Below, piece by piece: positions 1 to 64,000 of a stretch of 64,000 nt of DNA. A model generated the notes under the pieces. The model saw nothing but the letters and a program-made list of their open reading frames with translations, searched no databases and was not told the origin of the DNA. This stretch comes from Selenomonas ruminantium AC2024 (GTDB lineage: Bacteria; Bacillota; Negativicutes; Selenomonadales; Selenomonadaceae), in NCBI RefSeq assembly GCF_000687995.1, contig NZ_JIAC01000001.1, forward strand, positions 2,108,001-2,172,000, read 5' to 3'. Position 1 is the first letter of the stretch; every line of letters starts with the position of its first letter. The position numbers and the translations under genes are program-made.

Positions 1-1175
1 ACCCTTGCCTTGAGACTGCCGTCGGTAAGGCTTAGCTGTATTTCATCATCAATTTCCACGGCATTTATACTGCTCACCAATTTGTCCTGCTTCGTCACAA
101 TGCCGTAGCCACGGCCGAGAACCGCCGCCGGATTGATGGCCGCCAGACGGTTTAGGAGCAGTTTCAAACCATGGGACTTATTTTGCAGTTCCTGCTTGGT
201 CGTATTCTGCAGGCCCGCCAGTAAGAAGTCCAGCCGCTGCCGCCGTTCCGCCAGCATGCTTTGCGGCTGACGCATAACGCGGCTCTGAAGCACATGGTCA
301 AGGCGCTGGCGGCGCAGGTCAATTTCCCGCCGCATTTGACGGGTCAATTGACTTGTCAAATTCTCCACTTGACGCTTGACTTCTGCACGGTCCGGCACGG
401 CAAGTTCTGCGGCCTGGGAGGGGGTTGCCGCCCGCACATCAGCGGCAAAATCCGCCAGCGTAAAGTCCGTCTCATGGCCCACCGCCGAAATCAAGGGCAC
501 CGGGCAGGCCGCAATCGCCCGCACCACAGGCTCCTCGTTAAAGGCCCAAAGGTCCTCCATCGAGCCGCCCCCGCGGCCGGCAATAATCACATCCACGGCA
601 TATTCTTCCGCGAAAAAGTCAATGCCGCGGGCAATCTGTTCTGCGGCACCTTCCCCCTGCACCTGTACGGGATAGAGCACGAGCTGTACCGAAGGCCAGC
701 GCCGCTTGGATACCCGGTAGATATCCCGCAGCACCGCTCCGGCAGGGCTCGTGACCACGCCGATTTTCTTAGGGAAAGCAGGCAACGGCTGCTTTCTTGA
801 CTGGTCAAAGAGGCCTGCTGCCGAAAGTTTTTTCTTGAGCTGCTCGAAGGCTAACGCCAAATCCCCTGTGCCTTCTGGCATCAGGCTGTCCACATAGAGC
901 TGATAGACGCCGTCCCGCTCGTAGACGGAAATGGTGCCGCCTGCCACCACCTGCATGCCGTTTTGCGGCAGAAAGCGCAGGTATTGGGCCCGGCTCCGGA
1001 ACATCACACATTTGAGCGCCGAATTTGCGTCCTTCAAGGTGAAGTAACAATGACCGGAAGGATACTGTTTGAAATTGGAAATCTCCCCCCGCACGGACAG
1101 GCCGCTTAAAAGCGGCTCCCGCGCCAGCAGGTCTTTTAGATAGCGATTGACATCGCTGACAGAATGAACTGCCAT
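1..1175 (-). CDS. xseA: Exodeoxyribonuclease VII large subunit (3' end cut by window edge)
   Basis: Large subunit of exonuclease VII, which degrades single-stranded DNA in the cytoplasm together with XseB. The frame runs open from 1175 to the window edge. It begins MAVHSVSDVNRYLKDLL and has the OB-fold segment (RGEISNFK, SGHCYFTLKD) followed by the catalytic-domain motifs GRGGGS and SAVGHETDFT. A second in-frame ATG at 1187 is possible, but GGGGGAC lies just ahead of the ATG at 1175. It follows nusB on the same strand, a common Firmicutes order. Three copies of the palindrome TTGACNNGTCAA lie inside the gene (336-347, 348-359, 797-808). About 391 codons are visible; the C-terminus is outside the window. 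Confidence 0.93.
   Translation of the reverse strand, partial: MAVHSVSDVNRYLKDLLAREPLLSGLSVRGEISNFKQYPSGHCYFTLKDANSALKCVMFRSRAQYLRFLPQNGMQVVAGGTISVYERDGVYQLYVDSLMPEGTGDLALAFEQLKKKLSAAGLFDQSRKQPLPAFPKKIGVVTSPAGAVLRDIYRVSKRRWPSVQLVLYPVQVQGEGAAEQIARGIDFFAEEYAVDVIIAGRGGGSMEDLWAFNEEPVVRAIAACPVPLISAVGHETDFTLADFAADVRAATPSQAAELAVPDRAEVKRQVENLTSQLTRQMRREIDLRRQRLDHVLQSRVMRQPQSMLAERRQRLDFLLAGLQNTTKQELQNKSHGLKLLLNRLAAINPAAVLGRGYGIVTKQDKLVSSINAVEIDDEIQLSLTDGSLKAR
336..359. repeat. Two abutting TTGACNNGTCAA palindromes
   Basis: Two 12-bp palindromes lie end to end (336-347 with centre GG, 348-359 with centre TT) inside xseA, where they encode LTSQ-LTRQ. A third copy, at 797-808, encodes FDQS in a different frame. 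They belong to a set scattered over the window. Confidence 0.7.
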
Positions 1176-1196
1176 ACCGTCCCCCATACACACGAA

Positions 1197-1226
1197 ACTG
1201 CCAGCCCCTCTTTGGGTCTGGCAGTC
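1197..1226 (-). terminator. Hairpin between nusB and xseA
   Basis: The arms ACTGCCAG and CTGGCAGT surround a short loop, with only a weak T-run after them on the minus strand. It could be a partial terminator or processing site between nusB and xseA. Confidence 0.45.
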
Positions 1227-1234
1227 ATTGTCAA

Positions 1235-1660
1235 TTACTGAGCTTTCATCATTGCGCCCAGAATGCCGTTGACATAACGGCTGGAATCATCCGTACCATA
1301 CTTTTTCGCCAGTTCCACAGCTTCATTAATGGCAATATTGGGCGTGAGCTTTTCCTCGGAGAAACGAATCTCGAAGGCTGCCAGCCGCGTAATATTGCGG
1401 TCCACCGTTGCCATGCGCTCGATTTTCCAATCTTTGGAGCTGGCGGCAATCAGGCTGTCAATCTCTGCTAAATGCGCCCGGGTGCCGTGCACCAGTGTAT
1501 TTACAAACTCCCGGTCATGGGCGCTCATCTTCTCTGCTTCACCCAGAACCGTGTCAATAGCGAGAGTCTCATACTGCTCCTGCTGGCCTTCCTCACCATG
1601 ATTCAAATCTAACTGGAAAAGCGCCTGCAGGGCTGCTTCCCTTGCTTGTCTACGACTCAT
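1235..1660 (-). CDS. nusB: Transcription antitermination factor NusB
   Basis: All-helical RNA-binding protein that joins NusE/S10 on boxA RNA to support antitermination of rRNA operons. It has 141 residues, typical of the family. It opens MSRRQAREAALQALFQLD and ends in the conserved block ITRLAAFEIRF...NIAINEAVELAKKYGTDDSSRYVNGILGA. It lies downstream of the Asp23/AmaP/DUF2273 genes and directly upstream of xseA, as in many Firmicutes. Identification is secure. Confidence 0.96.
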   Translation of the reverse strand: MSRRQAREAALQALFQLDLNHGEEGQQEQYETLAIDTVLGEAEKMSAHDREFVNTLVHGTRAHLAEIDSLIAASSKDWKIERMATVDRNITRLAAFEIRFSEEKLTPNIAINEAVELAKKYGTDDSSRYVNGILGAMMKAQ

Positions 1661-1701
1661 TACTTACCTTCCTTAAATCTTAATATATACCAATGCGCCA
1701 T

Positions 1702-1947
1702 TCAGCGCTGAAAACGCTCCAAGAGACGCCATGCTCTTTCACGCATGTTCTCTACGGCATCCTCCCCATTGTCCAGCTGCAAGCCGATAAACAGGCCGAT
1801 AAGGCCGCAGCAAATCACAAAGAAGGTCTGCCAAAAGCCAAAGCACAGCACCGCTGTGCCAAAGAGCAGGCCAACCAAAAGACCGCAGGTCTTGCCGCGG
1901 TGATTCTGCCATAGCTCGGTCAATATTTTTCCGCATTCTTCCTTCAC
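1702..1947 (-). CDS. DUF2273 small membrane protein
   Basis: An 81-residue protein with two predicted membrane segments (about residues 20-38 and 40-58, rich in Gly, Leu and Phe) and a basic C-terminus. The DUF2273 family is habitually encoded beside Asp23 and AmaP and is thought to help anchor the Asp23 envelope-stress complex; the exact role is unknown. The start is GTG at 1947, preceded by a GGTGAAGG-like site. It lies 15 bp after amaP, so it is probably in the same transcript. Confidence 0.8.
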   Translation of the reverse strand: MKEECGKILTELWQNHRGKTCGLLVGLLFGTAVLCFGFWQTFFVICCGLIGLFIGLQLDNGEDAVENMRERAWRLLERFQR

Positions 1948-1962
1948 TATGCCTTCACCGCC

Positions 1963-2538
1963 TTAAACCACACGATGCTTCTTTTCCGGCTCGGCATCGG
2001 AAACCTCCGACACCACCACATTCACCGGCATATCCTCCAGCGCCATGGTGCGGCGGAAATGTTCCTGCACCCGCTCCGTCAGCGTCTTGGCCACCACGGA
2101 AACATCAGCCTCCCGGCCCACGGACAAATCCACATCCAGAGACAGGCTGGCCGCTCCGTCCTTCGGATTTTTGGCCTTGATGCGCACCCTGGCATCCCGC
2201 ACGCCATGAACTTCACGGGCCATGCGGTCAGCTAAACTGCGCATGGCTTCCAAAGCCACCCGCACTTCACCCTTGGGGCCTGCATCAATCACATACTCAC
2301 CCTTGCTGGTAGAAGGTTCGCCAGCCTTGCGGGAAAACACCGCCAGCAGGAGCTTAAGGCAAATCAGCAAAGCAACTGCACAGATGACCAGTGTTTCCTT
2401 CTGCACCAAAGCAAAGTGAATCTGTTTGAGCCAGATATTTTCCGGCAGGACCTGCAAGGCCGCCGCCAGAACAGCCCCTGAAAGGGCAAGCCCAGACAGG
2501 GACAACAGCAATAACAAAAACCGATTGATTATACTCAT
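1963..2538 (-). CDS. amaP: Alkaline shock response membrane anchor protein AmaP
   Basis: A 191-residue protein with two N-terminal membrane helices (about residues 5-28 and 45-66) and a soluble alpha/beta C-terminal part. In the family this protein ties Asp23 to the membrane. Visible family signs are the hydrophobic hairpin, the YVIDAGPKGEVRVALEA segment and the region from VHGVRDARVRIKAKN to VDLSVG. The ATG start has GAGGCG upstream. It sits between the Asp23/Gls24 gene and DUF2273, a diagnostic context. Confidence 0.85.
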   Translation of the reverse strand: MSIINRFLLLLLSLSGLALSGAVLAAALQVLPENIWLKQIHFALVQKETLVICAVALLICLKLLLAVFSRKAGEPSTSKGEYVIDAGPKGEVRVALEAMRSLADRMAREVHGVRDARVRIKAKNPKDGAASLSLDVDLSVGREADVSVVAKTLTERVQEHFRRTMALEDMPVNVVVSEVSDAEPEKKHRVV

Positions 2539-2566
2539 AGACTACGCCTCTTTCCGCTCCTTCGCC

Positions 2567-2968
2567 TTAGCGGACGCGTACCTCTTCTTTGGTCTCTTCT
2601 TCGTCCGGGAAGCCTACGCCCTGTACATGGATATTGACTTCCACCACGGAAAGGCCCGTCATATTCTCAATGGCCTGCTTGACGTTTTCCTGAGCAGCCA
2701 GAGCTACATCCGGAATGCGTACACCGTATTTTACGATAATATAGAGATCTACAGCTGCTTCTTTTTCGCCTACTTCGACCTTTACGCCCTTGGCAAAATT
2801 CTTGCGGCCCAGCATCTCAGCAATGCCGCCGGCGATACCGCCGCTCATGCCGGCAATGCCTTCTACTTCCGTAGCAGCCAGACCAGCGATAATGCTGACC
2901 ACTTCATCGGCGATGCGGATTGAGCCCAGAGAATTGTCTTTCTTTACCATTTCATTTGCCTGATCCAT
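2567..2968 (-). CDS. Asp23/Gls24 family envelope stress protein
   Basis: Asp23/Gls24 proteins form a layer under the membrane and respond to alkaline or envelope stress. The protein starts MDQANEMVKKDNSLGSIRIA and carries the family hallmark EVVSIIAGLAATEVEGIAGM, followed by the beta-rich VEVGEKEAAVDLYIIVKYG. GGAGGG seven bases upstream selects the ATG at 2968 rather than the longer open frame. It is the first gene of the Asp23-AmaP-DUF2273-nusB-xseA series and has its own promoter-like sequence upstream. Confidence 0.92.
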   Translation of the reverse strand: MDQANEMVKKDNSLGSIRIADEVVSIIAGLAATEVEGIAGMSGGIAGGIAEMLGRKNFAKGVKVEVGEKEAAVDLYIIVKYGVRIPDVALAAQENVKQAIENMTGLSVVEVNIHVQGVGFPDEEETKEEVRVR

Positions 2969-3008
2969 TACAAATCCCTCCATACTATACGACTCACACA
3001 ATCTATCA

Positions 3009-3018
3009 CTATTATAAC
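3009..3018 (-). promoter_or_regulatory. Extended -10 of the Asp23 operon
   Basis: TATAAT (3011-3016, minus strand) preceded by TGT gives an extended -10 about 45 bp ahead of the Asp23 start. No well-spaced -35 is obvious. Confidence 0.5.
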
Positions 3019-3115
3019 ATACTTTCGCGAATAAATAGGCAAATTCCTGCAAATTTATGCAAGTTTATACAGGTTAACGAGAAATTATTGGCAGGCAAAA
3101 TACAAAGATAATAAA

Positions 3116-3143
3116 ACTGCCGCACCATAAAATGATGCGGCAG
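3116..3143 (-). terminator. Rho-independent terminator of efp
   Basis: Perfect arms ACTGCCGCA and TGCGGCAGT around an AT-rich loop, then TTTTATT on the minus strand, 24 bp after the efp stop. Confidence 0.9.
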
Positions 3144-3166
3144 TCACCGTACATCGGAAATTTAGC

Positions 3167-3724
3167 TTATGCGCGTTCGATGTAGTTGCCCGTACGGGTA
3201 TCGATGCGCAGAACATCGCCTTCGTTGATGAAGAGCGGCACGCGAACTTCGTAGCCCGTTTCGAGCTTAGCCATCTTGGTTGCGCCCGTTGCCGTGTTGC
3301 CCTTAACGCTGGGTTCGCATTCCGTAACGGTGAGGTTAACGGAGTTCGGCAGGCTGATGCCGATGATGCGGCCCTTGAAAGTCTGGAGGTTTACTTCCAT
3401 GTTTTCTTTCAGGTAGTTCAGAGCATCACCAAGCGTTTCGGTGTTGAGTTCGCTCTGTTCATAGGTTTCCGTATCCATGAACGTGTACATGCCATCAGCT
3501 TCATAGAGGTACTGCATGGTGCGGGTCTCAAGGTGAGCAGCCGGCATCTTTTCATTCGGGTTGAACGTACGTTCAACAACAGCACCAGTCTCTACGTTCT
3601 TGATTTTCGTGCGCACGAAAGCAGCGCCCTTACCCGGCTTTACATGCTGGAAATCCACAATCTGCCAAACGTTGCCATCGATTTCAATGGTCAAACCCGT
3701 GCGAAAATCAGTACTATTAATCAT
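3167..3724 (-). CDS. efp: Elongation factor P
   Basis: EF-P binds the ribosome E site and rescues stalling at consecutive prolines. The protein has 185 residues, the standard length, and starts MINSTDFRTGLTIEIDG. The GGAGGG before ATG 3724 rules out the longer open frame. The loop that carries the modified residue in other species reads PGKGAAFVRTK, so Lys32 is the position to examine for modification. No EpmA or YmfI-type modification gene is nearby. It appears to be a single-gene unit with its own promoter and terminator. Confidence 0.96.
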   Translation of the reverse strand: MINSTDFRTGLTIEIDGNVWQIVDFQHVKPGKGAAFVRTKIKNVETGAVVERTFNPNEKMPAAHLETRTMQYLYEADGMYTFMDTETYEQSELNTETLGDALNYLKENMEVNLQTFKGRIIGISLPNSVNLTVTECEPSVKGNTATGATKMAKLETGYEVRVPLFINEGDVLRIDTRTGNYIERA

Positions 3725-3790
3725 TAACTTACGCCCTCCAATAATGTTTGAATGCTTTTCTAAGCGGTTCAATTTCAAAATAACGTAACT

Positions 3791-3820
3791 AGTATAGCAC
3801 AAGTGGGCGGCACTATTCAA
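3791..3820 (-). promoter_or_regulatory. Promoter of efp
   Basis: On the minus strand, TTGAAT (3815-3820), 18 bp, then TATACT (3791-3796), about 66 bp ahead of the efp start. Confidence 0.6.
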
Positions 3821-3850
3821 GGGTATTTTGCGCCGCAACCGACAGGATTC

Positions 3851-5467
3851 TCAATAAATCATCAAATGAATCTGCGCGGCAAAATCAGCCAGTGTCAGGC
3901 CAAAGACCTTGCTAAAGGCCTGCCTGCCGTCACCGGACTGACGAGTGGCCGTCTGCCAGGCGTAGAGACTTGCCCAGCCGTAGCGGTTAACGAGTTCTGC
4001 CGCGGCATACTCGCAGAGGCGGCTGACCTGGTCATTGCCGTACTGGTTCATAGCCGTCTGCAGTTCCTCAGGGGTCTGCAGTTTGTCCACAGCAGGCAGC
4101 GGCGCATTCTGCCGCAGTTCCTTGCGCCAGGCCTTTTGGTAGGCAGGCAAAGTGCCTTGCCCATCATCCACGAGCCGGCCAACGCCGGCTACATAACTGC
4201 CTCCGCGCAAGAGCCAGGCCATACCACTGCTATCGTTGCCCAACTGCTGCATCATAAAGAGGCGGCTCATCATGGTACCACTGACAAAAATGGCCTGCCG
4301 TTTGTCCTCGACCCGGGCCAGATTTACAAACACGGTGCTGTTGTTTTCCGCCCAGACACTGCCATCTGCCGTCTTTTTGGCTTCTTCCCGGCTGACATGG
4401 CAATATTCCTCCATGGCCGCAGCAAAATCCTCGGGGCTCGTTACCAGCACCAGCTGATAGTGGCCGTGCAAATCCTGCCCCCAGTTTCTTTTGAGCCACT
4501 GGCGCGAAAGATTGACCTGCTGCAGGAACTGGCGGGCAACTGCTTCATTGGCCCCCGGGCGGATAACCGTGTCCACCTCGGCCGGTGCCGTAAGCTCCTT
4601 CTGCCACCACTGGGAAAACTCCTGCAAAAATGCAGGCAGCTCCACGCCAAAGGTCTGGGCAAAGACCTGCTCGGCCTCGCCCCTTTCCATGCCCTTGTAA
4701 TAGGCCACAATCTTCTGCTCCGGCTGGCTGCCGCCATACTGCTTCAGCAGATACATGGTCATGACATCCGCCAGGGTATAATGCTTGGCCTGGGTGGTCA
4801 TCATGTCGAGCCGTTCCGCTTCCGTGGTGTGCTGCAACTGGCCCACGCTGGCCACATTTCTGGCATTCTGCAGCGTAAAGCGGGCATCCCGGTACCATTT
4901 GTCCACCGAGCGTCCGCCCAGCTTTTCACAGAGAAGCGCACCGGCGTAATCGGCAGTGCCCTCCTCCAGCCAGAACAGGGAATTTTCATAGCCGCTGCGG
5001 CCGTCGCTGAGCTCATACTGCAGCTGATGAAAAAGCTCATGGGCCGTGGTGCTGATGCACTCACTGCTGTCCCCGAGCTTTTTCCGAGTCCCGTCAATGG
5101 CCACCATGGCCTTGCGCCCCGAGGACTGGCCATTGGTATACTGGGCCTTCTGGGGAGCATTTTTCTCCTCCATGCCGAGCCGTTTGGTTAAGAGTTCCTG
5201 ATATTGGGCGGTATCAGCCCCCACCCAGATTTGCGTAGGACGCTGCAACTTAACCTGAAACATTTCCTCCATGAACTGAGGAAAAGCCTCTGCCGTCCGC
5301 TGTACATCCTCCAGAACCCGCCCATCCGTCCGGCCTAAGTTGTTCACCGTTACAACGGCTAGTCCGCCGTCGGTCTGGGCAAAGGTGTCGCGACAGAACT
5401 TTGCCCCATAAAGCAGGCCAAATACCGCGGCACACAGGACCAAAAATAATGCAAACTTTTTCATCAT
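3851..5467 (-). CDS. Peptidase MA-like zinc metallopeptidase, exported or membrane-anchored
   Basis: A 538-residue protein with an N-terminal membrane or signal segment (residues 4-21) and no lipobox. The catalytic signature of gluzincins is present: HELFH at residues 143-147 and a downstream WLEEGTADY (about 166-174) supplying the third zinc ligand. The C-terminal half is a second, more diverged region containing MAWLLRGGSYVAGVGRL. It lies 4 bp after the ABC permease gene and may be cotranscribed with the transporter. The substrate is unknown; envelope proteolysis is an inference from the signal segment. Confidence 0.75.
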   Translation of the reverse strand: MMKKFALFLVLCAAVFGLLYGAKFCRDTFAQTDGGLAVVTVNNLGRTDGRVLEDVQRTAEAFPQFMEEMFQVKLQRPTQIWVGADTAQYQELLTKRLGMEEKNAPQKAQYTNGQSSGRKAMVAIDGTRKKLGDSSECISTTAHELFHQLQYELSDGRSGYENSLFWLEEGTADYAGALLCEKLGGRSVDKWYRDARFTLQNARNVASVGQLQHTTEAERLDMMTTQAKHYTLADVMTMYLLKQYGGSQPEQKIVAYYKGMERGEAEQVFAQTFGVELPAFLQEFSQWWQKELTAPAEVDTVIRPGANEAVARQFLQQVNLSRQWLKRNWGQDLHGHYQLVLVTSPEDFAAAMEEYCHVSREEAKKTADGSVWAENNSTVFVNLARVEDKRQAIFVSGTMMSRLFMMQQLGNDSSGMAWLLRGGSYVAGVGRLVDDGQGTLPAYQKAWRKELRQNAPLPAVDKLQTPEELQTAMNQYGNDQVSRLCEYAAAELVNRYGWASLYAWQTATRQSGDGRQAFSKVFGLTLADFAAQIHLMIY

Positions 5468-5471
5468 AACC

Positions 5472-6224
5472 TCATTTCATCTGCCAACGGCAAAGCCGCC
5501 CTTCCATGAGGTCGAGCAGGCCAAAGAGCAGCAGCCCGATAAGGCTCAGAATCACAATGCCCGTGTACATCTCCAGATAATTCACCCGCAGCCAGGCATC
5601 CATGATAAAATAGCCCATGCCATACTGGGTGCCAAAAGTCTCCGTGAAGAACAGCACCGACACCGCCGTAGCCATGGCCACTCGGATGGCGGTGATGAAA
5701 TTGGGCAGGGTGGCCGGCACCAAAATATAACGGAATACCTGCCGGAATCTGGCGCCCAGCGAATAGAGCGGATAATAAGTCTCCGCCGGAATGGCGCGAA
5801 TGCCATCCCGCAGGGCCACCACAATCTGAAACACCACGATGAGGAAAATCATGATGATTTTGGACATTTCCCCAATGCCGGCTAGAAGCATTAAAATCGG
5901 CAGCAGGGCAATCTTGGGCACAGGATAGGTCAGATAGACCAGCGGTGCCAGATAGCGGTCCACCTTGGCAAAATACCCCATGAGAATCCCCAGCGGATAA
6001 CCCACGGCCACCGCCAGCATTATGCCTGCCATGATGCGCCACAGGCTATAGGCCGCATGAATGGCAATCTTATCAGCAAAGATTTCGCCGAGCCGTTCAA
6101 AGACCAGCCAGGGTTCGGGAATAATGGGCAGCTGTACCAACGAGGCCGCCAGCTGCCATGCGAGCAGCAGGAACACCATCCCCAAAAGGTAGGCCCGCAA
6201 TACGACTTTACTCTTTTTCATCAT
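5472..6224 (-). CDS. ABC transporter permease, SsuC/TauC type
   Basis: A 250-residue inner-membrane permease with about six helices. The conserved cytoplasmic loop VALRDGIRAIPAETYYPLYSLGA marks the nitrate/sulfonate/taurine permease family. The start ATG at 6224 overlaps the TGA of the ATPase gene (ATGA), so translation is coupled. With the ATPase and binding protein it forms an uptake system in the order binding protein-ATPase-permease. The substrate cannot be told from sequence; sulfonates, nitrate or a thiamine precursor are all handled by relatives. Confidence 0.88.
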   Translation of the reverse strand: MMKKSKVVLRAYLLGMVFLLLAWQLAASLVQLPIIPEPWLVFERLGEIFADKIAIHAAYSLWRIMAGIMLAVAVGYPLGILMGYFAKVDRYLAPLVYLTYPVPKIALLPILMLLAGIGEMSKIIMIFLIVVFQIVVALRDGIRAIPAETYYPLYSLGARFRQVFRYILVPATLPNFITAIRVAMATAVSVLFFTETFGTQYGMGYFIMDAWLRVNYLEMYTGIVILSLIGLLLFGLLDLMEGRLCRWQMK

Positions 6225-6979
6225 AGCGTCCGCGCCCCCATGGCCTTGATTTTTTCCTTCAGTTCCTGACTCTTCGCGAAAAATTCCGTGGTGGTCTTCC
6301 ACTGGCGGCTGCCCTGCCAGCGGTTTTCCATGACTTCCGCCACGGTGCCAGGGCTGCCAGACATCAGCACAATCTGCTGGCCCAGATACAGGGCTTCTTC
6401 CACGTAATGGGTCACCAACATGGTGGTAATACCTGCTTCCTCCCACAAATCGCGGAACACATCCTGCATTTCCTCGCGGGTGATGGCATCCAGCGCCGAA
6501 AAAGGCTCGTCCATTAGCAAAATATCCGGTTCCAGCAAAAACACGCGGGCAAGGCTCACCCGCTGCTGCTGGCCACCGCTTAGTTCCTGCGGATAACGGT
6601 TGAGTAAATCCGTCAATCCCAATTTTTGGCACAGAGCTTCCATCTTAGCCGCCTTCTCCTCGCTCCAGCCGTCCTTGATACGGCAGGCCAGACGGATGTT
6701 TTCCGCCACCGTCTGCCAGGGCAGCAAGCCGTAGTTCTGGGGCATAAAGCCAATACGCAGGTTCTTGGGACTCACTTCCCCACCGTTAATGCGCACCGTG
6801 CCTGTATAATCCTTGATAAGCCCCGCCACCACTTTCAGCAAGGTGGATTTGCCGCAGCCGGAAGGGCCTATAACGGCACAAACCGTTCCTTGCGGAACGG
6901 TAAGGCTGACATTTTGCAATGCGTTATGTTCTTGTTTCTGCCGCTGATAAGCAACAGCTAAATCTTCAATGGCAATCAT
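6221..6979 (-). CDS. ABC transporter ATP-binding protein, SsuB/TauB type
   Basis: A 252-residue ATPase. Walker [10 protein letters not shown] is at residues 38-46, the signature LSGGQQQ at 133-139, Walker B ILLMDEP at about 153-159, and the switch histidine lies in LVTHYVEEA. This pattern is typical of the nitrate/sulfonate/bicarbonate subfamily. It lies between the binding protein (1 bp gap) and the permease (4 bp overlap). Confidence 0.92.
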
Positions 6980-6980
6980 A

Positions 6981-7919
6981 TCACTTGTTCAAAACATCCA
7001 CGACAAAATCGGCATAGGTGTAATTCTTCTTGATGAGTTCCTTGCTCTTCAGCCACTTCACGCAGTCCACCACATCACTCTCCTTGGGCAGGGTTGCATG
7101 ATGGTACTCAGGAAGCTTCAAAGCCTCCTTGGCCGTCGGCGGGAAACCGCCTTTTTCCACAATCAGGTCAATGTACTCATCCCGCGGCGTGTTATTGAGA
7201 TAATCCACGGCTTTGTTATAAGCGCGGTACATAGCGGCAATTTCTGCGCGTCTGTCGTTCGTGGTCTTGGCCGTAAACATGATGACGCCAGGATTGATGC
7301 CCAATTCATCCGAACCCGTTACAAAGGTGCAGCCATTGTGCACGGCAATGCCGGCCATCGGTTCCGGCAGCGTAGCAGCCGCGAGCTTGCCATTCTGCAG
7401 CATTTCCAAACGAGTGGGAATCTGCGGGATAATCACTTTGTTAATGCTGTCTTCCGGCAGATTCTCCTTGGCGAGAATCTGGTCGGTCACATACTCGATG
7501 ATGGTATTGCGGGAAACCGCTACATCCTGACCTTTGAGGTCAGCTACGGATTTAGCCCCGGACTGCTTGCTTGCAATCAGCTTATAGCTGCCATCGGTGA
7601 AGGACGTCACCTTCACATTGAAACCGCCGTCTTTGGCAAAGGCCACAGCCAGCATATCGGAAATGGCACCGTCCAGATTGCCGCTCTGGAGCGCCGAATC
7701 ACGGTCCATAGCACTCTTGTACTGCTGAATGTTGACCTCCAAACCTTCTTCCTTAAAGTAGCCCTTTTCCTGCGCGATGATAAACGGCAGGGAATCCGTA
7801 TCCGGCATCAGGCCGATGGTCAAGGGCTGCAAGTCCTTCTTGGCCTCCTGCTGACCGCCGCAGCCCGCCAGCAATCCGACTAACAACATGGTCATAATCA
7901 GTAATGCGTATTTCTTCAA
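6981..7919 (-). CDS. Substrate-binding lipoprotein, SsuA/THI5-like
   Basis: A 312-residue binding protein of the NMT1/SsuA fold. The lipoprotein signal ends LLVGLLAGCGG, with the Cys as lipidation site. The mature part begins with TIGLMPDTDSLPFIIAQEKGYF, the usual first strand and helix of this family. The start is most likely TTG at 7919, preceded by GGGAG; the longer open frame reads through the neighbouring gene's 3' end. It is the first gene of the transporter unit. The ligand is unknown. Confidence 0.85.
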   Translation of the reverse strand: MKKYALLIMTMLLVGLLAGCGGQQEAKKDLQPLTIGLMPDTDSLPFIIAQEKGYFKEEGLEVNIQQYKSAMDRDSALQSGNLDGAISDMLAVAFAKDGGFNVKVTSFTDGSYKLIASKQSGAKSVADLKGQDVAVSRNTIIEYVTDQILAKENLPEDSINKVIIPQIPTRLEMLQNGKLAAATLPEPMAGIAVHNGCTFVTGSDELGINPGVIMFTAKTTNDRRAEIAAMYRAYNKAVDYLNNTPRDEYIDLIVEKGGFPPTAKEALKLPEYHHATLPKESDVVDCVKWLKSKELIKKNYTYADFVVDVLNK

Positions 7920-7938
7920 CTTTTCCTGCTCCCTTTCA

Positions 7939-8805
7939 TTATTTTGTGAACCACTGGGACAGGAAATCTGCCCCGGTCTTGGCATAGTAAACCGCTTTAT
8001 CAATAACATCCTTGTTTTCCGCATAGGCGCTTTCGGCCTTGGCCTTTATCCGGCTGGCCTCCTGCTGCATCTCCGACACGGTATCGAGCTTGGCATCCAC
8101 ATCATCGAGCATGCTCTGGGCTTCGGCAATGGATTGCTTGAGCTTGGCCACATCACTGTCCGCCTGCGCAGAAACCTTCTCGTTTTGCTGCAGCTGGTCC
8201 TGACGCTTGGCCTCCTTGCCCGTAACCTTGTCCACGAGCTTGCCCAGGGCCGAATCCGGCGCCTGGCTCGTTATAGCCTCATTGCGGCCCTTGGCGCGGC
8301 TGGATTTCTCCTCCAGTTCTCTTTCCCGGGCCTGCAGTTCCTGCTTCTGCCGTTCCAATTCCTGACGGCGGGCCTTTAAGTCCGCCTCCTGGTCAGCCAG
8401 CTTCTTCTCCTTGGCCTGCATCTGCTGACGCTCCATCTGCTGCTGGTTCTGTTTAGCTTCCGAATGGTCCTGGCTGTAACCGGCCAGCATAAAGCCGCCA
8501 AGCAGCGCCACTGCAAAGCAGGCAGTCAGCAGCAAGCCCTTCTTTTTCCCCGCCGTAAAAAAGCCCTTGTTCGCGGGCTTTTCCCTTTTCGGGGGAATAT
8601 TCTCCGGCGGCAGTTCCCGCACGCCGCGGAAATTGTCGCTCTCTCCTGCCGTCTGCTTAGGGAAAGCAGACTGAATGCCGCCTGCCTCCTCATCATGAAT
8701 CGCTGGCAAAGGCTGGGTATCAAATTTCCTGTCCCTTGCCGCCCCCTGACTCTGGCCATCCACGGGCCGCATCAGCTGGGTTTTATCCATATCTTCTGGT
8801 TTCAT
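7939..8805 (-). CDS. Coiled-coil single-pass membrane protein of unknown function
   Basis: A 288-residue protein from ATG 8805, which has only a weak ribosome site. The N-terminal third is hydrophilic. One membrane segment follows the basic KKGLLLTACFAVALLGGFML. A long Gln/Lys/Glu-rich heptad region (QQQMERQQMQAKEKKLADQE onward) follows, then a second helical stretch. No enzymatic motif is visible. The topology suggests a cytoplasmic N-terminus and an external coiled coil, perhaps spanning part of the periplasm. It ends 19 bp before the binding-protein gene. Confidence 0.6.
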   Translation of the reverse strand: MKPEDMDKTQLMRPVDGQSQGAARDRKFDTQPLPAIHDEEAGGIQSAFPKQTAGESDNFRGVRELPPENIPPKREKPANKGFFTAGKKKGLLLTACFAVALLGGFMLAGYSQDHSEAKQNQQQMERQQMQAKEKKLADQEADLKARRQELERQKQELQARERELEEKSSRAKGRNEAITSQAPDSALGKLVDKVTGKEAKRQDQLQQNEKVSAQADSDVAKLKQSIAEAQSMLDDVDAKLDTVSEMQQEASRIKAKAESAYAENKDVIDKAVYYAKTGADFLSQWFTK

Positions 8806-8809
8806 AAAG

Positions 8810-9217
8810 TCAAACCGTCTCTTTCTCCTGTTCAATCATAGCCCCGTGTTCTCTCTGCATGGTTTCACACAACCGTCTGAGGGTCCACAGGGTATTAAAG
8901 GGTGTCACCACCGCCTTGAAGCGGATATGGGGCACACCGGCTTCCTTCAGAGCCAGCAGTACCTCATCCAACCGCTTGTTGCGGATATTTTGCAGCACCA
9001 TAACCTCATGGGGGAATACAAAATCATCCTCTTCCTTGACCTTGGCGGGCTGGAAGCCCTTGGCCCCCAAGAGATAGCCCACCTTCTCGCGCCAGTTCTC
9101 CGGCTGCAGAATTTTGGTTGCGATGCCCATTTTATGGAGGGTCTTGCAGGCTAATGCCAATTTTTCTTCGTCACGAAATTGATAGAATAATACCTGTTCC
9201 TGCCGTTTCATCTTCAA
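8810..9217 (-). CDS. DUF3783 family protein
   Basis: A 135-residue soluble protein without membrane segments. The C-terminal two-thirds (HEVMVLQNIRNKRLDEVLLALKEAGVPHIRFKAVVT) fits DUF3783, a Firmicutes family of unknown function. The start overlaps the stop of the NYN gene by 4 bp, implying translational coupling. It ends just before the coiled-coil gene. No function can be proposed. Confidence 0.7.
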   Translation of the reverse strand: MKMKRQEQVLFYQFRDEEKLALACKTLHKMGIATKILQPENWREKVGYLLGAKGFQPAKVKEEDDFVFPHEVMVLQNIRNKRLDEVLLALKEAGVPHIRFKAVVTPFNTLWTLRRLCETMQREHGAMIEQEKETV

Positions 9218-10017
9218 TCCTCCACCCAGCGGGCCATGCCCCGCATCAGCAAATAGGTCACCAGTTCGTCCATAGACACGCCCTCAGCCGTCTGCCGTTC
9301 CTCTAGGGACTGGCGCAGCGTGCGGGGCAGGTTCACCGTCAATGTGCCCTCGGACAAGTTCGCCACAGGGCTCTGGTTTTTCGCAGGTTTGGCGGCTTTA
9401 GCAGACTTGACAGGCTTTGCTTCCTTATCCGTCTTGGCAACTTTGGCAGTTTTAGTGGTTTTCGCGGGCTTTGCGGCCTTGCCTTCCTTCACGGCAGCTT
9501 TGGCCGTTTTCTCCTGCTTGGCCTCGCTTTCCTTCGCCGCTGCGGCCTTGGTCTTGCGAACGGTCTTTTTCTCCTTTTCCTCCGGCGGATAGACAAAGAA
9601 CTCATCATAGGCATTGCGCAGGGTTTCGCTGGCCTGCTTAGTGCCCACGCCGATGATATAGGAAGGCGTATCGGAGTTCAGATACTCGGCAATCCGCACA
9701 AAATCCGAATCCGTGGTGATGATGAAGAACCGCCGCACCCCCTCATCATAGAGGAGCTTGGCCGAATCGTAAATGGCCGAATCCAAAGAGTTCTTCCCCT
9801 GATAGGTACGGCTTATCTGCCGGAAGGTAAAGCCCGGCCGCCGCATGAGTTTTTCCCAGCGCTTCTGTTCCGGGCGGGCCTCCCAATCGGACACCACAAT
9901 GGTGCGGCAGGGCTGGTACCGCCGCGCCTTTCCCAACGTATAATTTAACATTTCAAAGGGGGCATTCTCAATATCATAGAGAATGGCCACCACTTCATTA
10001 CTGGAATCTAAGGTCAT
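9214..10017 (-). CDS. NYN domain protein with Lys/Ala linker and C-terminal RHH-like domain
   Basis: 267 residues in three parts. Residues 1-125 form a NYN (PIN-like) nuclease domain with the acidic motifs ILYDIENAP and ITTDSDF, consistent with a metal-dependent RNase. Residues about 130-220 are a low-complexity linker of AK, KPAK and KTAK repeats resembling histone H1-like tails. Residues 225-267 (LTVNLPRTLRQSLEERQTAE...MDELVTYLLMRGMARW) look like a ribbon-helix-helix DNA-binding unit. RNA targets are unknown. It overlaps the DUF3783 gene by 4 bp. Confidence 0.75.
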   Translation of the reverse strand: MTLDSSNEVVAILYDIENAPFEMLNYTLGKARRYQPCRTIVVSDWEARPEQKRWEKLMRRPGFTFRQISRTYQGKNSLDSAIYDSAKLLYDEGVRRFFIITTDSDFVRIAEYLNSDTPSYIIGVGTKQASETLRNAYDEFFVYPPEEKEKKTVRKTKAAAAKESEAKQEKTAKAAVKEGKAAKPAKTTKTAKVAKTDKEAKPVKSAKAAKPAKNQSPVANLSEGTLTVNLPRTLRQSLEERQTAEGVSMDELVTYLLMRGMARWVED

Positions 10018-10086
10018 AAAATCCTTCCTTCAACTGATACTATACACAAGTTGTATAATTCGACCCGCGAAAGAAAAATCCTGCTT

Positions 10087-11172
10087 TTAATGTATCGCCT
10101 CTTCAATCATAGCGCCGCCCACCAGCACATCATCCTGATAGAACACCACGAACTGGCCGGGAGTTACCGCCCGCTGCGGCTCAGCAAATTCCACCCGGAG
10201 CAGACCATCTTCCTGCATGGAAAGTTTAGCCATTGCCTCACGCTTGCCGTAGCGAATCTTGGCACCAAACTCCATGCCGTCCTCGACGCCATCAATGGCA
10301 ATCCAGTTGGCGTCACTTGCCAAAAGGCCCTTGGCAAAGACCGTCTGATTGCCGCCCACGACCACTTCATTGCGCTGCATATCGAGCTTGTGCACATAGA
10401 GCGGTTCCGGTGCTGCAATGCCCAGCCCCTTGCGCTGGCCGATGGTATAAAGCGGCACGCCGTTATGCCTGCCCAACACTTTTCCTTCATCATTGACAAT
10501 ATTGCCCTTGCGCAGGCACTTGGGCCGATGTTTTTTCAAGAACGCCTTGTAATCATCATGGGGGACAAAGCAAATTTCCTGACTCTCTGCTTTATGCGCC
10601 ACCGGCAAATCCATCTTCTCCGCCAGTTCCCGCACATGCTCCTTGGTCATATCGCCCAAGGGCAGCAGGATATGCTGCAGCGATTCCTGCGGCAAACGGT
10701 GCAAGGCATAGGACTGGTCTTTATACTCGTCAAGGCCCTTCTTCACCACATAACGGCCGTTATCGAGCTGGCCAATGCGGGCGTAATGCCCCGTTGCCAA
10801 AAAGTCGGCTCCGAGTTCCTGCGCTTTTTTAAGCAGCAGGCCAAACTTCATAGACGGATTGCACATCACGCAGGGATTCGGCGTGCGCCCTTTGGCATAT
10901 TCACTCAGGAAATAGTCAATGACATTTTCCTGAAACTCCTTACGAAAATCCACCGTATGATGTTCAATGCCCAAGGCGGCTGCCACCTTCTTGGCGTCCC
11001 GCACACTGTCCGGCTCCTCACCAGCCGCCACATTTACCGTCTCACTGCGGCCTTCCTCCGTCAGCAGCATGGTAATGCCCAGCACCTGATAGCCCTGTTC
11101 CAAAAGCAACGCCGCCGTCAGGGAGCTGTCCACGCCGCCGCTCATGGCCACGGCTACTGTCTTTTTATCCAA
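10087..11172 (-). CDS. mnmA: tRNA-specific 2-thiouridylase MnmA
   Basis: Introduces sulfur at U34 of tRNAs for Lys, Glu and Gln. 361 residues. The PP-loop motif SGGVDSS is at residues 11-17, the catalytic cysteines lie in NPCVMCN and EICFVP, and the C-terminal beta-barrel carries QFVVFYQDD. The start is TTG at 11172, with AGAGGTG eight bases upstream; the upstream ATG frame stops at once. It appears monocistronic. Confidence 0.95.
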   Translation of the reverse strand: MDKKTVAVAMSGGVDSSLTAALLLEQGYQVLGITMLLTEEGRSETVNVAAGEEPDSVRDAKKVAAALGIEHHTVDFRKEFQENVIDYFLSEYAKGRTPNPCVMCNPSMKFGLLLKKAQELGADFLATGHYARIGQLDNGRYVVKKGLDEYKDQSYALHRLPQESLQHILLPLGDMTKEHVRELAEKMDLPVAHKAESQEICFVPHDDYKAFLKKHRPKCLRKGNIVNDEGKVLGRHNGVPLYTIGQRKGLGIAAPEPLYVHKLDMQRNEVVVGGNQTVFAKGLLASDANWIAIDGVEDGMEFGAKIRYGKREAMAKLSMQEDGLLRVEFAEPQRAVTPGQFVVFYQDDVLVGGAMIEEAIH

Positions 11173-11220
11173 ATATCATACACCTCTTAATTTCATATCT
11201 AACTACTGTGTTTTTCTACC

Positions 11221-11250
11221 ATAAAAAAGCACCCTGTTAAGAGTGCTTAG
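11221..11250 (-). terminator. Terminator of the mazEF-like pair
   Basis: Arms AAGCACTC and GGGTGCTT followed by TTTT on the minus strand, overlapping the last codons of the toxin gene. Confidence 0.8.
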
Positions 11251-11588
11251 ATTATAGCTCTGTCGTGCATTGCCTGCACAAACATATCTGTTGCTTTATC
11301 CCAATCTTGTTCTGATACTCTCCCTAAATACTCAACGAAGTTGTCCAGTGGCAAGTATTTCACATGGGCTGGTCTTATGGTTGATTCGTGGTCGATAGGG
11401 ATATCCTTCCAATCCATCAGGATAAAATCATACTTATCCCTTGGTTGAGCAGAAGTTATCTTCATGGACAACACACTTACCCGTTCATTTTCCTTATCTA
11501 CCTTCAAGACCAACACAGGCCGTATCTTACTATTTTTCGGGGATTCGTCAAAAGGAAATTCAGCAGACCACACTTGTCCTGGTCTCAT
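11247..11588 (-). CDS. MazF/PemK-type toxin
   Basis: A 113-residue protein of the MazF/PemK/CcdB-fold endoribonuclease family. The signature residues are in GQVWSAEFPFDE...IRPVLVLKVD and in RDKYDFILMDWKDIPIDHESTIRPAHV. It lacks a clear ribosome site and its start lies inside the upstream small gene (29-bp overlap), as expected for a translationally coupled toxin. The target is probably mRNA; sequence specificity is unknown. Confidence 0.8.
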   Translation of the reverse strand: MRPGQVWSAEFPFDESPKNSKIRPVLVLKVDKENERVSVLSMKITSAQPRDKYDFILMDWKDIPIDHESTIRPAHVKYLPLDNFVEYLGRVSEQDWDKATDMFVQAMHDRAII

Positions 11589-11784
11589 TAGCTGTAATGC
11601 TATGCTTTCGCTCAGAGTTCTTCTCTCCTCTCAACTCTTTCTCCCATACATCGTCATTGTACCAATCGTCATCCTTCGATATCGTAGCTAGGCCAGCTGC
11701 ATTGTATTTTGTATTGGCTTTAGCAAAGGATACGATTTTGTCTCTGTTTGCTTCAAAGAAAGCATCAAAGTCTTTCATCTTCAT
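11560..11784 (-). CDS. Putative antitoxin of the MazF-like toxin
   Basis: A 74-residue acidic protein directly upstream of and overlapping the toxin gene. It starts at ATG 11784, with GGAGGAG upstream (an ATG at 11778 is also possible). It has no recognisable MazE AbrB-like motif. The assignment rests on size, charge and the overlapping gene order. The C-terminal part (WYNDDVWEKELRGEKNSERK) is the likely toxin-binding tail. Confidence 0.6.
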   Translation of the reverse strand: MKMKDFDAFFEANRDKIVSFAKANTKYNAAGLATISKDDDWYNDDVWEKELRGEKNSERKHSITANETRTSVVC

Positions 11785-11997
11785 CCACTCCTCCAATACA
11801 TACCCAACCATAATACCATTTTTGATAAAGCAAATCAATAAATGTGTATATTATTATACTACATTATCGACAAAAAATCCTGCTTTCTTAAATATTTTTG
11901 CCCCCAAAACCAATCCAATAGGTTGCCAACATTGGTTTTCAAATTCACGATTAAGTATTATAATTTAGAAAATACCCCTTTATTTTCGGAGGACTTA

Positions 11998-13236
11998 ATG
12001 GAAGTTACAGGCATCATTGCGGAGTACAATCCCTTTCACAACGGACATCTATACCAAATCAATAAAATTAAGGAGCAGGGTGTTTCCCTGATTATCGTCG
12101 TCATAAGCGGCAGCTTTACCCAGCGCGGGGAGGCTGCAATTTTCGACAAATGGCAGCGGGCGAAATGCGCCGTGGAAAGCGGCTGTGATATCGTACTCGA
12201 ACTGCCCTTTGCCTTCGCCTGCCGCAGCGCTCAGGACTTTGCCCGCGGCGGCGTGGAACTTTTAAGCCGATTAGGTATCGTCACGCAACTGGCCTTCGGC
12301 GCCGAAACGGATGACCTGCCCCTGCTCACCAGCCTGGCCGCGCAGCTTGACAGTCCGGACTTTCAAAGCCAGCTCCACGAAAACATCGCCAGCGGCCTTT
12401 CCTATGCCCAGGCTCTTACAAAAGTTTTAGCCACGGATGACGATACGCATGAAATTCTGCACCAGCCCAACAATATCTTAGCCATCGAGTACCTGCGCAG
12501 CCTGCAAAAGCTAAACACTCCCATAAAACCTCTGCTGATTCCTCGCCATGGAGCAGGCTATCACGATAAAAACCTGCAGGGCAATTTTGCCAGTGCCACT
12601 GCCATTCGGCAGGTGCTGTATTCAGCCGATAATACCGCTGATTTAGCCGCCGTACTGCCTCCGGCCACCTATGAATTGACTTGTCAAATTTTGACATGTC
12701 AGAATTTGACAAGTCAACTCCCCGATATGAACCGGCTGTTCCTCCCCCTGCAGGCCAAACTTTTGACCAGTCAAATCGCGGATTTACAGAAAATCCACGG
12801 CGTCAATGAGGGACTGGAAAACCGCATATTTGACCTGTCAAAAACCGCCGAAAACTGGCAGGCACTCATTCAGGCCGTCACCACTAAGCGTTACCCCGCC
12901 AGCCGCATTGCCCGCACCCTGCTCTACCTCCTGCTTGATATCGACAAGGAAGCCATCGCCCAATTTGACCAGTCAGGTCCCCTCTACGCCCGCTTGCTGG
13001 CCGCGAGCCCCGCGGGGAAAAGGTGCTTAAAGGACATCAAAGCCCATAGCACCATCCCGCTGATTACCAAAACCAGCCAATATCTGACCACCCATAAAAG
13101 GCGCGAAGCTCTAAAAAGCCTCACGCCCTTGGAACAAATGCTGCGGCTGGACACCATTGCCACAGAACTGCGCAGCCTGACCTGCGAAATTCCTGCGCCA
13201 CGCAATGACTTCCAGCAATCGCCGATTTTCATATAA
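11998..13236 (+). CDS. tmcAL: tRNA(Met) cytidine acetate ligase TmcAL
   Basis: Uses acetate and ATP to acetylate C34 of elongator tRNA(Met). 412 residues from ATG 11998, preceded by GGAGGA. The nucleotidyltransferase signature EYNPFHNGH sits at residues 9-17, and SGSFTQRGEAAIFDKWQRA and LPFAFACRSAQDFARGGVELL are characteristic. The middle region is unusual: it holds five perfect and two near-perfect TTGACNNGTCAA palindromes, which create the repetitive stretch ELTCQILTCQNLTSQL. Divergent from the toxin-antitoxin pair. Confidence 0.92.
   Translation: MEVTGIIAEYNPFHNGHLYQINKIKEQGVSLIIVVISGSFTQRGEAAIFDKWQRAKCAVESGCDIVLELPFAFACRSAQDFARGGVELLSRLGIVTQLAFGAETDDLPLLTSLAAQLDSPDFQSQLHENIASGLSYAQALTKVLATDDDTHEILHQPNNILAIEYLRSLQKLNTPIKPLLIPRHGAGYHDKNLQGNFASATAIRQVLYSADNTADLAAVLPPATYELTCQILTCQNLTSQLPDMNRLFLPLQAKLLTSQIADLQKIHGVNEGLENRIFDLSKTAENWQALIQAVTTKRYPASRIARTLLYLLLDIDKEAIAQFDQSGPLYARLLAASPAGKRCLKDIKAHSTIPLITKTSQYLTTHKRREALKSLTPLEQMLRLDTIATELRSLTCEIPAPRNDFQQSPIFI
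12676..12976. repeat. Cluster of TTGACNNGTCAA palindromes inside tmcAL
   Basis: Perfect copies at 12676-12687, 12706-12717, 12773-12784 and 12830-12841; one-mismatch copies at 12691-12702 and 12965-12976. They fall in two reading frames (LT[SC]Q and FD[LQ]S), so selection or insertion acts on DNA rather than protein. Confidence 0.75.
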
Positions 13237-13292
13237 CCCAGCAAATATGTTATAATAGTAAGTAGAAAAACGACTAAGCAAAGGGGTAGATT

Positions 13293-13601
13293 ATGGAACC
13301 AATCACGAATGTAGAGAAACTTATCTACCAACTAAAATCCGAACAGACAGCCAAATATAAAAACGGCATCTATCACTACACGCAAACCAGTCTAGCTTAT
13401 AACAGCAACCGCATCGAAGGCAGTAGACTCAGTCATGAACACACCATTAACCTCTTCATCATCGACAACGACCACAAGCAATTCTACTACCGCGGCTTAA
13501 GAGAATTCTACCGTGATCCTGGTTACCTCACCGACACTTGCCTATCAGCACAGGATAAATACACAGCCTATTGCCGGCATCTCGTAAAAGGATATCTATA
13601 A
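13293..13601 (+). pseudogene. Internally deleted Fic family protein
   Basis: 102 codons. The N-terminal part (YHYTQTSLAYNSNRIEGS) is the start of Fic proteins, including the inhibitory S/NxxEG-like helix. The C-terminal part (FYYRGLREFYRDPGYLTDTCLSAQDKY) matches the tail of the same family. The central Fic core with HxFxDGNGRxGR is missing, so the usual roughly 300-residue protein has lost about two-thirds in frame. A -10 TATAAT (13251-13256) and AAAGGGG precede the ATG, so it could still be expressed. AMP-transfer activity is not expected. Confidence 0.75.
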
Positions 13602-13650
13602 CCTAAAACAAAAATTCTTACGCAATTTTTTTACAAAGGGAGCTTATCCA

Positions 13651-15054
13651 ATGAATATTGATAATATTTTAGGCTTCATCATTGAGGACCAAAAAGAAAT
13701 TCCCTTTTCATATAAAGATGGAATTTTGACGCTTTTTCATAGCAACATTGCATCGTGGAAAAAAGAAAAACACAAATGTTTTTTAAACTGGAAAAATTTT
13801 AACTACGATACGTGGATAGGTGAAAAAATATTTGAAGGTATCTGTCAAGACGATAATAAAGTTCGTTTTTGTGTATCAGAAGATGCAAGTACAGATAACG
13901 GATATTACTCTTACTCAGTAAAATATGTATTAAAATATAGCGGAATGAACCATAATCAAATCAGACAGATAGAACTAACCGGAAAAGAAATTAACTATTT
14001 TTTAGAAGTAGGCTATTTTAACAAATTTTTACATAACGAAAACAGTGTGAGTGCAACTATAGATTTTACTGGCTTACATGACTTATGCAGTTATCAATGG
14101 AAAAATGTCGATATAAAGGCTTCCTATTATTTGTCTTGTGAATTAAGACATAAAAGTCTGACCCCATTAAAAGAGCAAGCAAGATTGTTGATTGAGTTCT
14201 CTACTCCACAGGATGAAATATTCACACTGCATGTATGTCATCATTTTTTGAATTTATTTCAATATCTGTCATATCGACGCGATATTGAGCTTTTTGATGC
14301 GAAAATACGAGGCGGAATAGAAAACACGAACGACTCAACAGGCTACGGTATACTACACGAAGTGAATTTATCCGAAAACTTTGCCAACGAGGCAAACAAA
14401 GAACAAGAACGTATTATAAAATTCGAAGAAATAAAAAAAGGGATAAGCAAATTAATATCAGCAATTGCAGAAGAAAGAGTATACTTAGAACATATTGTTC
14501 CATCCCTACGCGCTAGATCTACATATAAAATAGATAGAATCATTTTAAACTTTGCCGCATTCGAAAGAGAATTTCATGATATTTACGGCGTAGATTATGG
14601 TCGCTCAGAAAAGTATATAACAACAAAAAACGAAGCAATTCAACTACTCAAAAACGAAGCTAATAAACATTCCGGTGACAAAAAGAAATACTATAAAAGT
14701 TTTGCTACAACGATAACGAAAACAGACAATTCATATGAACAACGTTTAGAACATGCATTAAAAGACTGTCGCGAAGAAATGAAAATTAGTATAGCAAACA
14801 CTTATAGAAACGAAATTGAAACAAAAATTGCAGATTTTCCTAGGCGAATGAATGCCTTAAGGAATGACAGTGTTCACGCAAACTCTAATTGGCAAATTGA
14901 GCCAATTAACATCAATGATTTTTCTGTTTTAGAAGATTTAATTTATGCTATTAGGTTAAAGAATGTAGGCATTGACACACGTTCAATACAAAAATGTCTT
15001 GCCAGTTTAAGAGGATACAATCTTCCAGACGCCTTAACAATTAACAAAAAGTAA
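13651..15054 (+). CDS. ApeA-like HEPN protein (candidate anti-phage gene)
   Basis: 467 residues. The N-terminal half (about 1-220) is beta-rich and resembles ApeA N-terminal domain families. The C-terminal third is helical, with the HEPN ribonuclease motif Rx4H as RNDSVH at residues 404-409. Related proteins have been reported as abortive-infection type defence genes; here that role is inference from domain layout. The gene is far more AT-rich than its neighbours, indicating transfer. GGGAG lies ahead of the ATG. It sits between a fic remnant and an IS256-family element. Confidence 0.65.
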   Translation: MNIDNILGFIIEDQKEIPFSYKDGILTLFHSNIASWKKEKHKCFLNWKNFNYDTWIGEKIFEGICQDDNKVRFCVSEDASTDNGYYSYSVKYVLKYSGMNHNQIRQIELTGKEINYFLEVGYFNKFLHNENSVSATIDFTGLHDLCSYQWKNVDIKASYYLSCELRHKSLTPLKEQARLLIEFSTPQDEIFTLHVCHHFLNLFQYLSYRRDIELFDAKIRGGIENTNDSTGYGILHEVNLSENFANEANKEQERIIKFEEIKKGISKLISAIAEERVYLEHIVPSLRARSTYKIDRIILNFAAFEREFHDIYGVDYGRSEKYITTKNEAIQLLKNEANKHSGDKKKYYKSFATTITKTDNSYEQRLEHALKDCREEMKISIANTYRNEIETKIADFPRRMNALRNDSVHANSNWQIEPININDFSVLEDLIYAIRLKNVGIDTRSIQKCLASLRGYNLPDALTINKK

Positions 15055-15091
15055 CAACCAGTAATCCATTAATCACTAAAAACATGAGAGT

Positions 15092-15152
15092 ATAAAAATA
15101 AGTTTGTAAGTTCGGACCGCTTTTCTTATGGGAAAAACTTACAAACTTATCT
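15092..15152. mobile_element. 61-bp deleted relative of the adjacent IS256-family element
   Basis: Left terminal sequence TAAGTTTGTAAGTT is joined directly to a right-end-like segment (CGGACCGCTTTTCTTATGG, then AACTTACAAACTTA). The same right-end segment occurs at about 16540-16580 in the complete IS. The unit is flanked by direct repeats GAGAGT and abuts the left end of the intact copy. It looks like a MITE-type deletion derivative. Confidence 0.6.
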
Positions 15153-15154
15153 GA

Positions 15155-16593
15155 GAGTGTAAAATTAAGTGTGTAAGTTACCGGTAACAAAACTTACGCA
15201 CTTTCTTTTTATCCGAAAGTGCGGTACAGTATCATCATAATGACAGAAACGGAGTACAGCACTTATGGCAAGACGAAAAAACAGAGGCAATGAAAAAGGA
15301 CAGGCTATCGCCAAACTTATCATGGAGCAATATCAACCCCAGAATAAGGAGGAAATGCAGGATGCTATAAAAGATGTATTTGGCCCCATGCTGGAAGCTA
15401 TGTTGCAGGGAGAAATGGATAACCACCTGGGCTATACATCTAACGACCACGGCAGCAAGGATACAGACAATCGCCGCAATGGCTATATCGACAAGACCGT
15501 TCGAAGCAGTTTTGGTGAAATTCCCGTCAGCGTTCCTCGCGACAGGGATGGTTCCTTTGAGCCGCAGGCTATTCCTAAACGGTCAAAGGATATTACGGGT
15601 ATTGAGGATAAAGTCTTGTCCATGTATGGACGTGGTATGAGCCAGCGTGATATATCCTCGACCATTGAAGACATTTATGGCTTCAGCCTGTCAGCGGAAA
15701 GTATCTCAAACATCACCGACCGTGTGCTAGAGGAAGCTGAAGTCTGGCAGAATCGGCCCCTCAAGCCCTTTTATCCCTTTATATTTGTAGACTGTCTTTA
15801 CGTCCCTATACGGCAGGAGTACGAGACGAAAAACTGTGCCATCTACGTAATTCTCGGCTATGATTTGGATGGTATCAAGGATATCCTAGGCTTATGGATT
15901 AGCGACACCGAAGGCAAGCATAACTGGATGCAGATTTTTGACGAAATTAAGACACGCGGTGTTGAAGACGTGGCTTTCATCAGCATGGACGGTGTTTCCG
16001 GGCTGGAAGAAGGGGCCAAAGCAATTTTTCCACAGGTGGTGGTACAACGCTGCATTGTGCACCTTATCCGCAATTCCATTAAGTACATACCCTCCAAGGA
16101 TTACAAAGGATTTACAGCCCAGCTTAAGAAGATTTATGGTGCTGTTAATCTCAAAGCGGCTATTGCCGAATTTGACCGATTTAAGGACGCTTGGAAACAT
16201 TATCCTGGAGCAGTAGCCGTATGGGAGAGAAACTGGATACATGTGGAACAGCTTTTCAATTATGGTAGTGCCGTACGCCGTGTGATGTATACTACCAACG
16301 CCATTGAGAGCGTTAATTCCAGCTTTCGCAAAGTAACGAGAAAAGGGGCCTTTCCTCATGAAAATGCTGTTCGCAAGATTCTTTATCTGCGAATTCTGGA
16401 GCTATACAAAAAATGGCAGGGGCATCCCATTATGCGGTGGTCTATGGTACGGAACCAACTAGCTATTGATGGAAAAATTCAGGAAAGAATGCTAAAGTAC
16501 GAGCAATTTTAAGCTTTTTCCCATAGAAAAGGCGGCCCTTTCGGACCGCTTTTCTTATGGCAAAAAAACTTACACACTTATCTTGACAAACTC
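15155..16593 (+). mobile_element. IS256-family insertion sequence, about 1.44 kb
   Basis: It contains one intact transposase gene. The ends share inverted repeats built around TAAGTGTGTAAGTT (15166-15179) and its complement at 16569-16582. A hairpin with arms CCATAGAAAAGGCGG and CCGCTTTTCTTATGG lies after the transposase and probably acts as a terminator. The outer limits are approximate. Confidence 0.8.
15265..16512 (+). CDS. IS256-family transposase (intact)
   Basis: 415 residues, full length for the family. Mutator-type DDE features are visible: FIFVDCLYVP (first Asp), AFISMDGVSGLEEG (second Asp), VVQRCIVHLIRNS and TTNAIESVNSSFRK (Glu region). The N-terminal helical part is MARRKNRGNEKGQAIAK. 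No frameshift is seen, so the element may be active. Confidence 0.95.
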   Translation: MARRKNRGNEKGQAIAKLIMEQYQPQNKEEMQDAIKDVFGPMLEAMLQGEMDNHLGYTSNDHGSKDTDNRRNGYIDKTVRSSFGEIPVSVPRDRDGSFEPQAIPKRSKDITGIEDKVLSMYGRGMSQRDISSTIEDIYGFSLSAESISNITDRVLEEAEVWQNRPLKPFYPFIFVDCLYVPIRQEYETKNCAIYVILGYDLDGIKDILGLWISDTEGKHNWMQIFDEIKTRGVEDVAFISMDGVSGLEEGAKAIFPQVVVQRCIVHLIRNSIKYIPSKDYKGFTAQLKKIYGAVNLKAAIAEFDRFKDAWKHYPGAVAVWERNWIHVEQLFNYGSAVRRVMYTTNAIESVNSSFRKVTRKGAFPHENAVRKILYLRILELYKKWQGHPIMRWSMVRNQLAIDGKIQERMLKYEQF

Positions 16594-16635
16594 ACTTATC
16601 TTGACAATTATTTTTGTCAAATAAGCATATTCCTC

Positions 16636-16678
16636 AAAAGAGCCTAGTCAACTTATCAAAAGCTGACTAGGCTCTTTT
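16636..16678. terminator. Bidirectional terminator between the IS and the phosphomannomutase gene
   Basis: Arms AAAGAGCCTAGTCA and TGACTAGGCTCTTT are perfectly complementary, with T-runs on both strands. It ends the polysaccharide genes on the minus strand. Confidence 0.88.
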
Positions 16679-16695
16679 TCTATTTCTGCCCCGGC

Positions 16696-18060
16696 TTATT
16701 CACGAATTTTTCGCAGCAGCTCATCCGTCTTCTGCTGCATCAATGCCTCATCCTGTCTTGTCTCCACATTCAAGCGAATGACCGGCTCCGTATTGGACTT
16801 ACGCAGGTTAAATCGCCAGTTATCAAATTCGACAGAAAGACCATCAACTCTGGTCACTTTACCCTGGGGGCCATATTCTGCCTCAATGCGCGCCAGCACC
16901 TCATCTGCATCCTTGACCTTGCTGTTAATTTCCCCGGAACAAGGATACATCTCCATACGTTCCTGCATCAGCTCTGACAATTGCTTGCCCTCGTCCTGAG
17001 AAAGCAGCTCCAGCACCAGCAACCAGGGAATCATACCGCTGTCACAGTAGGAGAAATCCCGGAAATAATGATGAGCACTCATCTCACCACCATAAATAGC
17101 ATTCTCAGCCCGCATCTTCTCCTTGATAAAGGCATGGCCACTCTTGGAAATCACAGGCACGCCGCCATTTGCAGTAACAATCTCCTCCGTATTCCAAGTA
17201 AGCCGCGGGTCGTAAATGATCTTCTCCCCGGCATTCTTCTGCAAGAAAGCCTTTGCCAGAAAACCTACCATATAATAACCTTCGATGAAGTTCCCTTGCT
17301 CGTCAAACATAAAGCAACGGTCAAAGTCACCGTCCCAAGCTACACCGGCGTCAGCACCAGATTCCCGAACAGCCTTGGCCGTAGCCTCCCGATTATCCGG
17401 CAGCAGTGGGTTTGGTACACCATTTGGGAAGCTGCCATCCGGCTGATGGTACACTTTCACCAATTCAAAAGGCAGGTACTTCTCCATCACATCGAGAATT
17501 GGCCCTGCTGCGCCATTACCAGCATTGACAACAACCTTCAATGGCTTTAATTTTGACATGTCAACATAGGACAATATATGCTTCACATACTCCTCTGTAA
17601 TGTCAAATTTCTCCACCTTGCCAGCCGTTTCTGCCATAGCCGGAAGTTCACCACCTGCTACCTGAGCTTCCAATTCCCTCAGCCCCGTATCACCGGAGAT
17701 AGGCTTTGCCTCCTGCCGTACAAACTTCATACCGTTGTACTCTTTCGGATTATGGCTGGCCGTAATCATAATACCGCCATCTAACTTCAAATGAGCCGTA
17801 GCAAAATAAATCATCTCCGTACCGCACTGACCGATGTCAATGACATCGCAGCCCGATTCCGTCAAGCCACGAGTCAAAGCCTTCTGCAGTCCTGGTCCCG
17901 AAAGACGGATATCATGACCAACCACAACCTTATGCGCCTTAAACAAAACCGGAAAGAACTTACCAATCCGATACGCCAGTTCCTCATTTACTTCTTCCGG
18001 CACAATACCGCGTATATCATACGCACCAAAGGCATTTACACAACAACTCAAATTATCCAC
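16696..18060 (-). CDS. manB: Phosphomannomutase/phosphoglucomutase
   Basis: Interconverts hexose 6- and 1-phosphates, feeding mannose 1-phosphate to ManC and glucose 1-phosphate to GalU. 454 residues. The phosphoserine loop TASHNP is at residues 100-105 (Ser102), the metal loop DGDFDRC follows, then the sugar loop GEMSAHHYF and the phosphate loop RKSNTEPVIRLNVE. It is the last gene of the polysaccharide cluster, 15 bp after galU. One TTGACATGTCAA palindrome lies inside it (17553-17564). Confidence 0.93.
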   Translation of the reverse strand: MDNLSCCVNAFGAYDIRGIVPEEVNEELAYRIGKFFPVLFKAHKVVVGHDIRLSGPGLQKALTRGLTESGCDVIDIGQCGTEMIYFATAHLKLDGGIMITASHNPKEYNGMKFVRQEAKPISGDTGLRELEAQVAGGELPAMAETAGKVEKFDITEEYVKHILSYVDMSKLKPLKVVVNAGNGAAGPILDVMEKYLPFELVKVYHQPDGSFPNGVPNPLLPDNREATAKAVRESGADAGVAWDGDFDRCFMFDEQGNFIEGYYMVGFLAKAFLQKNAGEKIIYDPRLTWNTEEIVTANGGVPVISKSGHAFIKEKMRAENAIYGGEMSAHHYFRDFSYCDSGMIPWLLVLELLSQDEGKQLSELMQERMEMYPCSGEINSKVKDADEVLARIEAEYGPQGKVTRVDGLSVEFDNWRFNLRKSNTEPVIRLNVETRQDEALMQQKTDELLRKIRE

Positions 18061-18075
18061 CTCTTACGTTTATTA

Positions 18076-18975
18076 CTATATCTTATCCAGACGACCGTTT
18101 CCCTTGATTACTTCCTTTAAATACTCCATGAAATTAGGGCCAATATCAGACCGACGAAGAGCATATTCTACTGTAGCTTGCAGAAAGCCCAATTTATTCC
18201 CCACATCATATCTTTTTCCTTCAAATGCAAATGCATATACATCTTTATGTTTTGCCAGTTCAAACAATGCATCTGTAAGTTGAATCTCATTTCCTATTCC
18301 CGGCTTCGTTTGCTCCAATATCTCAAAAATATCTGGCTCAATAATATAACGCCCCAATACAGCCATACGACTTGGCGCGTCCTCAGGCTCAGGTTTTTCA
18401 ATCATATTACGAACTTTCAATAAACCAGTATCCCCTACCGGATTTCCTGCCACAATTCCATATGATGATACCTTATCTTCAGGCACTATCTGACATCCTA
18501 GTACTGTACCTTCATATCGTTCATATATGTCAATTAATTGACGTAGTGCCGACCGTTCTGGATTATATACAACATCATCTCCAAGCAACACCGCAAAAGG
18601 CTCATTTCCTATGAACGATTTAGCACAAAGGATAGCATCCCCCAAGCCCAGCATTTTTTTCTGGCGGATATAATGAATATTGATATCCGCAGTTTCCCGT
18701 ACAAGCTGCAACAAATCATTCTTATGTTTTCTCTCCAGCTCCATTTCCAAAGCTGGAGAAGAATCAAAATGGTCTTCGATTGCGCGTTTAGAATGACCTG
18801 TAATCAAAAGTATTTCTTCTACACCGCTTTCCAATGCTTCTTCAACGATATACTGAATCGTTGGTTTGTCCACAATTGGCAGCATTTCCTTTGGTGTTGC
18901 TTTCGTAGCTGGCAAAAAGCGTGTACCATACCCCGCCGCAGGAATAACAGCTTTTCGAACCTTCTTTATCTCCAA
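18076..18975 (-). CDS. galU: UTP-glucose-1-phosphate uridylyltransferase
   Basis: Makes UDP-glucose. 299 residues, typical of bacterial GalU. It has the nucleotide-binding start IPAAGYGTRFLPATKATPKEMLPIVDKP and the conserved block VLLGDDVVYN. It lies between rmd and the phosphomannomutase gene with short gaps and probably belongs to the same transcript. Confidence 0.95.
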   Translation of the reverse strand: MEIKKVRKAVIPAAGYGTRFLPATKATPKEMLPIVDKPTIQYIVEEALESGVEEILLITGHSKRAIEDHFDSSPALEMELERKHKNDLLQLVRETADINIHYIRQKKMLGLGDAILCAKSFIGNEPFAVLLGDDVVYNPERSALRQLIDIYERYEGTVLGCQIVPEDKVSSYGIVAGNPVGDTGLLKVRNMIEKPEPEDAPSRMAVLGRYIIEPDIFEILEQTKPGIGNEIQLTDALFELAKHKDVYAFAFEGKRYDVGNKLGFLQATVEYALRRSDIGPNFMEYLKEVIKGNGRLDKI

Positions 18976-19080
18976 TTATCAAATCTCCCTCATAAGATTA
19001 TATTCCTAAAACATTCGATACTATACCCCAATCCTTCATCCAATTTGATATTCAATGTCCATTTCATAAGATATATGTAC

Positions 19081-21029
<1,949 letters not shown>

Positions 21030-21291
21030 CTATTCAATCACCAAACTGCTCTTCCGCAATGATTTCAAACTTTTTCTCAAAATTTACATTAAAAAGTAAT
21101 ACTCGCTAATCAAATAATAATGCACAACTGTGTGCATCTAGTAAACATTGAATTCAAGGATCAATATACTAGCAAACAATCACAAAGTTATATTAATTTT
21201 TTATATCCCATGTAGTAAATTTGATAAATATATATGACATCTTCATCCCTTGATATATCTTTTGAAGATATTTATATATACACTTGCGTAT

Positions 21292-23610
21292 TTATCTGTA
21301 TCTGATTGCATTCACATTTTTCTTTACATAATCATACCTAGTCCCCTTAGATGCAAAAATGAGTGCCTTCGGCAAAACCAGCACCATACGCATAGTCTTT
21401 ACAAAGCCATATTCTTTGATATATTCCAGCAATAAGTAACGCTTATTCCATATTGCCTTACGAGTATTCCGTCCTAAAACCACTCCACTTCCCTGACTAT
21501 TTACTACAGGCATTCTATTGATCAAAATCTCATAAAAAGGTGTCTTCCTAGCTACACGCCAAAAATCAGCAGCATATTCCTCACCCAAACATTTTATTGG
21601 CAAAGTTCCCCCTGCATAATGTATAATAAAGGGATTCTTTACAGCACGGCAATAATCCAAATCCTGTTTCATTAGATGCATTAGTTCTTGTGATCTAAGC
21701 ACAAATACATCCCACTGTGGAGACAAAAATTTAACCTTCCCTACTGAAATTTTATTTAAGACATCTTGATCTTCCCACATCCATCTACGAGATACTGCTA
21801 TTTCCAAAAGTTTTTCCGAGGTATAATCAACCGTAAGCTTTTTAATATTAATTAATAACACCCCTGCGTTGAAATAGTCCTTTGGATTGGAAACTTTTAC
21901 ATTCTCTAATAAGTGTTTTTTTACACTTTCCCTAAACATCCACACAACATTGATATGACTATCTCGAATCGCACCAAACATGTAACCTTTAATATCTTCT
22001 GCATAAAGCTTAGCAATATTTTCTTTCACTACCGTATCACAATCAAGATAGATTAGTTTTTCATAAGCACCAAAAAGTTTTGGAATCAGCAATCGCATAA
22101 AAGTACCACGTGACAACTGCTCATTTGTGAAACTAAAATTCCATTTATCCAACCGATCAGCCACATCACAAAAACGTAGAGAAAAGTTATCCATACTAGA
22201 CACCATACCAAGCAACTGCATTTTATTTACCTTGCTGATATGATCTGAAAGCACAATAATATCATAATTACACTCTTTTTCAGATGTATCCAATATGGAT
22301 TGCAAGCAAACACCAACTAAAGGAGCATAGTTATTATCACTAGCCAGAACCACTACTGCATCACATCTATCAAAAGCTGGCCTAATATCTCGTCTACAAA
22401 TTGTTTTATCATATACGGAATCTAATTCTACTCTATCTTCTATTTTTCTCTGAAAGTCGATTTTATCCACTAGCATAAGAGTATTTTTTACAACTTTCTC
22501 CCATGAGTAATTATCTCTCACATAGTCTGGACCATATTGGCAACAATACTGATAAGCCCTGTTTCCACTCATAGAATCCTCCAAAGCTTGAGCAAATTCT
22601 TCATAAGAAGCATAAGCATAACCTGAACGACTCCTAACTACATGACCTTTCAATACCGGGCAAGCACTACTCACCAAAATTGGAGTATTAACCGATAATG
22701 CTTCAAGTGCAACTATAGACAAACTCTCAAATCTAGATGCTGTGGACAGAAAAAGCGCCCCCCTCATTAGTTTCATCTTTTCAACTTCATCCACAAATCC
22801 TCTGTAATCAATATCTTCTCTTTTCGGTAATACCATATCCTTTTTCCCAATTAGAACAAGTTTTAAATCAGATGGATGTTGCGTCTTGTATTTTATAAAA
22901 AAAGATACCAACTCATCACAACTCTTTGAAGCATTTATCCTTCCAGCATACAGTATATAAGGCTGTGTTACATCAACAGACTTGGGCAGGAAATCATTGC
23001 ACTCAATGCCAAAAGCTCCTACAAAGCCTGGTTTCTCCCTTATGAAAGGAAATCTTTCTTCTAAAAGATTCTTTTCCTCTTCAGTGTTAAAAATATAGCC
23101 CTTTGCAGCTAAAAATGTATACTGATAAAATGGCAATTTCAATGCCTTCTCATCATGTGCGGTAGGCATAAAAATAGCATTAGGCAAACCAAGTATACAT
23201 AAAGCACTAGTGTAATATAAATAAGTCATAAAAATGATTGCATCATACTCTGCATAATGCATATGTAGATAATCAAATAAATCGGGGGCGTATGGTCCCT
23301 GTGACATTACCCAATGTACCTCTTCTTCCATAAGATGTTCCTCACATCTTATATATCTATCAAGTTCATCATATGGCCCCCAGTCACGTTTTTGCACTAC
23401 AGGAAACCTAATTACATCTATCCCTTCTACCTTCTGCGTACCCTCCGGATAATAATTTTCCCAAGTATTATCATCTATTGCACAAGTTGTTAACACCCTT
23501 ACATCACAAAAACTCATCAATCTATGTGCCAATAAAAAGCAGAGCATTTCCGAACCACTAGCAATCTCACTGCCAAAGCGATGATTTACCAATGCAATTT
23601 TTTTTCGCAT
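21292..23610 (-). CDS. Two-domain glycosyltransferase: GT4-like plus GT8-like
   Basis: 772 residues from ATG 23610 (AAGGAG upstream). Residues about 1-370 are GT-B/GT4-like, with FGSEIASGSEMLCFLLAHRL, PYILYAGRINASKS and FESLSIVALEALSVNTPILV. Residues about 410-720 are GT8-like: DAVVVLASDNNYAPLVGVCLQS, the DxD metal motif LIYLDCDTVV, and FNAGVLLINI. Linking two transferases suggests consecutive addition of two sugars. The gene is AT-rich, as is common in polysaccharide loci. It begins just after the FkbM gene. Confidence 0.8.
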   Translation of the reverse strand: MRKKIALVNHRFGSEIASGSEMLCFLLAHRLMSFCDVRVLTTCAIDDNTWENYYPEGTQKVEGIDVIRFPVVQKRDWGPYDELDRYIRCEEHLMEEEVHWVMSQGPYAPDLFDYLHMHYAEYDAIIFMTYLYYTSALCILGLPNAIFMPTAHDEKALKLPFYQYTFLAAKGYIFNTEEEKNLLEERFPFIREKPGFVGAFGIECNDFLPKSVDVTQPYILYAGRINASKSCDELVSFFIKYKTQHPSDLKLVLIGKKDMVLPKREDIDYRGFVDEVEKMKLMRGALFLSTASRFESLSIVALEALSVNTPILVSSACPVLKGHVVRSRSGYAYASYEEFAQALEDSMSGNRAYQYCCQYGPDYVRDNYSWEKVVKNTLMLVDKIDFQRKIEDRVELDSVYDKTICRRDIRPAFDRCDAVVVLASDNNYAPLVGVCLQSILDTSEKECNYDIIVLSDHISKVNKMQLLGMVSSMDNFSLRFCDVADRLDKWNFSFTNEQLSRGTFMRLLIPKLFGAYEKLIYLDCDTVVKENIAKLYAEDIKGYMFGAIRDSHINVVWMFRESVKKHLLENVKVSNPKDYFNAGVLLINIKKLTVDYTSEKLLEIAVSRRWMWEDQDVLNKISVGKVKFLSPQWDVFVLRSQELMHLMKQDLDYCRAVKNPFIIHYAGGTLPIKCLGEEYAADFWRVARKTPFYEILINRMPVVNSQGSGVVLGRNTRKAIWNKRYLLLEYIKEYGFVKTMRMVLVLPKALIFASKGTRYDYVKKNVNAIRYR

Positions 23611-23627
23611 ACTTACACTCCTTGCAT

Positions 23628-24623
23628 TCAATCAATAAAATCCCTGCCAATATACAAATCTGGACATTCATAATCATTAGGCATATCCAACGGGTGTGGC
23701 AAATCGCCCTTATACTCATCAAACTTATAACATTCTTTATTCAAATAAGTTACTTCCAACACATCTGGTAAGAATCGTTTGCCAGCCATGACCCCAGTGC
23801 AATAATTATTTGCGTGAAGATGCACAACTTGATGTGTCTCATTTAGCTTAGTCAAACTTTTCAAGATAAGATCTACAAATCTAGGATCGTTTAAATTGTG
23901 CATTTCAATTACAATTTGGCGAAACTTCTTCAACACTCCTATATCACAAACAGCAAGAGCTTCCCATTCAAAACTTTCAATATCTATCTTGAGTATCATA
24001 TCCTTTTTTTCTACATGTTTATTTTCTACAAGTATTTCCGCCAAAGTCATAGTGGGAAATGGAAGAGTACTATCAATCCCTGCTAGTCCTACTTTGAAGA
24101 AATGAAATTTATCACTAATCATCGGCAGTTTTTCAATTGTAGGATCATACATGTAGATATCAAATCCCCGACTGACCATATCTTTATCCCAAGAAACATC
24201 ATCATTTATACCAAAGCTATAGGCAATCCCGCTATTTCCAAAATCATTTAGCATGACATAGCCACCATCATACTCGCGTCCTATTCTGCAAAAATCATAA
24301 TTTCCTTGCACTTTTTTCAATGTCAGCATCGAAAAAACTTTTTTCTGATGTCTTTCCATGCATTTATCTTTATTATATAAATTGATAGAAAGTCTCCTTA
24401 GATCCTTTTCTATTTTCTCCCCCTTGTTTCTTATAAGAAACAATTCCTCTTTGATATAATCCTGTTCGCACTGTATATCTTTTATAAAATTATGCATATT
24501 AATATGCATAGACTCCGCTTCTTCAATTTTCTTACATATTCCTTGCAGCATCTGCCTATGCTCTACTAAATCGCTTTTTATATTCCCTAGTAATCCTTCA
24601 ATATTTCTTAATAAAAACATCAT
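23628..24623 (-). CDS. FkbM-type methyltransferase with N-terminal coiled coil
   Basis: About 331 residues from ATG 24623, six bases after GGA. The first 110 residues are heptad-rich (IEEAESMHINMHNFIKDIQ and on) and probably form a coiled coil. The rest is a SAM-dependent methyltransferase: YDGGYVMLNDFG, the acidic DMILKIDIESFEWEAL and IVIEMHNL. It overlaps the end of wzt by 26 bp. Coiled coil plus methyltransferase beside a Wzt with a C-terminal domain suggests a chain-terminating enzyme that caps the polysaccharide; this is inference. Confidence 0.7.
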   Translation of the reverse strand: MMFLLRNIEGLLGNIKSDLVEHRQMLQGICKKIEEAESMHINMHNFIKDIQCEQDYIKEELFLIRNKGEKIEKDLRRLSINLYNKDKCMERHQKKVFSMLTLKKVQGNYDFCRIGREYDGGYVMLNDFGNSGIAYSFGINDDVSWDKDMVSRGFDIYMYDPTIEKLPMISDKFHFFKVGLAGIDSTLPFPTMTLAEILVENKHVEKKDMILKIDIESFEWEALAVCDIGVLKKFRQIVIEMHNLNDPRFVDLILKSLTKLNETHQVVHLHANNYCTGVMAGKRFLPDVLEVTYLNKECYKFDEYKGDLPHPLDMPNDYECPDLYIGRDFID

Positions 24624-25863
24624 TATCATTCCTTTCTATAGAAAGAACTGTTTTCATATAAACAACTCCTGCAAATTTGTATTTATCTTGATTTACCACC
24701 TTGAAAACATATGCTAAATCTTGCCACTCATAACAAGCTTCAAGATGATCCTCACCACTGTGCAGTGCAACACTTAAACTGTATGTTTCTTCTCCAAGAT
24801 TCAGATCACATGAAAACTCGAAAATAATTTTCTCGCCAGCCTGCAAATCTTTAAGTTCTTGCTTCATCAATGAACTATTTATTCCGAAAACAGATTCGCC
24901 TAATCGATTTTTTATCATAATCCCACAATTCATATTGGCCAAATCTGTCTCTGCAATTGCTTCTACTCTGATGTTAATATGCTCCCCTACTCTGAATACC
25001 GAAGCCTCATTTCTACGATCATTAAGAATTTTGACACTTTCAATCCTGGCTTTATGATTACCAAATGATGTTTTAATGTGTTCGTTATCTATTTTTTCTT
25101 GTTCAATATTCTCTGCAGATGCATCTCCTGCCAGCATTGCATTATAATACTCTATAACATCACTTGGACTCCCTTTTTTTAGCACAGAACCATGATCCAA
25201 TAAAACAGCAGTCTTGCATACTGCATTTATAGCTGCAATATCATGGGAAACCAGCAATAAAGTCGTCCCTTGAGCACAAAAGTCTTTAATCCGCCCAAAA
25301 CTTTTATGTTGAAAATATGTATCACCTACAGACAACGCCTCATCAACAATCAGGATGTCAGGACGCTTCATGGTAGCAACAGCGAAAGCCAATCTTACCT
25401 GCATACCACTTGAGTAGGTTCTGACTGGTGCATCGATGGCATTGCCAATCTCAGCAAATGCCTCTACCTGTTCCATACATTCATTTATCTCATCAATGGT
25501 ATAGCCCAACAGTTGCCCTGACATATAGACATTCTGTCTGCCGGTGAAGTCAGGATGGAACCCTAAGCCCAGTTCCAGTAGCGCGGACACCCTGCCGTTG
25601 AAGTGAACACTGCCTGTTGTGGGTACTGTGGTACCTGTGATTATTTTCAGCAGTGTAGATTTCCCCGCGCCGTTCATGCCTATAATGCCTACGGCCTCAC
25701 CAGGAGCCACTTCGATATTTACATCTTTCAGCACCCATTTTTCTTCATGCCGTTTTCTGGAGAAGGGAATGAGCCACTCCTTCAGGCGGTCATTACGGGA
25801 AGCATACATTTTGTAGCACTTGCCCACATGCTGGATGCTGATGCTGTTATTCTCTTTACTCAT
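24598..25863 (-). CDS. wzt: Polysaccharide ABC exporter, ATP-binding protein with C-terminal carbohydrate-binding domain
   Basis: 421 residues from ATG 25863, which overlaps the wzm stop as ATGA. Walker A GMNGAGKST is at residues 62-70. TYSSGMQVRLAFAVAT and ILIVDEALSVGD are typical of O-antigen/teichoic exporters. Residues about 265-421 form the extra beta-rich domain (from RIESVKILNDRRNEASVFRV) seen in Wzt proteins that recognise a modified chain end. That domain fits with the methyltransferase encoded next. Confidence 0.88.
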   Translation of the reverse strand: MSKENNSISIQHVGKCYKMYASRNDRLKEWLIPFSRKRHEEKWVLKDVNIEVAPGEAVGIIGMNGAGKSTLLKIITGTTVPTTGSVHFNGRVSALLELGLGFHPDFTGRQNVYMSGQLLGYTIDEINECMEQVEAFAEIGNAIDAPVRTYSSGMQVRLAFAVATMKRPDILIVDEALSVGDTYFQHKSFGRIKDFCAQGTTLLLVSHDIAAINAVCKTAVLLDHGSVLKKGSPSDVIEYYNAMLAGDASAENIEQEKIDNEHIKTSFGNHKARIESVKILNDRRNEASVFRVGEHINIRVEAIAETDLANMNCGIMIKNRLGESVFGINSSLMKQELKDLQAGEKIIFEFSCDLNLGEETYSLSVALHSGEDHLEACYEWQDLAYVFKVVNQDKYKFAGVVYMKTVLSIERNDNDVFIKKY

Positions 25864-26648
25864 AATTCGTCCACCAGCTCTCCTACGTGTCTTTGATACA
25901 TTTTCAGCGACCATATGCATAACAGCAAACCAAGCAGTAATACGCCTGCCAAAGCTATATAATCAACATGCTGACCATATACGAAGATATCCTGATATCC
26001 CTTCACAATGTGATACATGGGATTGAAGCCCAACAGCCATCTTAAAGATTCAGGAATGATGGTCGCAGGATAAACCACTGGGGTAAACCAAAACCAAAAT
26101 TGCGTAATTACCCCCAGCATCTGTCCCACATCACGGAAAAACACGTTGAGCACCGCCAGTCCCAGTCCCAGACCTACAGTAAAAACAGACTGAACCGCAA
26201 GTACTAAAATTACTTCCGGGATATGCAGATAAGGGAATCCCCCAATAATAATCAGGAACAGGCAAAAAAGAATAAAGCCGATAATGAAATTGGAAAACGA
26301 CGACAGCACGGTAATTGTCGGCAAGCATACCCGTGGAAAAGAAACCTTTTTCATCAGATTCGCGTTCTTGAAGAAGACATTGACAATATTCATCAAAGTT
26401 TCATTGAAGAGGTTCCACGTGAGTACACCTGCGCACAAGTAAATACTGTAGGCGAACGGAGTCCCTTCCATACCATGCAGCTTGCTTTTCATCACCTGCG
26501 AAAAGATAACCGTATAGACAAGTATCATGGCTAGTGGCTGAAAGACCGACCACAGTATGCCCAGCACTGAACCCGTATACCTCTCCTGAAATTCACGTTT
26601 TACACAACTGTATATAAATTGCCGATAATGCCAAATATTTTCTAACAT
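25860..26648 (-). CDS. wzm: Polysaccharide ABC exporter, permease
   Basis: A 262-residue ABC-2 type membrane protein with six predicted helices. REFQERYTGSVLGILWSVFQPLAMILVYTVIFS-type N-terminal features and WFWFTPVVYP near the C-terminus match Wzm/TagG permeases. It pairs with wzt (4-bp overlap) to export lipid-linked polysaccharide across the inner membrane. Confidence 0.92.
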   Translation of the reverse strand: MLENIWHYRQFIYSCVKREFQERYTGSVLGILWSVFQPLAMILVYTVIFSQVMKSKLHGMEGTPFAYSIYLCAGVLTWNLFNETLMNIVNVFFKNANLMKKVSFPRVCLPTITVLSSFSNFIIGFILFCLFLIIIGGFPYLHIPEVILVLAVQSVFTVGLGLGLAVLNVFFRDVGQMLGVITQFWFWFTPVVYPATIIPESLRWLLGFNPMYHIVKGYQDIFVYGQHVDYIALAGVLLLGLLLCIWSLKMYQRHVGELVDEL

Positions 26649-26666
26649 ACAAAACTCCCATTGAAC

Positions 26667-27749
26667 TTAATGTTTACCTAGCATTGCCTCTCTAATTCGA
26701 TATCTTATTCTTGTTTCGTATCTATAAGATATACTTCCAGCCGCAATTACCAAGACAACATACACTAAAAACCACAACTTAGTTGCAGCATTGAATGTAA
26801 ATACTCCCATCTCACCACCTGTAAAAAGTAACAACTGAACAGGAAAATGCCATAAATATATGGAATAGGAAATATCTCCCAAATAAACAAAAGGTCTAAA
26901 AGATGCTATTTTTTTCAAAAAACCTATATTAAGGACTGCCATAATCAAACAGGGGAAAAACAATACTACATATACATCTGCGTATTTAGCCCCCAAAAAC
27001 TTATGTCCAAATATCATCGCTACAATAGCTGTCAATAATGTGCTATTTAGGATAATGTATAAATAACGTTTATCCCCCCCCCGTAAACCATAATTAATTT
27101 TATAAGTAAAGCAGCCGATAAAGAATGCCAATAAAACCCTTGCTACTTCTTGATTAAACAGCGGAAGATGTGCCTGTGTTTTTTGTAGAAACAAACCTAC
27201 TAAAATCATTGAATAAAACAATACGTATTTCTTTTTAGGATAAAAATACAAAATATTAAAGAATATGATATACGCAATAAATTCTTCAGAAATTGACCAG
27301 GATGGTGCATTAAAAGAAAAACCATTTTCAAACCATCCGAAATGAAGAAAAGCTAGATTTAACAACAAATGATAGATATCATTATATGGATAAACAAAAA
27401 ATTCAAATCCTAAAAATTTACGTCCCCACTGTATTATTGCAACAACAAAAGTCGTAACTATAAATACAGGATATAATCTGCTCAACCTCAATACTAAAAA
27501 GATCTTTATGTCTATAGCTCTGGAAACTATTTTTTCTCCATACACATAGGAAAAAACGAAGCCAGACAACACAAAGAAGAAATCTACTCCTAGCCAACCA
27601 TAGTGATAAAACCAATAAGCGTATTTCTCAAACGGGTATACTTCAGGCTTAAAATGCTGATAATGCCAAAATATCGCTACACCAATAGCTGCTATTCCTC
27701 GCAGCGTATCTAGTGGCTCTAATCGCTTAACAGGATTACTCCCCAACAT
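26667..27749 (-). CDS. Acyltransferase family 3 membrane protein (OafA-like)
   Basis: 360 residues with about ten membrane segments. The family start RLEPLDTLRGIAAIGVAIFWH, the FFFVLSGFVF motif and WSISEEFIAY are clear. Such enzymes O-acetylate surface polysaccharides. The first 14 bp overlap the glycosyltransferase gene upstream. The target is presumably the glycan made by this cluster. Confidence 0.85.
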   Translation of the reverse strand: MLGSNPVKRLEPLDTLRGIAAIGVAIFWHYQHFKPEVYPFEKYAYWFYHYGWLGVDFFFVLSGFVFSYVYGEKIVSRAIDIKIFLVLRLSRLYPVFIVTTFVVAIIQWGRKFLGFEFFVYPYNDIYHLLLNLAFLHFGWFENGFSFNAPSWSISEEFIAYIIFFNILYFYPKKKYVLFYSMILVGLFLQKTQAHLPLFNQEVARVLLAFFIGCFTYKINYGLRGGDKRYLYIILNSTLLTAIVAMIFGHKFLGAKYADVYVVLFFPCLIMAVLNIGFLKKIASFRPFVYLGDISYSIYLWHFPVQLLLFTGGEMGVFTFNAATKLWFLVYVVLVIAAGSISYRYETRIRYRIREAMLGKH

Positions 27750-28821
27750 TTACCTCCTCCATTCTTTCCATTATTTTCTTTGCTGTGTTATCCCAGCTGT
27801 ATTTACGGCATTGTTCCTGCCCTTTTGCGATAAATACCTCCTTAATGGCCTCGTCTGTCGTTACTTTTATCATTGCCTCAGTGATTTCTGCCGTATTATA
27901 TGGATTTACATATAGCGCGGCATCTCCCATCACTTCCGGAAGTGATGCGGCATCGGAGGCAATAACGGGTGTTCCGTAAGACATCGCCTCCAATGGTGGC
28001 AGGCCAAAGCCCTCATAGAGCGATGGGAAGATAAACGCTGTGGCATTTTTATACAGCCCTGCTAATGTTTCATCATCTACAAAGCCGGTGAATACGCAAT
28101 TGTCTTTAAGCTCTTGTGCCGTCAATATTTCCCCGAGATTATTTATGCCTGTCAGGAATCCGTCTGCCTGTCCTACTATCAGCAGCTTTAGGGGTGTATC
28201 TGTCTGTTTTCTATAAGCAGTATAGGCCTCCAGCAACCGGACAATATTTTTATGTGGCTTGACATTGCCTACACAGAGCAGATAGGGATAGTCCGTTTTA
28301 AACTGCTTAGGAGTATCTATTTTGGTTATGCCGTTGTATATCACATCTATAGCTGCCTTGGGGTTGACGAATTTCTCTATTTCCCTGCGGCTGAAGTCAG
28401 ACACTGTTATGATTTGGTCATAGCGGCTTCCCACTGCTTTCAACATGACCTTGGCATAAAGCCGTTTTAAAGCGCTAAATTCGTCCGTTAAAGCCAGATG
28501 ACAGACATCATGAATCGTGACCATCTTTTTTCTGGCCTTTAACGGCAACAACGGTGCATCATAGTGCATAGCCCAAAACAGGTCACATTCTGGAATAATC
28601 CTTGGCAGTTCCAGCTGTGCCTGCAGGCTGTACATCTTCGCAACGGAGTAGACCAGTTCAGCCCTGCCCTGACATTTTTTTTGAAATTCTGCGTTGGGAT
28701 TTACCGGCATAATCAAGGTGAATTTATGCTCTTTATAGTCCAGTAATCTTGAAACTATCTCCCTTATGCACCGGCCAATCCCTGAGCAGCTTTCGTAGCG
28801 GCAGTCTATTGTGATATGCAA
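27736..28821 (-). CDS. Glycosyltransferase family 4 protein
   Basis: 361 residues. GT-B fold with YRLLEAYTAYRK-type helices, YLLCVGNVKPHKNI (donor-domain start) and the EX7E region FPSLYEGFGLPPLEAM. It most resembles mannosyl/rhamnosyltransferases of O-antigen loci. The start is probably TTG at 28821 with GGAG eight bases upstream; an in-frame TTG at 28845 would overlap the previous gene. The gap to the upstream gene is 4 bp. Confidence 0.82.
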   Translation of the reverse strand: MHITIDCRYESCSGIGRCIREIVSRLLDYKEHKFTLIMPVNPNAEFQKKCQGRAELVYSVAKMYSLQAQLELPRIIPECDLFWAMHYDAPLLPLKARKKMVTIHDVCHLALTDEFSALKRLYAKVMLKAVGSRYDQIITVSDFSRREIEKFVNPKAAIDVIYNGITKIDTPKQFKTDYPYLLCVGNVKPHKNIVRLLEAYTAYRKQTDTPLKLLIVGQADGFLTGINNLGEILTAQELKDNCVFTGFVDDETLAGLYKNATAFIFPSLYEGFGLPPLEAMSYGTPVIASDAASLPEVMGDAALYVNPYNTAEITEAMIKVTTDEAIKEVFIAKGQEQCRKYSWDNTAKKIMERMEEVNVGE

Positions 28822-28825
28822 GGTT

Positions 28826-29920
28826 TTATCTCCATTTATCCACAAAATCTTTCAGGCTTTGCCGGAATACCTCCGGCGAAAAACGCTCGGCATTCTCGCG
28901 GCATTTTGCCGGAGTGCAGTTTCTATGCTCGAACTCCTTAACAGCTTTTTTTATTGCCTCTTTCGTCTGTTCGGAAAAGAACATGCCTGTTTCGTCGGTA
29001 ATGGTTTCCGTGGCTCCGCCGCTGCCGTAAGCAATAACCGGCGTTCCACAGGCCTGTGCCTCCACTGGCGTAATGCCGAAGTCCTCTTCGGCTGCAAAGA
29101 CAAAGGCTTTGGCATGCTGCATTTTTTCTTTGAGGACTTCCGTTGGCTGGTACCCCATGAGTTCTATGTTGTTTTTGGCAATGGCTTTTATATTTTCATA
29201 TTCCGGGCCGTCGCCAATGACTACCAGCTTTTTGTCCGGCATTTCGTTGAATGCTTCTACAATGAGTTTCACACGTTTATAGGGCACTAACCTTGAAGCG
29301 GTCAGGTAGTAATCCTGCTTTTCTTCGCAGCAGGTGAAGTTTTCAATATCCACTGGTGGATAGACAACCTCGGCTTCCCGGCCATAGACTTTTTTTATAC
29401 GTCTGGCAATGAATTTTGAGTTGGCGATAAAGCCGTCTACACCATTTGCCGTGCGCGTATCCCAAATACGTATGTAATGCAGGATTAGCCGTGCCAGCCA
29501 GCTTTTGAGCCCGTGCGTTAGGCCTGCTTCACGCAGATATTGATGCGTCAAATCCCAGGCGTAGCGTATCGGGGAATGTACGTAGGCAATGTGTACCTGA
29601 TTCGGCCCTGTGATTACACCTTTGGCTACAGCATGGGAACTGGAGATTATGAGGTCATAGCCGGATACATCCAGCTGCTCTATGGCCAGCGGCATTAAGG
29701 GCAGGTAGCTGCGATAATGTTTTCTTGCACCGGGCATGTTCTGAATGAAGGTCTTTTTCGGTATCTTGCCTTGCAGGAAAGCCCTGTCTTTTTCCGGCAG
29801 GAAATCGACTACGGCAAAGACATCCGCCTGGGGGTATATCTTTAAGATTTCCCCGATAACCCGTTCTGCTCCGGCATAGGTGACGAGCCAGTCACAGACT
29901 AAAGCTACTTTAAAACTCAA
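28826..29920 (-). CDS. Glycosyltransferase family 4 protein, mannosyltransferase-like
   Basis: 364 residues. GT-B features: VALVCDWLVTYAGAERV at the N-terminus, ISSSHAVAKGV, YYLTASRLVPYKRV, and the EX7E region FAAEEDFGITPVEAQACGTPVIAYGSGG. The N-terminal pattern is typical of WbaZ/WbpZ-like mannosyl or rhamnosyl transferases. Start TTG at 29920, preceded by GAGG and overlapping the manC stop by 11 bp. Confidence 0.82.
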   Translation of the reverse strand: MSFKVALVCDWLVTYAGAERVIGEILKIYPQADVFAVVDFLPEKDRAFLQGKIPKKTFIQNMPGARKHYRSYLPLMPLAIEQLDVSGYDLIISSSHAVAKGVITGPNQVHIAYVHSPIRYAWDLTHQYLREAGLTHGLKSWLARLILHYIRIWDTRTANGVDGFIANSKFIARRIKKVYGREAEVVYPPVDIENFTCCEEKQDYYLTASRLVPYKRVKLIVEAFNEMPDKKLVVIGDGPEYENIKAIAKNNIELMGYQPTEVLKEKMQHAKAFVFAAEEDFGITPVEAQACGTPVIAYGSGGATETITDETGMFFSEQTKEAIKKAVKEFEHRNCTPAKCRENAERFSPEVFRQSLKDFVDKWR

Positions 29921-31274
29921 CTAAATCATCCTCGCCTAAGTAGGTACCGTTGCGGATTTCGATTATTTCGAGGGGAATACGCCCTGGATTGGATAGTTCA
30001 TATCTTGTGGTCTGCGGAATAAATACTGATTCGTTTTCATGAATCATCTTTACATCCGTTTCCTGCTTGACCTCAGCTGTACCGGACAGCACGATGAAAT
30101 GTTCCGTACGGTGATAATGCATTCTCTGGGGCAGGGCTTTGCCCGGCATAATACGCAGCTTGCGCATGACATAGTTTTTGCCTTTCCCCATAGCGGAAGA
30201 CGTGCCCCAGTAGTAGTACAGGGTGGTGTGTTCCGTCGCTTCCTTGCGGTGGTTCTTTTTGAGTGTTTCCACTACATCCTTGACCTTTTGGGAGTTGCCC
30301 TTCTTGGTCGCTACGATAACGTCATCTGATTCGACCAAAAGCAAGTCATCTATGCCAATACCAGCGAGCAGACGGTCATGACCGATAAGCAGGGAATCCT
30401 TGCAGTCGATGGTTATACAGTCGCCTTTTACGGCGTTGCCTGCTTCGTCTTTTTCCAAGATGTCATACATGGCATCCCAGGAGCCGATATCGTTCCAGTA
30501 ACAGGAAAGTGGCACCATCCGTACTTTCTGACTGTTTTCGGCTACAGCGTAGTCAATGGAGATGGATGGCATCTTGGCAAAAGTATCGTGGACTTCACTA
30601 TAGGATTTGCCTTCCATCAGGCCGGATATTGCTGGCTGATAAGCAGCCAGCTCTTCCATAATGCAGCCAATCGTAAAGGCGAACATGCCGGAGTTCCAAT
30701 AGTAGTTACCTGCCTCTAAGTACGCTTGTGCTGTTTCAAGATTTGGTTTTTCCTTGAAGGACTGCACCGCGTAGCTGCCGCCATTTTCTGTGCCTGCTTC
30801 AATATAACCGTAGCCGGTTTCCGGACTGCGCGGCTTTATGCCTAACGTCACAAAACTTCCACCCTTAGCGGTTTGGGCTGCCTCTTTTATGCAGGCCGAG
30901 AAAGCATCCTGCTGGCGTATTACATGGTCGGCTGCGGCAATGATGAGCACTTCATCCTCAGCGCATCCCAGTTCGCTTTCGCAGTACTTAGCTGCCAGGG
31001 CAATAGCCGGTGCGGTGTTTTTAGCTACCGGTTCCAGTACAATATGGGCACTGCTGGCATGGCAGAGTTCCAATTCGTTCTGCACATGGTAGAGATAGCT
31101 TTCGTTGGTAACCAAAACGATGTCTTCAGCTGGTACCAGTTTCAAGAAACGTTCTACCGTATGCACCAGCAGAGATTTATCGTCCTCCAGTGCCAAGAAC
31201 TGTTTGGGATAAGACTTACGAGAAAGCGGAAATAACCGCGACCCGCCGCCACCGGCAAGAATGACAACCTTCAT
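29910..31274 (-). CDS. manC: Mannose-1-phosphate guanylyltransferase/mannose-6-phosphate isomerase
   Basis: 454 residues, bifunctional type II enzyme. The N-terminal GDP-mannose pyrophosphorylase carries GGGGSRLFPLSRKSYPKQFL and the C-terminal cupin isomerase carries MRKLRIMPGKALPQRMHYHR. It supplies GDP-mannose for Gmd/Rmd and for mannosyl transfer. It follows the initiating transferase by 28 bp. Confidence 0.94.
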   Translation of the reverse strand: MKVVILAGGGGSRLFPLSRKSYPKQFLALEDDKSLLVHTVERFLKLVPAEDIVLVTNESYLYHVQNELELCHASSAHIVLEPVAKNTAPAIALAAKYCESELGCAEDEVLIIAAADHVIRQQDAFSACIKEAAQTAKGGSFVTLGIKPRSPETGYGYIEAGTENGGSYAVQSFKEKPNLETAQAYLEAGNYYWNSGMFAFTIGCIMEELAAYQPAISGLMEGKSYSEVHDTFAKMPSISIDYAVAENSQKVRMVPLSCYWNDIGSWDAMYDILEKDEAGNAVKGDCITIDCKDSLLIGHDRLLAGIGIDDLLLVESDDVIVATKKGNSQKVKDVVETLKKNHRKEATEHTTLYYYWGTSSAMGKGKNYVMRKLRIMPGKALPQRMHYHRTEHFIVLSGTAEVKQETDVKMIHENESVFIPQTTRYELSNPGRIPLEIIEIRNGTYLGEDDLVEF

Positions 31275-31302
31275 TGAAAAAACAACTCCTCAATTTTTAT
31301 CT

Positions 31303-32733
31303 TTAATAGGCACCGCGCTTTTCCAGCACAGCCTTAAAAGTCTTGACCAAATATTTCATGTCCAGCCATACACTCCAATTGCGGACATACCATGTGTCCA
31401 TCTCAACCCGCTCTTCGTAGGTGGTGTCGCTGCGTCCGCTGGTCTGCCACATACCGGTTATGCCGGGGCGAACCATGTAGTATTCCCGAATATTGTCCCC
31501 GTACTTGCAAACTTCCCCCTGCACTATGGGGCGTGGGCCGACAAGGCTCATCTCACCTTTTAGCACATTAAATACCTGTGGCAGTTCGTCCAAGCTTGTC
31601 CGGCGCAGGAATGCGCCCAGTCTGGTAACTCTGGGGTCATGGGTTAGTTTGAAGTTTTCTGCCCATTCCTTTTGGGCAGCTGGATTTTCAGCCAGGTATT
31701 TTTTTAAGGCCTCGTCGGCATTGGATACCATAGTCTGGAATTTATAACAGTCAAATTCTTTGCCATTCCGTCCCACACGCCGATGAGCAAAGAAGATTCT
31801 ACCTTTATTGTCTATCCCGACCAATATGGCCAGCAGGATAAAAAACGGAGATATCAGAATACAGCCGAAGAATGTTACTACCATATCAAAGACGAACTTG
31901 GTCGCCCGGTTGCTCCAACGAGACAGATTGTTCTTGCTCTTGATAATGGTCAGCTGTTCGACGAATAATGTGCTGATTTCCACACTGCCTAGCGGGGTTC
32001 CCACAAGACTGGGCGTAAACAAGATGGTATCGGTTAAATGCTGGACAGATACCAGTAATTTACGCATTTCTTCTTCCGACAGGCCTGGCGCGGCGATTAC
32101 TATGGTGCGTACGCCTTGTTCTTTTATGACCTTATCCGCATCAGCAAAACCGCCCAGCAACGGATATTCTTGCGGCAATTTGCTGGATACAGGATGGTCA
32201 TCCAACAGGCCGATAACCTCATAGCCATAACAAGGGTCATCCTCAAAGGCTCCTAAAAGGCGCTCTGCTGTTCGCCCCGCACCAATCAGCAGAATTTTTT
32301 CCTGCAGGCAATGCAGGCGCAGGACAAACTGTCCGAGCATGAACCTAGCAATAGCAATGTAAAGCAAGCTGAACAACAAGAAACATCCGGCATAGTATCT
32401 GGACACCTGCAGGCGATTACGCATCAGGAAGATAACCAGCATATACATAAGGAAACCGTAACAGGCTCCTTTGAATACATCCCTGGTTACATCTAGTGAT
32501 GGCCGATTGAATCGATAACCATCGGATAAGAACATTACCAACAGAAACAATGCTGGATAATAGATATACTGATATTCCCAAGGCATAACCATTACACGGC
32601 TGGCATCCAACCGAAACATCCCTTGAAGCCATAAAGCCGTATGCTCTGCTGCCACAATAGCCAGGTAATCTACCAGCAAGTGCAAACACACGATAATTTG
32701 CCTGCTTGTTCCGATATGTATTCCTTGTTTCAT
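31303..32733 (-). CDS. Undecaprenyl-phosphate sugar phosphotransferase (WbaP-like)
   Basis: Starts glycan chains by moving a sugar phosphate to undecaprenyl phosphate. 476 residues: four or five N-terminal helices, a central Rossmann-like CoA-binding-type domain (ILLIGAGRTAERLLGAF), a further helix, and the C-terminal catalytic part with FFAHRRVGRNGKEFDCYKFQTM, LRRTSLDELPQVFNVLKGEMSLVGPRP and RPGITGMWQTSGRS. The start overlaps the small RHH gene by 4 bp. It is probably galactose or glucose specific, which sequence alone does not settle. Confidence 0.9.
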   Translation of the reverse strand: MKQGIHIGTSRQIIVCLHLLVDYLAIVAAEHTALWLQGMFRLDASRVMVMPWEYQYIYYPALFLLVMFLSDGYRFNRPSLDVTRDVFKGACYGFLMYMLVIFLMRNRLQVSRYYAGCFLLFSLLYIAIARFMLGQFVLRLHCLQEKILLIGAGRTAERLLGAFEDDPCYGYEVIGLLDDHPVSSKLPQEYPLLGGFADADKVIKEQGVRTIVIAAPGLSEEEMRKLLVSVQHLTDTILFTPSLVGTPLGSVEISTLFVEQLTIIKSKNNLSRWSNRATKFVFDMVVTFFGCILISPFFILLAILVGIDNKGRIFFAHRRVGRNGKEFDCYKFQTMVSNADEALKKYLAENPAAQKEWAENFKLTHDPRVTRLGAFLRRTSLDELPQVFNVLKGEMSLVGPRPIVQGEVCKYGDNIREYYMVRPGITGMWQTSGRSDTTYEERVEMDTWYVRNWSVWLDMKYLVKTFKAVLEKRGAY

Positions 32734-32897
32734 TTTTCTTTCTTCATGTTGCCCAACGCATACTCACAGCACTGGCGAACCAGGTTATTGACGGATATCT
32801 TCTCGTGTTCTGCGATTTGGGTCAGCTCATCCAACAAACTGGCAGGCAGTCGAAAAGTCTTGTTAATCATCTCTTCCGTTTGACGAACTTCAAACAT
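32730..32897 (-). CDS. Small ribbon-helix-helix DNA-binding protein
   Basis: 55 residues, from ATG 32897 with AGGAG upstream. INKTFRLPASLLDELTQIAEHEKISVNNLVRQCC is a ribbon-helix-helix pattern (beta strand with alternating residues, then two helices). It is the first gene of the polysaccharide transcript and overlaps the WbaP gene (ATGA), so it is well placed to regulate the locus and itself. Candidate operators lie upstream. Confidence 0.75.
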   Translation of the reverse strand: MFEVRQTEEMINKTFRLPASLLDELTQIAEHEKISVNNLVRQCCEYALGNMKKEK

Positions 32898-32930
32898 TAC
32901 GTTTTCTCCTTTAATTTTTCTTGTAACCTT

Positions 32931-32950
32931 TGTCAAAATGTATACTTTAT
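32931..32950. promoter_or_regulatory. First copy of TGTCAAAATGTATACTTT, candidate operator
   Basis: An 18-bp sequence, present again at 33089-33106, lies 34 bp ahead of the RHH gene. Two identical copies bracketing the promoter region suggest autoregulation by the RHH protein. Confidence 0.5.
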
Positions 32951-33039
32951 GAAACAGTGCATAATGTATTTTATGCAATCAAAAATATTCCATATTTGTC
33001 TCAAAAAGTTACTAAAATAAATAAAAATTAACGAAAAAA

Positions 33040-33068
33040 TAGACATTGCAGAATGCATTTGTTATAAT
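33040..33068 (+). promoter_or_regulatory. Plus-strand promoter with no gene downstream
   Basis: TAGACA (33040-33045), 17 bp, TATAAT (33063-33068), facing the palindrome and the terminator that follow. No ribosome site or credible reading frame comes after it. Confidence 0.5.
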
Positions 33069-33082
33069 GTTCTTTGTGAGTT

Positions 33083-33118
33083 CAAAAGTGTCAAAATGTA
33101 TACTTTTTGACACTTTTG
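33083..33118. promoter_or_regulatory. 36-bp palindrome containing the second operator copy
   Basis: Nearly perfect inverted repeat centred on TGTATAC, just downstream of the plus-strand -10. It contains TGTCAAAATGTATACTTT (33089-33106), identical to 32931-32948. Confidence 0.6.
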
Positions 33119-33146
33119 GAATGATTATATTTACGTTAAACACTAA

Positions 33147-33198
33147 AACAGGCTTATCCACAAATGCAAAATGCACTTGCAGATAAGCCTGTTTTTCT
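33147..33198. terminator. Bidirectional terminator of radA and the candidate small RNA
   Basis: Perfect arms AACAGGCTTATC (33147-33158) and GATAAGCCTGTT (33182-33193), with T-runs on both strands. Confidence 0.85.
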
Positions 33199-33206
33199 AT
33201 ACATAT

Positions 33207-34595
33207 TCAGTTTCTAGGCATAGCCAGCTTCAGGGCATCACCTATGGTCTCAGCACCATAGAGCTTGATGCCCTTTATTTCTTTGGCCAGCTGACGGTAA
33301 TTCTTCATGGGCAGGACAACGTGCTCGAAGCCTAAGCGCTTGGCTTCGTTGATGCGCACATCGGCCTGGCCTACCGCCCGCACTTCACCAGACAGCCCCA
33401 CTTCACCAAACACAATCGTCTTGGAACGAATCTGCCGGTTAGCAAAGCTCGATGCCATAGCCACGCAAATCCCCAAGTCCGCGGCAGGTTCATCAATCTT
33501 GATGCCCCCCGCTACCTTTACATACACATCACAGGCGCCCACCTGCAGATGGACGCGCTTTTCGAGCACCGCGAGCAGCAGCTGAATCCGCTTGATATCC
33601 ACGGAATCCGCTGTGCGGCGCGGCGGTACATAGGGAGTCGGCGCAACTAATGCCTGCAATTCTACCAGCAGCGGCCTTGTGCCTTCCACGGTAGGGATAA
33701 TCACCGTACCGCTGTCCCCTTCCCTATCCGACAGGAAAAGTTTGGACGCATCCGGCACATCCACCAGACCGACATCGCGCATTTCAAACAGCCCCAGTTC
33801 ATTGGTACTGCCGAAACGGTTCTTGACCGCCCGCAGTACACGGTACTCGGCATTGCGCTCGCCTTCAAAATAGAGCACAGTATCCACGATATGTTCCAAC
33901 ACCCGCGGGCCCGCCAGATTGCCTTCCTTCGTCACATGACCGATGACAAAGGCGGCAATGCCCTTGCTCTTGGCAATGCGCAAAATATCCACAGCACATT
34001 CCCGCACCTGTGACACACTGCCCGGCGCACTCTGCACTTCGGGCTTGAACACCGTCTGAATGGAGTCAATAACCAGAAGCTCCGGTTTGGTGTTTTCGAT
34101 ATGCGCTTCAATCGTCTCCATATTGGTCTCGCTGACCACATAGAGCTTATCGGCAATGGCATTTAACCTATCACCGCGCATACGCACCTGCCGCGTGCTC
34201 TCCTCGCCCGTAACATAGAGGACACTGCGGCCGGCCCGCGCCACATCCGCACAGACACGCAGGGTCAGGCTCGACTTGCCCACGCCGGGGTCACCGACAA
34301 TCAGCACCATCGAGCCAGGGATAACGCCGCCGCCCAATACTCTATCGAGTTCCTCCGAGCCCGTGGCAAAGCGGGGCAAGTCCTCAATGGCTACCTCACC
34401 AATGGGCTGTGGCTTTTGCGCATCCGAAAGGCCCAGCCGCAGGCCGCCGCTTCCCGAGCTCCCGCCTGTTTCCGGAGCTACGACTTCCTCCACCATCGTA
34501 TTCCAAGCCCCGCAGCCGGGACATTTTCCCAGCCATTTTGGGGTCTCATAGCCGCAATCCTGACAGACGAAAACTGTCTTTTTCTTTTTGGCCAC
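33207..34595 (-). CDS. radA: DNA repair protein RadA
   Basis: Branch-migration ATPase in recombination. 462 residues. Zinc finger Cys11, Cys14, Cys25 and Cys28 (CQDCGYETPKWLGKCPGC), Walker A GDPGVGKSS at 101-109, the RadA motif KNRFGSTNELG, and a C-terminal Lon-protease-like domain. It is the last gene of the ctsR-mcsA-mcsB-clpC-radA order. Confidence 0.96.
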   Translation of the reverse strand: MAKKKKTVFVCQDCGYETPKWLGKCPGCGAWNTMVEEVVAPETGGSSGSGGLRLGLSDAQKPQPIGEVAIEDLPRFATGSEELDRVLGGGVIPGSMVLIVGDPGVGKSSLTLRVCADVARAGRSVLYVTGEESTRQVRMRGDRLNAIADKLYVVSETNMETIEAHIENTKPELLVIDSIQTVFKPEVQSAPGSVSQVRECAVDILRIAKSKGIAAFVIGHVTKEGNLAGPRVLEHIVDTVLYFEGERNAEYRVLRAVKNRFGSTNELGLFEMRDVGLVDVPDASKLFLSDREGDSGTVIIPTVEGTRPLLVELQALVAPTPYVPPRRTADSVDIKRIQLLLAVLEKRVHLQVGACDVYVKVAGGIKIDEPAADLGICVAMASSFANRQIRSKTIVFGEVGLSGEVRAVGQADVRINEAKRLGFEHVVLPMKNYRQLAKEIKGIKLYGAETIGDALKLAMPRN

Positions 34596-34645
34596 TAATC
34601 ATCCATCCTTCACTAAGAAGAGCAGGTCTTTGCCTGCTCTTGCTT

Positions 34646-34771
34646 TTACAATTTCTTTTTGACGATTTTAATGATACTGCGCCCTAGCCAGACTATGGAC
34701 CAGAAGAAATTGGCTGCGAAGTTCAGCAGCCAGCCTCCGCGCCCCTGGGGGGTGAGCTTATTGCGGGACAT
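34646..34771 (-). CDS. 41-residue basic, possibly membrane-associated peptide
   Basis: [18 protein letters not shown] and on to IIKIVKKKL: an amphipathic hydrophobic centre (WLLNFAANFFWSIVWLG) between basic ends. The ATG lies inside the last codons of clpC (14-bp overlap in another frame), which would give translational coupling. The stop is 50 bp before the radA start. No homologue is recognised. Calling it real rests on the clean charge and hydrophobicity pattern and the overlap. Confidence 0.5.
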   Translation of the reverse strand: MSRNKLTPQGRGGWLLNFAANFFWSIVWLGRSIIKIVKKKL

Positions 34772-37259
34772 TGGCTGTCACCTTGCGCCGTCTATTTACG
34801 CGCGGGGTCTTTTTGCTGAAGTCCAGCTCCTTGCCGCTCTTGCGGACGGCAATGGTATCGCCTGCCTTGAATTTACCCTGCAGCAGCATTTCGGCAATTT
34901 CGTCCTCGACCAGCTTCTGAATGGCACGCTTCAGCGGACGGGCACCAAATTTGAAATCCGTGCCCTCGTCCACCAGTTTATTCCGGGCCGAAGCACTGAC
35001 TTCGAGCTTGATATCCTTTTCGAGCAGGCGGTTCTTCACATCCTGCAGCAAAATGTCCACAATCTTCGCCAATTCCGGGCGAGCCAGCGGATGGAACACC
35101 AGTTGTTCATCCACACGGTTCAAAAATTCCGGTTTGAATACATGCTTCACCGCATCCAGCACCCGCTTCTCAGCTGCTTTTTCCTCAGCCTCTCGCTCGT
35201 CCTTCACATTAACCGCAAAGCCCATAGAGGTCTTGGCCTTCTTCAGCAGATTGGAACCGGCATTGGAGGTCATGATAATCACACTGTTGCGGAAGTCCAC
35301 CGTGCGGCCCTGACCATCGGTCAAACGGCCGTCATCGAGTACCTGCAGCAGGATGTTAAACACATCCGGATGGGCTTTTTCGATTTCATCGAGCAGGATG
35401 ATGGAATAGGGCTTGCGGCGCACTGCATCGGTGAGCTGGCCGCCTTCCTGATAGCCCACATATCCCGGAGGCGCTCCGACCATGCGGGAAACCGTATGCT
35501 TTTCCATATACTCGCTCATATCGAAGCGGATGATGGCTTCCTCCGAACCAAAGAGCGCCGCCGCTAGCGTCCGCGCAAGTTCCGTCTTGCCTACGCCGGT
35601 CGGACCTAAGAACAGGAAGGAACCAATCGGACGTTTGGGGTCCTTTAAGCCCGAGCGCGCCCGGCGGATGGCCTTGGCCACGGCTTTGACCGCTTCGCTC
35701 TGGCCGATAACCCGCGCGCCTAAAATCTTTTCGAGTTTCAGCAGTTTGGCCGACTCCGAGGCGGCAAGCTGACTCACGGGAATTCCCGTCCATTGGGCAG
35801 TTACCGCCGCAATATCCTCGGCCGTCACCGTAATATGGTTCTTGCCCTTTTTCTCCCAAACTTGCTGTTTATCAGCCAGTTCGTCCTTTAACTGCAGGTA
35901 TTTATCCCGCAATTTGGCCGCCCGCTCATATTCCTGGGCGGTAATGGCCGCTTCTTTTTCAATCAAGGTCTGATTTAGCTGTTCACGCAGCGTCTGAATG
36001 GTTTCCGTAGGCGCAACCTGCCCCATGCGTACCTTGGAGGCCGCTTCATCCATCAAGTCGATGGCTTTATCCGGCAGGAAGCGGTCGGTGATATAACGGT
36101 GCGACAGATGCACCGCTGCCTTCACCGCTTCATCCTCGATGGTCGCCTGATGAAATTCCTCATACTTGCCGCGCAGGCCAAAGAGAATTTTTTCCGCATC
36201 CTCTTCCGTGGGTTCCTCCACCATAATCGGCTGGAACCTGCGGGAAAGAGCCGCATCCTTTTCCAGATACTTCTTGTATTCATCCAAAGTGGTCGCGCCA
36301 ATAACCTGAATCTCACCACGGGACAGGGCAGGTTTCAGGATATTTGCGGCATCTAAGGAACCTTCTCCGGCCCCAGCCCCCACCAAAGTGTGCATCTCAT
36401 CAATAAACAGAATGATATTGCCCACACGCTGGATTTCCTCGATTACGCCTTTGAGGCGTTCCTCGAACTCGCCGCGGTACTTGGCTCCGGCCACCAACGA
36501 AGTGATGGACAGGGAAAACACCTGCTTCTCCTGCAGCATATAGGGCACAGTACCCTCCACAATACGCTGGGCCAAACCTTCGGCAATGGCGGTTTTGCCC
36601 ACCCCGGGCTCACCTAAGAGCACGGGATTATTTTTCGTGCGGCGGGAAAGAATCTGAATCACCCGCTGAATTTCCATTTCCCGGCCGATTACCGGGTCCA
36701 TCTGGGCATCCTTGGCCATCTTGTTGAGGTCACGACCATATTTTTTCAGCAGGGGCATGCCGTCCCGCGAATGACGACCCCGCTTGGCTTCATGGGGACA
36801 TTCCTCCCCGTCAGGCTGCTGGGCGTCAATGCGGTCCATGATTTCATCCTGCAAATCATCCGGGTTCACGCCCATCAGCTCCAACACTTCCACTGCTGCC
36901 CCTTCTGTTTCTTCGAGCAGACTCAAGAGAATATGCTCCGTGCCGATGTAGCTGTGCCCAAGGCTCTGGGCTTCCTCAAAAGCGCCTTCCATAACCCGCT
37001 TAGCTCTAGGGGTATAGTAAGGATTATCCGAAGGATACTCCGCTTCCTGGGAAGCAATTCGTTTAATCTGCGCCGCGGCCTTTTCAAAGCTCATGCCCAG
37101 AGCACCCATGGCCTTGGCAGCCAGACCTTCGCGCTCGTGCAGCAGGCCCAGCAATATATGTTCCGTGCCAATGTAGTCCTGCGCCAAATCGCGTGCCGCG
37201 TATTGGGCAAACTCAATGGCTTTGATGGCCCGGTTGGTAAAGTGATTGCGATAGTCCAT
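34758..37259 (-). CDS. clpC: ATP-dependent Clp protease ATPase subunit ClpC
   Basis: 833 residues. Two N-terminal Clp repeats (residues 1-145), first AAA+ domain with [15 protein letters not shown], a middle domain containing a UVR-like helix pair ([20 protein letters not shown]), then a second AAA+ domain with [15 protein letters not shown] and a C-terminal D2-small domain. Unfolds substrates for ClpP, using McsB-tagged (phosphoarginine) proteins. It follows mcsB by 2 bp. Confidence 0.97.
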
Positions 37260-37261
37260 AG

Positions 37262-38341
37262 TTATTCCTCCAGGCTCACCTGATGCTCCTCAATAATCCG
37301 GCGCACATGTTGAGCCCGCAATCTGTCAATTTCCGTCTTGGAGAGATTTTCATTGGCGGCAAGGTTCTGCAAAAAACTCGTACGGCTGGCCAAAAGCATC
37401 TGCCCGTAACATTCCGGCGCTAAACCTCGGATAAGTTTCAAATCCATGCCCAGCCGCAGGCGGGAAAGCAGTTCCAGCACTTCCTTCTCCGACAGCAGAC
37501 GGGCATAGGACAGCGTGCCGTAAGCCCGCCATACCTCATCTTCGAGCCGCTCCTTCATGTAAAGGGCCAAAGCCTTGCGGGCCCGGCGCTCGTGGGCCAC
37601 GATTTCCGTCACGGCCCCCCGCAGATTGTCGATAAGTTCCTGCTCCGAATACCCGAGCGTCAACTGATTGGCAATCTGGAAGAGACACCCCGGCTGTTCC
37701 TTATCATCACCATAGAGCGGCCGTACCGCCAAACCTAACTGCGGCGAAATGTTGATGATGCTGCTGACATTCCGCGTAAAGACCAGACCGGGCAGATGCA
37801 AAAGCACTGCAGCCCGAAGACCCGTCCCAAGGTTCGTGGGGCTCGAAGTCAGATAGCCCATCTTTTCATCAAAGGCAATATCTAACTGGCTTTCCAGCAT
37901 ATCGTCAATGGCAAAGGCCTTTTTCAAAGGCTCTGCCAAATCAAGTCCTGCCGTCACGCATTGGATGCGGATATGGTCCTCTTCATTGACCATCAGGCTG
38001 ACCGCCTGACTGTCGGCAACATAAACCGTCCGATGCTGGGGATTGCGCAGCATCTTTTCGCTGATGAGCTGCTTTTCCCGCAAAACCTCCCGCTGCAGAT
38101 TGGAGAGGTTTTCCATCTGCACGGCCTGCAGATTCTCCCCAATCACGTCCTGCAAAGCGGGAACAGCGGCAGCCACCCGTTCTTCCACCTTGGCCAGTTC
38201 ATAAAGGTCGGCCCGGTTAGGGAAGGGCAAATCCCGCAGATTTCGGGACAGCAAAATCCGACTGGCCAAGACCACATCACGGTCAGCACCGCCCGACTGA
38301 AGCCAGCTCAGCCGGCTATCCTGCAACAATGCTTCAACCAT
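37262..38341 (-). CDS. mcsB: Protein arginine kinase McsB
   Basis: 359 residues related to phosphagen kinases. It phosphorylates arginine on CtsR and on proteins for ClpCP degradation. Visible motifs are VVLASRILLSRNLRDLPFPN, RIQCVTAGLD and the guanidino-kinase segment YLTSSPTNLGTGLRAAVLLHLP. It overlaps mcsA by 8 bp. Confidence 0.96.
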   Translation of the reverse strand: MVEALLQDSRLSWLQSGGADRDVVLASRILLSRNLRDLPFPNRADLYELAKVEERVAAAVPALQDVIGENLQAVQMENLSNLQREVLREKQLISEKMLRNPQHRTVYVADSQAVSLMVNEEDHIRIQCVTAGLDLAEPLKKAFAIDDMLESQLDIAFDEKMGYLTSSPTNLGTGLRAAVLLHLPGLVFTRNVSSIINISPQLGLAVRPLYGDDKEQPGCLFQIANQLTLGYSEQELIDNLRGAVTEIVAHERRARKALALYMKERLEDEVWRAYGTLSYARLLSEKEVLELLSRLRLGMDLKLIRGLAPECYGQMLLASRTSFLQNLAANENLSKTEIDRLRAQHVRRIIEEHQVSLEE

Positions 38342-38882
38342 TGTTTCTGCCCCCTTCCTTGGCGGCCAGTTCCTGTTTCATGGCCCGTACCTTATCCCGC
38401 AGTTCTGCGGCCTTTTCGTATTCTTCCTGCTCGACGCAGATTTTCAACTGCTGCTGCAGAAGCGCAATATTCTGCTTGAGTTCCAATGTACCGCCGCTGC
38501 GATGGGGAATTTTACCCCGATGAACGCTGGAGCCATGGATACGGCGCAGCATGGGCTCAAGCTGCTGACGGAAGGTAGCATAGCAGGCCGCACAACCGAT
38601 TTTGCCCTGCTGGCTGAAATCCCGATAGCTCATGCCACAGCGGGGACAAACCAGTTCCCCCTCCTCATTGGTGGCCTTATCCTCCTGCACGGCTGCGTTG
38701 CTGAAGATGCCCCGCAGGAAATCATCCACCGACACATTGCGCTTATCCTGATGCGGCACTCCGGCAAACTCGCTGTAACCGGCTGCACAGGCCTCGCAAA
38801 GATTCTTTTCCACCCGGCCATTTGGGCCAATCTGGGTAATATGTACAACCGCTTCATGGCGGCCGCAATCATCACATAACAT
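38334..38882 (-). CDS. mcsA: McsB activator McsA
   Basis: 182 residues with two zinc-binding Cys pairs near the N-terminus (CDDC, CEAC), two more in the middle (CPRC, CAAC), and a C-terminal UVR domain (KICVEQEEYEKAAELRDKVRAMK). It activates McsB and modulates CtsR. Position between ctsR and mcsB is canonical. Confidence 0.95.
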   Translation of the reverse strand: MLCDDCGRHEAVVHITQIGPNGRVEKNLCEACAAGYSEFAGVPHQDKRNVSVDDFLRGIFSNAAVQEDKATNEEGELVCPRCGMSYRDFSQQGKIGCAACYATFRQQLEPMLRRIHGSSVHRGKIPHRSGGTLELKQNIALLQQQLKICVEQEEYEKAAELRDKVRAMKQELAAKEGGRNNG

Positions 38883-38899
38883 ACACAGTCCCTCTTTCC

Positions 38900-39358
38900 T
38901 TACGAGAAGTTTTCCAAGGTCAGCAGCATGGTCTTGAGCATCCGCACCCGTTCCTTGTCCGTAATGGAATCCGACTGGAAGATGGATACCACAAACTGCA
39001 TCATCAGAGAGGCTTCCCGCCCTGTAATCATCTCGTGCTGCAAAAGATACTTAATCATGGACTGCACCACCGGCAGTTCCGTATCCGGCTTAATGGCCGC
39101 GAGCATATCCTCGTAGACCATGTTCTTGACCGGCACCTGCACGATGCGGATAAACCCGCCTAAGCCGCGACGGGACTCCACCACGAACCCCTTGTCCTGG
39201 GTAAAGCGGGTGGACAGCACGTAGCTTATCTGGGAAGGAGCACAGGAAATCTCGTCGGCGATATCCGTGCGCCGCAGCTCCACCTTGCCGTCCTGCTGGG
39301 TAGCCAGCTGCCGCAGGATATAAGCTTCAATCAAATCGGCAATATTGCTCACTTTCAT
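38900..39358 (-). CDS. ctsR: Transcriptional repressor CtsR
   Basis: 152 residues. Helix-turn-helix N-terminus SNIADLIEAYILRQL...ISCAPSQISYVLSTRFT followed by the glycine-rich wing RRGLGGFIRI, the McsB-sensed and heat-sensing tip. Represses the clp operon. The ATG at 39358 is chosen over GTG 39361; AGAAGG lies close upstream. First gene of the stress operon. Confidence 0.95.
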   Translation of the reverse strand: MKVSNIADLIEAYILRQLATQQDGKVELRRTDIADEISCAPSQISYVLSTRFTQDKGFVVESRRGLGGFIRIVQVPVKNMVYEDMLAAIKPDTELPVVQSMIKYLLQHEMITGREASLMMQFVVSIFQSDSITDKERVRMLKTMLLTLENFS

Positions 39359-39381
39359 CACCTTCTATAATATATAATTCT

Positions 39382-39433
39382 ATTGACCATTTGACTTTTC
39401 CTTTATTATATTTGTTTTTTTGACTTTTGGCAA
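39382..39433 (-). promoter_or_regulatory. Promoter of the ctsR operon with GTCAA half-sites
   Basis: On the minus strand TTGCCA (39428-39433), 17 bp, TATAAT (39405-39410). AGTCAAA lies in the spacer, and AGTCAAATGGTCAAT lies downstream of the -10. CtsR normally binds two GTCAAA heptads spaced by three bases; here the direct repeat has a period of 8 rather than 10, so it is CtsR-box-like but not canonical. Confidence 0.55.
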
Positions 39434-39436
39434 GAA

Positions 39437-39469
39437 AAATTGACTTGTCAAAAGTTGACAAGTCAATTT
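39437..39469 (-). terminator. Perfect 15-bp inverted repeat after the ZnuA-like gene
   Basis: AAATTGACTTGTCAA, spacer AAG, then its exact complement. Each arm is itself a TTGACNNGTCAA palindrome. A run of mixed T follows on the minus strand, so it probably ends the lipoprotein transcript. Confidence 0.6.
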
Positions 39470-39474
39470 CATCA

Positions 39475-40368
39475 TCACTGCAGAGCTTCTTTGAGCACTG
39501 CCATATTCTTCTTCATGGTGTCAATATAGGCATCCATGGCGCTTTCGTTGGCTTCGCCGGTTACAATCGGGTCAAGCTGATAGACTTTCGCGCCGGTTTC
39601 GCGGGCAATCGTCTCAGCCGCTGCCGGAGAATACTGCGGTTCTGTAAACAACACCTTGGTCGTAAGGCCATTTACCTGCTTGATGGTGTCTTCCAGTTCC
39701 TGTGGCGTCGGTTCCGTGCCCGGCTCACGCTCGATTACGCTGACAATGTTCAGCTTGAATTCTTTGGCCAGATAGGGGAAAGCCTCATGGAAGGTCACGA
39801 TATCCTTATGCGGCAAATTATCCAGTTCGCCATGCATTTCCTCTTTGAGTGCTTCGAGCTTCATGCAGTAGTCGAGTGCATTCTTGCGGTAAGCGTCCTT
39901 GTGTGCAGGGTCTGCTTCGCAAAGACCAGCGGTAATGGCTTTAACCTGCGCAATGCTGTAAGTCACTGACAACCATACATGGGGATTTTCCTCGTCGCCA
40001 TTTTTCAGCAGATTGATGTCCTTGTAATTGGAAGCCTCAATGGTCTTCATTTTCGGATTCTGCTTGGCTGCTTTTTCCAAAAAGCTTTCCATGCCCGCAC
40101 CATTGACCACGAACACATCCGCCTTCTCCAATGTCTTCATGTCCTCAGTGGTCAGCTGATAATCGTGCAGGCAGCCGGTCTGCGGCTTGGTCATGTTGAC
40201 CACCTTAACGCCCTCTACCCCTTTGGTGATGTTCAGCACATCAATATACATCGGATAGAAGGAAGTGACGATGGTAAACTCCTTCTTATCCTTGGCCGTC
40301 TGGCTGCCGCAGCCTACGGCGAGAACACATACGAGAACAGCCAGCAATATACTCATTAACTTTTTCAA
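39475..40368 (-). CDS. Zinc/manganese ABC transporter substrate-binding lipoprotein
   Basis: 297 residues, ZnuA/TroA cluster A-1 family. The lipobox ends LAVGCGS. Metal-binding elements include the first His in GCLHDYQLTTEDMKTL, ENPHVWLSVTYSIAQV, FHEAFPYLAKEF and a late acidic ligand. There is no His-rich loop. Start TTG at 40368, nine bases after AAGGAG. No permease or ATPase gene is adjacent; the partners must be elsewhere. Confidence 0.85.
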   Translation of the reverse strand: MKKLMSILLAVLVCVLAVGCGSQTAKDKKEFTIVTSFYPMYIDVLNITKGVEGVKVVNMTKPQTGCLHDYQLTTEDMKTLEKADVFVVNGAGMESFLEKAAKQNPKMKTIEASNYKDINLLKNGDEENPHVWLSVTYSIAQVKAITAGLCEADPAHKDAYRKNALDYCMKLEALKEEMHGELDNLPHKDIVTFHEAFPYLAKEFKLNIVSVIEREPGTEPTPQELEDTIKQVNGLTTKVLFTEPQYSPAAAETIARETGAKVYQLDPIVTGEANESAMDAYIDTMKKNMAVLKEALQ

Positions 40369-40496
40369 GCAAGACAACTCCTTCCCTAAGGCTCGTAACG
40401 AATATAAACTTGAAACAAATCACATTCTACAAGGGTCCGTCTGACTTGTCAAGGTAATTGAGTGAGATTATCATTTGTCTATTCGTTCATATAATG

Positions 40497-40522
40497 AAAA
40501 AAGAGCACCGCAGTGCTCTTTT
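40497..40522 (-). terminator. Terminator of the methylmalonyl-CoA module
   Basis: Arms AAAAGAGCAC and GTGCTCTTTT around CGCAG-like loop, 16 bp after mmdC. Confidence 0.88.
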
Positions 40523-40538
40523 CCGATTCGCTATGGAA

Positions 40539-40925
40539 TTAGCCCAGGATAACCAGGGATTCATGAGCTTTAACGCTCTGGCCAGCGGCCACGTTGAAGC
40601 TCTTAACAACGCCGTCAGCGTCAGCTGCGATTTCGTTCTGCATCTTCATAGCTTCGAGAATCAGCAGGGTTTCGCCAGCTTTAACAGCCTGGCCTTCGGA
40701 AGCAACGAGCTTCACGATTTTGCCCGGCATCGGAGCATCGATGGAGTGCTCACCAGCACCAGCGGCTACAGCAGCCTTCTTCGGTGCAGCAGGAGCGGCC
40801 GGAGCCGGTGCAGGAGCTGCTTTCGGTGCAGCCGGAGCAGCCTTCGGAGCTGCAACAGCGGATTTTACTTCTTCAACTTCGACTTCATAAGCCGTACCGT
40901 TTACCGTGATATTGAACTTTTTCAT
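40539..40925 (-). CDS. mmdC: Biotin carrier subunit of methylmalonyl-CoA decarboxylase
   Basis: 128 residues: a short N-terminal part, an Ala/Pro linker (residues 25-55) and a biotinyl domain with EAMKMQNEI, biotin on Lys94. Carries the carboxyl group between the carboxyltransferase and the membrane subunit. Last gene of the module; a terminator follows. The alternative is a propionyl-CoA carboxylase or transcarboxylase carrier. Confidence 0.88.
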
Positions 40926-40964
40926 TCGTTATTCCCCCATTGTAGATTTACGCGGTAACTTTTA

Positions 40965-41120
40965 TCAGAACGGACGAGCCAGACCGCCACGGGCGGACAT
41001 AGCCCATACGTCGCTGCGCTTGATGCGAACAGCCACAACCTTGTTACCCATCATCATCTGGACAGCAGCGGTAATTGCTGCCACCACTTCTGGCGAAGCG
41101 CCATTTGCTTCAGTTTTCAT
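40965..41120 (-). CDS. Small epsilon-like subunit of methylmalonyl-CoA decarboxylase
   Basis: 51 residues from ATG 41120 (GGAGG upstream). SPEVVAAITAAVQMMMG followed by VVAVRI...SDVWAMSARGGLARPF matches the C-terminal tail of delta/gamma subunits and the small epsilon subunit of Veillonella-type decarboxylases. It lacks the N-terminal membrane helix of a delta subunit. It lies between mmdA and mmdC, as expected for a stabilising subunit. Confidence 0.7.
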   Translation of the reverse strand: MKTEANGASPEVVAAITAAVQMMMGNKVVAVRIKRSDVWAMSARGGLARPF

Positions 41121-41150
41121 GGTAAAGACCTCCGAATTCCGAATTAACAA

Positions 41151-42680
41151 TTAAAGCGGAATGCACCCGTGTTTCTTGGCCGGGCCAACCTCACGTTTGC
41201 TGGCGAGAGCATTGAGGGCCGTAATGATGTACGGACGGGTTTCCTTCGGTTCGATAACCATATCCACATAACCGCGTTCAGCAGCAACATACGGCGTAGC
41301 AAAGTTTTCTACATACTCTGCCGTCTTTGCTTCCTTATCCGGGTCTTTGCGGAAGATGATGTTAGCAGCACCGGCCGGGCCCATAACTGCGATTTCGGAA
41401 GTCGGCCAAGCCATAACCTGGTCAGCGCCGAGTTCGCGGCAGCACATAGCGATGTAGGAACCGCCATAAGCCTTACGGGTGATAACCGTAACCTTAGGAA
41501 CCGTTGCTTCACTGTATGCGTACAGCATCTTGGCACCATGACGGATGATACCATTGTGTTCCTGGTCAACGCCCGGCAGGAAGCCCGGTACGTCAACGAG
41601 GTTAACCAGAGGAATGTTGAAGGCATCGCAGAAGCGGATGAAGCGAGCGGATTTATCCGAAGCGTCTACATCCAGGCAGCCTGCCATTACATTCGGCTGG
41701 TTGGCGATGATACCAACGCTGCGGCCATCGAAACGGGCAAAGCAGCAGATGATGTTGGTAGCAAAGTGCTCATGTACTTCGTAGAATTCACCATTATCAA
41801 CGATGGAACGAATAACATCCTTCATGTCATAAGGTGCATTCGGGTTATCCGGGATAACCGTGTTCAGGCTTTCATCCTGACGGTCCGGATCATCGCCGGA
41901 TTCCATAATCGGCGCATCTTCCATGTTGTTGCTCGGCAGGAAGGACAGCAGGTAACGAATCTGCTTGATGCAGTCGTCTTCGTCCTCAGCTGCAAAGTGA
42001 GCCACACCGCTGCGGGTGTTGTGGGTCATAGCACCACCGAGAGCTTCAGCCGTTACTTCTTCAGCCGTAACGGATTTGATAACGGCAGGGCCCGTGATGA
42101 ACATCTGGCTCGTGTTCTTTACCATGTAGATAAAGTCCGTGATAGCCGGGCTGTATACAGCACCACCAGCGCAGGGGCCCATGATTACAGAAATCTGCGG
42201 GATAACGCCGGAAGCAGCCGTGTTGCGGAAGAAGATACCGCCGTAACCGGACAGAGCGTCAACGGCTTCCTGAATGCGCGCACCGCCAGAGTCGTTGATG
42301 CCGATGCAGGGAGCGCCCATCTTCATGGCCAGATCCATAACCTTCCAAATTTTATGTGCATGCTTTTCACCCAGGGAACCGCCTTCAACGGTGAAGTCCT
42401 GTGCATAAGCATAAACCAGACGGCCGTCAACCGTACCGTAACCGGTTACTACACCTTCACCGGGCAGTTCTTTCTTTTCCTGACCGAAGTTGGTGCAACG
42501 ATGTTTCATAAACATATCCAGCTCAACGAAAGTACCTTCATCAAACAGTTTTGCGATACGTTCACGAGCTGTCTGCTTGCCTTTTTCATGCTGCTTGGCG
42601 ATACGAGCTTCGCCGCCGCCCTGCATGATATGTTCTTTTTTGGCATGCATTAAATCAATTTTTTCCTGAACAGTAGCCAT
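41151..42680 (-). CDS. mmdA: Methylmalonyl-CoA decarboxylase alpha subunit (carboxyltransferase)
   Basis: 509 residues, acyl-CoA carboxylase carboxyltransferase fold. GGSLGEKHAHKI, GINDSGGARIQEAVDALSGY and IMGPCAGGAVYSPAITDFIY form the first half; GFLPGVDQEHNGIIRHGAKM and KAYGGSYIAMCC form the second. Moves CO2 from methylmalonyl-CoA to biotin. It lies with the mutase, epimerase and MeaB genes, which fits succinate-to-propionate metabolism. Sequence alone does not separate it from propionyl-CoA carboxylase beta. Confidence 0.9.
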   Translation of the reverse strand: MATVQEKIDLMHAKKEHIMQGGGEARIAKQHEKGKQTARERIAKLFDEGTFVELDMFMKHRCTNFGQEKKELPGEGVVTGYGTVDGRLVYAYAQDFTVEGGSLGEKHAHKIWKVMDLAMKMGAPCIGINDSGGARIQEAVDALSGYGGIFFRNTAASGVIPQISVIMGPCAGGAVYSPAITDFIYMVKNTSQMFITGPAVIKSVTAEEVTAEALGGAMTHNTRSGVAHFAAEDEDDCIKQIRYLLSFLPSNNMEDAPIMESGDDPDRQDESLNTVIPDNPNAPYDMKDVIRSIVDNGEFYEVHEHFATNIICCFARFDGRSVGIIANQPNVMAGCLDVDASDKSARFIRFCDAFNIPLVNLVDVPGFLPGVDQEHNGIIRHGAKMLYAYSEATVPKVTVITRKAYGGSYIAMCCRELGADQVMAWPTSEIAVMGPAGAANIIFRKDPDKEAKTAEYVENFATPYVAAERGYVDMVIEPKETRPYIITALNALASKREVGPAKKHGCIPL

Positions 42681-42796
42681 TATATACCTCCTCGTATAAT
42701 TAGCTTTTGTGTTCTCCGCTATATATTTTGCACTATTTACGGGGAAATTGCAAGTTTTTATTACCTAGTGATAAATAATTCCCGTAAATGTTGCAA

Positions 42797-43213
42797 TTAA
42801 TCACGCTGGCAGAGTTCCAGAAGAACACCATGGGAGGCTTTCGGATGAACGAAGGCAATCTTAGCGCCGCCAGCACCTTTGCGGGGCTTTTCGTCAATCA
42901 GGCGCACGCCTTTTTCCTTGAGGTCAGCCAGAGCTGCTTCGAGGTTATCTACGCGCAGAGCAATGTGCTGGATGCCGCCGCGGCCGCCGTTCTTCTCGAT
43001 GAACTTGGCAATCGGGGAATCATCAGAAGTTGCAGCCAAGAGTTCGATTTCGCTGCCGTTCGGCGTCGGGAAGAAACCCGTGGTTACTTTCTGTTCTTCA
43101 ACGGTTTCTTCACCATTGTTCGGCAGTCCGAGCATGTCGCCCCAGAAGGAGCCAACTTCTTTCAGGTCACCAACAGCAATACCGATATGATCTACACCTA
43201 ATACCTTAAACAT
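42797..43213 (-). CDS. mce: Methylmalonyl-CoA epimerase
   Basis: 138-residue VOC-fold enzyme that converts (R)- to (S)-methylmalonyl-CoA. Metal ligands lie in VLGVDHIGIAV (His), GIQHIALRV (His) and the late Glu in GVLLELCQ. Lies between meaB and mmdA, joining the mutase product to the decarboxylase substrate. Confidence 0.95.
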   Translation of the reverse strand: MFKVLGVDHIGIAVGDLKEVGSFWGDMLGLPNNGEETVEEQKVTTGFFPTPNGSEIELLAATSDDSPIAKFIEKNGGRGGIQHIALRVDNLEAALADLKEKGVRLIDEKPRKGAGGAKIAFVHPKASHGVLLELCQRD

Positions 43214-43241
43214 AATCTCTACCTCCTAAAATTAATGCAAG

Positions 43242-44183
43242 TTATTTTTTGAGCATCTCGTCCATCAGGCCCCCAACTACTGTGTATGGGTCCGTATCAT
43301 GAGCGCGGATTTTCTCCACGAATTCATCCAAGCGGCCGCTGTCCACAATCTGTCCTTTGACGAAATTGTTGATGCCGCTGTTCAGGATATCGAGCATCTC
43401 ATCACGGGTGCGCTTCGTGCGGCGGCGGGTCAGTTCCCCGTTGCCTTCGATATACGCCCTGTGCTTTTCCACTGTGCCGATTAATTCCTCGATGCCTTCG
43501 TTCTGACTGGCGATAACTTTGGTAATGGGCGGCCGCCAATCCGTCATAAAGCTGTCCAAATCCAGCATCATGTTGATTTCCCGCACCAGCTTGTCTGCCC
43601 CATCGAGGTCAGACTTGTTGATGCAGTACAAATCACCAATCTCCAGGATTCCAGCCTTAATGGCCTGAATGTCATCCCCCATTCCCGGAATAAGCACGAC
43701 CATGGTAGTATCGGCAGCTTTGACGATATCTACCTCCGACTGGCCTACCCCCACTGTCTCGACGATAATGATGTCCTTTCCAAAAGCATCCATGGCCTTT
43801 ACGGCATCAGCAGTCTTGTGGGAAAGTCCCCCTAAACTGCCGCGGGTGCCCATGCTGCGGATAAAGACTCCTGTGTCAAGTGTCAGTTCATTCATGCGGA
43901 TACGGTCACCTAAGATGGCACCGCCGGTAAAGGGGCTGGTGGGGTCCACTGCCACAATACCCACGGTCTTTCCCTGGGCACGGTAAGCCCTGGTAATCTT
44001 ATCCGTAAGTGTACTCTTGCCTGCTCCCGGCGGCCCAGTAATCCCCAGCACATATGCATGGCCGGTATGCGGATATATCTCCTTCATGATTTCCGTGGCT
44101 TCAGGATATTCGTTTTCAATGGCCGTGATGGCCTTGGATAACGCCAGGCGGTTGCCCTTGAGTAATTCTTTTGCTATATCCAA
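43242..44183 (-). CDS. meaB: Methylmalonyl-CoA mutase chaperone GTPase MeaB
   Basis: G3E-family GTPase that loads and protects the B12 cofactor of the mutase. About 313 residues from TTG 44183 (AGGTGG upstream; the longer frame has no ribosome site). P-loop GPPGAGKST at 50-58, DPTSPFTGGAILGDRIRM, the switch GVGQSEVDI and the base-specificity NKSDLDGA. Directly follows the small mutase subunit gene. Confidence 0.93.
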   Translation of the reverse strand: MDIAKELLKGNRLALSKAITAIENEYPEATEIMKEIYPHTGHAYVLGITGPPGAGKSTLTDKITRAYRAQGKTVGIVAVDPTSPFTGGAILGDRIRMNELTLDTGVFIRSMGTRGSLGGLSHKTADAVKAMDAFGKDIIIVETVGVGQSEVDIVKAADTTMVVLIPGMGDDIQAIKAGILEIGDLYCINKSDLDGADKLVREINMMLDLDSFMTDWRPPITKVIASQNEGIEELIGTVEKHRAYIEGNGELTRRRTKRTRDEMLDILNSGINNFVKGQIVDSGRLDEFVEKIRAHDTDPYTVVGGLMDEMLKK

Positions 44184-44289
44184 ATCGTCACCACCTCTCG
44201 GTAGTTTTTGCGTAAGCAAGAAAATAGTGTTAAGGGAGAAAACCAAGCAGGTGCTTCGGTTCCCTCCGCCTAACACTAACTTATCTTTC

Positions 44290-44685
44290 TCAGAGTTTTA
44301 CATTTTCCTTGATAAAGTTGACCACATCGCTGGTCGGCGTACCCGGCGTAAATACTTCCGCTACGCCAGCTTCTTTGAGGGCCGGGATATCAGCGTCGGG
44401 GATAACACCGCCGCCGATAATCAGGGTATCGGTCATGCCGTTGCCACGAACCAGGTCAACCACTTTCGGGAAGAGATGGCCGTGTGCACCGGACAGAATG
44501 CTCATAGCAACAACATTAACGTCTTCCTGCAGGGCAGCTTCGGCAATCTGTTCCGGAGTCTGGCGCAGGCCCGTATAGATAACTTCAAAACCAGCATCAC
44601 GCAGGGCACGGGCAACCACTTTTGCACCGCGGTCATGGCCATCAAGGCCCGGTTTTGCAACAAGAACTCTGATTTTCTTTTCCAT
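44290..44685 (-). CDS. mcmB: Methylmalonyl-CoA mutase, B12-binding subunit
   Basis: 131 residues, a free-standing cobalamin-binding domain: DGHDRG at residues 15-20 (the His that ligates cobalt), SILSGAH and the [10 protein letters not shown] loop. Start ATG 44685 with GGAGGAA upstream. In many bacteria this domain is fused to the large subunit; here it is a separate gene 38 bp after mcmA. Confidence 0.92.
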
Positions 44686-44723
44686 TTTGTATTCCTCCAA
44701 GCTAAAAGCTAAAACGCTGTTGA

Positions 44724-46373
44724 TTACAGGCTGACATGAGCCTCATATTCACCGAACACTTCACGCATTACGTTGCAGATTTCACCGAGCGTAGCGTAAG
44801 TCTTAACGGCGGCGAGAATGTGCGGCATAAGGTTTTCGTTTTCGTCCTGGCAGGCTTTCTTGAGGTCAGCCAGCGCAGCCTTAACGGCCTCATTGTCGCG
44901 TTTTTCCTTCATGGCGTTGACTTTGGCCTTCTGGCGTTCGCCAACAGCTTCATCAACCTTCAACAGGTCTTTTGGAGGTTCTTCATTTTCCATCTGGAAT
45001 TTGTTGACACCAACGATGGTGCGGGCACCGGATTCAACATCCATCTGCCATTTGTAAGCGGAATCCTGAATTTCTTTCTGGATGTAGCCTTTTTCGATAG
45101 CAGCAACAGCACCGCCCATATCATCAATCTTCTTGATGTAATCCCATGCTTCGGCTTCAATCTTGTCCGTCATGGCTTCTACATAGTAGGAACCAGCCAG
45201 CGGGTCGATAACATCAGCAAGACCGCTTTCGTAAGCAACAATCTGCTGGGTACGCAGGGCAATCGTAACGGATTCCTGCGTCGGCAGAGCCAAAGCTTCA
45301 TCACGGGAGTTGGTATGCAGGGACTGAGTGCCGCCCATAACAGCAGCAGCCGTCTGCAGAGCAACGCGGACGATGTTGTTGTTGGGCTGCTGAGCAGTCA
45401 GCATAGAACCAGCCGTCTGGGTATGGAAACGCAGCATCATGGATTTATCCTTTTCTGCATGGAAGCGTTCCTTCATAACTTTAGCCCAGATACGGCGGGA
45501 AGCACGGAACTTCGCCACTTCTTCAAGCACGTTGTTATGTGCATTCCAGAAGAAGGACAGACGGCCAGCGAAATCATCAATCTTCAGGCCAGCTTTGATG
45601 GCTGCTTCGCAGTATGCAATACCATCGGCGATGGTGAATGCGATTTCCTGCGCTGCCGTGGAACCTGCTTCACGGATATGGTAACCAGAGATGGAAATGG
45701 TGTTCCATTTCGGTACGTTCTGGGAGCAGTATTCAAAGATATTCGTAATCAGGCGCATGGACGGGCGCGGAGGGAAGATATACGTGCCGCGGGCTGCGTA
45801 TTCCTTCAGAATATCGTTCTGAATCGTACCACGGAGCTGGTCAGCAGGAACACCCTGCTTTTCAGCTACAGCGATATACATGGCCAGGAGAACCGAAGCC
45901 GGTGCATTGATGGTCATGGACGTAGAAACCTTGCCCAGGTCAATCTGGTCAAAGAGAGTTTCCATATCTGCCAGAGAGTCGATGGCTACACCAACCTTAC
46001 CAACTTCACCTTCGGAAATCGGGTCGGTGGAATCGTAACCAATCTGGGTCGGCAGGTCAAAGGCGCAGGAAAGGCCCGTAGCGCCGTTTTCAATCAACAT
46101 ACGATAACGCTTGTTGGATTCTTCTGCCGTGGAGAAGCCGGCATACATACGCATGGTCCAGAAACGGCCACGGTACATGGTGGGCTGTACACCACGGGTG
46201 AAGGGATAAACGCCCGGAAAGCTGATTTCATCCGCATAATCATCGCCCTTAATATCGAGCGGCGTATACAGACGCTGCTCAGGAAGATGCGGACGTTCCG
46301 GGAAACGTGCTACTGCTTTTTCTACGCTGGCTTCGTATTTAGCAAGCTCAGCCTGGATTTTTTCCGTGCTCAT
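44724..46373 (-). CDS. mcmA: Methylmalonyl-CoA mutase, catalytic subunit
   Basis: 549 residues from ATG 46373 (GGAGGAAA upstream), the TIM-barrel half only. [28 protein letters not shown] is the substrate-binding segment; [40 protein letters not shown] and [18 protein letters not shown] are diagnostic. Rearranges succinyl-CoA to methylmalonyl-CoA with the B12 subunit encoded next. Confidence 0.95.
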
Positions 46374-46427
46374 ATGGATTTCCTCCTGCTTCATTCAGTC
46401 ATTTTTCTATATATCTATATCTGTAGT

Positions 46428-47930
46428 TTACTTTTTCATGCTGCCCGTAGCCACGAAGCGTTCATGGAAGGACAGTGCCTCTTCCAGAATGTGCGGCGTA
46501 TTGGCATGATGGGTTGCTTCGGTTGCTCGTTCGAAGTAATCCCGCAAAATCGGACGATAGTCCGGATGGGCGCAGTTATTGATGATTTCGAGGGCGCGCT
46601 CACGAGGAGCCTTGCCACGAAGGTCTGCAATACCCTGCTCCGTAATGATGATGTCCACATCATGTTCCGTGTGGTCGATATGGGAGCACATCGGAACAAC
46701 TGCGGAAATCTTGCCATCTTTCGCAACAGACGGCGTGTAGAAGATGGTCAGATAAGCGTTACGGGCGAAGTCGCCGCTGCCGCCGATACCGTTCATCATC
46801 TTGGTGCCCGTGATATGCGTGGAGTTTACGTTGCCGTAGATATCCACTTCGATAGCCGTGTTCATGGCGATAACACCGAGGCGGTGAACCACTTCCGGGC
46901 TGTTGGAAATTTCTTCCGGACGCAGCAGCAGGTATTTCTTATACTTGGCAACGTCCTTATAGAAGCGGGCCATACCTTCCGGCGACGGGCTGAAAGCCGT
47001 ACCAGAAGCAATCAGCAGTTTGCCGGCGTCAATGAGGTCGAGCATACCATCCTGAATAACTTCGGTGTATACCGTCAAATCCTTGAGGTCGGAATCCACG
47101 AAGCCTGCCATAACGGCGTTGGCTACGTTGCCGACACCAGACTGCAGCGGCAGCAGGTTCTTCGGCATGCGGCCAGCTTCCACTTCCTTCTTGAGGAAGT
47201 CCAGCGTGAACTGGCTCATCTTGCGGGAATCCTCGTCGATGGCCTTGAGTGGGCGCGTATGGTCCGGAATATCGCAAGGAACGATGTATTTAATCTTATC
47301 CGGCGTGCAGGGAATGTACGGCGTACCTACACGGTCCGTTGCCTTCACGATAGGAATGGGCAGACGGTTTGGCGGGTCCATGGGAATATACACATCATGC
47401 ATACCCTCAAGTTCCAGCGGCTGAGAAGTGTTGACTTCTACGATAACCGTATCTGCACTCTGCACATAAGATGCAGCATTACCCAAGGACGTGGTCGGAA
47501 TGATGTTGCCTTCCTCGGTGATGGCGCAGGCTTCTACCACTGCCACATCCACCTTGCCAAGATAACCGCAACGGCTGAGCTGGGCTGACTCGGAAAGATG
47601 CAGGTCCAGATAATCTACCGAACCGTCGTTGATTTCATTGCGCAAATCCTTATCCGTCTGGTAGGGTAAACGCTTCTTAATGCCGTGAACCTTGGCCAAT
47701 GCTTCATCCAGTTCCGGGCCTGTGGAAGCTCCCGTCCAGAGGTTAATGGTGAACGGTTCCTTCTTCATCCGTTCAGCCAATGCCAGCGGAATTGCTTTCG
47801 GATATGCCGAAGCAGTAAAACCACTGGTTGCAACATTCATGCCTTCTTTGAAAAAAGCTGCTGCTTCTTCCGCCGTGACAATCTTGCTTTGCAACTCTTT
47901 GTTGCGCACGCGGTCGAGAATATCAATCAT
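46428..47930 (-). CDS. Succinate/propionate (acetate) CoA-transferase
   Basis: 500 residues of the acetyl-CoA hydrolase/transferase family (Cat1/ScpC-like). KIVTAEEAAAFFKEGMNVATSGF opens the protein; GNAASYVQSADTVIVEVN and KMMNGIGGSGDFARNAYL carry conserved glycine loops. Position ahead of the mutase genes suggests it exchanges CoA between propionyl-CoA and succinate and so closes the cycle. About 275 bp upstream (47931-48206) hold only AT-rich sequence and the asd terminator; no cobalamin riboswitch was recognised. Confidence 0.87.
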   Translation of the reverse strand: MIDILDRVRNKELQSKIVTAEEAAAFFKEGMNVATSGFTASAYPKAIPLALAERMKKEPFTINLWTGASTGPELDEALAKVHGIKKRLPYQTDKDLRNEINDGSVDYLDLHLSESAQLSRCGYLGKVDVAVVEACAITEEGNIIPTTSLGNAASYVQSADTVIVEVNTSQPLELEGMHDVYIPMDPPNRLPIPIVKATDRVGTPYIPCTPDKIKYIVPCDIPDHTRPLKAIDEDSRKMSQFTLDFLKKEVEAGRMPKNLLPLQSGVGNVANAVMAGFVDSDLKDLTVYTEVIQDGMLDLIDAGKLLIASGTAFSPSPEGMARFYKDVAKYKKYLLLRPEEISNSPEVVHRLGVIAMNTAIEVDIYGNVNSTHITGTKMMNGIGGSGDFARNAYLTIFYTPSVAKDGKISAVVPMCSHIDHTEHDVDIIITEQGIADLRGKAPRERALEIINNCAHPDYRPILRDYFERATEATHHANTPHILEEALSFHERFVATGSMKK

Positions 47931-48141
47931 GAAAAATCCTCCCTCATCAGTGCCGACCCATTTTCGGTTCCGGCAACAGATTTTATTAACCTGAACATAA
48001 ATCTACATATAAACACGAACTATGATTACATTCGTTATTGTCAATGATAACATGAAGTTATAACAACTATGAATTATAATCATGACTTATCGTACTACTA
48101 TGTAATAATTATGCCCCACGACCTATGTTAGCACGAAAAGA

Positions 48142-48172
48142 AACCGCCGTCAAGTGAGAGTTGACGGCGGTT
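48142..48172 (-). terminator. Terminator of the dapB-asd unit
   Basis: Arms AACCGCCGTCAA and TTGACGGCGGTT followed by TCTTTTC on the minus strand, 35 bp after asd. Confidence 0.85.
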
Positions 48173-48206
48173 ACCCATATTTGTGAAAATTTTATTTTGT
48201 TCTGAT

Positions 48207-49244
48207 TTAGAGCATATCTTTCTCAATCATATACTCTGCAATCTGCAGTGCATTGAGAGCGGCACCCTTGCGAATCTGGTCACCGCAAACCCACATATTA
48301 AGACCATGGTCGATGGAATAGTCCTTACGCAGGCGACCTACGGCTACATCATTCTTGCCGGAGGTTTCGAGCGGCTGCGGATAGAGCTGTTCATCCGGGT
48401 TATCCACCACTTCTACACCAGGGAATGCTTCGAGAGCCTTACGGGCAGCTTCTACGCTGACCTCATCGGCAAATTCCACATTGACGGACTCGGCATGGCT
48501 GCGGTATACCGGCACGCGGATGGTCGTTGCCGTAATGCGCATATCGTTATCGCTCATGATTTTCTTCGTCTCGTCAATCATCTTCATTTCCTCTTTGGTA
48601 TAGAGGTTTTCCTTGAAGACGTCAATCTGCGGCAGCAAGTTAAAAGCAATCTGATAATGCTTCTTGAGGGCTGCACCGGGCAGAATGTTAGCCGTTACGG
48701 GCTTGCCTGCTACGATATCCGCAACCTGCTGTTCGAGCTCTGCCATAGCTTCCTTGCCGCCACCGGATACAGCCTGATACGTGGAGACAACTACACGTTT
48801 GATTTTGGCAATATCATAAAGCGGCTTCAGTGCCATAACCATGATGATGGTTGAGCAGTTCGGATTGGCGATAATGCCCTTATGCTGGGCAATGGCTTCC
48901 GGATTGACTTCCGGCACAACCAGAGGAACTTCCGGGTCCATACGGAAAGTGCTGGAGTTATCGATAACCACGGCACCGGCTTTTACAGCGGCAGGCGCAA
49001 ATTCCTTGCTGGCACTGCCACCAGCAAACAGGGCGATATCCACATCCTTGAAGGAATCCACCGTAGCTTCTTCAACAGTATATTCCTTGCCCATAAACTG
49101 GATTTTCTTGCCGGCACTGCGTTTGGAAGCCAGCATCTTGAGGTTAGCAAACGGGAAATTGCGTTCCTCAATGAGATTTAAGAATTCCTGACCTACGGCA
49201 CCCGTTGCGCCCAGAATTGCCACATTATACTTTTTCATCGACAT
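48207..49244 (-). CDS. asd: Aspartate-semialdehyde dehydrogenase
   Basis: 345 residues. NADP-binding GATGAVGQEFL, nucleophile Cys130 in NPNCSTIIMV, and STYQAVSGGGKEAM. Produces aspartate semialdehyde for lysine, diaminopimelate, threonine and methionine synthesis. Starts 41 bp after dapB, on the same strand. ATG 49244 is chosen, with ATG 49238 also possible. Confidence 0.95.
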   Translation of the reverse strand: MSMKKYNVAILGATGAVGQEFLNLIEERNFPFANLKMLASKRSAGKKIQFMGKEYTVEEATVDSFKDVDIALFAGGSASKEFAPAAVKAGAVVIDNSSTFRMDPEVPLVVPEVNPEAIAQHKGIIANPNCSTIIMVMALKPLYDIAKIKRVVVSTYQAVSGGGKEAMAELEQQVADIVAGKPVTANILPGAALKKHYQIAFNLLPQIDVFKENLYTKEEMKMIDETKKIMSDNDMRITATTIRVPVYRSHAESVNVEFADEVSVEAARKALEAFPGVEVVDNPDEQLYPQPLETSGKNDVAVGRLRKDYSIDHGLNMWVCGDQIRKGAALNALQIAEYMIEKDML

Positions 49245-49285
49245 TCATTCCTTTCGCTTGTAAAAGCCGTTTTTCTTTTTATGCC

Positions 49286-50080
49286 TTAAAACTCCAAGAG
49301 TTTGTCCAAGCCTACAGTCAGTCCCTTAAGGCCACGCACCTTCTGTGCCGCGAGCACTACGCCGGGCATAAAGGACTCACGGTTCAGCGAATCGTGACGG
49401 ATGGTCAGCGTCTGCCCCAGACCACCAAAGATAACTTCCTGATGCGCTACATAACCGGGCAGACGTACGCTGTGAATATGCATCCCCTCGTAATCAGCAC
49501 CGCGGGCGCCCGTGAGTTTTTCTTTTTCGTCAGGATGCCCTTGCTTATGCTCCGCACGGACTTCGGCAATCATGGCTGCTGTCTGCACAGCCGTACCGGA
49601 AGGTGCATCGAGCTTATTGTCATGATGAAGCTCGATGATTTCTACTTCCGGCATGTATTTGGCCGCCTGTTTGGCCATAACCATCATCAATACCGCCCCA
49701 ATGGCAAAGTTAGGCGCAATAAAGGCCGGTGTATCATTTTCTTCAGCCAGCTTCTTAATCTCTGCCTTCTGCTCATCGCTGAGGCCCGTAGTTCCCACTA
49801 CCGGGGAAACCTTAGCCCTCAACGCCGTCGTTACATTATGAAATACCACATCCGGACGAGTGAAATCAATCATAACCTCCGGTTTAATACGGTCCAGTGC
49901 TGCCTGTAAATCCGTCTCTACCTTTACGCCATTGGCTTTAAGACCGGCCAGCTCGCCACAATCTGCGCCGCCTGTAATGTCCACGGCACCAACCAGCTGC
50001 AAGTCTTCTGCTTCCTGTACGGCCTTCAGCACGGCACGGCCCATACGGCCGCATGCACCGTTCACTAATACTGTTACCAA
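49286..50080 (-). CDS. dapB: 4-hydroxy-tetrahydrodipicolinate reductase
   Basis: 264 residues. NAD(P)-binding NGACGRMGRAVL, the catalytic ELHHDNKLDAPSGTA, and the C-terminal HDSLNRESFMPGV. Second reductive step of diaminopimelate/lysine synthesis. Pairs with asd downstream. Confidence 0.96.
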   Translation of the reverse strand: MVTVLVNGACGRMGRAVLKAVQEAEDLQLVGAVDITGGADCGELAGLKANGVKVETDLQAALDRIKPEVMIDFTRPDVVFHNVTTALRAKVSPVVGTTGLSDEQKAEIKKLAEENDTPAFIAPNFAIGAVLMMVMAKQAAKYMPEVEIIELHHDNKLDAPSGTAVQTAAMIAEVRAEHKQGHPDEKEKLTGARGADYEGMHIHSVRLPGYVAHQEVIFGGLGQTLTIRHDSLNRESFMPGVVLAAQKVRGLKGLTVGLDKLLEF

Positions 50081-50166
50081 AACACACGCCTCCTATGCTT
50101 GTCAAAGCTAGAAATATTGTATACTATGTCTATGCGTTATGTCAAGATGTTCTCGACTAAAACACA

Positions 50167-52233
50167 TTAGATATCGGTGATATTTTCAAACTGCTCCTTG
50201 TACTGCAACGCCAGAATCGGCAGTACATCCTGCCGTTCTGCCTGACTGGCCACTGTTTCCTGAGCTGCCTGCCGCGCTTTCAACAGGATATCCATATCAT
50301 TTAAGACATCGGCTACCTTCAAATCCGGCAGGCCATGCTGCATGGAACCAAAGAACTGTCCCGGCCCGCGCAGGCGCAAATCCTCCTCTGCCAGCTTAAA
50401 GCCGTCGCTTGTCTCCGCCATAATTTTGAGCCGTTCGCGGGCGCTTTCGGTTTTCATTTCCGATACAAGGATGCAGTAGGACTTATATTCGCCTCGTCCA
50501 ATGCGCCCACGCAGCTGATGGAGCTGTGCCAAGCCGAAGCGCTCCGCATGCTCCACCACCATAATGCTGGCATTGGGCACGTTGACGCCCACTTCGATGA
50601 CCGTCGTGGATACCAGAAGCTTTATCTTATTGTCGTAGAAGTCCTGCATAACCTGTTCCTTGTCTGCGGCCTTCATCTTGCCATGGACAAGACCACAGGG
50701 CATATCCCGGAAGATGCCGTAGCGCAGTTCATCATAGACTTCCTCGGCTGAGGGCAGGTCGCTTTCCTCATTCATTTCAATCAGTGGACAGACCACATAA
50801 GCCTGCCGCCCGGCAGCCAACTGCTGATGGACATAATCGTAAATCAAATCCCGCTTGTCGGGCTTCCTCACGAAAGTGCGGATAGGCTGACGCCCTGGTG
50901 GCAGCTGCTGAATCAATGATACATCCAAATCACCGTACACAGTCAAGGTCATGGTACGCGGAATTGGCGTTGCCGTCATGACCAATACATCCGGCATCAG
51001 CCTGCCCTTCCTCTCCAGCTCCGCCCGCTGGGCAATGCCGAAGCGGTGCTGTTCGTCCGTCACCACCAAGCCCAGCTTTGCAAACGCCACACCTTCCTGA
51101 ATCAGCGCATGGGTACCGATGACGATGTCCACCTCCTGGGCGGCAATCCGGGCATACATATCCTCCCGTTTCTTTTTCGTCAGCCGCCCCGACAAGAATC
51201 CCACACGAATGCCCAAAGATTCCAACTGCTTCACAAAACCTTCGTAATGCTGGCTGGCCAGAATTTCCGTGGGCGCCATAAGCGCGCCCTGATAGCCGTT
51301 CTCCACCGTCTTAACCAGTGCCAGCATGGCGATTACCGTTTTACCGGAGCCAACGTCTCCCTGCACCAGTCGTCGCATGGGCAGAGGACTTTCCATATCC
51401 CGCTGGATTTCCTGCCAAGTGCGGCTTTGGTCCTCCGTCAACTGAAAGGGCAGAGATTTTACAAGCCGCCCCACCAGTTCACTGCTGAGCAGATGACGAA
51501 TGCCCTTACTGTGCTCACGCGCCTGCCGCTTCAAGAGCAACAGGCCGCACTGAATCAGATAGAGTTCCTCAAAGGCCAGATGATTCCGCGCTTCTTTTAA
51601 TGCCGCAAAGTCTGCGGGGAAATGAATGTCCTGCAAAGCCTTCCGCCTGCTCAGCAAATGATAACGTTCCGCTACACTTGCAGGAATCAGTTCACGAATG
51701 CTTAGTTCCTCCGTCAGTAGTCCCCCAAGCACCTTGCGGAAGAATTTCTGATTGAGTTTTTCCGTGGCCGGATAAACTGGCATAATCCCCGTCATATTTT
51801 CCGGTTCTTCTTCCTCATCCAGAATCTGGAAGCTGCTCAGCTGACTCATGGCAAACTGTCCTCGGCCGCCATAAGCATATGCTGCCTTCCCGGTCACAAA
51901 AACTTTTTTCCCTACCTTTAATTTGCTTTTCAGGTACTTTTGGTTAAACCAGGTGACCTGCAATATTCCCGTACCATCACCAATCAGGGCCATAAGGATG
52001 CTCATACCACGCCTGCCTCCCTGCCGTTCGGAGACATTCATAATCGTGCCCGCCACCGTGGCTTTTTCCCCGGCCTGCAGCTCGGAGATTCTCGTGAGCA
52101 CGCTTTGGTCCTCATAGGTGCGGGGGAAATAAGTCAGCAAGTCATAGACCGTAAAGAGTCCCAGGCGGTTTAGTTCAGCCTTTTTCTTCGGCCCCACGCC
52201 CTTTACATATTGTATTCCGTCCGTCAGTTGCAA
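50167..52233 (-). CDS. recG: ATP-dependent DNA helicase RecG
   Basis: 688 residues. N-terminal wedge/OB part ([20 protein letters not shown]), Walker [12 protein letters not shown], motif II DEQH in [14 protein letters not shown], motif [13 protein letters not shown], and motif [18 protein letters not shown]. Remodels stalled forks. Start TTG at 52233; no better start in frame. It appears to be a single-gene unit. Confidence 0.96.
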
Positions 52234-52298
52234 AAAATCACATCCAATTAATCATTCTGTGCTATATATTCGTTCTCTTAAAGGAGATTCCTGCATAA

Positions 52299-52329
52299 GA
52301 AAAAGCCCTTCACACTGGAAAGGCTTCTT
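52299..52329 (-). terminator. Terminator-like hairpin after the 52331-52639 gene
   Basis: AAGCCTTTCC and GAAGGGCTT arms with TTTTTC after them on the minus strand. Confidence 0.65.
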
Positions 52330-52330
52330 G

Positions 52331-52639
52331 TTAAACTGCTTTGAATTCTTCTTCCGCATAACCAAAACGCGTGGTGAGCCGGTAGATAATCCGGCTGTCC
52401 TTGGCACTGCGGATGGTAATATGGTCGATATCCCGAAGCATACTCTTAATATCCATTACGGCAGCCATGCTGCTGATATAATCCGTAGCCCGCTCCATGG
52501 TCATCTTGTGACGTTCTGGCGCTAAGGCCCCTGTATGATAAATGTCCATGCAGACCCGTTCGTCCCGGTCCACAAAGTGACGGCAAAGTTCCGGTTCCCA
52601 GGCATTGCTGATTTTCTTGATACGTTCAAAGTACTCCAT
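52331..52639 (-). CDS. Hypothetical protein, 102 residues
   Basis: Soluble, mixed charge, no known motif: MEYFERIKKISNAWEPEL...MTMERATDYISSMAAVMDIKSMLRDIDHITIRSA. It has a terminator after it and a good stand-alone layout between recG and a small basic peptide gene. Function unknown. Confidence 0.65.
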   Translation of the reverse strand: MEYFERIKKISNAWEPELCRHFVDRDERVCMDIYHTGALAPERHKMTMERATDYISSMAAVMDIKSMLRDIDHITIRSAKDSRIIYRLTTRFGYAEEEFKAV

Positions 52640-52719
52640 AACTAAAGATTATCACCTCGGGTATTTTTACATAGGATAAAGTTATGATAAAAGACAAAAT
52701 AATTTTATCATGTCCGGAT

Positions 52720-52731
52720 TTGACCTGTCAA
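52720..52731. repeat. TTGACCTGTCAA palindrome, intergenic
   Basis: One of the few intergenic members of the TTGACNNGTCAA set, between the 102-residue gene and the terminator of the small basic peptide gene. Confidence 0.6.
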
Positions 52732-52743
52732 GACAGTACCTCA

Positions 52744-52773
52744 TAAAAACAGAGCTGCTATCGCACAGCTCTG
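52744..52773 (-). terminator. Terminator of the 32-residue peptide gene
   Basis: Arms ACAGAGCTG and CAGCTCTGT followed by TTTTTAT on the minus strand, 8 bp after the stop. Confidence 0.85.
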
Positions 52774-52780
52774 TAAATGC

Positions 52781-52879
52781 TTACTTTATGCATTTGTAAC
52801 CTCCTGCCTTGCGGATATTGCGCTTACGATTATGCCGATAACGCATCTTGTTCCATTGGTTGATATAATACTGTTTCAT
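52781..52879 (-). CDS. Small very basic peptide, 32 residues
   Basis: MKQYYINQWNKMRYRHNRKR and on to KCIK: 13 Lys/Arg/His among 32 residues. GGGAGG sits nine bases before the ATG and a perfect terminator follows, so it looks like a real short gene, not chance. The composition suggests nucleic-acid binding; no family is recognised. Confidence 0.6.
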   Translation of the reverse strand: MKQYYINQWNKMRYRHNRKRNIRKAGGYKCIK

Positions 52880-53082
52880 TTTACTCGCCTCCCTGTTTGT
52901 TATCTCATTTCCTCTTCTAACTATATATACGATTGACATTCACTTTTGTTACAAATTATGTGTATCGGAGACGAAAAAAGGATATAAAAAACGGGGTGTG
53001 AACCTTCCTCCTTCCAGCACTTAGTCACTGCACCAGACAGACCGCCCCGGGCACAAGCCGTCACAGGCAACGGGTGTCCGAT
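52880..53082. other. Stretch without a recognisable gene
   Basis: AT-rich start, then GC-rich sequence leading into the 308-bp repeat. Frames on both strands lack ribosome sites and family features. Confidence 0.4.
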
Positions 53083-53390
53083 TGCTCGGGTGGACAGGCC
53101 TGCCCCCTCGGAATGCCACTGGCATTCCTCGATGCATCCGACACGTGGCACGAAAAACAACGCTTTTTCTTCGTTTTCATTCCCTCTGAATTCTGTCATT
53201 ATGTGCTGGCGGGATTTTGATTCATATTTAATTATGAATCATTCTTTCAGCTGCATAGAAAAGAGAGCACATCTGATGATATGCCCTCTGTCTATGTCTT
53301 AGCCTATATCGCTATTATTTACCAACACAAGCGCTTGCGTTTTGTGTTTCATCTACATTTGCTGCCATAGAATTTGCATTACTGTCATGG
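53083..53390. repeat. 308-bp island repeat, copy 1
   Basis: Over 90% identical by eye to 55979-56285. It contains a GC-rich palindrome (GGAATGCC-ACT-GGCATTCC), an AT-rich middle, a peptide-gene terminator and the C-terminal codons of the conserved core ending in ASACVGK. Shorter partial copies are at 56934-57060 and 61812-61945. Confidence 0.85.
53260..53290 (-). terminator. Peptide-array terminator, copy 1
   Basis: Arms GAGGGCATATC and GATGTGCTCTC (two G-T pairs), then TTTT on the minus strand. The same hairpin recurs at 56154-56183, 56934-56962 and 61812-61846, each after a peptide core. Confidence 0.8.
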
Positions 53391-53416
53391 CAACGAGGGA
53401 AAGGACGAGGACGACC
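53315..53416 (-). pseudogene. Leaderless core of a double-glycine peptide
   Basis: 33 codons reading GRPRPFPRCHDSNANS then MAANVDETQNASACVGK, stop. It is the same core type as the intact gene at 56210-56386 but has no leader; it lies 2 bp after the 53419-53571 gene in another frame. Evidently left by recombination between two array members. Confidence 0.7.
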
Positions 53417-53418
53417 AA

Positions 53419-53571
53419 TCAGTGTGGTCTCATAAGCTTCCATGGGCTAACCGTGGGCTTTTTAGGGGGCTTATCCTTTTTAAGAAATCTAAGGAATTTA
53501 GGGAGTTCCACTTTCCCCCCAGCTACCTTGTCCAGTTCCATATCTTCCATCTGATTCATGAGCTTTTCCAT
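53419..53571 (-). CDS. Double-glycine leader peptide precursor, basic Pro/Lys core (copy A)
   Basis: 50 residues. Leader MEKLMNQMEDMELDKVAGG, then a 31-residue core starting KVELPKFLRFLKKDKPPKKP, strongly cationic. GGAGGAGG lies eight bases before the ATG. Leaders of this kind are cut after GG by C39-peptidase ABC transporters in bacteriocin and pheromone systems; none is in the window. Same core family as copies at 56460 and 62202, but the last residues (SPWKLMRPH) differ, showing a recombined 3' end. Divergent from the acidic peptide at 53752. Function inferred only. Confidence 0.75.
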   Translation of the reverse strand: MEKLMNQMEDMELDKVAGGKVELPKFLRFLKKDKPPKKPTVSPWKLMRPH

Positions 53572-53610
53572 TTTATTTTCCTCCTCCACATCTTAGGGGG
53601 TTGTTATCTT

Positions 53611-53650
53611 GCTTTCTGTTCTTTATATCCCCGAAAGCGAAAAGTGTGTA
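53611..53650 (-). promoter_or_regulatory. Conserved promoter module of peptide genes, copy 1
   Basis: On the minus strand TACACA, 17 bp, TATAAA, followed by GAACAGAAAGC. The block recurs at 56652-56693, 60181-60220, 60740-60779 and 62588-62627, always ahead of a GG-leader gene, so it is the likely promoter. Confidence 0.65.
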
Positions 53651-53751
53651 TTGATTTTGAAATAATTTTTGTAATGCTTGACATTATCAATCGTAAGTAT
53701 AGACAAAGGTAAACAAAGTCAACTAAGCACACAAGAAAGGGGTTGTCAAAA

Positions 53752-53898
53752 ATGATGGACAAGAAAGAACTTAACGTAATGGAGAAGAAAGAACTGGAGT
53801 TTATGGAACTGGACAATGTGTCTGGTGGCAGCTGGTGGGATGACCTTGTAGACGTCGTTACTTATGACCTCGATGACTTGATTGATGACATTTTCTGA
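53752..53898 (+). CDS. Double-glycine leader peptide precursor, acidic core (copy B)
   Basis: 48 residues. The leader ends MELDNVSGG. The 22-residue core SWWDDLVDVV...IDDIF has about nine acidic residues and no basic one. AAAGGGG precedes the ATG. It is transcribed away from copy A, sharing an intergenic region that is also conserved between the 60064 and 60313 genes. A terminator follows. It could be a partner of the basic peptides or a signal; inference only. Confidence 0.72.
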   Translation: MMDKKELNVMEKKELEFMELDNVSGGSWWDDLVDVVTYDLDDLIDDIF

Positions 53899-53914
53899 CT
53901 GGCAAATTCAAAAA

Positions 53915-53957
53915 AGGTGCTGTGATAAAAGTTTCATCTTTCTCACAGCACCTAATT
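53915..53957 (+). terminator. Terminator of peptide gene copy B
   Basis: Arms AGGTGCTGTGA and TCACAGCACCT, then AATTTT. Confidence 0.88.
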
Positions 53958-53959
53958 TT

Positions 53960-54042
53960 GTGTCTGGTGGCAGCTGGTGGACACTCTCCTTTAGAATTCG
54001 CTATTCGCAACTTCACCATTTGCCGGAAGAATTGGCTGTTTA
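53960..54042 (+). pseudogene. Fragment of an acidic GG-leader peptide gene
   Basis: A 21-bp exact copy of the leader-core junction of copy B (bases encoding VSGGSWW) recurs directly after its terminator and then runs into unrelated codons. It is a recombination scar with no leader. Confidence 0.5.
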
Positions 54043-54124
54043 GTGCATCAACTAAAGGAGCGGCTGCGAGTGCTGCCGTTTACAGCATAGTAGAAAACAG
54101 CAAAGCCAATGGCTTTGATTCTAC

Positions 54125-54219
54125 TCATAGCTTTATGCGCCTGACCTTATTCTCCTTGTAGCTGTAAAAGAGGTTATCCCCCAGTATCACATGGTCTAAT
54201 ACTGGGATTTCCATAATGA
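54125..54219 (-). pseudogene. radC 3' fragment
   Basis: Encodes EIPVLDHVILGDNLFYSYKE and the last residues of RadC, nearly identical to the end of the larger fragment at 62655-63113. The upstream codons are unrelated. A segmental duplication joins the two sides of the island. Confidence 0.75.
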
Positions 54220-54349
54220 TAGAAATATCATCGCTTGAAATGTTATATTTTAAGGAAATTGCTCTTATGCGATTTTCACAGCTAAGACGGTTTACCTCGG
54301 AAGTGTAGCCTACCGTTTTTTCGCCACGCATTCATAACCCACGCAACGG

Positions 54350-54388
54350 CAAAGGACGCCCTTCCTCATTGGACGGGCGTCCTTTGAC
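54350..54388. terminator. Strong hairpin after the nitroreductase gene
   Basis: Perfect 12-bp arms CAAAGGACGCCC and GGGCGTCCTTTG; only short T-runs follow. Confidence 0.6.
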
Positions 54389-54439
54389 ATCATCTTCCCG
54401 CCGGGTTATGATCACATCCCAAAACGGCAATTTTTTTCA

Positions 54440-55036
54440 TCAGTCAAAAACTTTAACCCTCTCGCTGATGGGCATTTTCTCAATAGGCTGCGGTGGTGCC
54501 AGCGGTGCACCAAAGACCATCTGAGCCACCAGGCTCCAGCTTTGGGGCACATCAAAATGAGCTTTGACCTTCTCATCAATCAAAGGATTATAGTGCTGGA
54601 TATTGACTCCAAGCCCCATGCTGGTCAGTTGTGTCCAAATGGCAAACTGAAGCATGCCGTTGGCCTGGGATGCCCAAATGGGGAAATTTTCCGCATAGGG
54701 TGGGTATTTGCCCTGCAGTTCCTTGACGGCATCTGTCTCCTCAAAGAACAGAACTGTACCATAACCCGCTGCAAAGCTGTCAATCTTCTGCTCAGTGGCT
54801 CCAAACTTGTCTGCAGGCACAATGCGTCGCAAAGCTTCCTTCGTTATGCTCCAGACCTTCTCGTGATGCTCCCCCATGGCCAGGACAACCCTGGCCGACT
54901 GCATGTTGAAGGATGACGGCACTTCCTGGGTCATCCGCTCCACCGCCGCGACAATCTGCGACGGCAATACTGGTATTTCCTTCCCCAAAGCGTAATTTGT
55001 GCGACGGTTGATGACCGCCTCCTGAAAGCATTTCAC
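54440..55036 (-). CDS. Nitroreductase family protein
   Basis: FMN-dependent NAD(P)H oxidoreductase. 198 residues from GTG 55036, which has GGAGG seven bases upstream; the longer frame has none. Family marks are VKCFQEAVINRRTNYAL near the start, VPSSFNMQSARVVLAMGEHH, and the FMN-binding ASQANGMLQFAIWTQLTSMGLGVNIQHYNPL region. Substrate unknown. Divergent from the nfo fragment. Confidence 0.9.
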   Translation of the reverse strand: MKCFQEAVINRRTNYALGKEIPVLPSQIVAAVERMTQEVPSSFNMQSARVVLAMGEHHEKVWSITKEALRRIVPADKFGATEQKIDSFAAGYGTVLFFEETDAVKELQGKYPPYAENFPIWASQANGMLQFAIWTQLTSMGLGVNIQHYNPLIDEKVKAHFDVPQSWSLVAQMVFGAPLAPPQPIEKMPISERVKVFD

Positions 55037-55267
55037 GGCTGTTCCTCCTAACATAGATTCTCTGAACACAGGGTCGGCCCACGCCATCGCTGGTCTTGAC
55101 CTCTTCTAATTAATATTCTAAGTTTTAGACATATTTCCTTCCTGTGCCCAAGACTTTTTGTCATCAGATGCAAATTCTTGAAACAGCCGCATCCTGACTT
55201 AGGAATGCATTACCATCAGACTCTTCCCTATGATAGGATATTGGCAAATTTGAAGGGAGGAGTTCTC

Positions 55268-55357
55268 ATGATTCATATCGGTTGCCATCTATCAGCAGCC
55301 AAAGGGCTTTTGCCACCGAGCAGTATATCCACGGAGGTGGAGAGACAATGTCATTAA
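55268..55357 (+). pseudogene. nfo: N-terminal fragment of deoxyribonuclease IV
   Basis: 29 codons beginning MIHIGCHLSAAKG, the hallmark start of endonuclease IV, with GGGAGGAG upstream and promoter-like TTACCA and TAGGAT further up. The frame then leaves the family and stops, so only the 5' end survives, truncated by whatever inserted at about 55310. Confidence 0.75.
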
Positions 55358-55392
55358 GTTAGTGGCATGAAAAAATGCTCTAAGCATAGACA

Positions 55393-55607
55393 CCATGCAG
55401 GATTCAGGGTAAAAAGTCATGAGAAACATCGACTCATCGTAAAAACGGCATGGCGAATAAGCGGTCAGAGGCCGCTTAAGGAAGTTATTCTACACAACTA
55501 GCAGCCGTTCGGGATCAGATGTTATCTTCACGGCCAAAGACCTTCTCACTTTACCCTCCATGGGGAATTGGACCCCGGCGGACTGGTAAAGGAGAAGGTC
55601 TTTTTTG
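55393..55607 (+). ncRNA. Candidate structured RNA ending in a strong terminator
   Basis: A row of stems without a reading frame: CCATGC/GCATGG (55393-55453) enclosing ATGAG/CTCAT; TAAGCGG/CCGCTTA (55458-55478); GCCGT/ACGGC (55504-55534); then a 19-bp arm AAAGACCTTCTCACTTTACC pairing with 55585-55603, its loop carrying GGGG/CCCC, followed by TTTTTT. No known riboswitch, T-box, tmRNA, 6S or RNase P motif was recognised. Strand chosen from the terminal T-run. Confidence 0.4.
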
Positions 55608-55978
55608 AAAAATACAAAGTAGGCTATACAAAAAAGAAGGACTATTCCAAATTTCGTGACCCAATTATATCAGACTTTTTCCCCCCTATAATAATAACTC
55701 AAACTTCCCACATAGAAAATACTAACGGCTCCTTGAAAACCGTATATCTCAAGAGATAAAATCCTCAGGCCGCCTGCAATAGGCGCTGCAAGGTGCTGCA
55801 AAGATAGGGGGACAAGGGGCTTGGCAGCCCTCCCTGCGGTCGGGACGACTACGGTGGCCAGCGAGATAGGAGCAGGATAACTCGCGCCGCCGTACCTCCT
55901 GCCCGCTGTGCCTCAATATGACCAGAAGGGCTAGTTGCAGCCTGCTCGTCATTCATGCGTATTCAGTTTGTGTCCGTC
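55608..55978. other. Stretch without a recognisable gene
   Basis: AT-rich at first, then a GC-rich block with several short palindromes. Possible minus-strand frames are interrupted and resemble no family. Confidence 0.4.
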
Positions 55979-56285
55979 TGCTCGGGTGGACAGGCCTGCC
56001 CCCTCGGAATGCCACTGGCATTCCTCGATGCATCCGACACAGGGCACGAAAAACAACGCTTTTTCTTCGCTTTCATTCCCTCTGAATCCTGTCATTATGT
56101 GCTGGCGGGATTTTGATTTATATTTAATTATGAATGCTTTCTGCAGCCACAATAAAAGAGAGCACATCTGATGATATGCCCTCTGGCTATGTCTTAGCCT
56201 ATATCGCTATTATTTACCAACACAAGCGCTTGCGTTTTGCGTTTCAAATACATTTGCTGCCATAGAATTTGCATTACTGTCATGG
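55979..56285. repeat. 308-bp island repeat, copy 2
   Basis: Second copy of 53083-53390, here ending inside the intact peptide gene at 56210-56386. The few differences that would change codons in its GC-rich part are mostly non-synonymous, arguing that this part is not coding. Confidence 0.85.
56154..56183 (-). terminator. Peptide-array terminator, copy 2
   Basis: Same hairpin as at 53260-53290, ending the two-gene unit 56460-56615 plus 56210-56386. Confidence 0.8.
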
Positions 56286-56386
56286 AAGCTAGGACGGGGA
56301 CGTTTCTTGCTTCCACCGGGATTGCATCGTCCCCCAGCTACCTTGTCCATTTCCATATCTTCCATCTTGTTCATGAGCTTTTCCAT
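56210..56386 (-). CDS. Double-glycine leader peptide precursor, Cys-containing core (copy C)
   Basis: 58 residues, the complete version of the core found leaderless elsewhere. Leader MEKLMNKMEDMEMDKVAGG; core begins RCNPGGSKKRPRPSFHDSN and ends SMAANVFETQNASACVGK, giving two Cys. GGAGGAAA precedes the ATG. It lies 73 bp after copy D, probably in one transcript, and a terminator follows. Two Cys near the core ends could form a disulfide or carry a modification; no maturase gene is nearby. Confidence 0.75.
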   Translation of the reverse strand: MEKLMNKMEDMEMDKVAGGRCNPGGSKKRPRPSFHDSNANSMAANVFETQNASACVGK

Positions 56387-56459
56387 TTTATTTTCCTCCT
56401 TACATTCTGTCGATATGCCTCTGCCACGACTTATGTTGTTGTATAATCAAGAGGCCTTT

Positions 56460-56615
56460 TCACGGTATTTTGATAAGTCTGTTTGGGCTAACCGTGGGCT
56501 TTTTAGGGGGCTTATCCTTTTTAAGAAATCTAAGGAATTTAGGGAATTCCACTTTCCCACCAGCTACCTTGTCCAGTTCCATATCTTCCAGCTTGTTCAT
56601 CATCAGCTTATCCAT
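56460..56615 (-). CDS. Double-glycine leader peptide precursor, basic Pro/Lys core (copy D)
   Basis: 51 residues. Leader MDKLMMNKLEDMELDKVAGG, core KVEFPKFLRFLKKDKPPKKP then TVSPNRLIKIP. Near-identical to copy E at 62202-62357. Has the conserved promoter module upstream and GGAGGAGG-type ribosome site. First gene of a two-gene unit with copy C. Confidence 0.77.
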   Translation of the reverse strand: MDKLMMNKLEDMELDKVAGGKVEFPKFLRFLKKDKPPKKPTVSPNRLIKIP

Positions 56616-56651
56616 TTTATTTTCCTCCTCACAATCTTGAGTGTTGTTTTT

Positions 56652-56693
56652 GCTTTCTGTTCTTTATATCCCCGAAGTAGGGAAAGTGTGTAG
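56652..56693 (-). promoter_or_regulatory. Conserved promoter module, copy 2
   Basis: TACACA, 18 bp, TATAAA on the minus strand, ahead of copy D. Confidence 0.65.
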
Positions 56694-56727
56694 GGAGATA
56701 GAAAATTTTTTTCGTACAGGCTGCGTA

Positions 56728-56762
56728 AGGGCTTTCTCCGATATGGGAAGGCTCTTTTTTGT
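56728..56762 (+). terminator. Plus-strand hairpin with T-run, copy 1
   Basis: AGGGCTTTCTCC, loop GATAT, GGGAAGGCTCT pairs through several G-T pairs and runs into TTTTTT. An identical copy is at about 60814-60848. No plus-strand gene precedes it, so it may end a short antisense RNA across the promoter module. Confidence 0.5.
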
Positions 56763-56780
56763 GGCAGAAAAACGGGGGTA

Positions 56781-56852
56781 TTATTGCCAGTCATCAGTAG
56801 CCCAGGCGATGAAGAACAACAGACCGAGCACACACAATGCGGTAAATCCCAT
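56781..56852 (-). CDS. 23-residue hydrophobic peptide
   Basis: MGFTALCVLGLLFFIAWATD then DWQ: a single membrane helix with an acidic end. AAGGAG lies nine bases before the ATG. A second copy is broken in two by an insertion (60871-60890 and 61683-61735). It lies upstream of the promoter module of copy D in both array units. Possibly a membrane peptide tied to the array; unproven. Confidence 0.5.
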   Translation of the reverse strand: MGFTALCVLGLLFFIAWATDDWQ

Positions 56853-56933
56853 GATAATCAACTCCTTTTCGTGTTAGTTCGGCAGATTAGCAGGACAATC
56901 CTTTCTCCGATTCGAGGAAATTTCCTTGCACAC

Positions 56934-56962
56934 AAAAAGAGAGCACATCTGATGATATGCCC
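56934..56962 (-). terminator. Peptide-array terminator, copy 3
   Basis: Same hairpin as at 53260-53290, after the leaderless core at 56991-57227. Confidence 0.78.
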
Positions 56963-56990
56963 TCTGGCTGTGTCTATACCTGTGTCGCTA

Positions 56991-57227
56991 TTATTTACCA
57001 ACACAAGCGCTTGCGTTTTGCGTTTCAAATACATTTGCTGCCATAGTAATTTTATGACCACCACCGATAGGGAGTTTCATTTGTGTTTCATCTACGTGTC
57101 CAACCGGGGGAAGGCCACGAGTAGCTACCATAGAATTTGCATTACTGTCATGACAACCAGGACGAGGAAAAATAGGAAGCGATGCTTGGGATTGATAATA
57201 AAAACCATTCTGCCTAGTAAATGGCAA
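56991..57227 (-). pseudogene. Leaderless, extended core of the Cys-containing peptide type
   Basis: The frame carries FPRPGCHDSNANSMVATRG, then HVDETQMKLPIGGGHKI, then TMAANVFETQNASACVGK. The module resembling (S/T)MAANV(D/F)ETQ is present twice, so the core has grown by internal duplication. There is no GG leader or ribosome site; the 5' end runs into the terminator at 57201-57236. Confidence 0.65.
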
Positions 57228-57236
57228 AATGGTTTT
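57201..57236 (-). terminator. Terminator of the radical SAM pair
   Basis: Arms AAAACCATTTTGCC and GGCAGAATGGTTTT (one mismatch), then TTATT on the minus strand. Confidence 0.75.
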
Positions 57237-57315
57237 ATTATTCTCCCTTTTTACAAAAGTGTTTCTATATGCACAAACTTGAAGTTGTGCGATTAACTTC
57301 CGGTTTATTCTTCCA

Positions 57316-58239
57316 TCAAGGATTATGTATTACATTTCTCTTTCCACTATTGGCAGTTCCTCTTACTTCTTCGTGGTAAAAGTAATCTACGATTGTTGGA
57401 TGTCCTTTCTCTACTCTCTCATACGGAGTTTCATTATCAACAAACCTGCAATCATACTTTTTAGCCAGCTCTTCTGCTTTCTTTTCCAGCGCTTCAAAAT
57501 AGCTGCGGTTCTTTTTGTTATAAATTTCGTCATACAGCGGCACCAGATCCGGATGTTTATCGGAAATGTATTTCATGATATCTGCCTTAAAACCTCCGCG
57601 AAGATTCAGATTCTCAAGCCATACAAGGTCACACTGATCTTTTGTCCTGTCTATGATTGCTTCTATATCCGTAATCCCCGGGAACACGGGTGAAATGAAG
57701 CAAATTGTACGAATGCCTGCCGCATATACCTCTTTCATTGCAGCAAGCCTTCTTTCTATGCTTACTGCCGCATCCATATCATCTTTAAACTCTTCATCGA
57801 GAGTATTGATTGACCATGATACTGTAAGTCTGCTATTTTCATTGATCTCTTTTAGCAGATCCAGATCTCTTAGTACAAGGTCTGACTTTGTGCAGATAAG
57901 TATGTCCGCACCACTGTCCTTTAGTTCTTCCAGAAGTCTTCTTGTATTTTTATATGTTTTCTCTAGCGGATTATAACCATCCGTAACTGTTCCAATGATC
58001 ACCTTCTGGCCGGCATACTTCTTTGGATTCTTTATTCCAGGCCAGTCTTTCACATCCATGAAAGTTCCCCATTCCTCCGTATGCCCTGTAAAGCGTTTCA
58101 TAAAAGATGCGTAGCAGTATTTACAGGCATGGGGACACCCCACATAGGGATTCACCGAATATCCTCCAATAGGAGTATTCGATTTTGTCATTACACTTTT
58201 TGTTTCTATATGATTTACTTTGATTTCTGGTTGTTCCAT
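57316..58239 (-). CDS. Radical SAM mobile pair protein, SPL-like
   Basis: 307 residues. The radical SAM cluster motif is CPHACKYC (CX3CX2C) in VGCPHACKYCYASFMKR. The rest resembles the spore photoproduct lyase-like family (VIIGTVTDGYNPLEKTYKNTR, TVSWSINTLDEE). With the neighbouring radical SAM gene and MarR gene it makes the known three-gene radical SAM mobile pair cassette, which moves between anaerobes; its reaction is unknown. Overlaps the upstream gene by 25 bp. Confidence 0.85.
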   Translation of the reverse strand: MEQPEIKVNHIETKSVMTKSNTPIGGYSVNPYVGCPHACKYCYASFMKRFTGHTEEWGTFMDVKDWPGIKNPKKYAGQKVIIGTVTDGYNPLEKTYKNTRRLLEELKDSGADILICTKSDLVLRDLDLLKEINENSRLTVSWSINTLDEEFKDDMDAAVSIERRLAAMKEVYAAGIRTICFISPVFPGITDIEAIIDRTKDQCDLVWLENLNLRGGFKADIMKYISDKHPDLVPLYDEIYNKKNRSYFEALEKKAEELAKKYDCRFVDNETPYERVEKGHPTIVDYFYHEEVRGTANSGKRNVIHNP

Positions 58240-58913
58240 TTCCTCTGTTCCTCCAGCACTTTGTTAAAAGCATCCGGCATTTCCTGTATCATTTCTTCTC
58301 CCATAATCGGAACAAGATCTTCTTTCCAGAATACAGGAATGTTCAGTTCATGAGCCTGTTCTGTCAATGAATAAGCCCACCCGGGATCTGTTTTAACAGT
58401 CCTGCTCTTTGCACCTGTCATGGTTCCCACCACAATCCAGTCAATGCCTGCAAGATCAACCTTACCCGGATCATCGAACAAAGGCTCAAAGGTAACATGA
58501 TATTTTTTTGCCTTCACATTGCTCCGCAGTGCATCAATACGCCATAACTCAGACTTTCTCGTAACTGTAACGCCAAACCATGCATTATCAAGATCTGTTT
58601 CAAAAGACAGAAGATCCGGTCGTTTGGTAAGAAAAAGAAACTGGTGCTGAGGATTCTCTGCTATCTTTTTAAAGACTTCCTCTCTCCATTCCTCATGCCA
58701 GCCCGAGAGATCGCTCATGCCGGTCAGCAGAAAATTCTGCGGCTTTTTCTTTTCCATCATACGAAGCTTTCCTTGAAAAAACTGTGGCTTTTCAAAATCA
58801 TCTATGATGTGATAACGCCTCGTATTGTTTCTGGCATAGCAGTACGGACATCCAACAGTGCACCCTATAACAAGATTCATGTTCTGAATCTGATCTTTAA
58901 TACAGATACTCAT
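58215..58913 (-). CDS. Radical SAM mobile pair protein, DUF5131/Gp37-like
   Basis: 232 residues. Cluster motif CTVGCPYC near residue 18, followed by FLLTGMSDLSGWHEEW, LFLTKRPDLL, FGVTVTRKSE and FEPLFDDPG, as in phage Gp37/Gp68-type DUF5131 proteins. ATG overlaps the MarR stop (ATGA). Partner of the SPL-like protein. Confidence 0.85.
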   Translation of the reverse strand: MSICIKDQIQNMNLVIGCTVGCPYCYARNNTRRYHIIDDFEKPQFFQGKLRMMEKKKPQNFLLTGMSDLSGWHEEWREEVFKKIAENPQHQFLFLTKRPDLLSFETDLDNAWFGVTVTRKSELWRIDALRSNVKAKKYHVTFEPLFDDPGKVDLAGIDWIVVGTMTGAKSRTVKTDPGWAYSLTEQAHELNIPVFWKEDLVPIMGEEMIQEMPDAFNKVLEEQRKWNNQKSK

Positions 58914-59347
58914 TTGTCACTCCATTCCTCAAGGTTTACCCTGATGCGGTTAAGATACTCTTCAAACTGAAGAATCTCTTTATCCGTAAAATCACGATAA
59001 TAAATATTCCCCATCTTATTGGATACGGAGTCATAAGCTTCTTTAAGTTCTTTGGCTTTATCTGTGAGGAACAGAAGAGTTTTTCTCTTATCAGCTTCAT
59101 CCGTTTTGCGGCTTATCAGTCCGTTTTTTTCCATCCGCTCAAGCATGGTCGTAAGTGAAGTAATTGCAAGTCCGCTTTTCTCGGAAATAATTTTAATAGG
59201 AACACCATCTTCCTGCCATAAGACATAAAGAATCCTTCCCTGAGCTCCGTTAAATGCATCAATGTTTTTTTCTGCCAGTATCCTTTCAAATATACGATCA
59301 CCCAGCTGTTTTATTTTTGTAACAAGAAATCCACCATTTGTCTTCAT
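58910..59347 (-). CDS. MarR-family regulator of the radical SAM mobile pair
   Basis: 145 residues with the winged helix: GRILYVLWQEDGVPIKIISEKSGLAITSLTTMLERMEKNGLI and the wing KTDEADKRKTLLFLT. First gene of the three-gene unit. The promoter, operator and ribosome site all fall in one 45-bp palindrome, so autorepression is likely. Confidence 0.9.
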   Translation of the reverse strand: MKTNGGFLVTKIKQLGDRIFERILAEKNIDAFNGAQGRILYVLWQEDGVPIKIISEKSGLAITSLTTMLERMEKNGLISRKTDEADKRKTLLFLTDKAKELKEAYDSVSNKMGNIYYRDFTDKEILQFEEYLNRIRVNLEEWSDK

Positions 59348-59351
59348 AATT

Positions 59352-59403
59352 AAATACTCCTATATCGTAGTTTTATACTACCATATAGGAGTATTTGTGT
59401 CAA
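59352..59403 (-). promoter_or_regulatory. Promoter and palindromic operator of the MarR/radical SAM unit
   Basis: On the minus strand TTGACA (59398-59403), 17 bp, TAGTAT (59375-59380). A 45-bp palindrome (59352-59396) with arms AAATACTCCTATAT and ATATAGGAGTATTT covers the -10 and includes the AGGAG ribosome site of the MarR gene. Confidence 0.8.
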
Positions 59404-59489
59404 GCACACATATCATAACTTCCAGTAGAACTAAGTCGCTGCGCGACGGCCTGCCAAGGCTATGCTCTACATTATAATTCTTTTCGTAA

Positions 59490-60085
59490 CTATTCAGTCG
59501 CCCCTCCTAAGGCCAGCATAGGAGTTCCCTGAAACAGCAATTCCAATGCCCGCAGAGAAGTACAGCCTCTCTTCTTTGCCGTGCTCAAATAGGAATTGAA
59601 CTTGGCGAAAAGTTTGGCACCTTCATCTGTGCGGAAACAGCCGCTTACTTTCTGCTTGACCTTTGCATGACGCAAATCACGCTCTGCCAGGTTGTTGTCA
59701 AACGGCACACTAAAGTCACAGAAGAACAGGCAGACTGCCTCATATAGCCGCTCCATGCGCTTTATGAAGGCATTCGCCTTTCCTCTGGCCTTGCGTCCCC
59801 TTTTTGTCTCCGCCTCCTGCTGTATGGGAGGATGCTGAACCTGCCCTATCTTGACAGCGTTGCTGAAGATTGTCAGGAACCGCCTCATATAGTATTTTCC
59901 TGCTTCCCCCTTTCCCTTGGCCATGCGCTTCTTCTTGGCCTCAAGCATAGATGTGAGAAGCCACGGGAAAAAGCTGAAGAAGATGGACTGGGGATACATC
60001 TCATGCAGCCCCTTGCATTCCCGCAGCAGATGGGCGCAGCATCCCCCATGTCCCCCAAGTTTTTCATAATTCCGAAAAAATTTTT
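59490..60085 (-). pseudogene. C-terminal half of an IS66-family transposase
   Basis: About 195 residues remain: the GGCCAHLLREC-type segment (ahead of an internal ATG at 59999), then VPFDNNLAERDLRHAKVKQK and SGCFRTDEGAKLFAKFNSYL, the conserved IS66 end. The N-terminal half is missing and its place is taken directly by the leader of a GG peptide gene, so the fragment interrupts that gene. Not functional. Confidence 0.85.
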
Positions 60086-60141
60086 CCTCCAGATACCTTA
60101 TCCATTTCCATATTGTCCATCTTGTTCATGAGCTTTTCCAT
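60064..60141 (-). pseudogene. GG-leader peptide gene truncated by IS66 sequence (copy I)
   Basis: Leader MEKLMNKMDNMEMDKVSGG is intact with its ribosome site, but only six core codons follow (KIFSEL) before the frame enters IS66 and stops. Divergent from the acidic peptide at 60313. Confidence 0.78.
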
Positions 60142-60180
60142 TTTATTTTCCTCCTCCACATCTTAGGGTGTTGTTATCTT

Positions 60181-60220
60181 GCTTTCTGTTCTTTATATCC
60201 CCGAATGCAAAAAGTGTGTA
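60181..60220 (-). promoter_or_regulatory. Conserved promoter module, copy 3
   Basis: TACACA, spacer, TATAAA on the minus strand ahead of copy I. The adjoining sequence up to 60312 is conserved with 53650-53751. Confidence 0.6.
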
Positions 60221-60312
60221 GGGTAATAGAAAAAAAATTTGTAATGCTTGACCTTATCAATCGTAAGTATAGACAAAGGTAAACAAAGTCAACTAAGCAC
60301 AACAGAAAGGGG

Positions 60313-60474
60313 ATGTCAAAAAGGATGGACAAGAAAGAACTCGATATTATGGAACTAGACAATGTGTCTGGTGGCAGCTGGTTGGACGATTTGATTGATT
60401 TCGGTCAGGATGCAGTTAAAGAAATAGCCCCGTATATAGAGGAATATCAAGAGTATCTGCCCTTACCAAGATAA
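60313..60474 (+). CDS. Double-glycine leader peptide precursor, acidic core (copy K)
   Basis: 53 residues from ATG 60313, or 49 from ATG 60325, whose distance from AAAGGGG is better. The leader ends MDKKELDIMELDNVSGG. Core SWLDDLIDFGQDAVKEIA then PYIEEYQEYLPLPR, acidic and amphipathic. Shares SW(W/L)DDL with copy B but is longer. Terminator at 60504-60545. Confidence 0.75.
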   Translation: MSKRMDKKELDIMELDNVSGGSWLDDLIDFGQDAVKEIAPYIEEYQEYLPLPR

Positions 60475-60503
60475 TCGCCTTTCTCCATCCAAGGGGGCGC
60501 AAA

Positions 60504-60545
60504 AAAGCTACTGTACAAACTCGACATGTGCAGTAGCTTCTCTTT
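60504..60545 (+). terminator. Terminator of peptide gene copy K
   Basis: Arms AAGCTACTG and CAGTAGCTT, then CTCTTT. Confidence 0.8.
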
Positions 60546-60556
60546 GTATCCAGTTT

Positions 60557-60703
60557 TTATCTATACCTTATGACTTGTTTGCGTTCTACATGATACTCTT
60601 TAATCGGACGATTCGGACGACGATTATCAGGATAAACGTACCGCTTGCCTCCAGTCACCTTATCCAGTTCCATATTGTCCATTTTGTTCATGAGCTTTTC
60701 CAT
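60557..60703 (-). CDS. Double-glycine leader peptide precursor, Arg-rich core (copy J)
   Basis: 48 residues. Leader MEKLMNKMDNMELDKVTGG, core KRYVYPDNRRPNRPIKEY then HVERKQVIRYR, with nine Arg/Lys and four Tyr. Conserved promoter module and GGAGG ribosome site upstream. Converges with copy K; their terminators overlap the same short region. Confidence 0.75.
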   Translation of the reverse strand: MEKLMNKMDNMELDKVTGGKRYVYPDNRRPNRPIKEYHVERKQVIRYR

Positions 60704-60739
60704 TTTATTTTCCTCCTCACAGTCTTGAGTGTTGTTTTT

Positions 60740-60779
60740 GCTTTCTGTTCTTTATATCCCCGAAAGCAAAAAGTGTGTA
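60740..60779 (-). promoter_or_regulatory. Conserved promoter module, copy 4
   Basis: TACACA, 17 bp, TATAAA on the minus strand, ahead of copy J. Confidence 0.65.
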
Positions 60780-60928
60780 GGGTAATAGAAAAATTTTTTC
60801 GTACAGGCTGCGTAAGGGCTTTCTCCGATATGGGAAGGCTCTTTTTTGTGGCAGAAAAACGGGGGATTATTGCCAGTCATCATGAAGTTGTCAATATTAG
60901 TTGACACTTTTTTTACAAGAAATTTGTA

Positions 60929-61123
60929 CTATGCTACTGCCTGTAGAGAATCATAGTAATTCTCAAGTTTCACCTTGGAAGGCATCCCTCCTATGGCGGA
61001 GCATATACGGCGATTATTCCAATAGGATTCATAATAACGCCAGACAAGACTTTTTACTTCACATACACTCATCTTGGTGGTATCGTAACGGCCATAGATA
61101 AGTTCCTCCTTATTTGACATAGT
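60929..61123 (-). pseudogene. C-terminal fragment of an IS3-family transposase
   Basis: About 62 codons with EVKSLVWRYYESYWNNRR and SAIGGMPSKVKLENYY, the conserved end of IS3 OrfB (YNxxRxxxxLGGxxP pattern). The inverted repeat TGTCAAT...GTTGACA at 60889-60906 may be the IS end. No 5' part remains. Confidence 0.75.
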
Positions 61124-61137
61124 GCACACGCTGCTCA

Positions 61138-61389
61138 TCAAAACGGTCTGGCTGGGGGTTTTTCTCCGCAAATCTTCTTTGTAACAGCAGAAATCCAGCT
61201 CTTATGCCAGACAAGATGAAGAAGTATCCCCACGGCCATGAGATAGCCGCTATATGTATGCACCGTAACAAAGGGGCCTTTTGCCTCTCTACCGCCAGGA
61301 ATCAAATGGAAGTCCAGCAAAAGGCCAGTGGCTATGCAAGCAAGTCCGCTAAGGAATAGCAGCCAGTCAAGGCAGTAATTCTTTTTCAT
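61138..61389 (-). CDS. DUF4405-type small membrane protein
   Basis: 83 residues from ATG 61389 (AAAGGA upstream). Two membrane helices: LDWLLFLSGLACIATGLLLDFHL and a second containing HTYSGYLMAVGILLHLVWHK. Conserved His in both suggests heme or quinone contact, as in flavinylation-associated cytochromes. Its partners are absent here; it probably came with the inserted segment. Confidence 0.65.
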   Translation of the reverse strand: MKKNYCLDWLLFLSGLACIATGLLLDFHLIPGGREAKGPFVTVHTYSGYLMAVGILLHLVWHKSWISAVTKKICGEKPPARPF

Positions 61390-61405
61390 GATAGTCCATC
61401 CTTTC

Positions 61406-61492
61406 TCAGTTGGTATAACCTGTAGCTTTGGCTTTGTCGTACCACATCTGTGCTGTATCCATATCTTTGGCCACGCCAAAGCCGTTTTGATT
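61406..61492 (-). pseudogene. C-terminal fragment of a Sel1-repeat protein
   Basis: NGFGVAKDMDTAQMWYDKAK plus ATGYTN, stop: one Sel1 repeat end. An in-frame stop lies immediately upstream, so only this piece survives. Confidence 0.6.
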
Positions 61493-61503
61493 TCAGCAAT
61501 AAA

Positions 61504-61560
61504 AAAATCGACGCTCCCTAAAAAGGGCAGAAAGCTACTTCAGCTCTCCACGTCGATTTT
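61504..61560. repeat. Inverted repeat around 37 bp
   Basis: Perfect arms AAAATCGACG and CGTCGATTTT. Could be a terminator or an end of the segment inserted into the array. Confidence 0.45.
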
Positions 61561-61811
61561 CTGCCACCGAAGCGGCACGGCTCCTACACAGCCGTATATG
61601 CTATTGTGGATACTATATCATATTTGTTTAACTGGGGCAATAGTTACCTAAAAGATACTATGTATGGAAAAGGGAAGTATTTTCTGAAGCCCAGGCGAGG
61701 AAGAACAACAGACCGAGCACACACAATGCGGTATAATCAACTCCTTTTCGTGCAGGTTCGGCAGATTAGCAGGACAATCCTTTCTCCGATTCGAGGAAAT
61801 TTCCTTGCGCA

Positions 61812-61846
61812 CAAAAAAAGAGAGCACATCTGATGATATGCCCTCT
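61812..61846 (-). terminator. Peptide-array terminator, copy 4
   Basis: Same hairpin as at 53260-53290, after the 61936-62127 gene. Confidence 0.8.
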
Positions 61847-61935
61847 GTCTATGTCTTAGCCTATATCGCTATTATTTACCAACACAAGCGCTTGCGTTTT
61901 GTGTTTCAAATACATTTGCTGCCATAGAATTTGCA

Positions 61936-62127
61936 TTACACATTAATTTTATGACCACCACCGATAGGGAGTTTTCCGATAGGGAGTTTCATTTGTGTTT
62001 CATCTACATTTGCTGCCATAGATTTAGAATTATCTTTTGGGCGACGGATTTCGAATCCACCTCTTCCTCTCCCACCAGCTACCATGTCCATTTCCATATT
62101 GTCCATCTTATTCATGAGCTTTTCCAT
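61936..62127 (-). CDS. Double-glycine leader peptide precursor, Gly/Arg core (copy G)
   Basis: 63 residues from ATG 62127. Leader MEKLMNKMDNMEMDMVAGG; core RGRGGFEIRRPKDNSK, then SMAANVDETQMKLPIG and KLPIGGGHKINV. The LPIG unit is duplicated. The stop is followed out of frame by codons for the ASACVGK end, so this core was shortened by a frameshift relative to its relatives. Follows copy E, as copy C follows copy D. Confidence 0.75.
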   Translation of the reverse strand: MEKLMNKMDNMEMDMVAGGRGRGGFEIRRPKDNSKSMAANVDETQMKLPIGKLPIGGGHKINV

Positions 62128-62201
62128 TTTATTTTCCTCCTTACAGTCTGATGATATGCCCTCTGCCACGACTTATGTTGTTGTATAATCAAGAGGCCTT
62201 T

Positions 62202-62357
62202 TCACGGTATTTTGATAAGTCTGTTTGGGCTAACCGTGGGCTTTTTAGGGGGCTTATCCTTTTTAAGAAATCTAAGGAATTTAGGAAATTCCACTTTCCC
62301 ACCAGCTACCATGTCCAGTTCCATATCTTCCAGCTTGTTCATCATCAGCTTATCCAT
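62202..62357 (-). CDS. Double-glycine leader peptide precursor, basic Pro/Lys core (copy E)
   Basis: 51 residues, differing from copy D by one leader residue (MELDMVAGG). Its own promoter module is truncated, because copy F lies directly upstream; it probably relies on the promoter of F. Confidence 0.77.
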   Translation of the reverse strand: MDKLMMNKLEDMELDMVAGGKVEFPKFLRFLKKDKPPKKPTVSPNRLIKIP

Positions 62358-62405
62358 TTTATTTTCCTCCTCACAATCTTGAGTGTTGTTTTTGCTTTCT
62401 GTTCT

Positions 62406-62549
62406 CTAAAACGGCAGTAATTCTCTCAATCTCTTTACAACCGGGTTAGAGACTTGTTTGATAGCTTCTTTGAGAGTATCACATAAACCTCCACCAGCTA
62501 CCATGTCCAGTTCCATATCGTCCAGCTTATTCATGAATTTCTTGTCCAT
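62406..62549 (-). CDS. Double-glycine leader peptide precursor, amphipathic core (copy F)
   Basis: 47 residues. Leader MDKKFMNKLDDMELDMVAGG; core GLCDTLKEAIKQVSNP then VVKRLRELLPF, a cationic amphipathic helix with one Cys, of the kind seen in membrane-active bacteriocins. GGAGGAA ribosome site and the fifth promoter module upstream. First gene of the F-E-G series. Confidence 0.77.
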   Translation of the reverse strand: MDKKFMNKLDDMELDMVAGGGLCDTLKEAIKQVSNPVVKRLRELLPF

Positions 62550-62587
62550 TTTATATTCCTCCTCACATCTTAGCGTGTTGTTATCTT

Positions 62588-62627
62588 GCTTTCTGTTCTT
62601 TATATCCCCGAAAGCGAAAAGTGTGTA
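62588..62627 (-). promoter_or_regulatory. Conserved promoter module, copy 5
   Basis: TACACA, 17 bp, TATAAA on the minus strand, ahead of the F-E-G series. Confidence 0.65.
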
Positions 62628-62654
62628 GGAGAAAATAAAATTTTTTGCTTCCCC

Positions 62655-63113
62655 TCATAACTTTATCCGCCCGACCTTATTCTCCTTGTAGCTGTAAAAG
62701 AGGTTATCCCCCAGTATCACATGGTCTAATACTGGGATTTCCATAATGTCCCCGCAGAGCATTAAATGCTGCGTTACCTTTATATCCTCTTTGCTGGGCG
62801 CGGGCCTGCCGGATGGGTGGTTATGAGCCACGATAATCGCGGACGCTGAATAGCCCATTGCATCACGGAACACTTCCCGGGGATGTACCACCGCTCCCGA
62901 CAGGCTACCCACCGATACAACAGACGTTCCAATCAGACGGTGATGGGTGTTCAAGGCCAGCAGCATAAAGTGCTCCTGATTCTCTCCTTTTAGTTTCGGC
63001 ATTAAATGCCTGGCCACATCCTCGGGGCCGTTTATCACCCGCAGCGTGCGCTCCGTAAAAACTTCCGCGGGAATATTCAGCAGCTCGGCCAGCAGTTCCC
63101 CATGACTTTTCAT
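62655..63113 (-). pseudogene. RadC C-terminal part (JAB/MPN domain), 5' truncated
   Basis: 152 codons. The metal-binding HNHPSGRPAPSKEDIKVTQ and catalytic region are intact, but the N-terminal helix-hairpin-helix part is lost, and no ribosome site precedes ATG 63113. It abuts an integrase fragment on the other strand, marking a deletion joint. Mobile-element RadC proteins often look like this. Confidence 0.75.
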
Positions 63114-63117
63114 AATT

Positions 63118-63303
63118 ATGTCCCAATCTTTGTTCCACATGCTGCGACATGACATGGCCAGCCGGATGAAGGGCACCCACATGTTTGACCTCAAAGATAT
63201 ACAGGCGCAACTGGGCCATTCCAGCATCCAAGTCACCATGGATATATATACCCACATCGACGAGGAACAGAACCAAAAAGTCAGCGGCTGGCTGGCGGCG
63301 TAA
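63118..63303 (+). pseudogene. C-terminal fragment of a tyrosine recombinase/integrase
   Basis: 61 codons with HMLRHDMASRM (HxxR box), LGHSSIQVTMDIYTH (His and the active Tyr): the last two catalytic boxes of phage-type integrases. The N-terminal two-thirds are gone. A hairpin with arms TTTACTTGCCC and GGGCAAGTAAA follows at about 63373-63408. About 200 bp from tRNA-Leu, a usual integration site. Confidence 0.82.
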
Positions 63304-63465
63304 ATGACCTGCTAAGTGGCAGTCAAGCATAGCAACATCATGATCATATAAGAAACAGGAAAACATTTGACATTTACTTGCCCTTGTAAAAATGCAGGGG
63401 CAAGTAAATAAATTTGATACTGCCGATTAAATTCTGGTGGTAGTCAAATTTCAAAAAATGGACAA

Positions 63466-63498
63466 CAAAAAAGCCCCGTGAGAACCTCACGGGGCTTT
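63466..63498 (-). terminator. Terminator of tRNA-Leu
   Basis: Arms AAAGCCCCGTGAG and CTCACGGGGCTTT, then TTTTG on the minus strand. Confidence 0.9.
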
Positions 63499-63508
63499 GA
63501 ATTACAAG

Positions 63509-63595
63509 TGGTGCCGATGATCGGAGTCGAACCGATACGTTGTTGCCAACGGCAGATTTTGAGTCTGCTGCGTCTGCCAATTCCGCCACATCGGC
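63509..63595 (-). tRNA. tRNA-Leu (anticodon CAA)
   Basis: 87 nt including encoded CCA. Acceptor GCCGATG pairs with CATCGGC, anticodon stem-loop GCAGA-CTCAAAA-TCTGC gives CAA, a long variable arm (CGTTGGCAACAACG) marks the Leu class, and the T arm reads GGTTCGACTCC. The island lies on its 3' side. Confidence 0.95.
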
Positions 63596-63694
63596 GTTTG
63601 CAACTCGTTGTTGCTGACAAATAATATATTAGCAGATATATCCACCGTTGTCAAATCATTTTTATCATTTTTTTGAAAAACTTTCAGATAGGTT

Positions 63695-64000
63695 TCAGAA
63701 TTTGAAGCGAGCGCTTTCTTTTTGCAGTTCTTCTGCCATATTTGCCAATCTATGGCTGGAAGCAGCGAGTTCTTCCATGGAGGCCGATTGTTCTTCTGTA
63801 GCGGCCGAGATAGAAGCGATGTTCTGGGTAATCTGCTTGGTGGTTTCGTCTACATCCTCAGCATCCTGCAATACGCTTACACTGTCTTCTGCCACTCTGG
63901 AAGCACTGGTAGCCGCATCCTTGACCAGATTGTCCACTTCTTCGATATGAGAAGCAATCTGACGGAATTTCTCACCGGCTTCTACTACCGTACGTCCACT
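63695..64000 (-). CDS. Methyl-accepting chemotaxis protein (C-terminal end only)
   Basis: The visible 101 codons are the end of the cytoplasmic signalling coiled coil: heptads ending ISAATEEQSASMEELAASSHRLANMAEEL. The gene continues beyond the window, so sensor domain and type cannot be judged. Confidence 0.85.
   Translation of the reverse strand, partial: SGRTVVEAGEKFRQIASHIEEVDNLVKDAATSASRVAEDSVSVLQDAEDVDETTKQITQNIASISAATEEQSASMEELAASSHRLANMAEELQKESARFKF

Follow-up and report, generated by a model that had tools for sequence, protein, structure and literature searches.

Chain termination is the point at which the control of O-antigen length and the licensing of export meet, and the locus described here raises the question of whether a methyltransferase encoded directly behind wzt ends a glycan chain and thereby presents it to the transporter. 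The locus is one glycan cluster, all on the minus strand, in a window of 64,000 nucleotides of Selenomonas ruminantium AC2024 (NZ_JIAC01000001.1), the window being the whole stretch of DNA analysed. In cluster order, genes for a WbaP-type initiator, a manC-like protein, two GT4 glycosyltransferases and an acyltransferase are followed by wzm, wzt and the methyltransferase gene, and then by a GT4-GT8 fusion, gmd, rmd, a galU-like nucleotidyl transferase and a manB-like mutase. All 13 cluster proteins were scanned against Pfam, and a single methyltransferase was found among them.

31303..32733, minus strand: WbaP-type initiating sugar-phosphate transferase (TIGR03022 443.3 bits, cut-off 403)
29910..31274, minus strand: manC-like, nucleotidyl transferase with mannose-6-phosphate isomerase C-terminal domain
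28826..29920, minus strand: GT4 glycosyltransferase (closest solved relative 2f9f, 'first mannosyl transferase (wbaZ-1)')
27736..28845, minus strand: GT4 glycosyltransferase (Pfam)
26667..27749, minus strand: acyltransferase gene, between the GT4 gene and wzm
25860..26648, minus strand: Wzm, membrane subunit of the ABC transporter (Pfam)
24598..25863, minus strand: Wzt, ABC ATPase with predicted C-terminal cap-binding domain (homologue of Aquifex aeolicus Wzt)
24655..25071, minus strand: Wzt_C domain (PF14524) within Wzt (120.4 bits, cut-off 30.4)
24598..24623, minus strand: overlap of the wzt end and the methyltransferase start, 26 bp
23628..24623, minus strand: candidate terminator, coiled coil and FkbM/Methyltransf_22-like methyltransferase, 331 aa from ATG 24623
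24339..24623, minus strand: N-terminal heptad region of the methyltransferase, predicted helical (heptad score, AlphaFold2)
23628..24338, minus strand: catalytic class I methyltransferase domain, residues 98-333 of the 333-aa reading (Pfam, AlphaFold2, alignment)
21292..23631, minus strand: GT4 and GT8 glycosyltransferase fusion, overlapping the methyltransferase stop (Pfam)
20010..20999, minus strand: gmd, GDP-mannose 4,6-dehydratase (TIGR01472 420.6 bits, cut-off 415)
19081..20013, minus strand: rmd-like (closest solved relative 2pk3, GDP-6-deoxy-D-lyxo-4-hexulose reductase, E 4.3e-62)
16696..18060, minus strand: manB-like phosphomannomutase/phosphoglucomutase

As expected of a D-rhamnan cluster, gmd and rmd are both present, a pair that would provide GDP-D-rhamnose, and wzt, read from ATG 25863, overlaps the stop of wzm. 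LpxC and two Wzy_C proteins encoded in the genome make an LPS O antigen plausible, although the Wzy_C proteins add little to this, since 9 of 14 control genomes, some of them Gram-positive, have them as well. A Mutator-family transposase (PF00872, 341 bits) at 15265-16512 adjoins the manB end of the cluster, and a 467-aa ORF at 13651-15054 has a sub-threshold match to an Apea-like HEPN domain (20.9 bits, cut-off 24.4). Elsewhere in the same genome (L091, C1:1774000-1793500) wzm and wzt occur a second time, accompanied by a methyltransferase with heptads at its end (10038-10910), and the WbaP of that locus is 94% identical to that of the window.

The methyltransferase frame has its stop at 23628, and its first ATG, at 24629, would give 333 aa, while the ATG at 24623 gives 331 aa. 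An AAGGA motif lies 6 bases ahead of ATG 24623, a better spacing than to ATG 24629, which makes the former the best start and results in a 26-bp overlap with wzt, whose stop is at 24598, as had been proposed in the initial annotation. The same annotation had called the protein FkbM-type, and this holds in a broad sense only, since the protein scores above the Pfam cut-offs of PF05050 Methyltransf_21/FkbM (25.9 bits, cut-off 22.7) and PF13383 Methyltransf_22 (25.1 bits, cut-off 22.4) but below that of NCBIfam fkbM_fam (TIGR01444; 21.6 against 37.7 bits).

The structure prediction that had been suggested for the methyltransferase was run with AlphaFold2, and the whole-protein model contains a Rossmann methyltransferase domain with a block pLDDT of 74-97 over residues 91-270. 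Foldseek returned 4 matches at E≤0.001, and the best fold comparison (VIA Z 10.9 over 170 residues, rmsd 4.1) was with 5zq0, with ties below; assignment to a subfamily by fold search was rejected, as the matches indicate the general Rossmann methyltransferase fold only. WbdD is not among the fold matches listed, which excludes nothing. A phmmer search of PDB chains gave 0 matches at E≤1, and the presence of a solved WbdD structure among those chains was deduced from PMC3482155. In an alignment with 24 relatives (L028 and one divergent L035 ORF being left out), 49 columns reach at least 90% conservation among the relatives, and the protein keeps 47 of these, the exceptions being G219S and I327; position 219 is Gly in 24 of 24 relatives and Ser in AC2024. 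The enzyme might be inactive and act as a coiled-coil scaffold, which the Ser at position 219 and its long end branch (1.94) in the methyltransferase tree would fit, but the retention of the other conserved columns and the predicted Rossmann fold make this very improbable.

Ahead of the methyltransferase domain, which is conserved from about residue 98 to 329, heptads extend over residues 3-101. They cover 91 of the first 97 residues, a coverage equalled by 0 of 1000 shuffles on a home-made score, and the best heptad window was equalled by 2 of 1000; among 486 other proteins of at least 250 aa from the fetched loci, 20 match the best window and 23 match the coverage. Residues 1-111 alone were predicted by AlphaFold2 from the single sequence as one helix over 2-108 with a mean pLDDT of 91.8, a kind of prediction that readily gives a helix for a heptad peptide and is silent on its oligomer state. 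These results bear out the roughly 110 residues of N-terminal heptads described initially. In the whole-protein model, the N-terminal part consists of four helices of low confidence. An amphipathic anchor in the first 18 residues received no support, the moment of 0.38 being equalled by 1325 of 10000 shuffles and not significant. In the related locus L030, a 134-aa ORF behind the methyltransferase (L030:9091-9495) carries an amphipathic motif that recurs in the N-terminal parts of coil and Methyltransf_23 proteins of L137 and L139 and is also common to a stretch of L152; this ORF had no tblastn match in the AC2024 window.

In the proposed scheme the cap would be read by Wzt. The extra C-terminal domain noted initially is a clear Wzt_C match, and over its full length Wzt is homologous to the A. 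aeolicus protein (8dku, E 4.9e-94), whose cap-binding domain (CBD) binds 3-O-methyl-D-mannose and not D-mannose (PMC9445017). At the published site the methyl group is held between L300, T346, A348 and W362, the sugar is held by N313, H350 and the backbone of I299, I299, M353 and D354 act via their backbone, and Y233 contacts a second sugar (PMC9445017). Of the 12 contact residues named in that paper, seven are identical in the Selenomonas Wzt (I299, N313, A348, H350, D354, H355 and W362), two are conservative changes (L300M, T346S) and three are changed (M353E, V380A, Y233N); in Selenomonas numbering, I315, N329, A366, H368, H373 and W380 match I299, N313, A348, H350, H355 and W362. The quintet N313/A348/H350/H355/W362 is complete in 5 of the 53 Wzts that were aligned out of 56 (L092, L108 and L111 being left out), namely those of the AC2024 window, L030, L072, L131 and L132, with domain identities to Aquifex of 32-36%. 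These five proteins share 25 invariant positions out of 165, and six of eight cap-site residues fall among them (hypergeometric 1.6e-4), or 6 of 11 when all CBD contacts are counted (1.9e-3), values to be read with the knowledge that the proteins had been collected on similarity and that the quintet was chosen later. A second pocket class, found in L133, L153, L154 and L155, has Y299, M300, N313, S346, A348, V or T at 350, H355 and W362. The residue pattern supports the assignment of Wzt as a predicted cap-reading type with the key residues of the solved 3-O-methyl-sugar site. A C-terminal domain lacking a glycan pocket had been named as an observation that would speak against the proposal; at the level of sequence, the key residues of such a pocket are kept. 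A 3-O specificity of the methylation may be read from the Wzt pocket only.

Relatives of the methyltransferase domain were found in 12 of the 150 genomes searched, its own included, and 9 of 11 loci from named genomes belong to Synergistota. The genome of AC2024 itself has a second copy, of 282 aa and without heptads, in another glycosylation island. Across the 27 ORFs with this domain (AC2024 included, as well as L027, whose N-terminal part is absent from the ORF call, and L028, cut by a contig end), the N-terminal parts vary freely, and the heptad threshold of 1.3 is passed by two, AC2024 (1.68) and L030 (1.69), the next two reaching 1.27. No ORF other than these two was seen beside wzt (Fisher 0.0028; the rows are not independent, and several of the stretches are short). 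The relatives lie mainly in other glycosylation islands, so the family has other roles too. A single origin of the coil-methyltransferase pair of AC2024 and L030 gained no support from a poorly resolved tree (2 changes; 3 of 23 inner branches starred), which does not group the two.

The distribution of relatives bears on whether the methyltransferase instead decorates internal repeats, the Wzt domain reading something else, such as the terminal sugar or an unmodified end. That 25 of the 27 ORFs were not seen beside wzt, some on short contigs, would suit internal decoration, as would the three differing cap contacts and the acyltransferase and GT8-containing protein of the cluster, which could also modify the chain. 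We consider internal decoration unlikely, given that Wzt retains A348 and W362 of the methyl pocket as well as N313 and H350, which contact the sugar, that heptads and adjacency to wzt co-occur, and that the slot behind wzt holds heptad-bearing methyltransferases of unrelated families in AC2024, L030, L072 and L131.

The gene directly behind wzt was tabulated in 55 loci, the AC2024 window excluded: 14 have a methyltransferase with heptads (at least 28 residues), five a methyltransferase without heptads, four heptads without a methyltransferase and 32 neither, the next gene being missing or on the other strand in eight of the 32; the counts lean towards the types found, because the domain models were built from proteins already picked. 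The class search likewise draws G000, G072 and G047 strongly by construction, since they made the model, whereas G577, G677 and G660, and G784, G772, G785 and G811, were first drawn by models built without them. In L030 the slot holds an N-terminal coil and a Methyltransf_22-like domain, the same type as in the window, and in L072 and L131 heptads followed by an unrelated Methyltransf_23 domain. L132 has a glycosyltransferase behind wzt although its quintet is present, and a Methyltransf_23 protein with heptads lies 9.1 kb off in the same direction (L139 12605-13834). In L133, L153, L154 and L155, which have the Wzt of the second pocket class, a classical FkbM domain precedes a C-terminal coil. 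All five quintet clusters have gmd and/or rmd: both are present in the AC2024 window, L030 and L131, rmd (40%) in L132 and gmd (90%, L140) in G047 (L072, L140), with no rmd in the fetched stretches of G047. The acyltransferase gene is absent from the corresponding place in L030, and a similar gene (52%) is found elsewhere in the G047 cluster (L140 1279-2511). As an observation apart, a gene of about 540-630 aa, identified in L078 as a methyl-accepting chemotaxis protein, is followed there by one for a Wzt-like ABC ATPase that carries Wzt_C; L080, L093-L097, L099-L102 and L104-L107, of genus g13 in the same family or of others, share this arrangement by position alone, and the stretches fetched for these loci contained no Wzm-like ORF.

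The transporter is closely related between some of these clusters. L030 and AC2024 are 87% identical in the Wzt NBD, 38% in the CBD and 46% in the methyltransferase domain, and for L072 the values are 81% in the NBD, 49% in the CBD and 66% in Wzm. Per 30 residues, the identity of the AC2024 and L030 Wzts is 80-96% over residues 1-210 and then 63, 43, 30, 63, 16, 56 and 13%; a sharp recombination breakpoint between NBD and CBD was rejected, as identity falls over some 30-60 residues with no clean break. A divergent CBD and methyltransferase beside a conserved NBD would be expected if the reader and the writer of the cap change together, and could alternatively result from a general relaxation of that part.

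Taken together, we think it quite probable that the locus encodes a terminator, a methyltransferase with a coiled coil, that works together with an ABC exporter able to read the cap. A D-rhamnose-containing glycan, possibly of D-rhamnose and D-mannose, would be grown on a lipid carrier by the cluster glycosyltransferases, and the methyltransferase would sit at the end of an N-terminal helical rod of about 16 nm (107 residues of about 0.15 nm each, assuming an uninterrupted coiled coil). When the chain has reached sufficient length, its non-reducing end would be methylated, most likely at O-3, and growth would stop; the Wzt C-terminal domain would then bind the methylated terminal sugar and the chain would be admitted to Wzm/Wzt. 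Were the N-terminus located at the membrane or the polymerase, the N-terminal coil would still keep catalysis distal. We infer in this scheme the methyl position, the ruler role of the coil, the D-rhamnan composition and the dependence of export on the cap, as well as membrane anchoring and chain-length control; a 3-O-methyl D-rhamnose or D-mannose cap is its specific, testable prediction. Several observations count against a terminator: the glycosyltransferase in the L132 slot, the short heptads of L072, the near-threshold relatives at 1.27, Y233 to Asn, G219 to Ser, the non-significant N-terminal amphipathicity, the lack of an rmd found in G047 and the location of the methyltransferase-domain relatives mainly in other glycosylation islands.

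The methyltransferase could also cap the chain while the coil serves for oligomerisation or glycosyltransferase recruitment and is no ruler, length being set by enzyme stoichiometry. The heptad cover does vary, from about 100 residues in AC2024 to 75 in L030 (within 26-108) and 30, also N-terminal, in L072 (19-48), but in E. coli O9 and K. pneumoniae O12 the coil has an established ruler function, and in WbdD the size distribution depends in part on coil length (PMC11231755), so that we regard a coil without a ruler role as possible but doubtful.

Beyond a terminator in this window, we lean towards the view that the termination of ABC-exported glycans has drawn on FkbM-superfamily methyltransferases in two designs of opposite polarity, an N-terminal coil with a Methyltransf_22-like domain (AC2024, L030) and a classical FkbM domain with a C-terminal coil (L133, L153, L154, L155), and that the slot behind wzt is a modular socket for interchangeable, unrelated methyltransferases, the 3-O-methyl pocket of Wzt being retained. 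Were this so, conservation would rest with the coil and the cap-reader, the methyltransferase being the replaceable component, and terminators should thus be findable by the socket, a coil and methyltransferase beside a Wzt with a CBD, and not by WbdD homology. In a literature search short of most subscription journals and all preprints, no paper with both 'FkbM' and 'Wzt' was found, nor one with all of 'FkbM', 'coiled-coil' and 'polysaccharide'; this does not show the idea to be unpublished.

Coiled-coil terminators with several chemistries have been published (PMC11231755, PMC3482155). Like WbdD of E. coli O8/O9a and Klebsiella O5/O3, the AC2024 protein is a long-coil methyltransferase paired with a CBD-bearing Wzt, and in the WbdD systems a methyl (or methylphosphate) end halts growth and licenses export (PMC3482155, PMC11231755). 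Unlike in WbdD, the coil is N-terminal to the catalytic domain and not C-terminal, and the protein lacks a PDB sequence match by which WbdD homology would be recognised; it has no kinase domain, which O9a WbdD has and O8 WbdD does not. The WbdD-like logic with an unrelated methyltransferase that was proposed initially is in part supported by comparison, as regards the Wzt pocket and the overlapping coil methyltransferase, and it gains from L072, where a related transporter has an unrelated heptad-bearing methyltransferase in the same slot, but the polarity is opposite to that of WbdD.

With A. aeolicus Wzm/Wzt (3-O-methyl D-Man/D-Rha cap), the full-length Wzt homology and the cap-site residues are shared, and its D-rhamnose-containing glycan has a counterpart in the gmd and rmd genes of the AC2024 cluster, although Y233, M353 and V380 are replaced; the enzyme that adds the A. 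aeolicus cap is unnamed in the main text of PMC9445017, where 'methyltransferase' occurs 0 times. Klebsiella pneumoniae O7 ORF6 and O4 ORF7 are likewise terminator proteins with a characteristic coil (PMC11231755), but the former has a methyltransferase-kinase with GT modules behind the coil and the latter is a Kdo transferase. WsaE of the Geobacillus stearothermophilus S-layer glycan contains a methyltransferase domain proposed to cap a Wzm/Wzt-exported rhamnan, and wzm, wzt and wsaE overlap as the AC2024 genes do (PMC2943079), but WsaE is fused to two rhamnosyltransferases and concerns 2-O-methyl-L-rhamnose on an S-layer glycoprotein. The principle of a coiled-coil terminator with a cap-reading Wzt is thus known, and the methyltransferase described here is of a different family from those studied.
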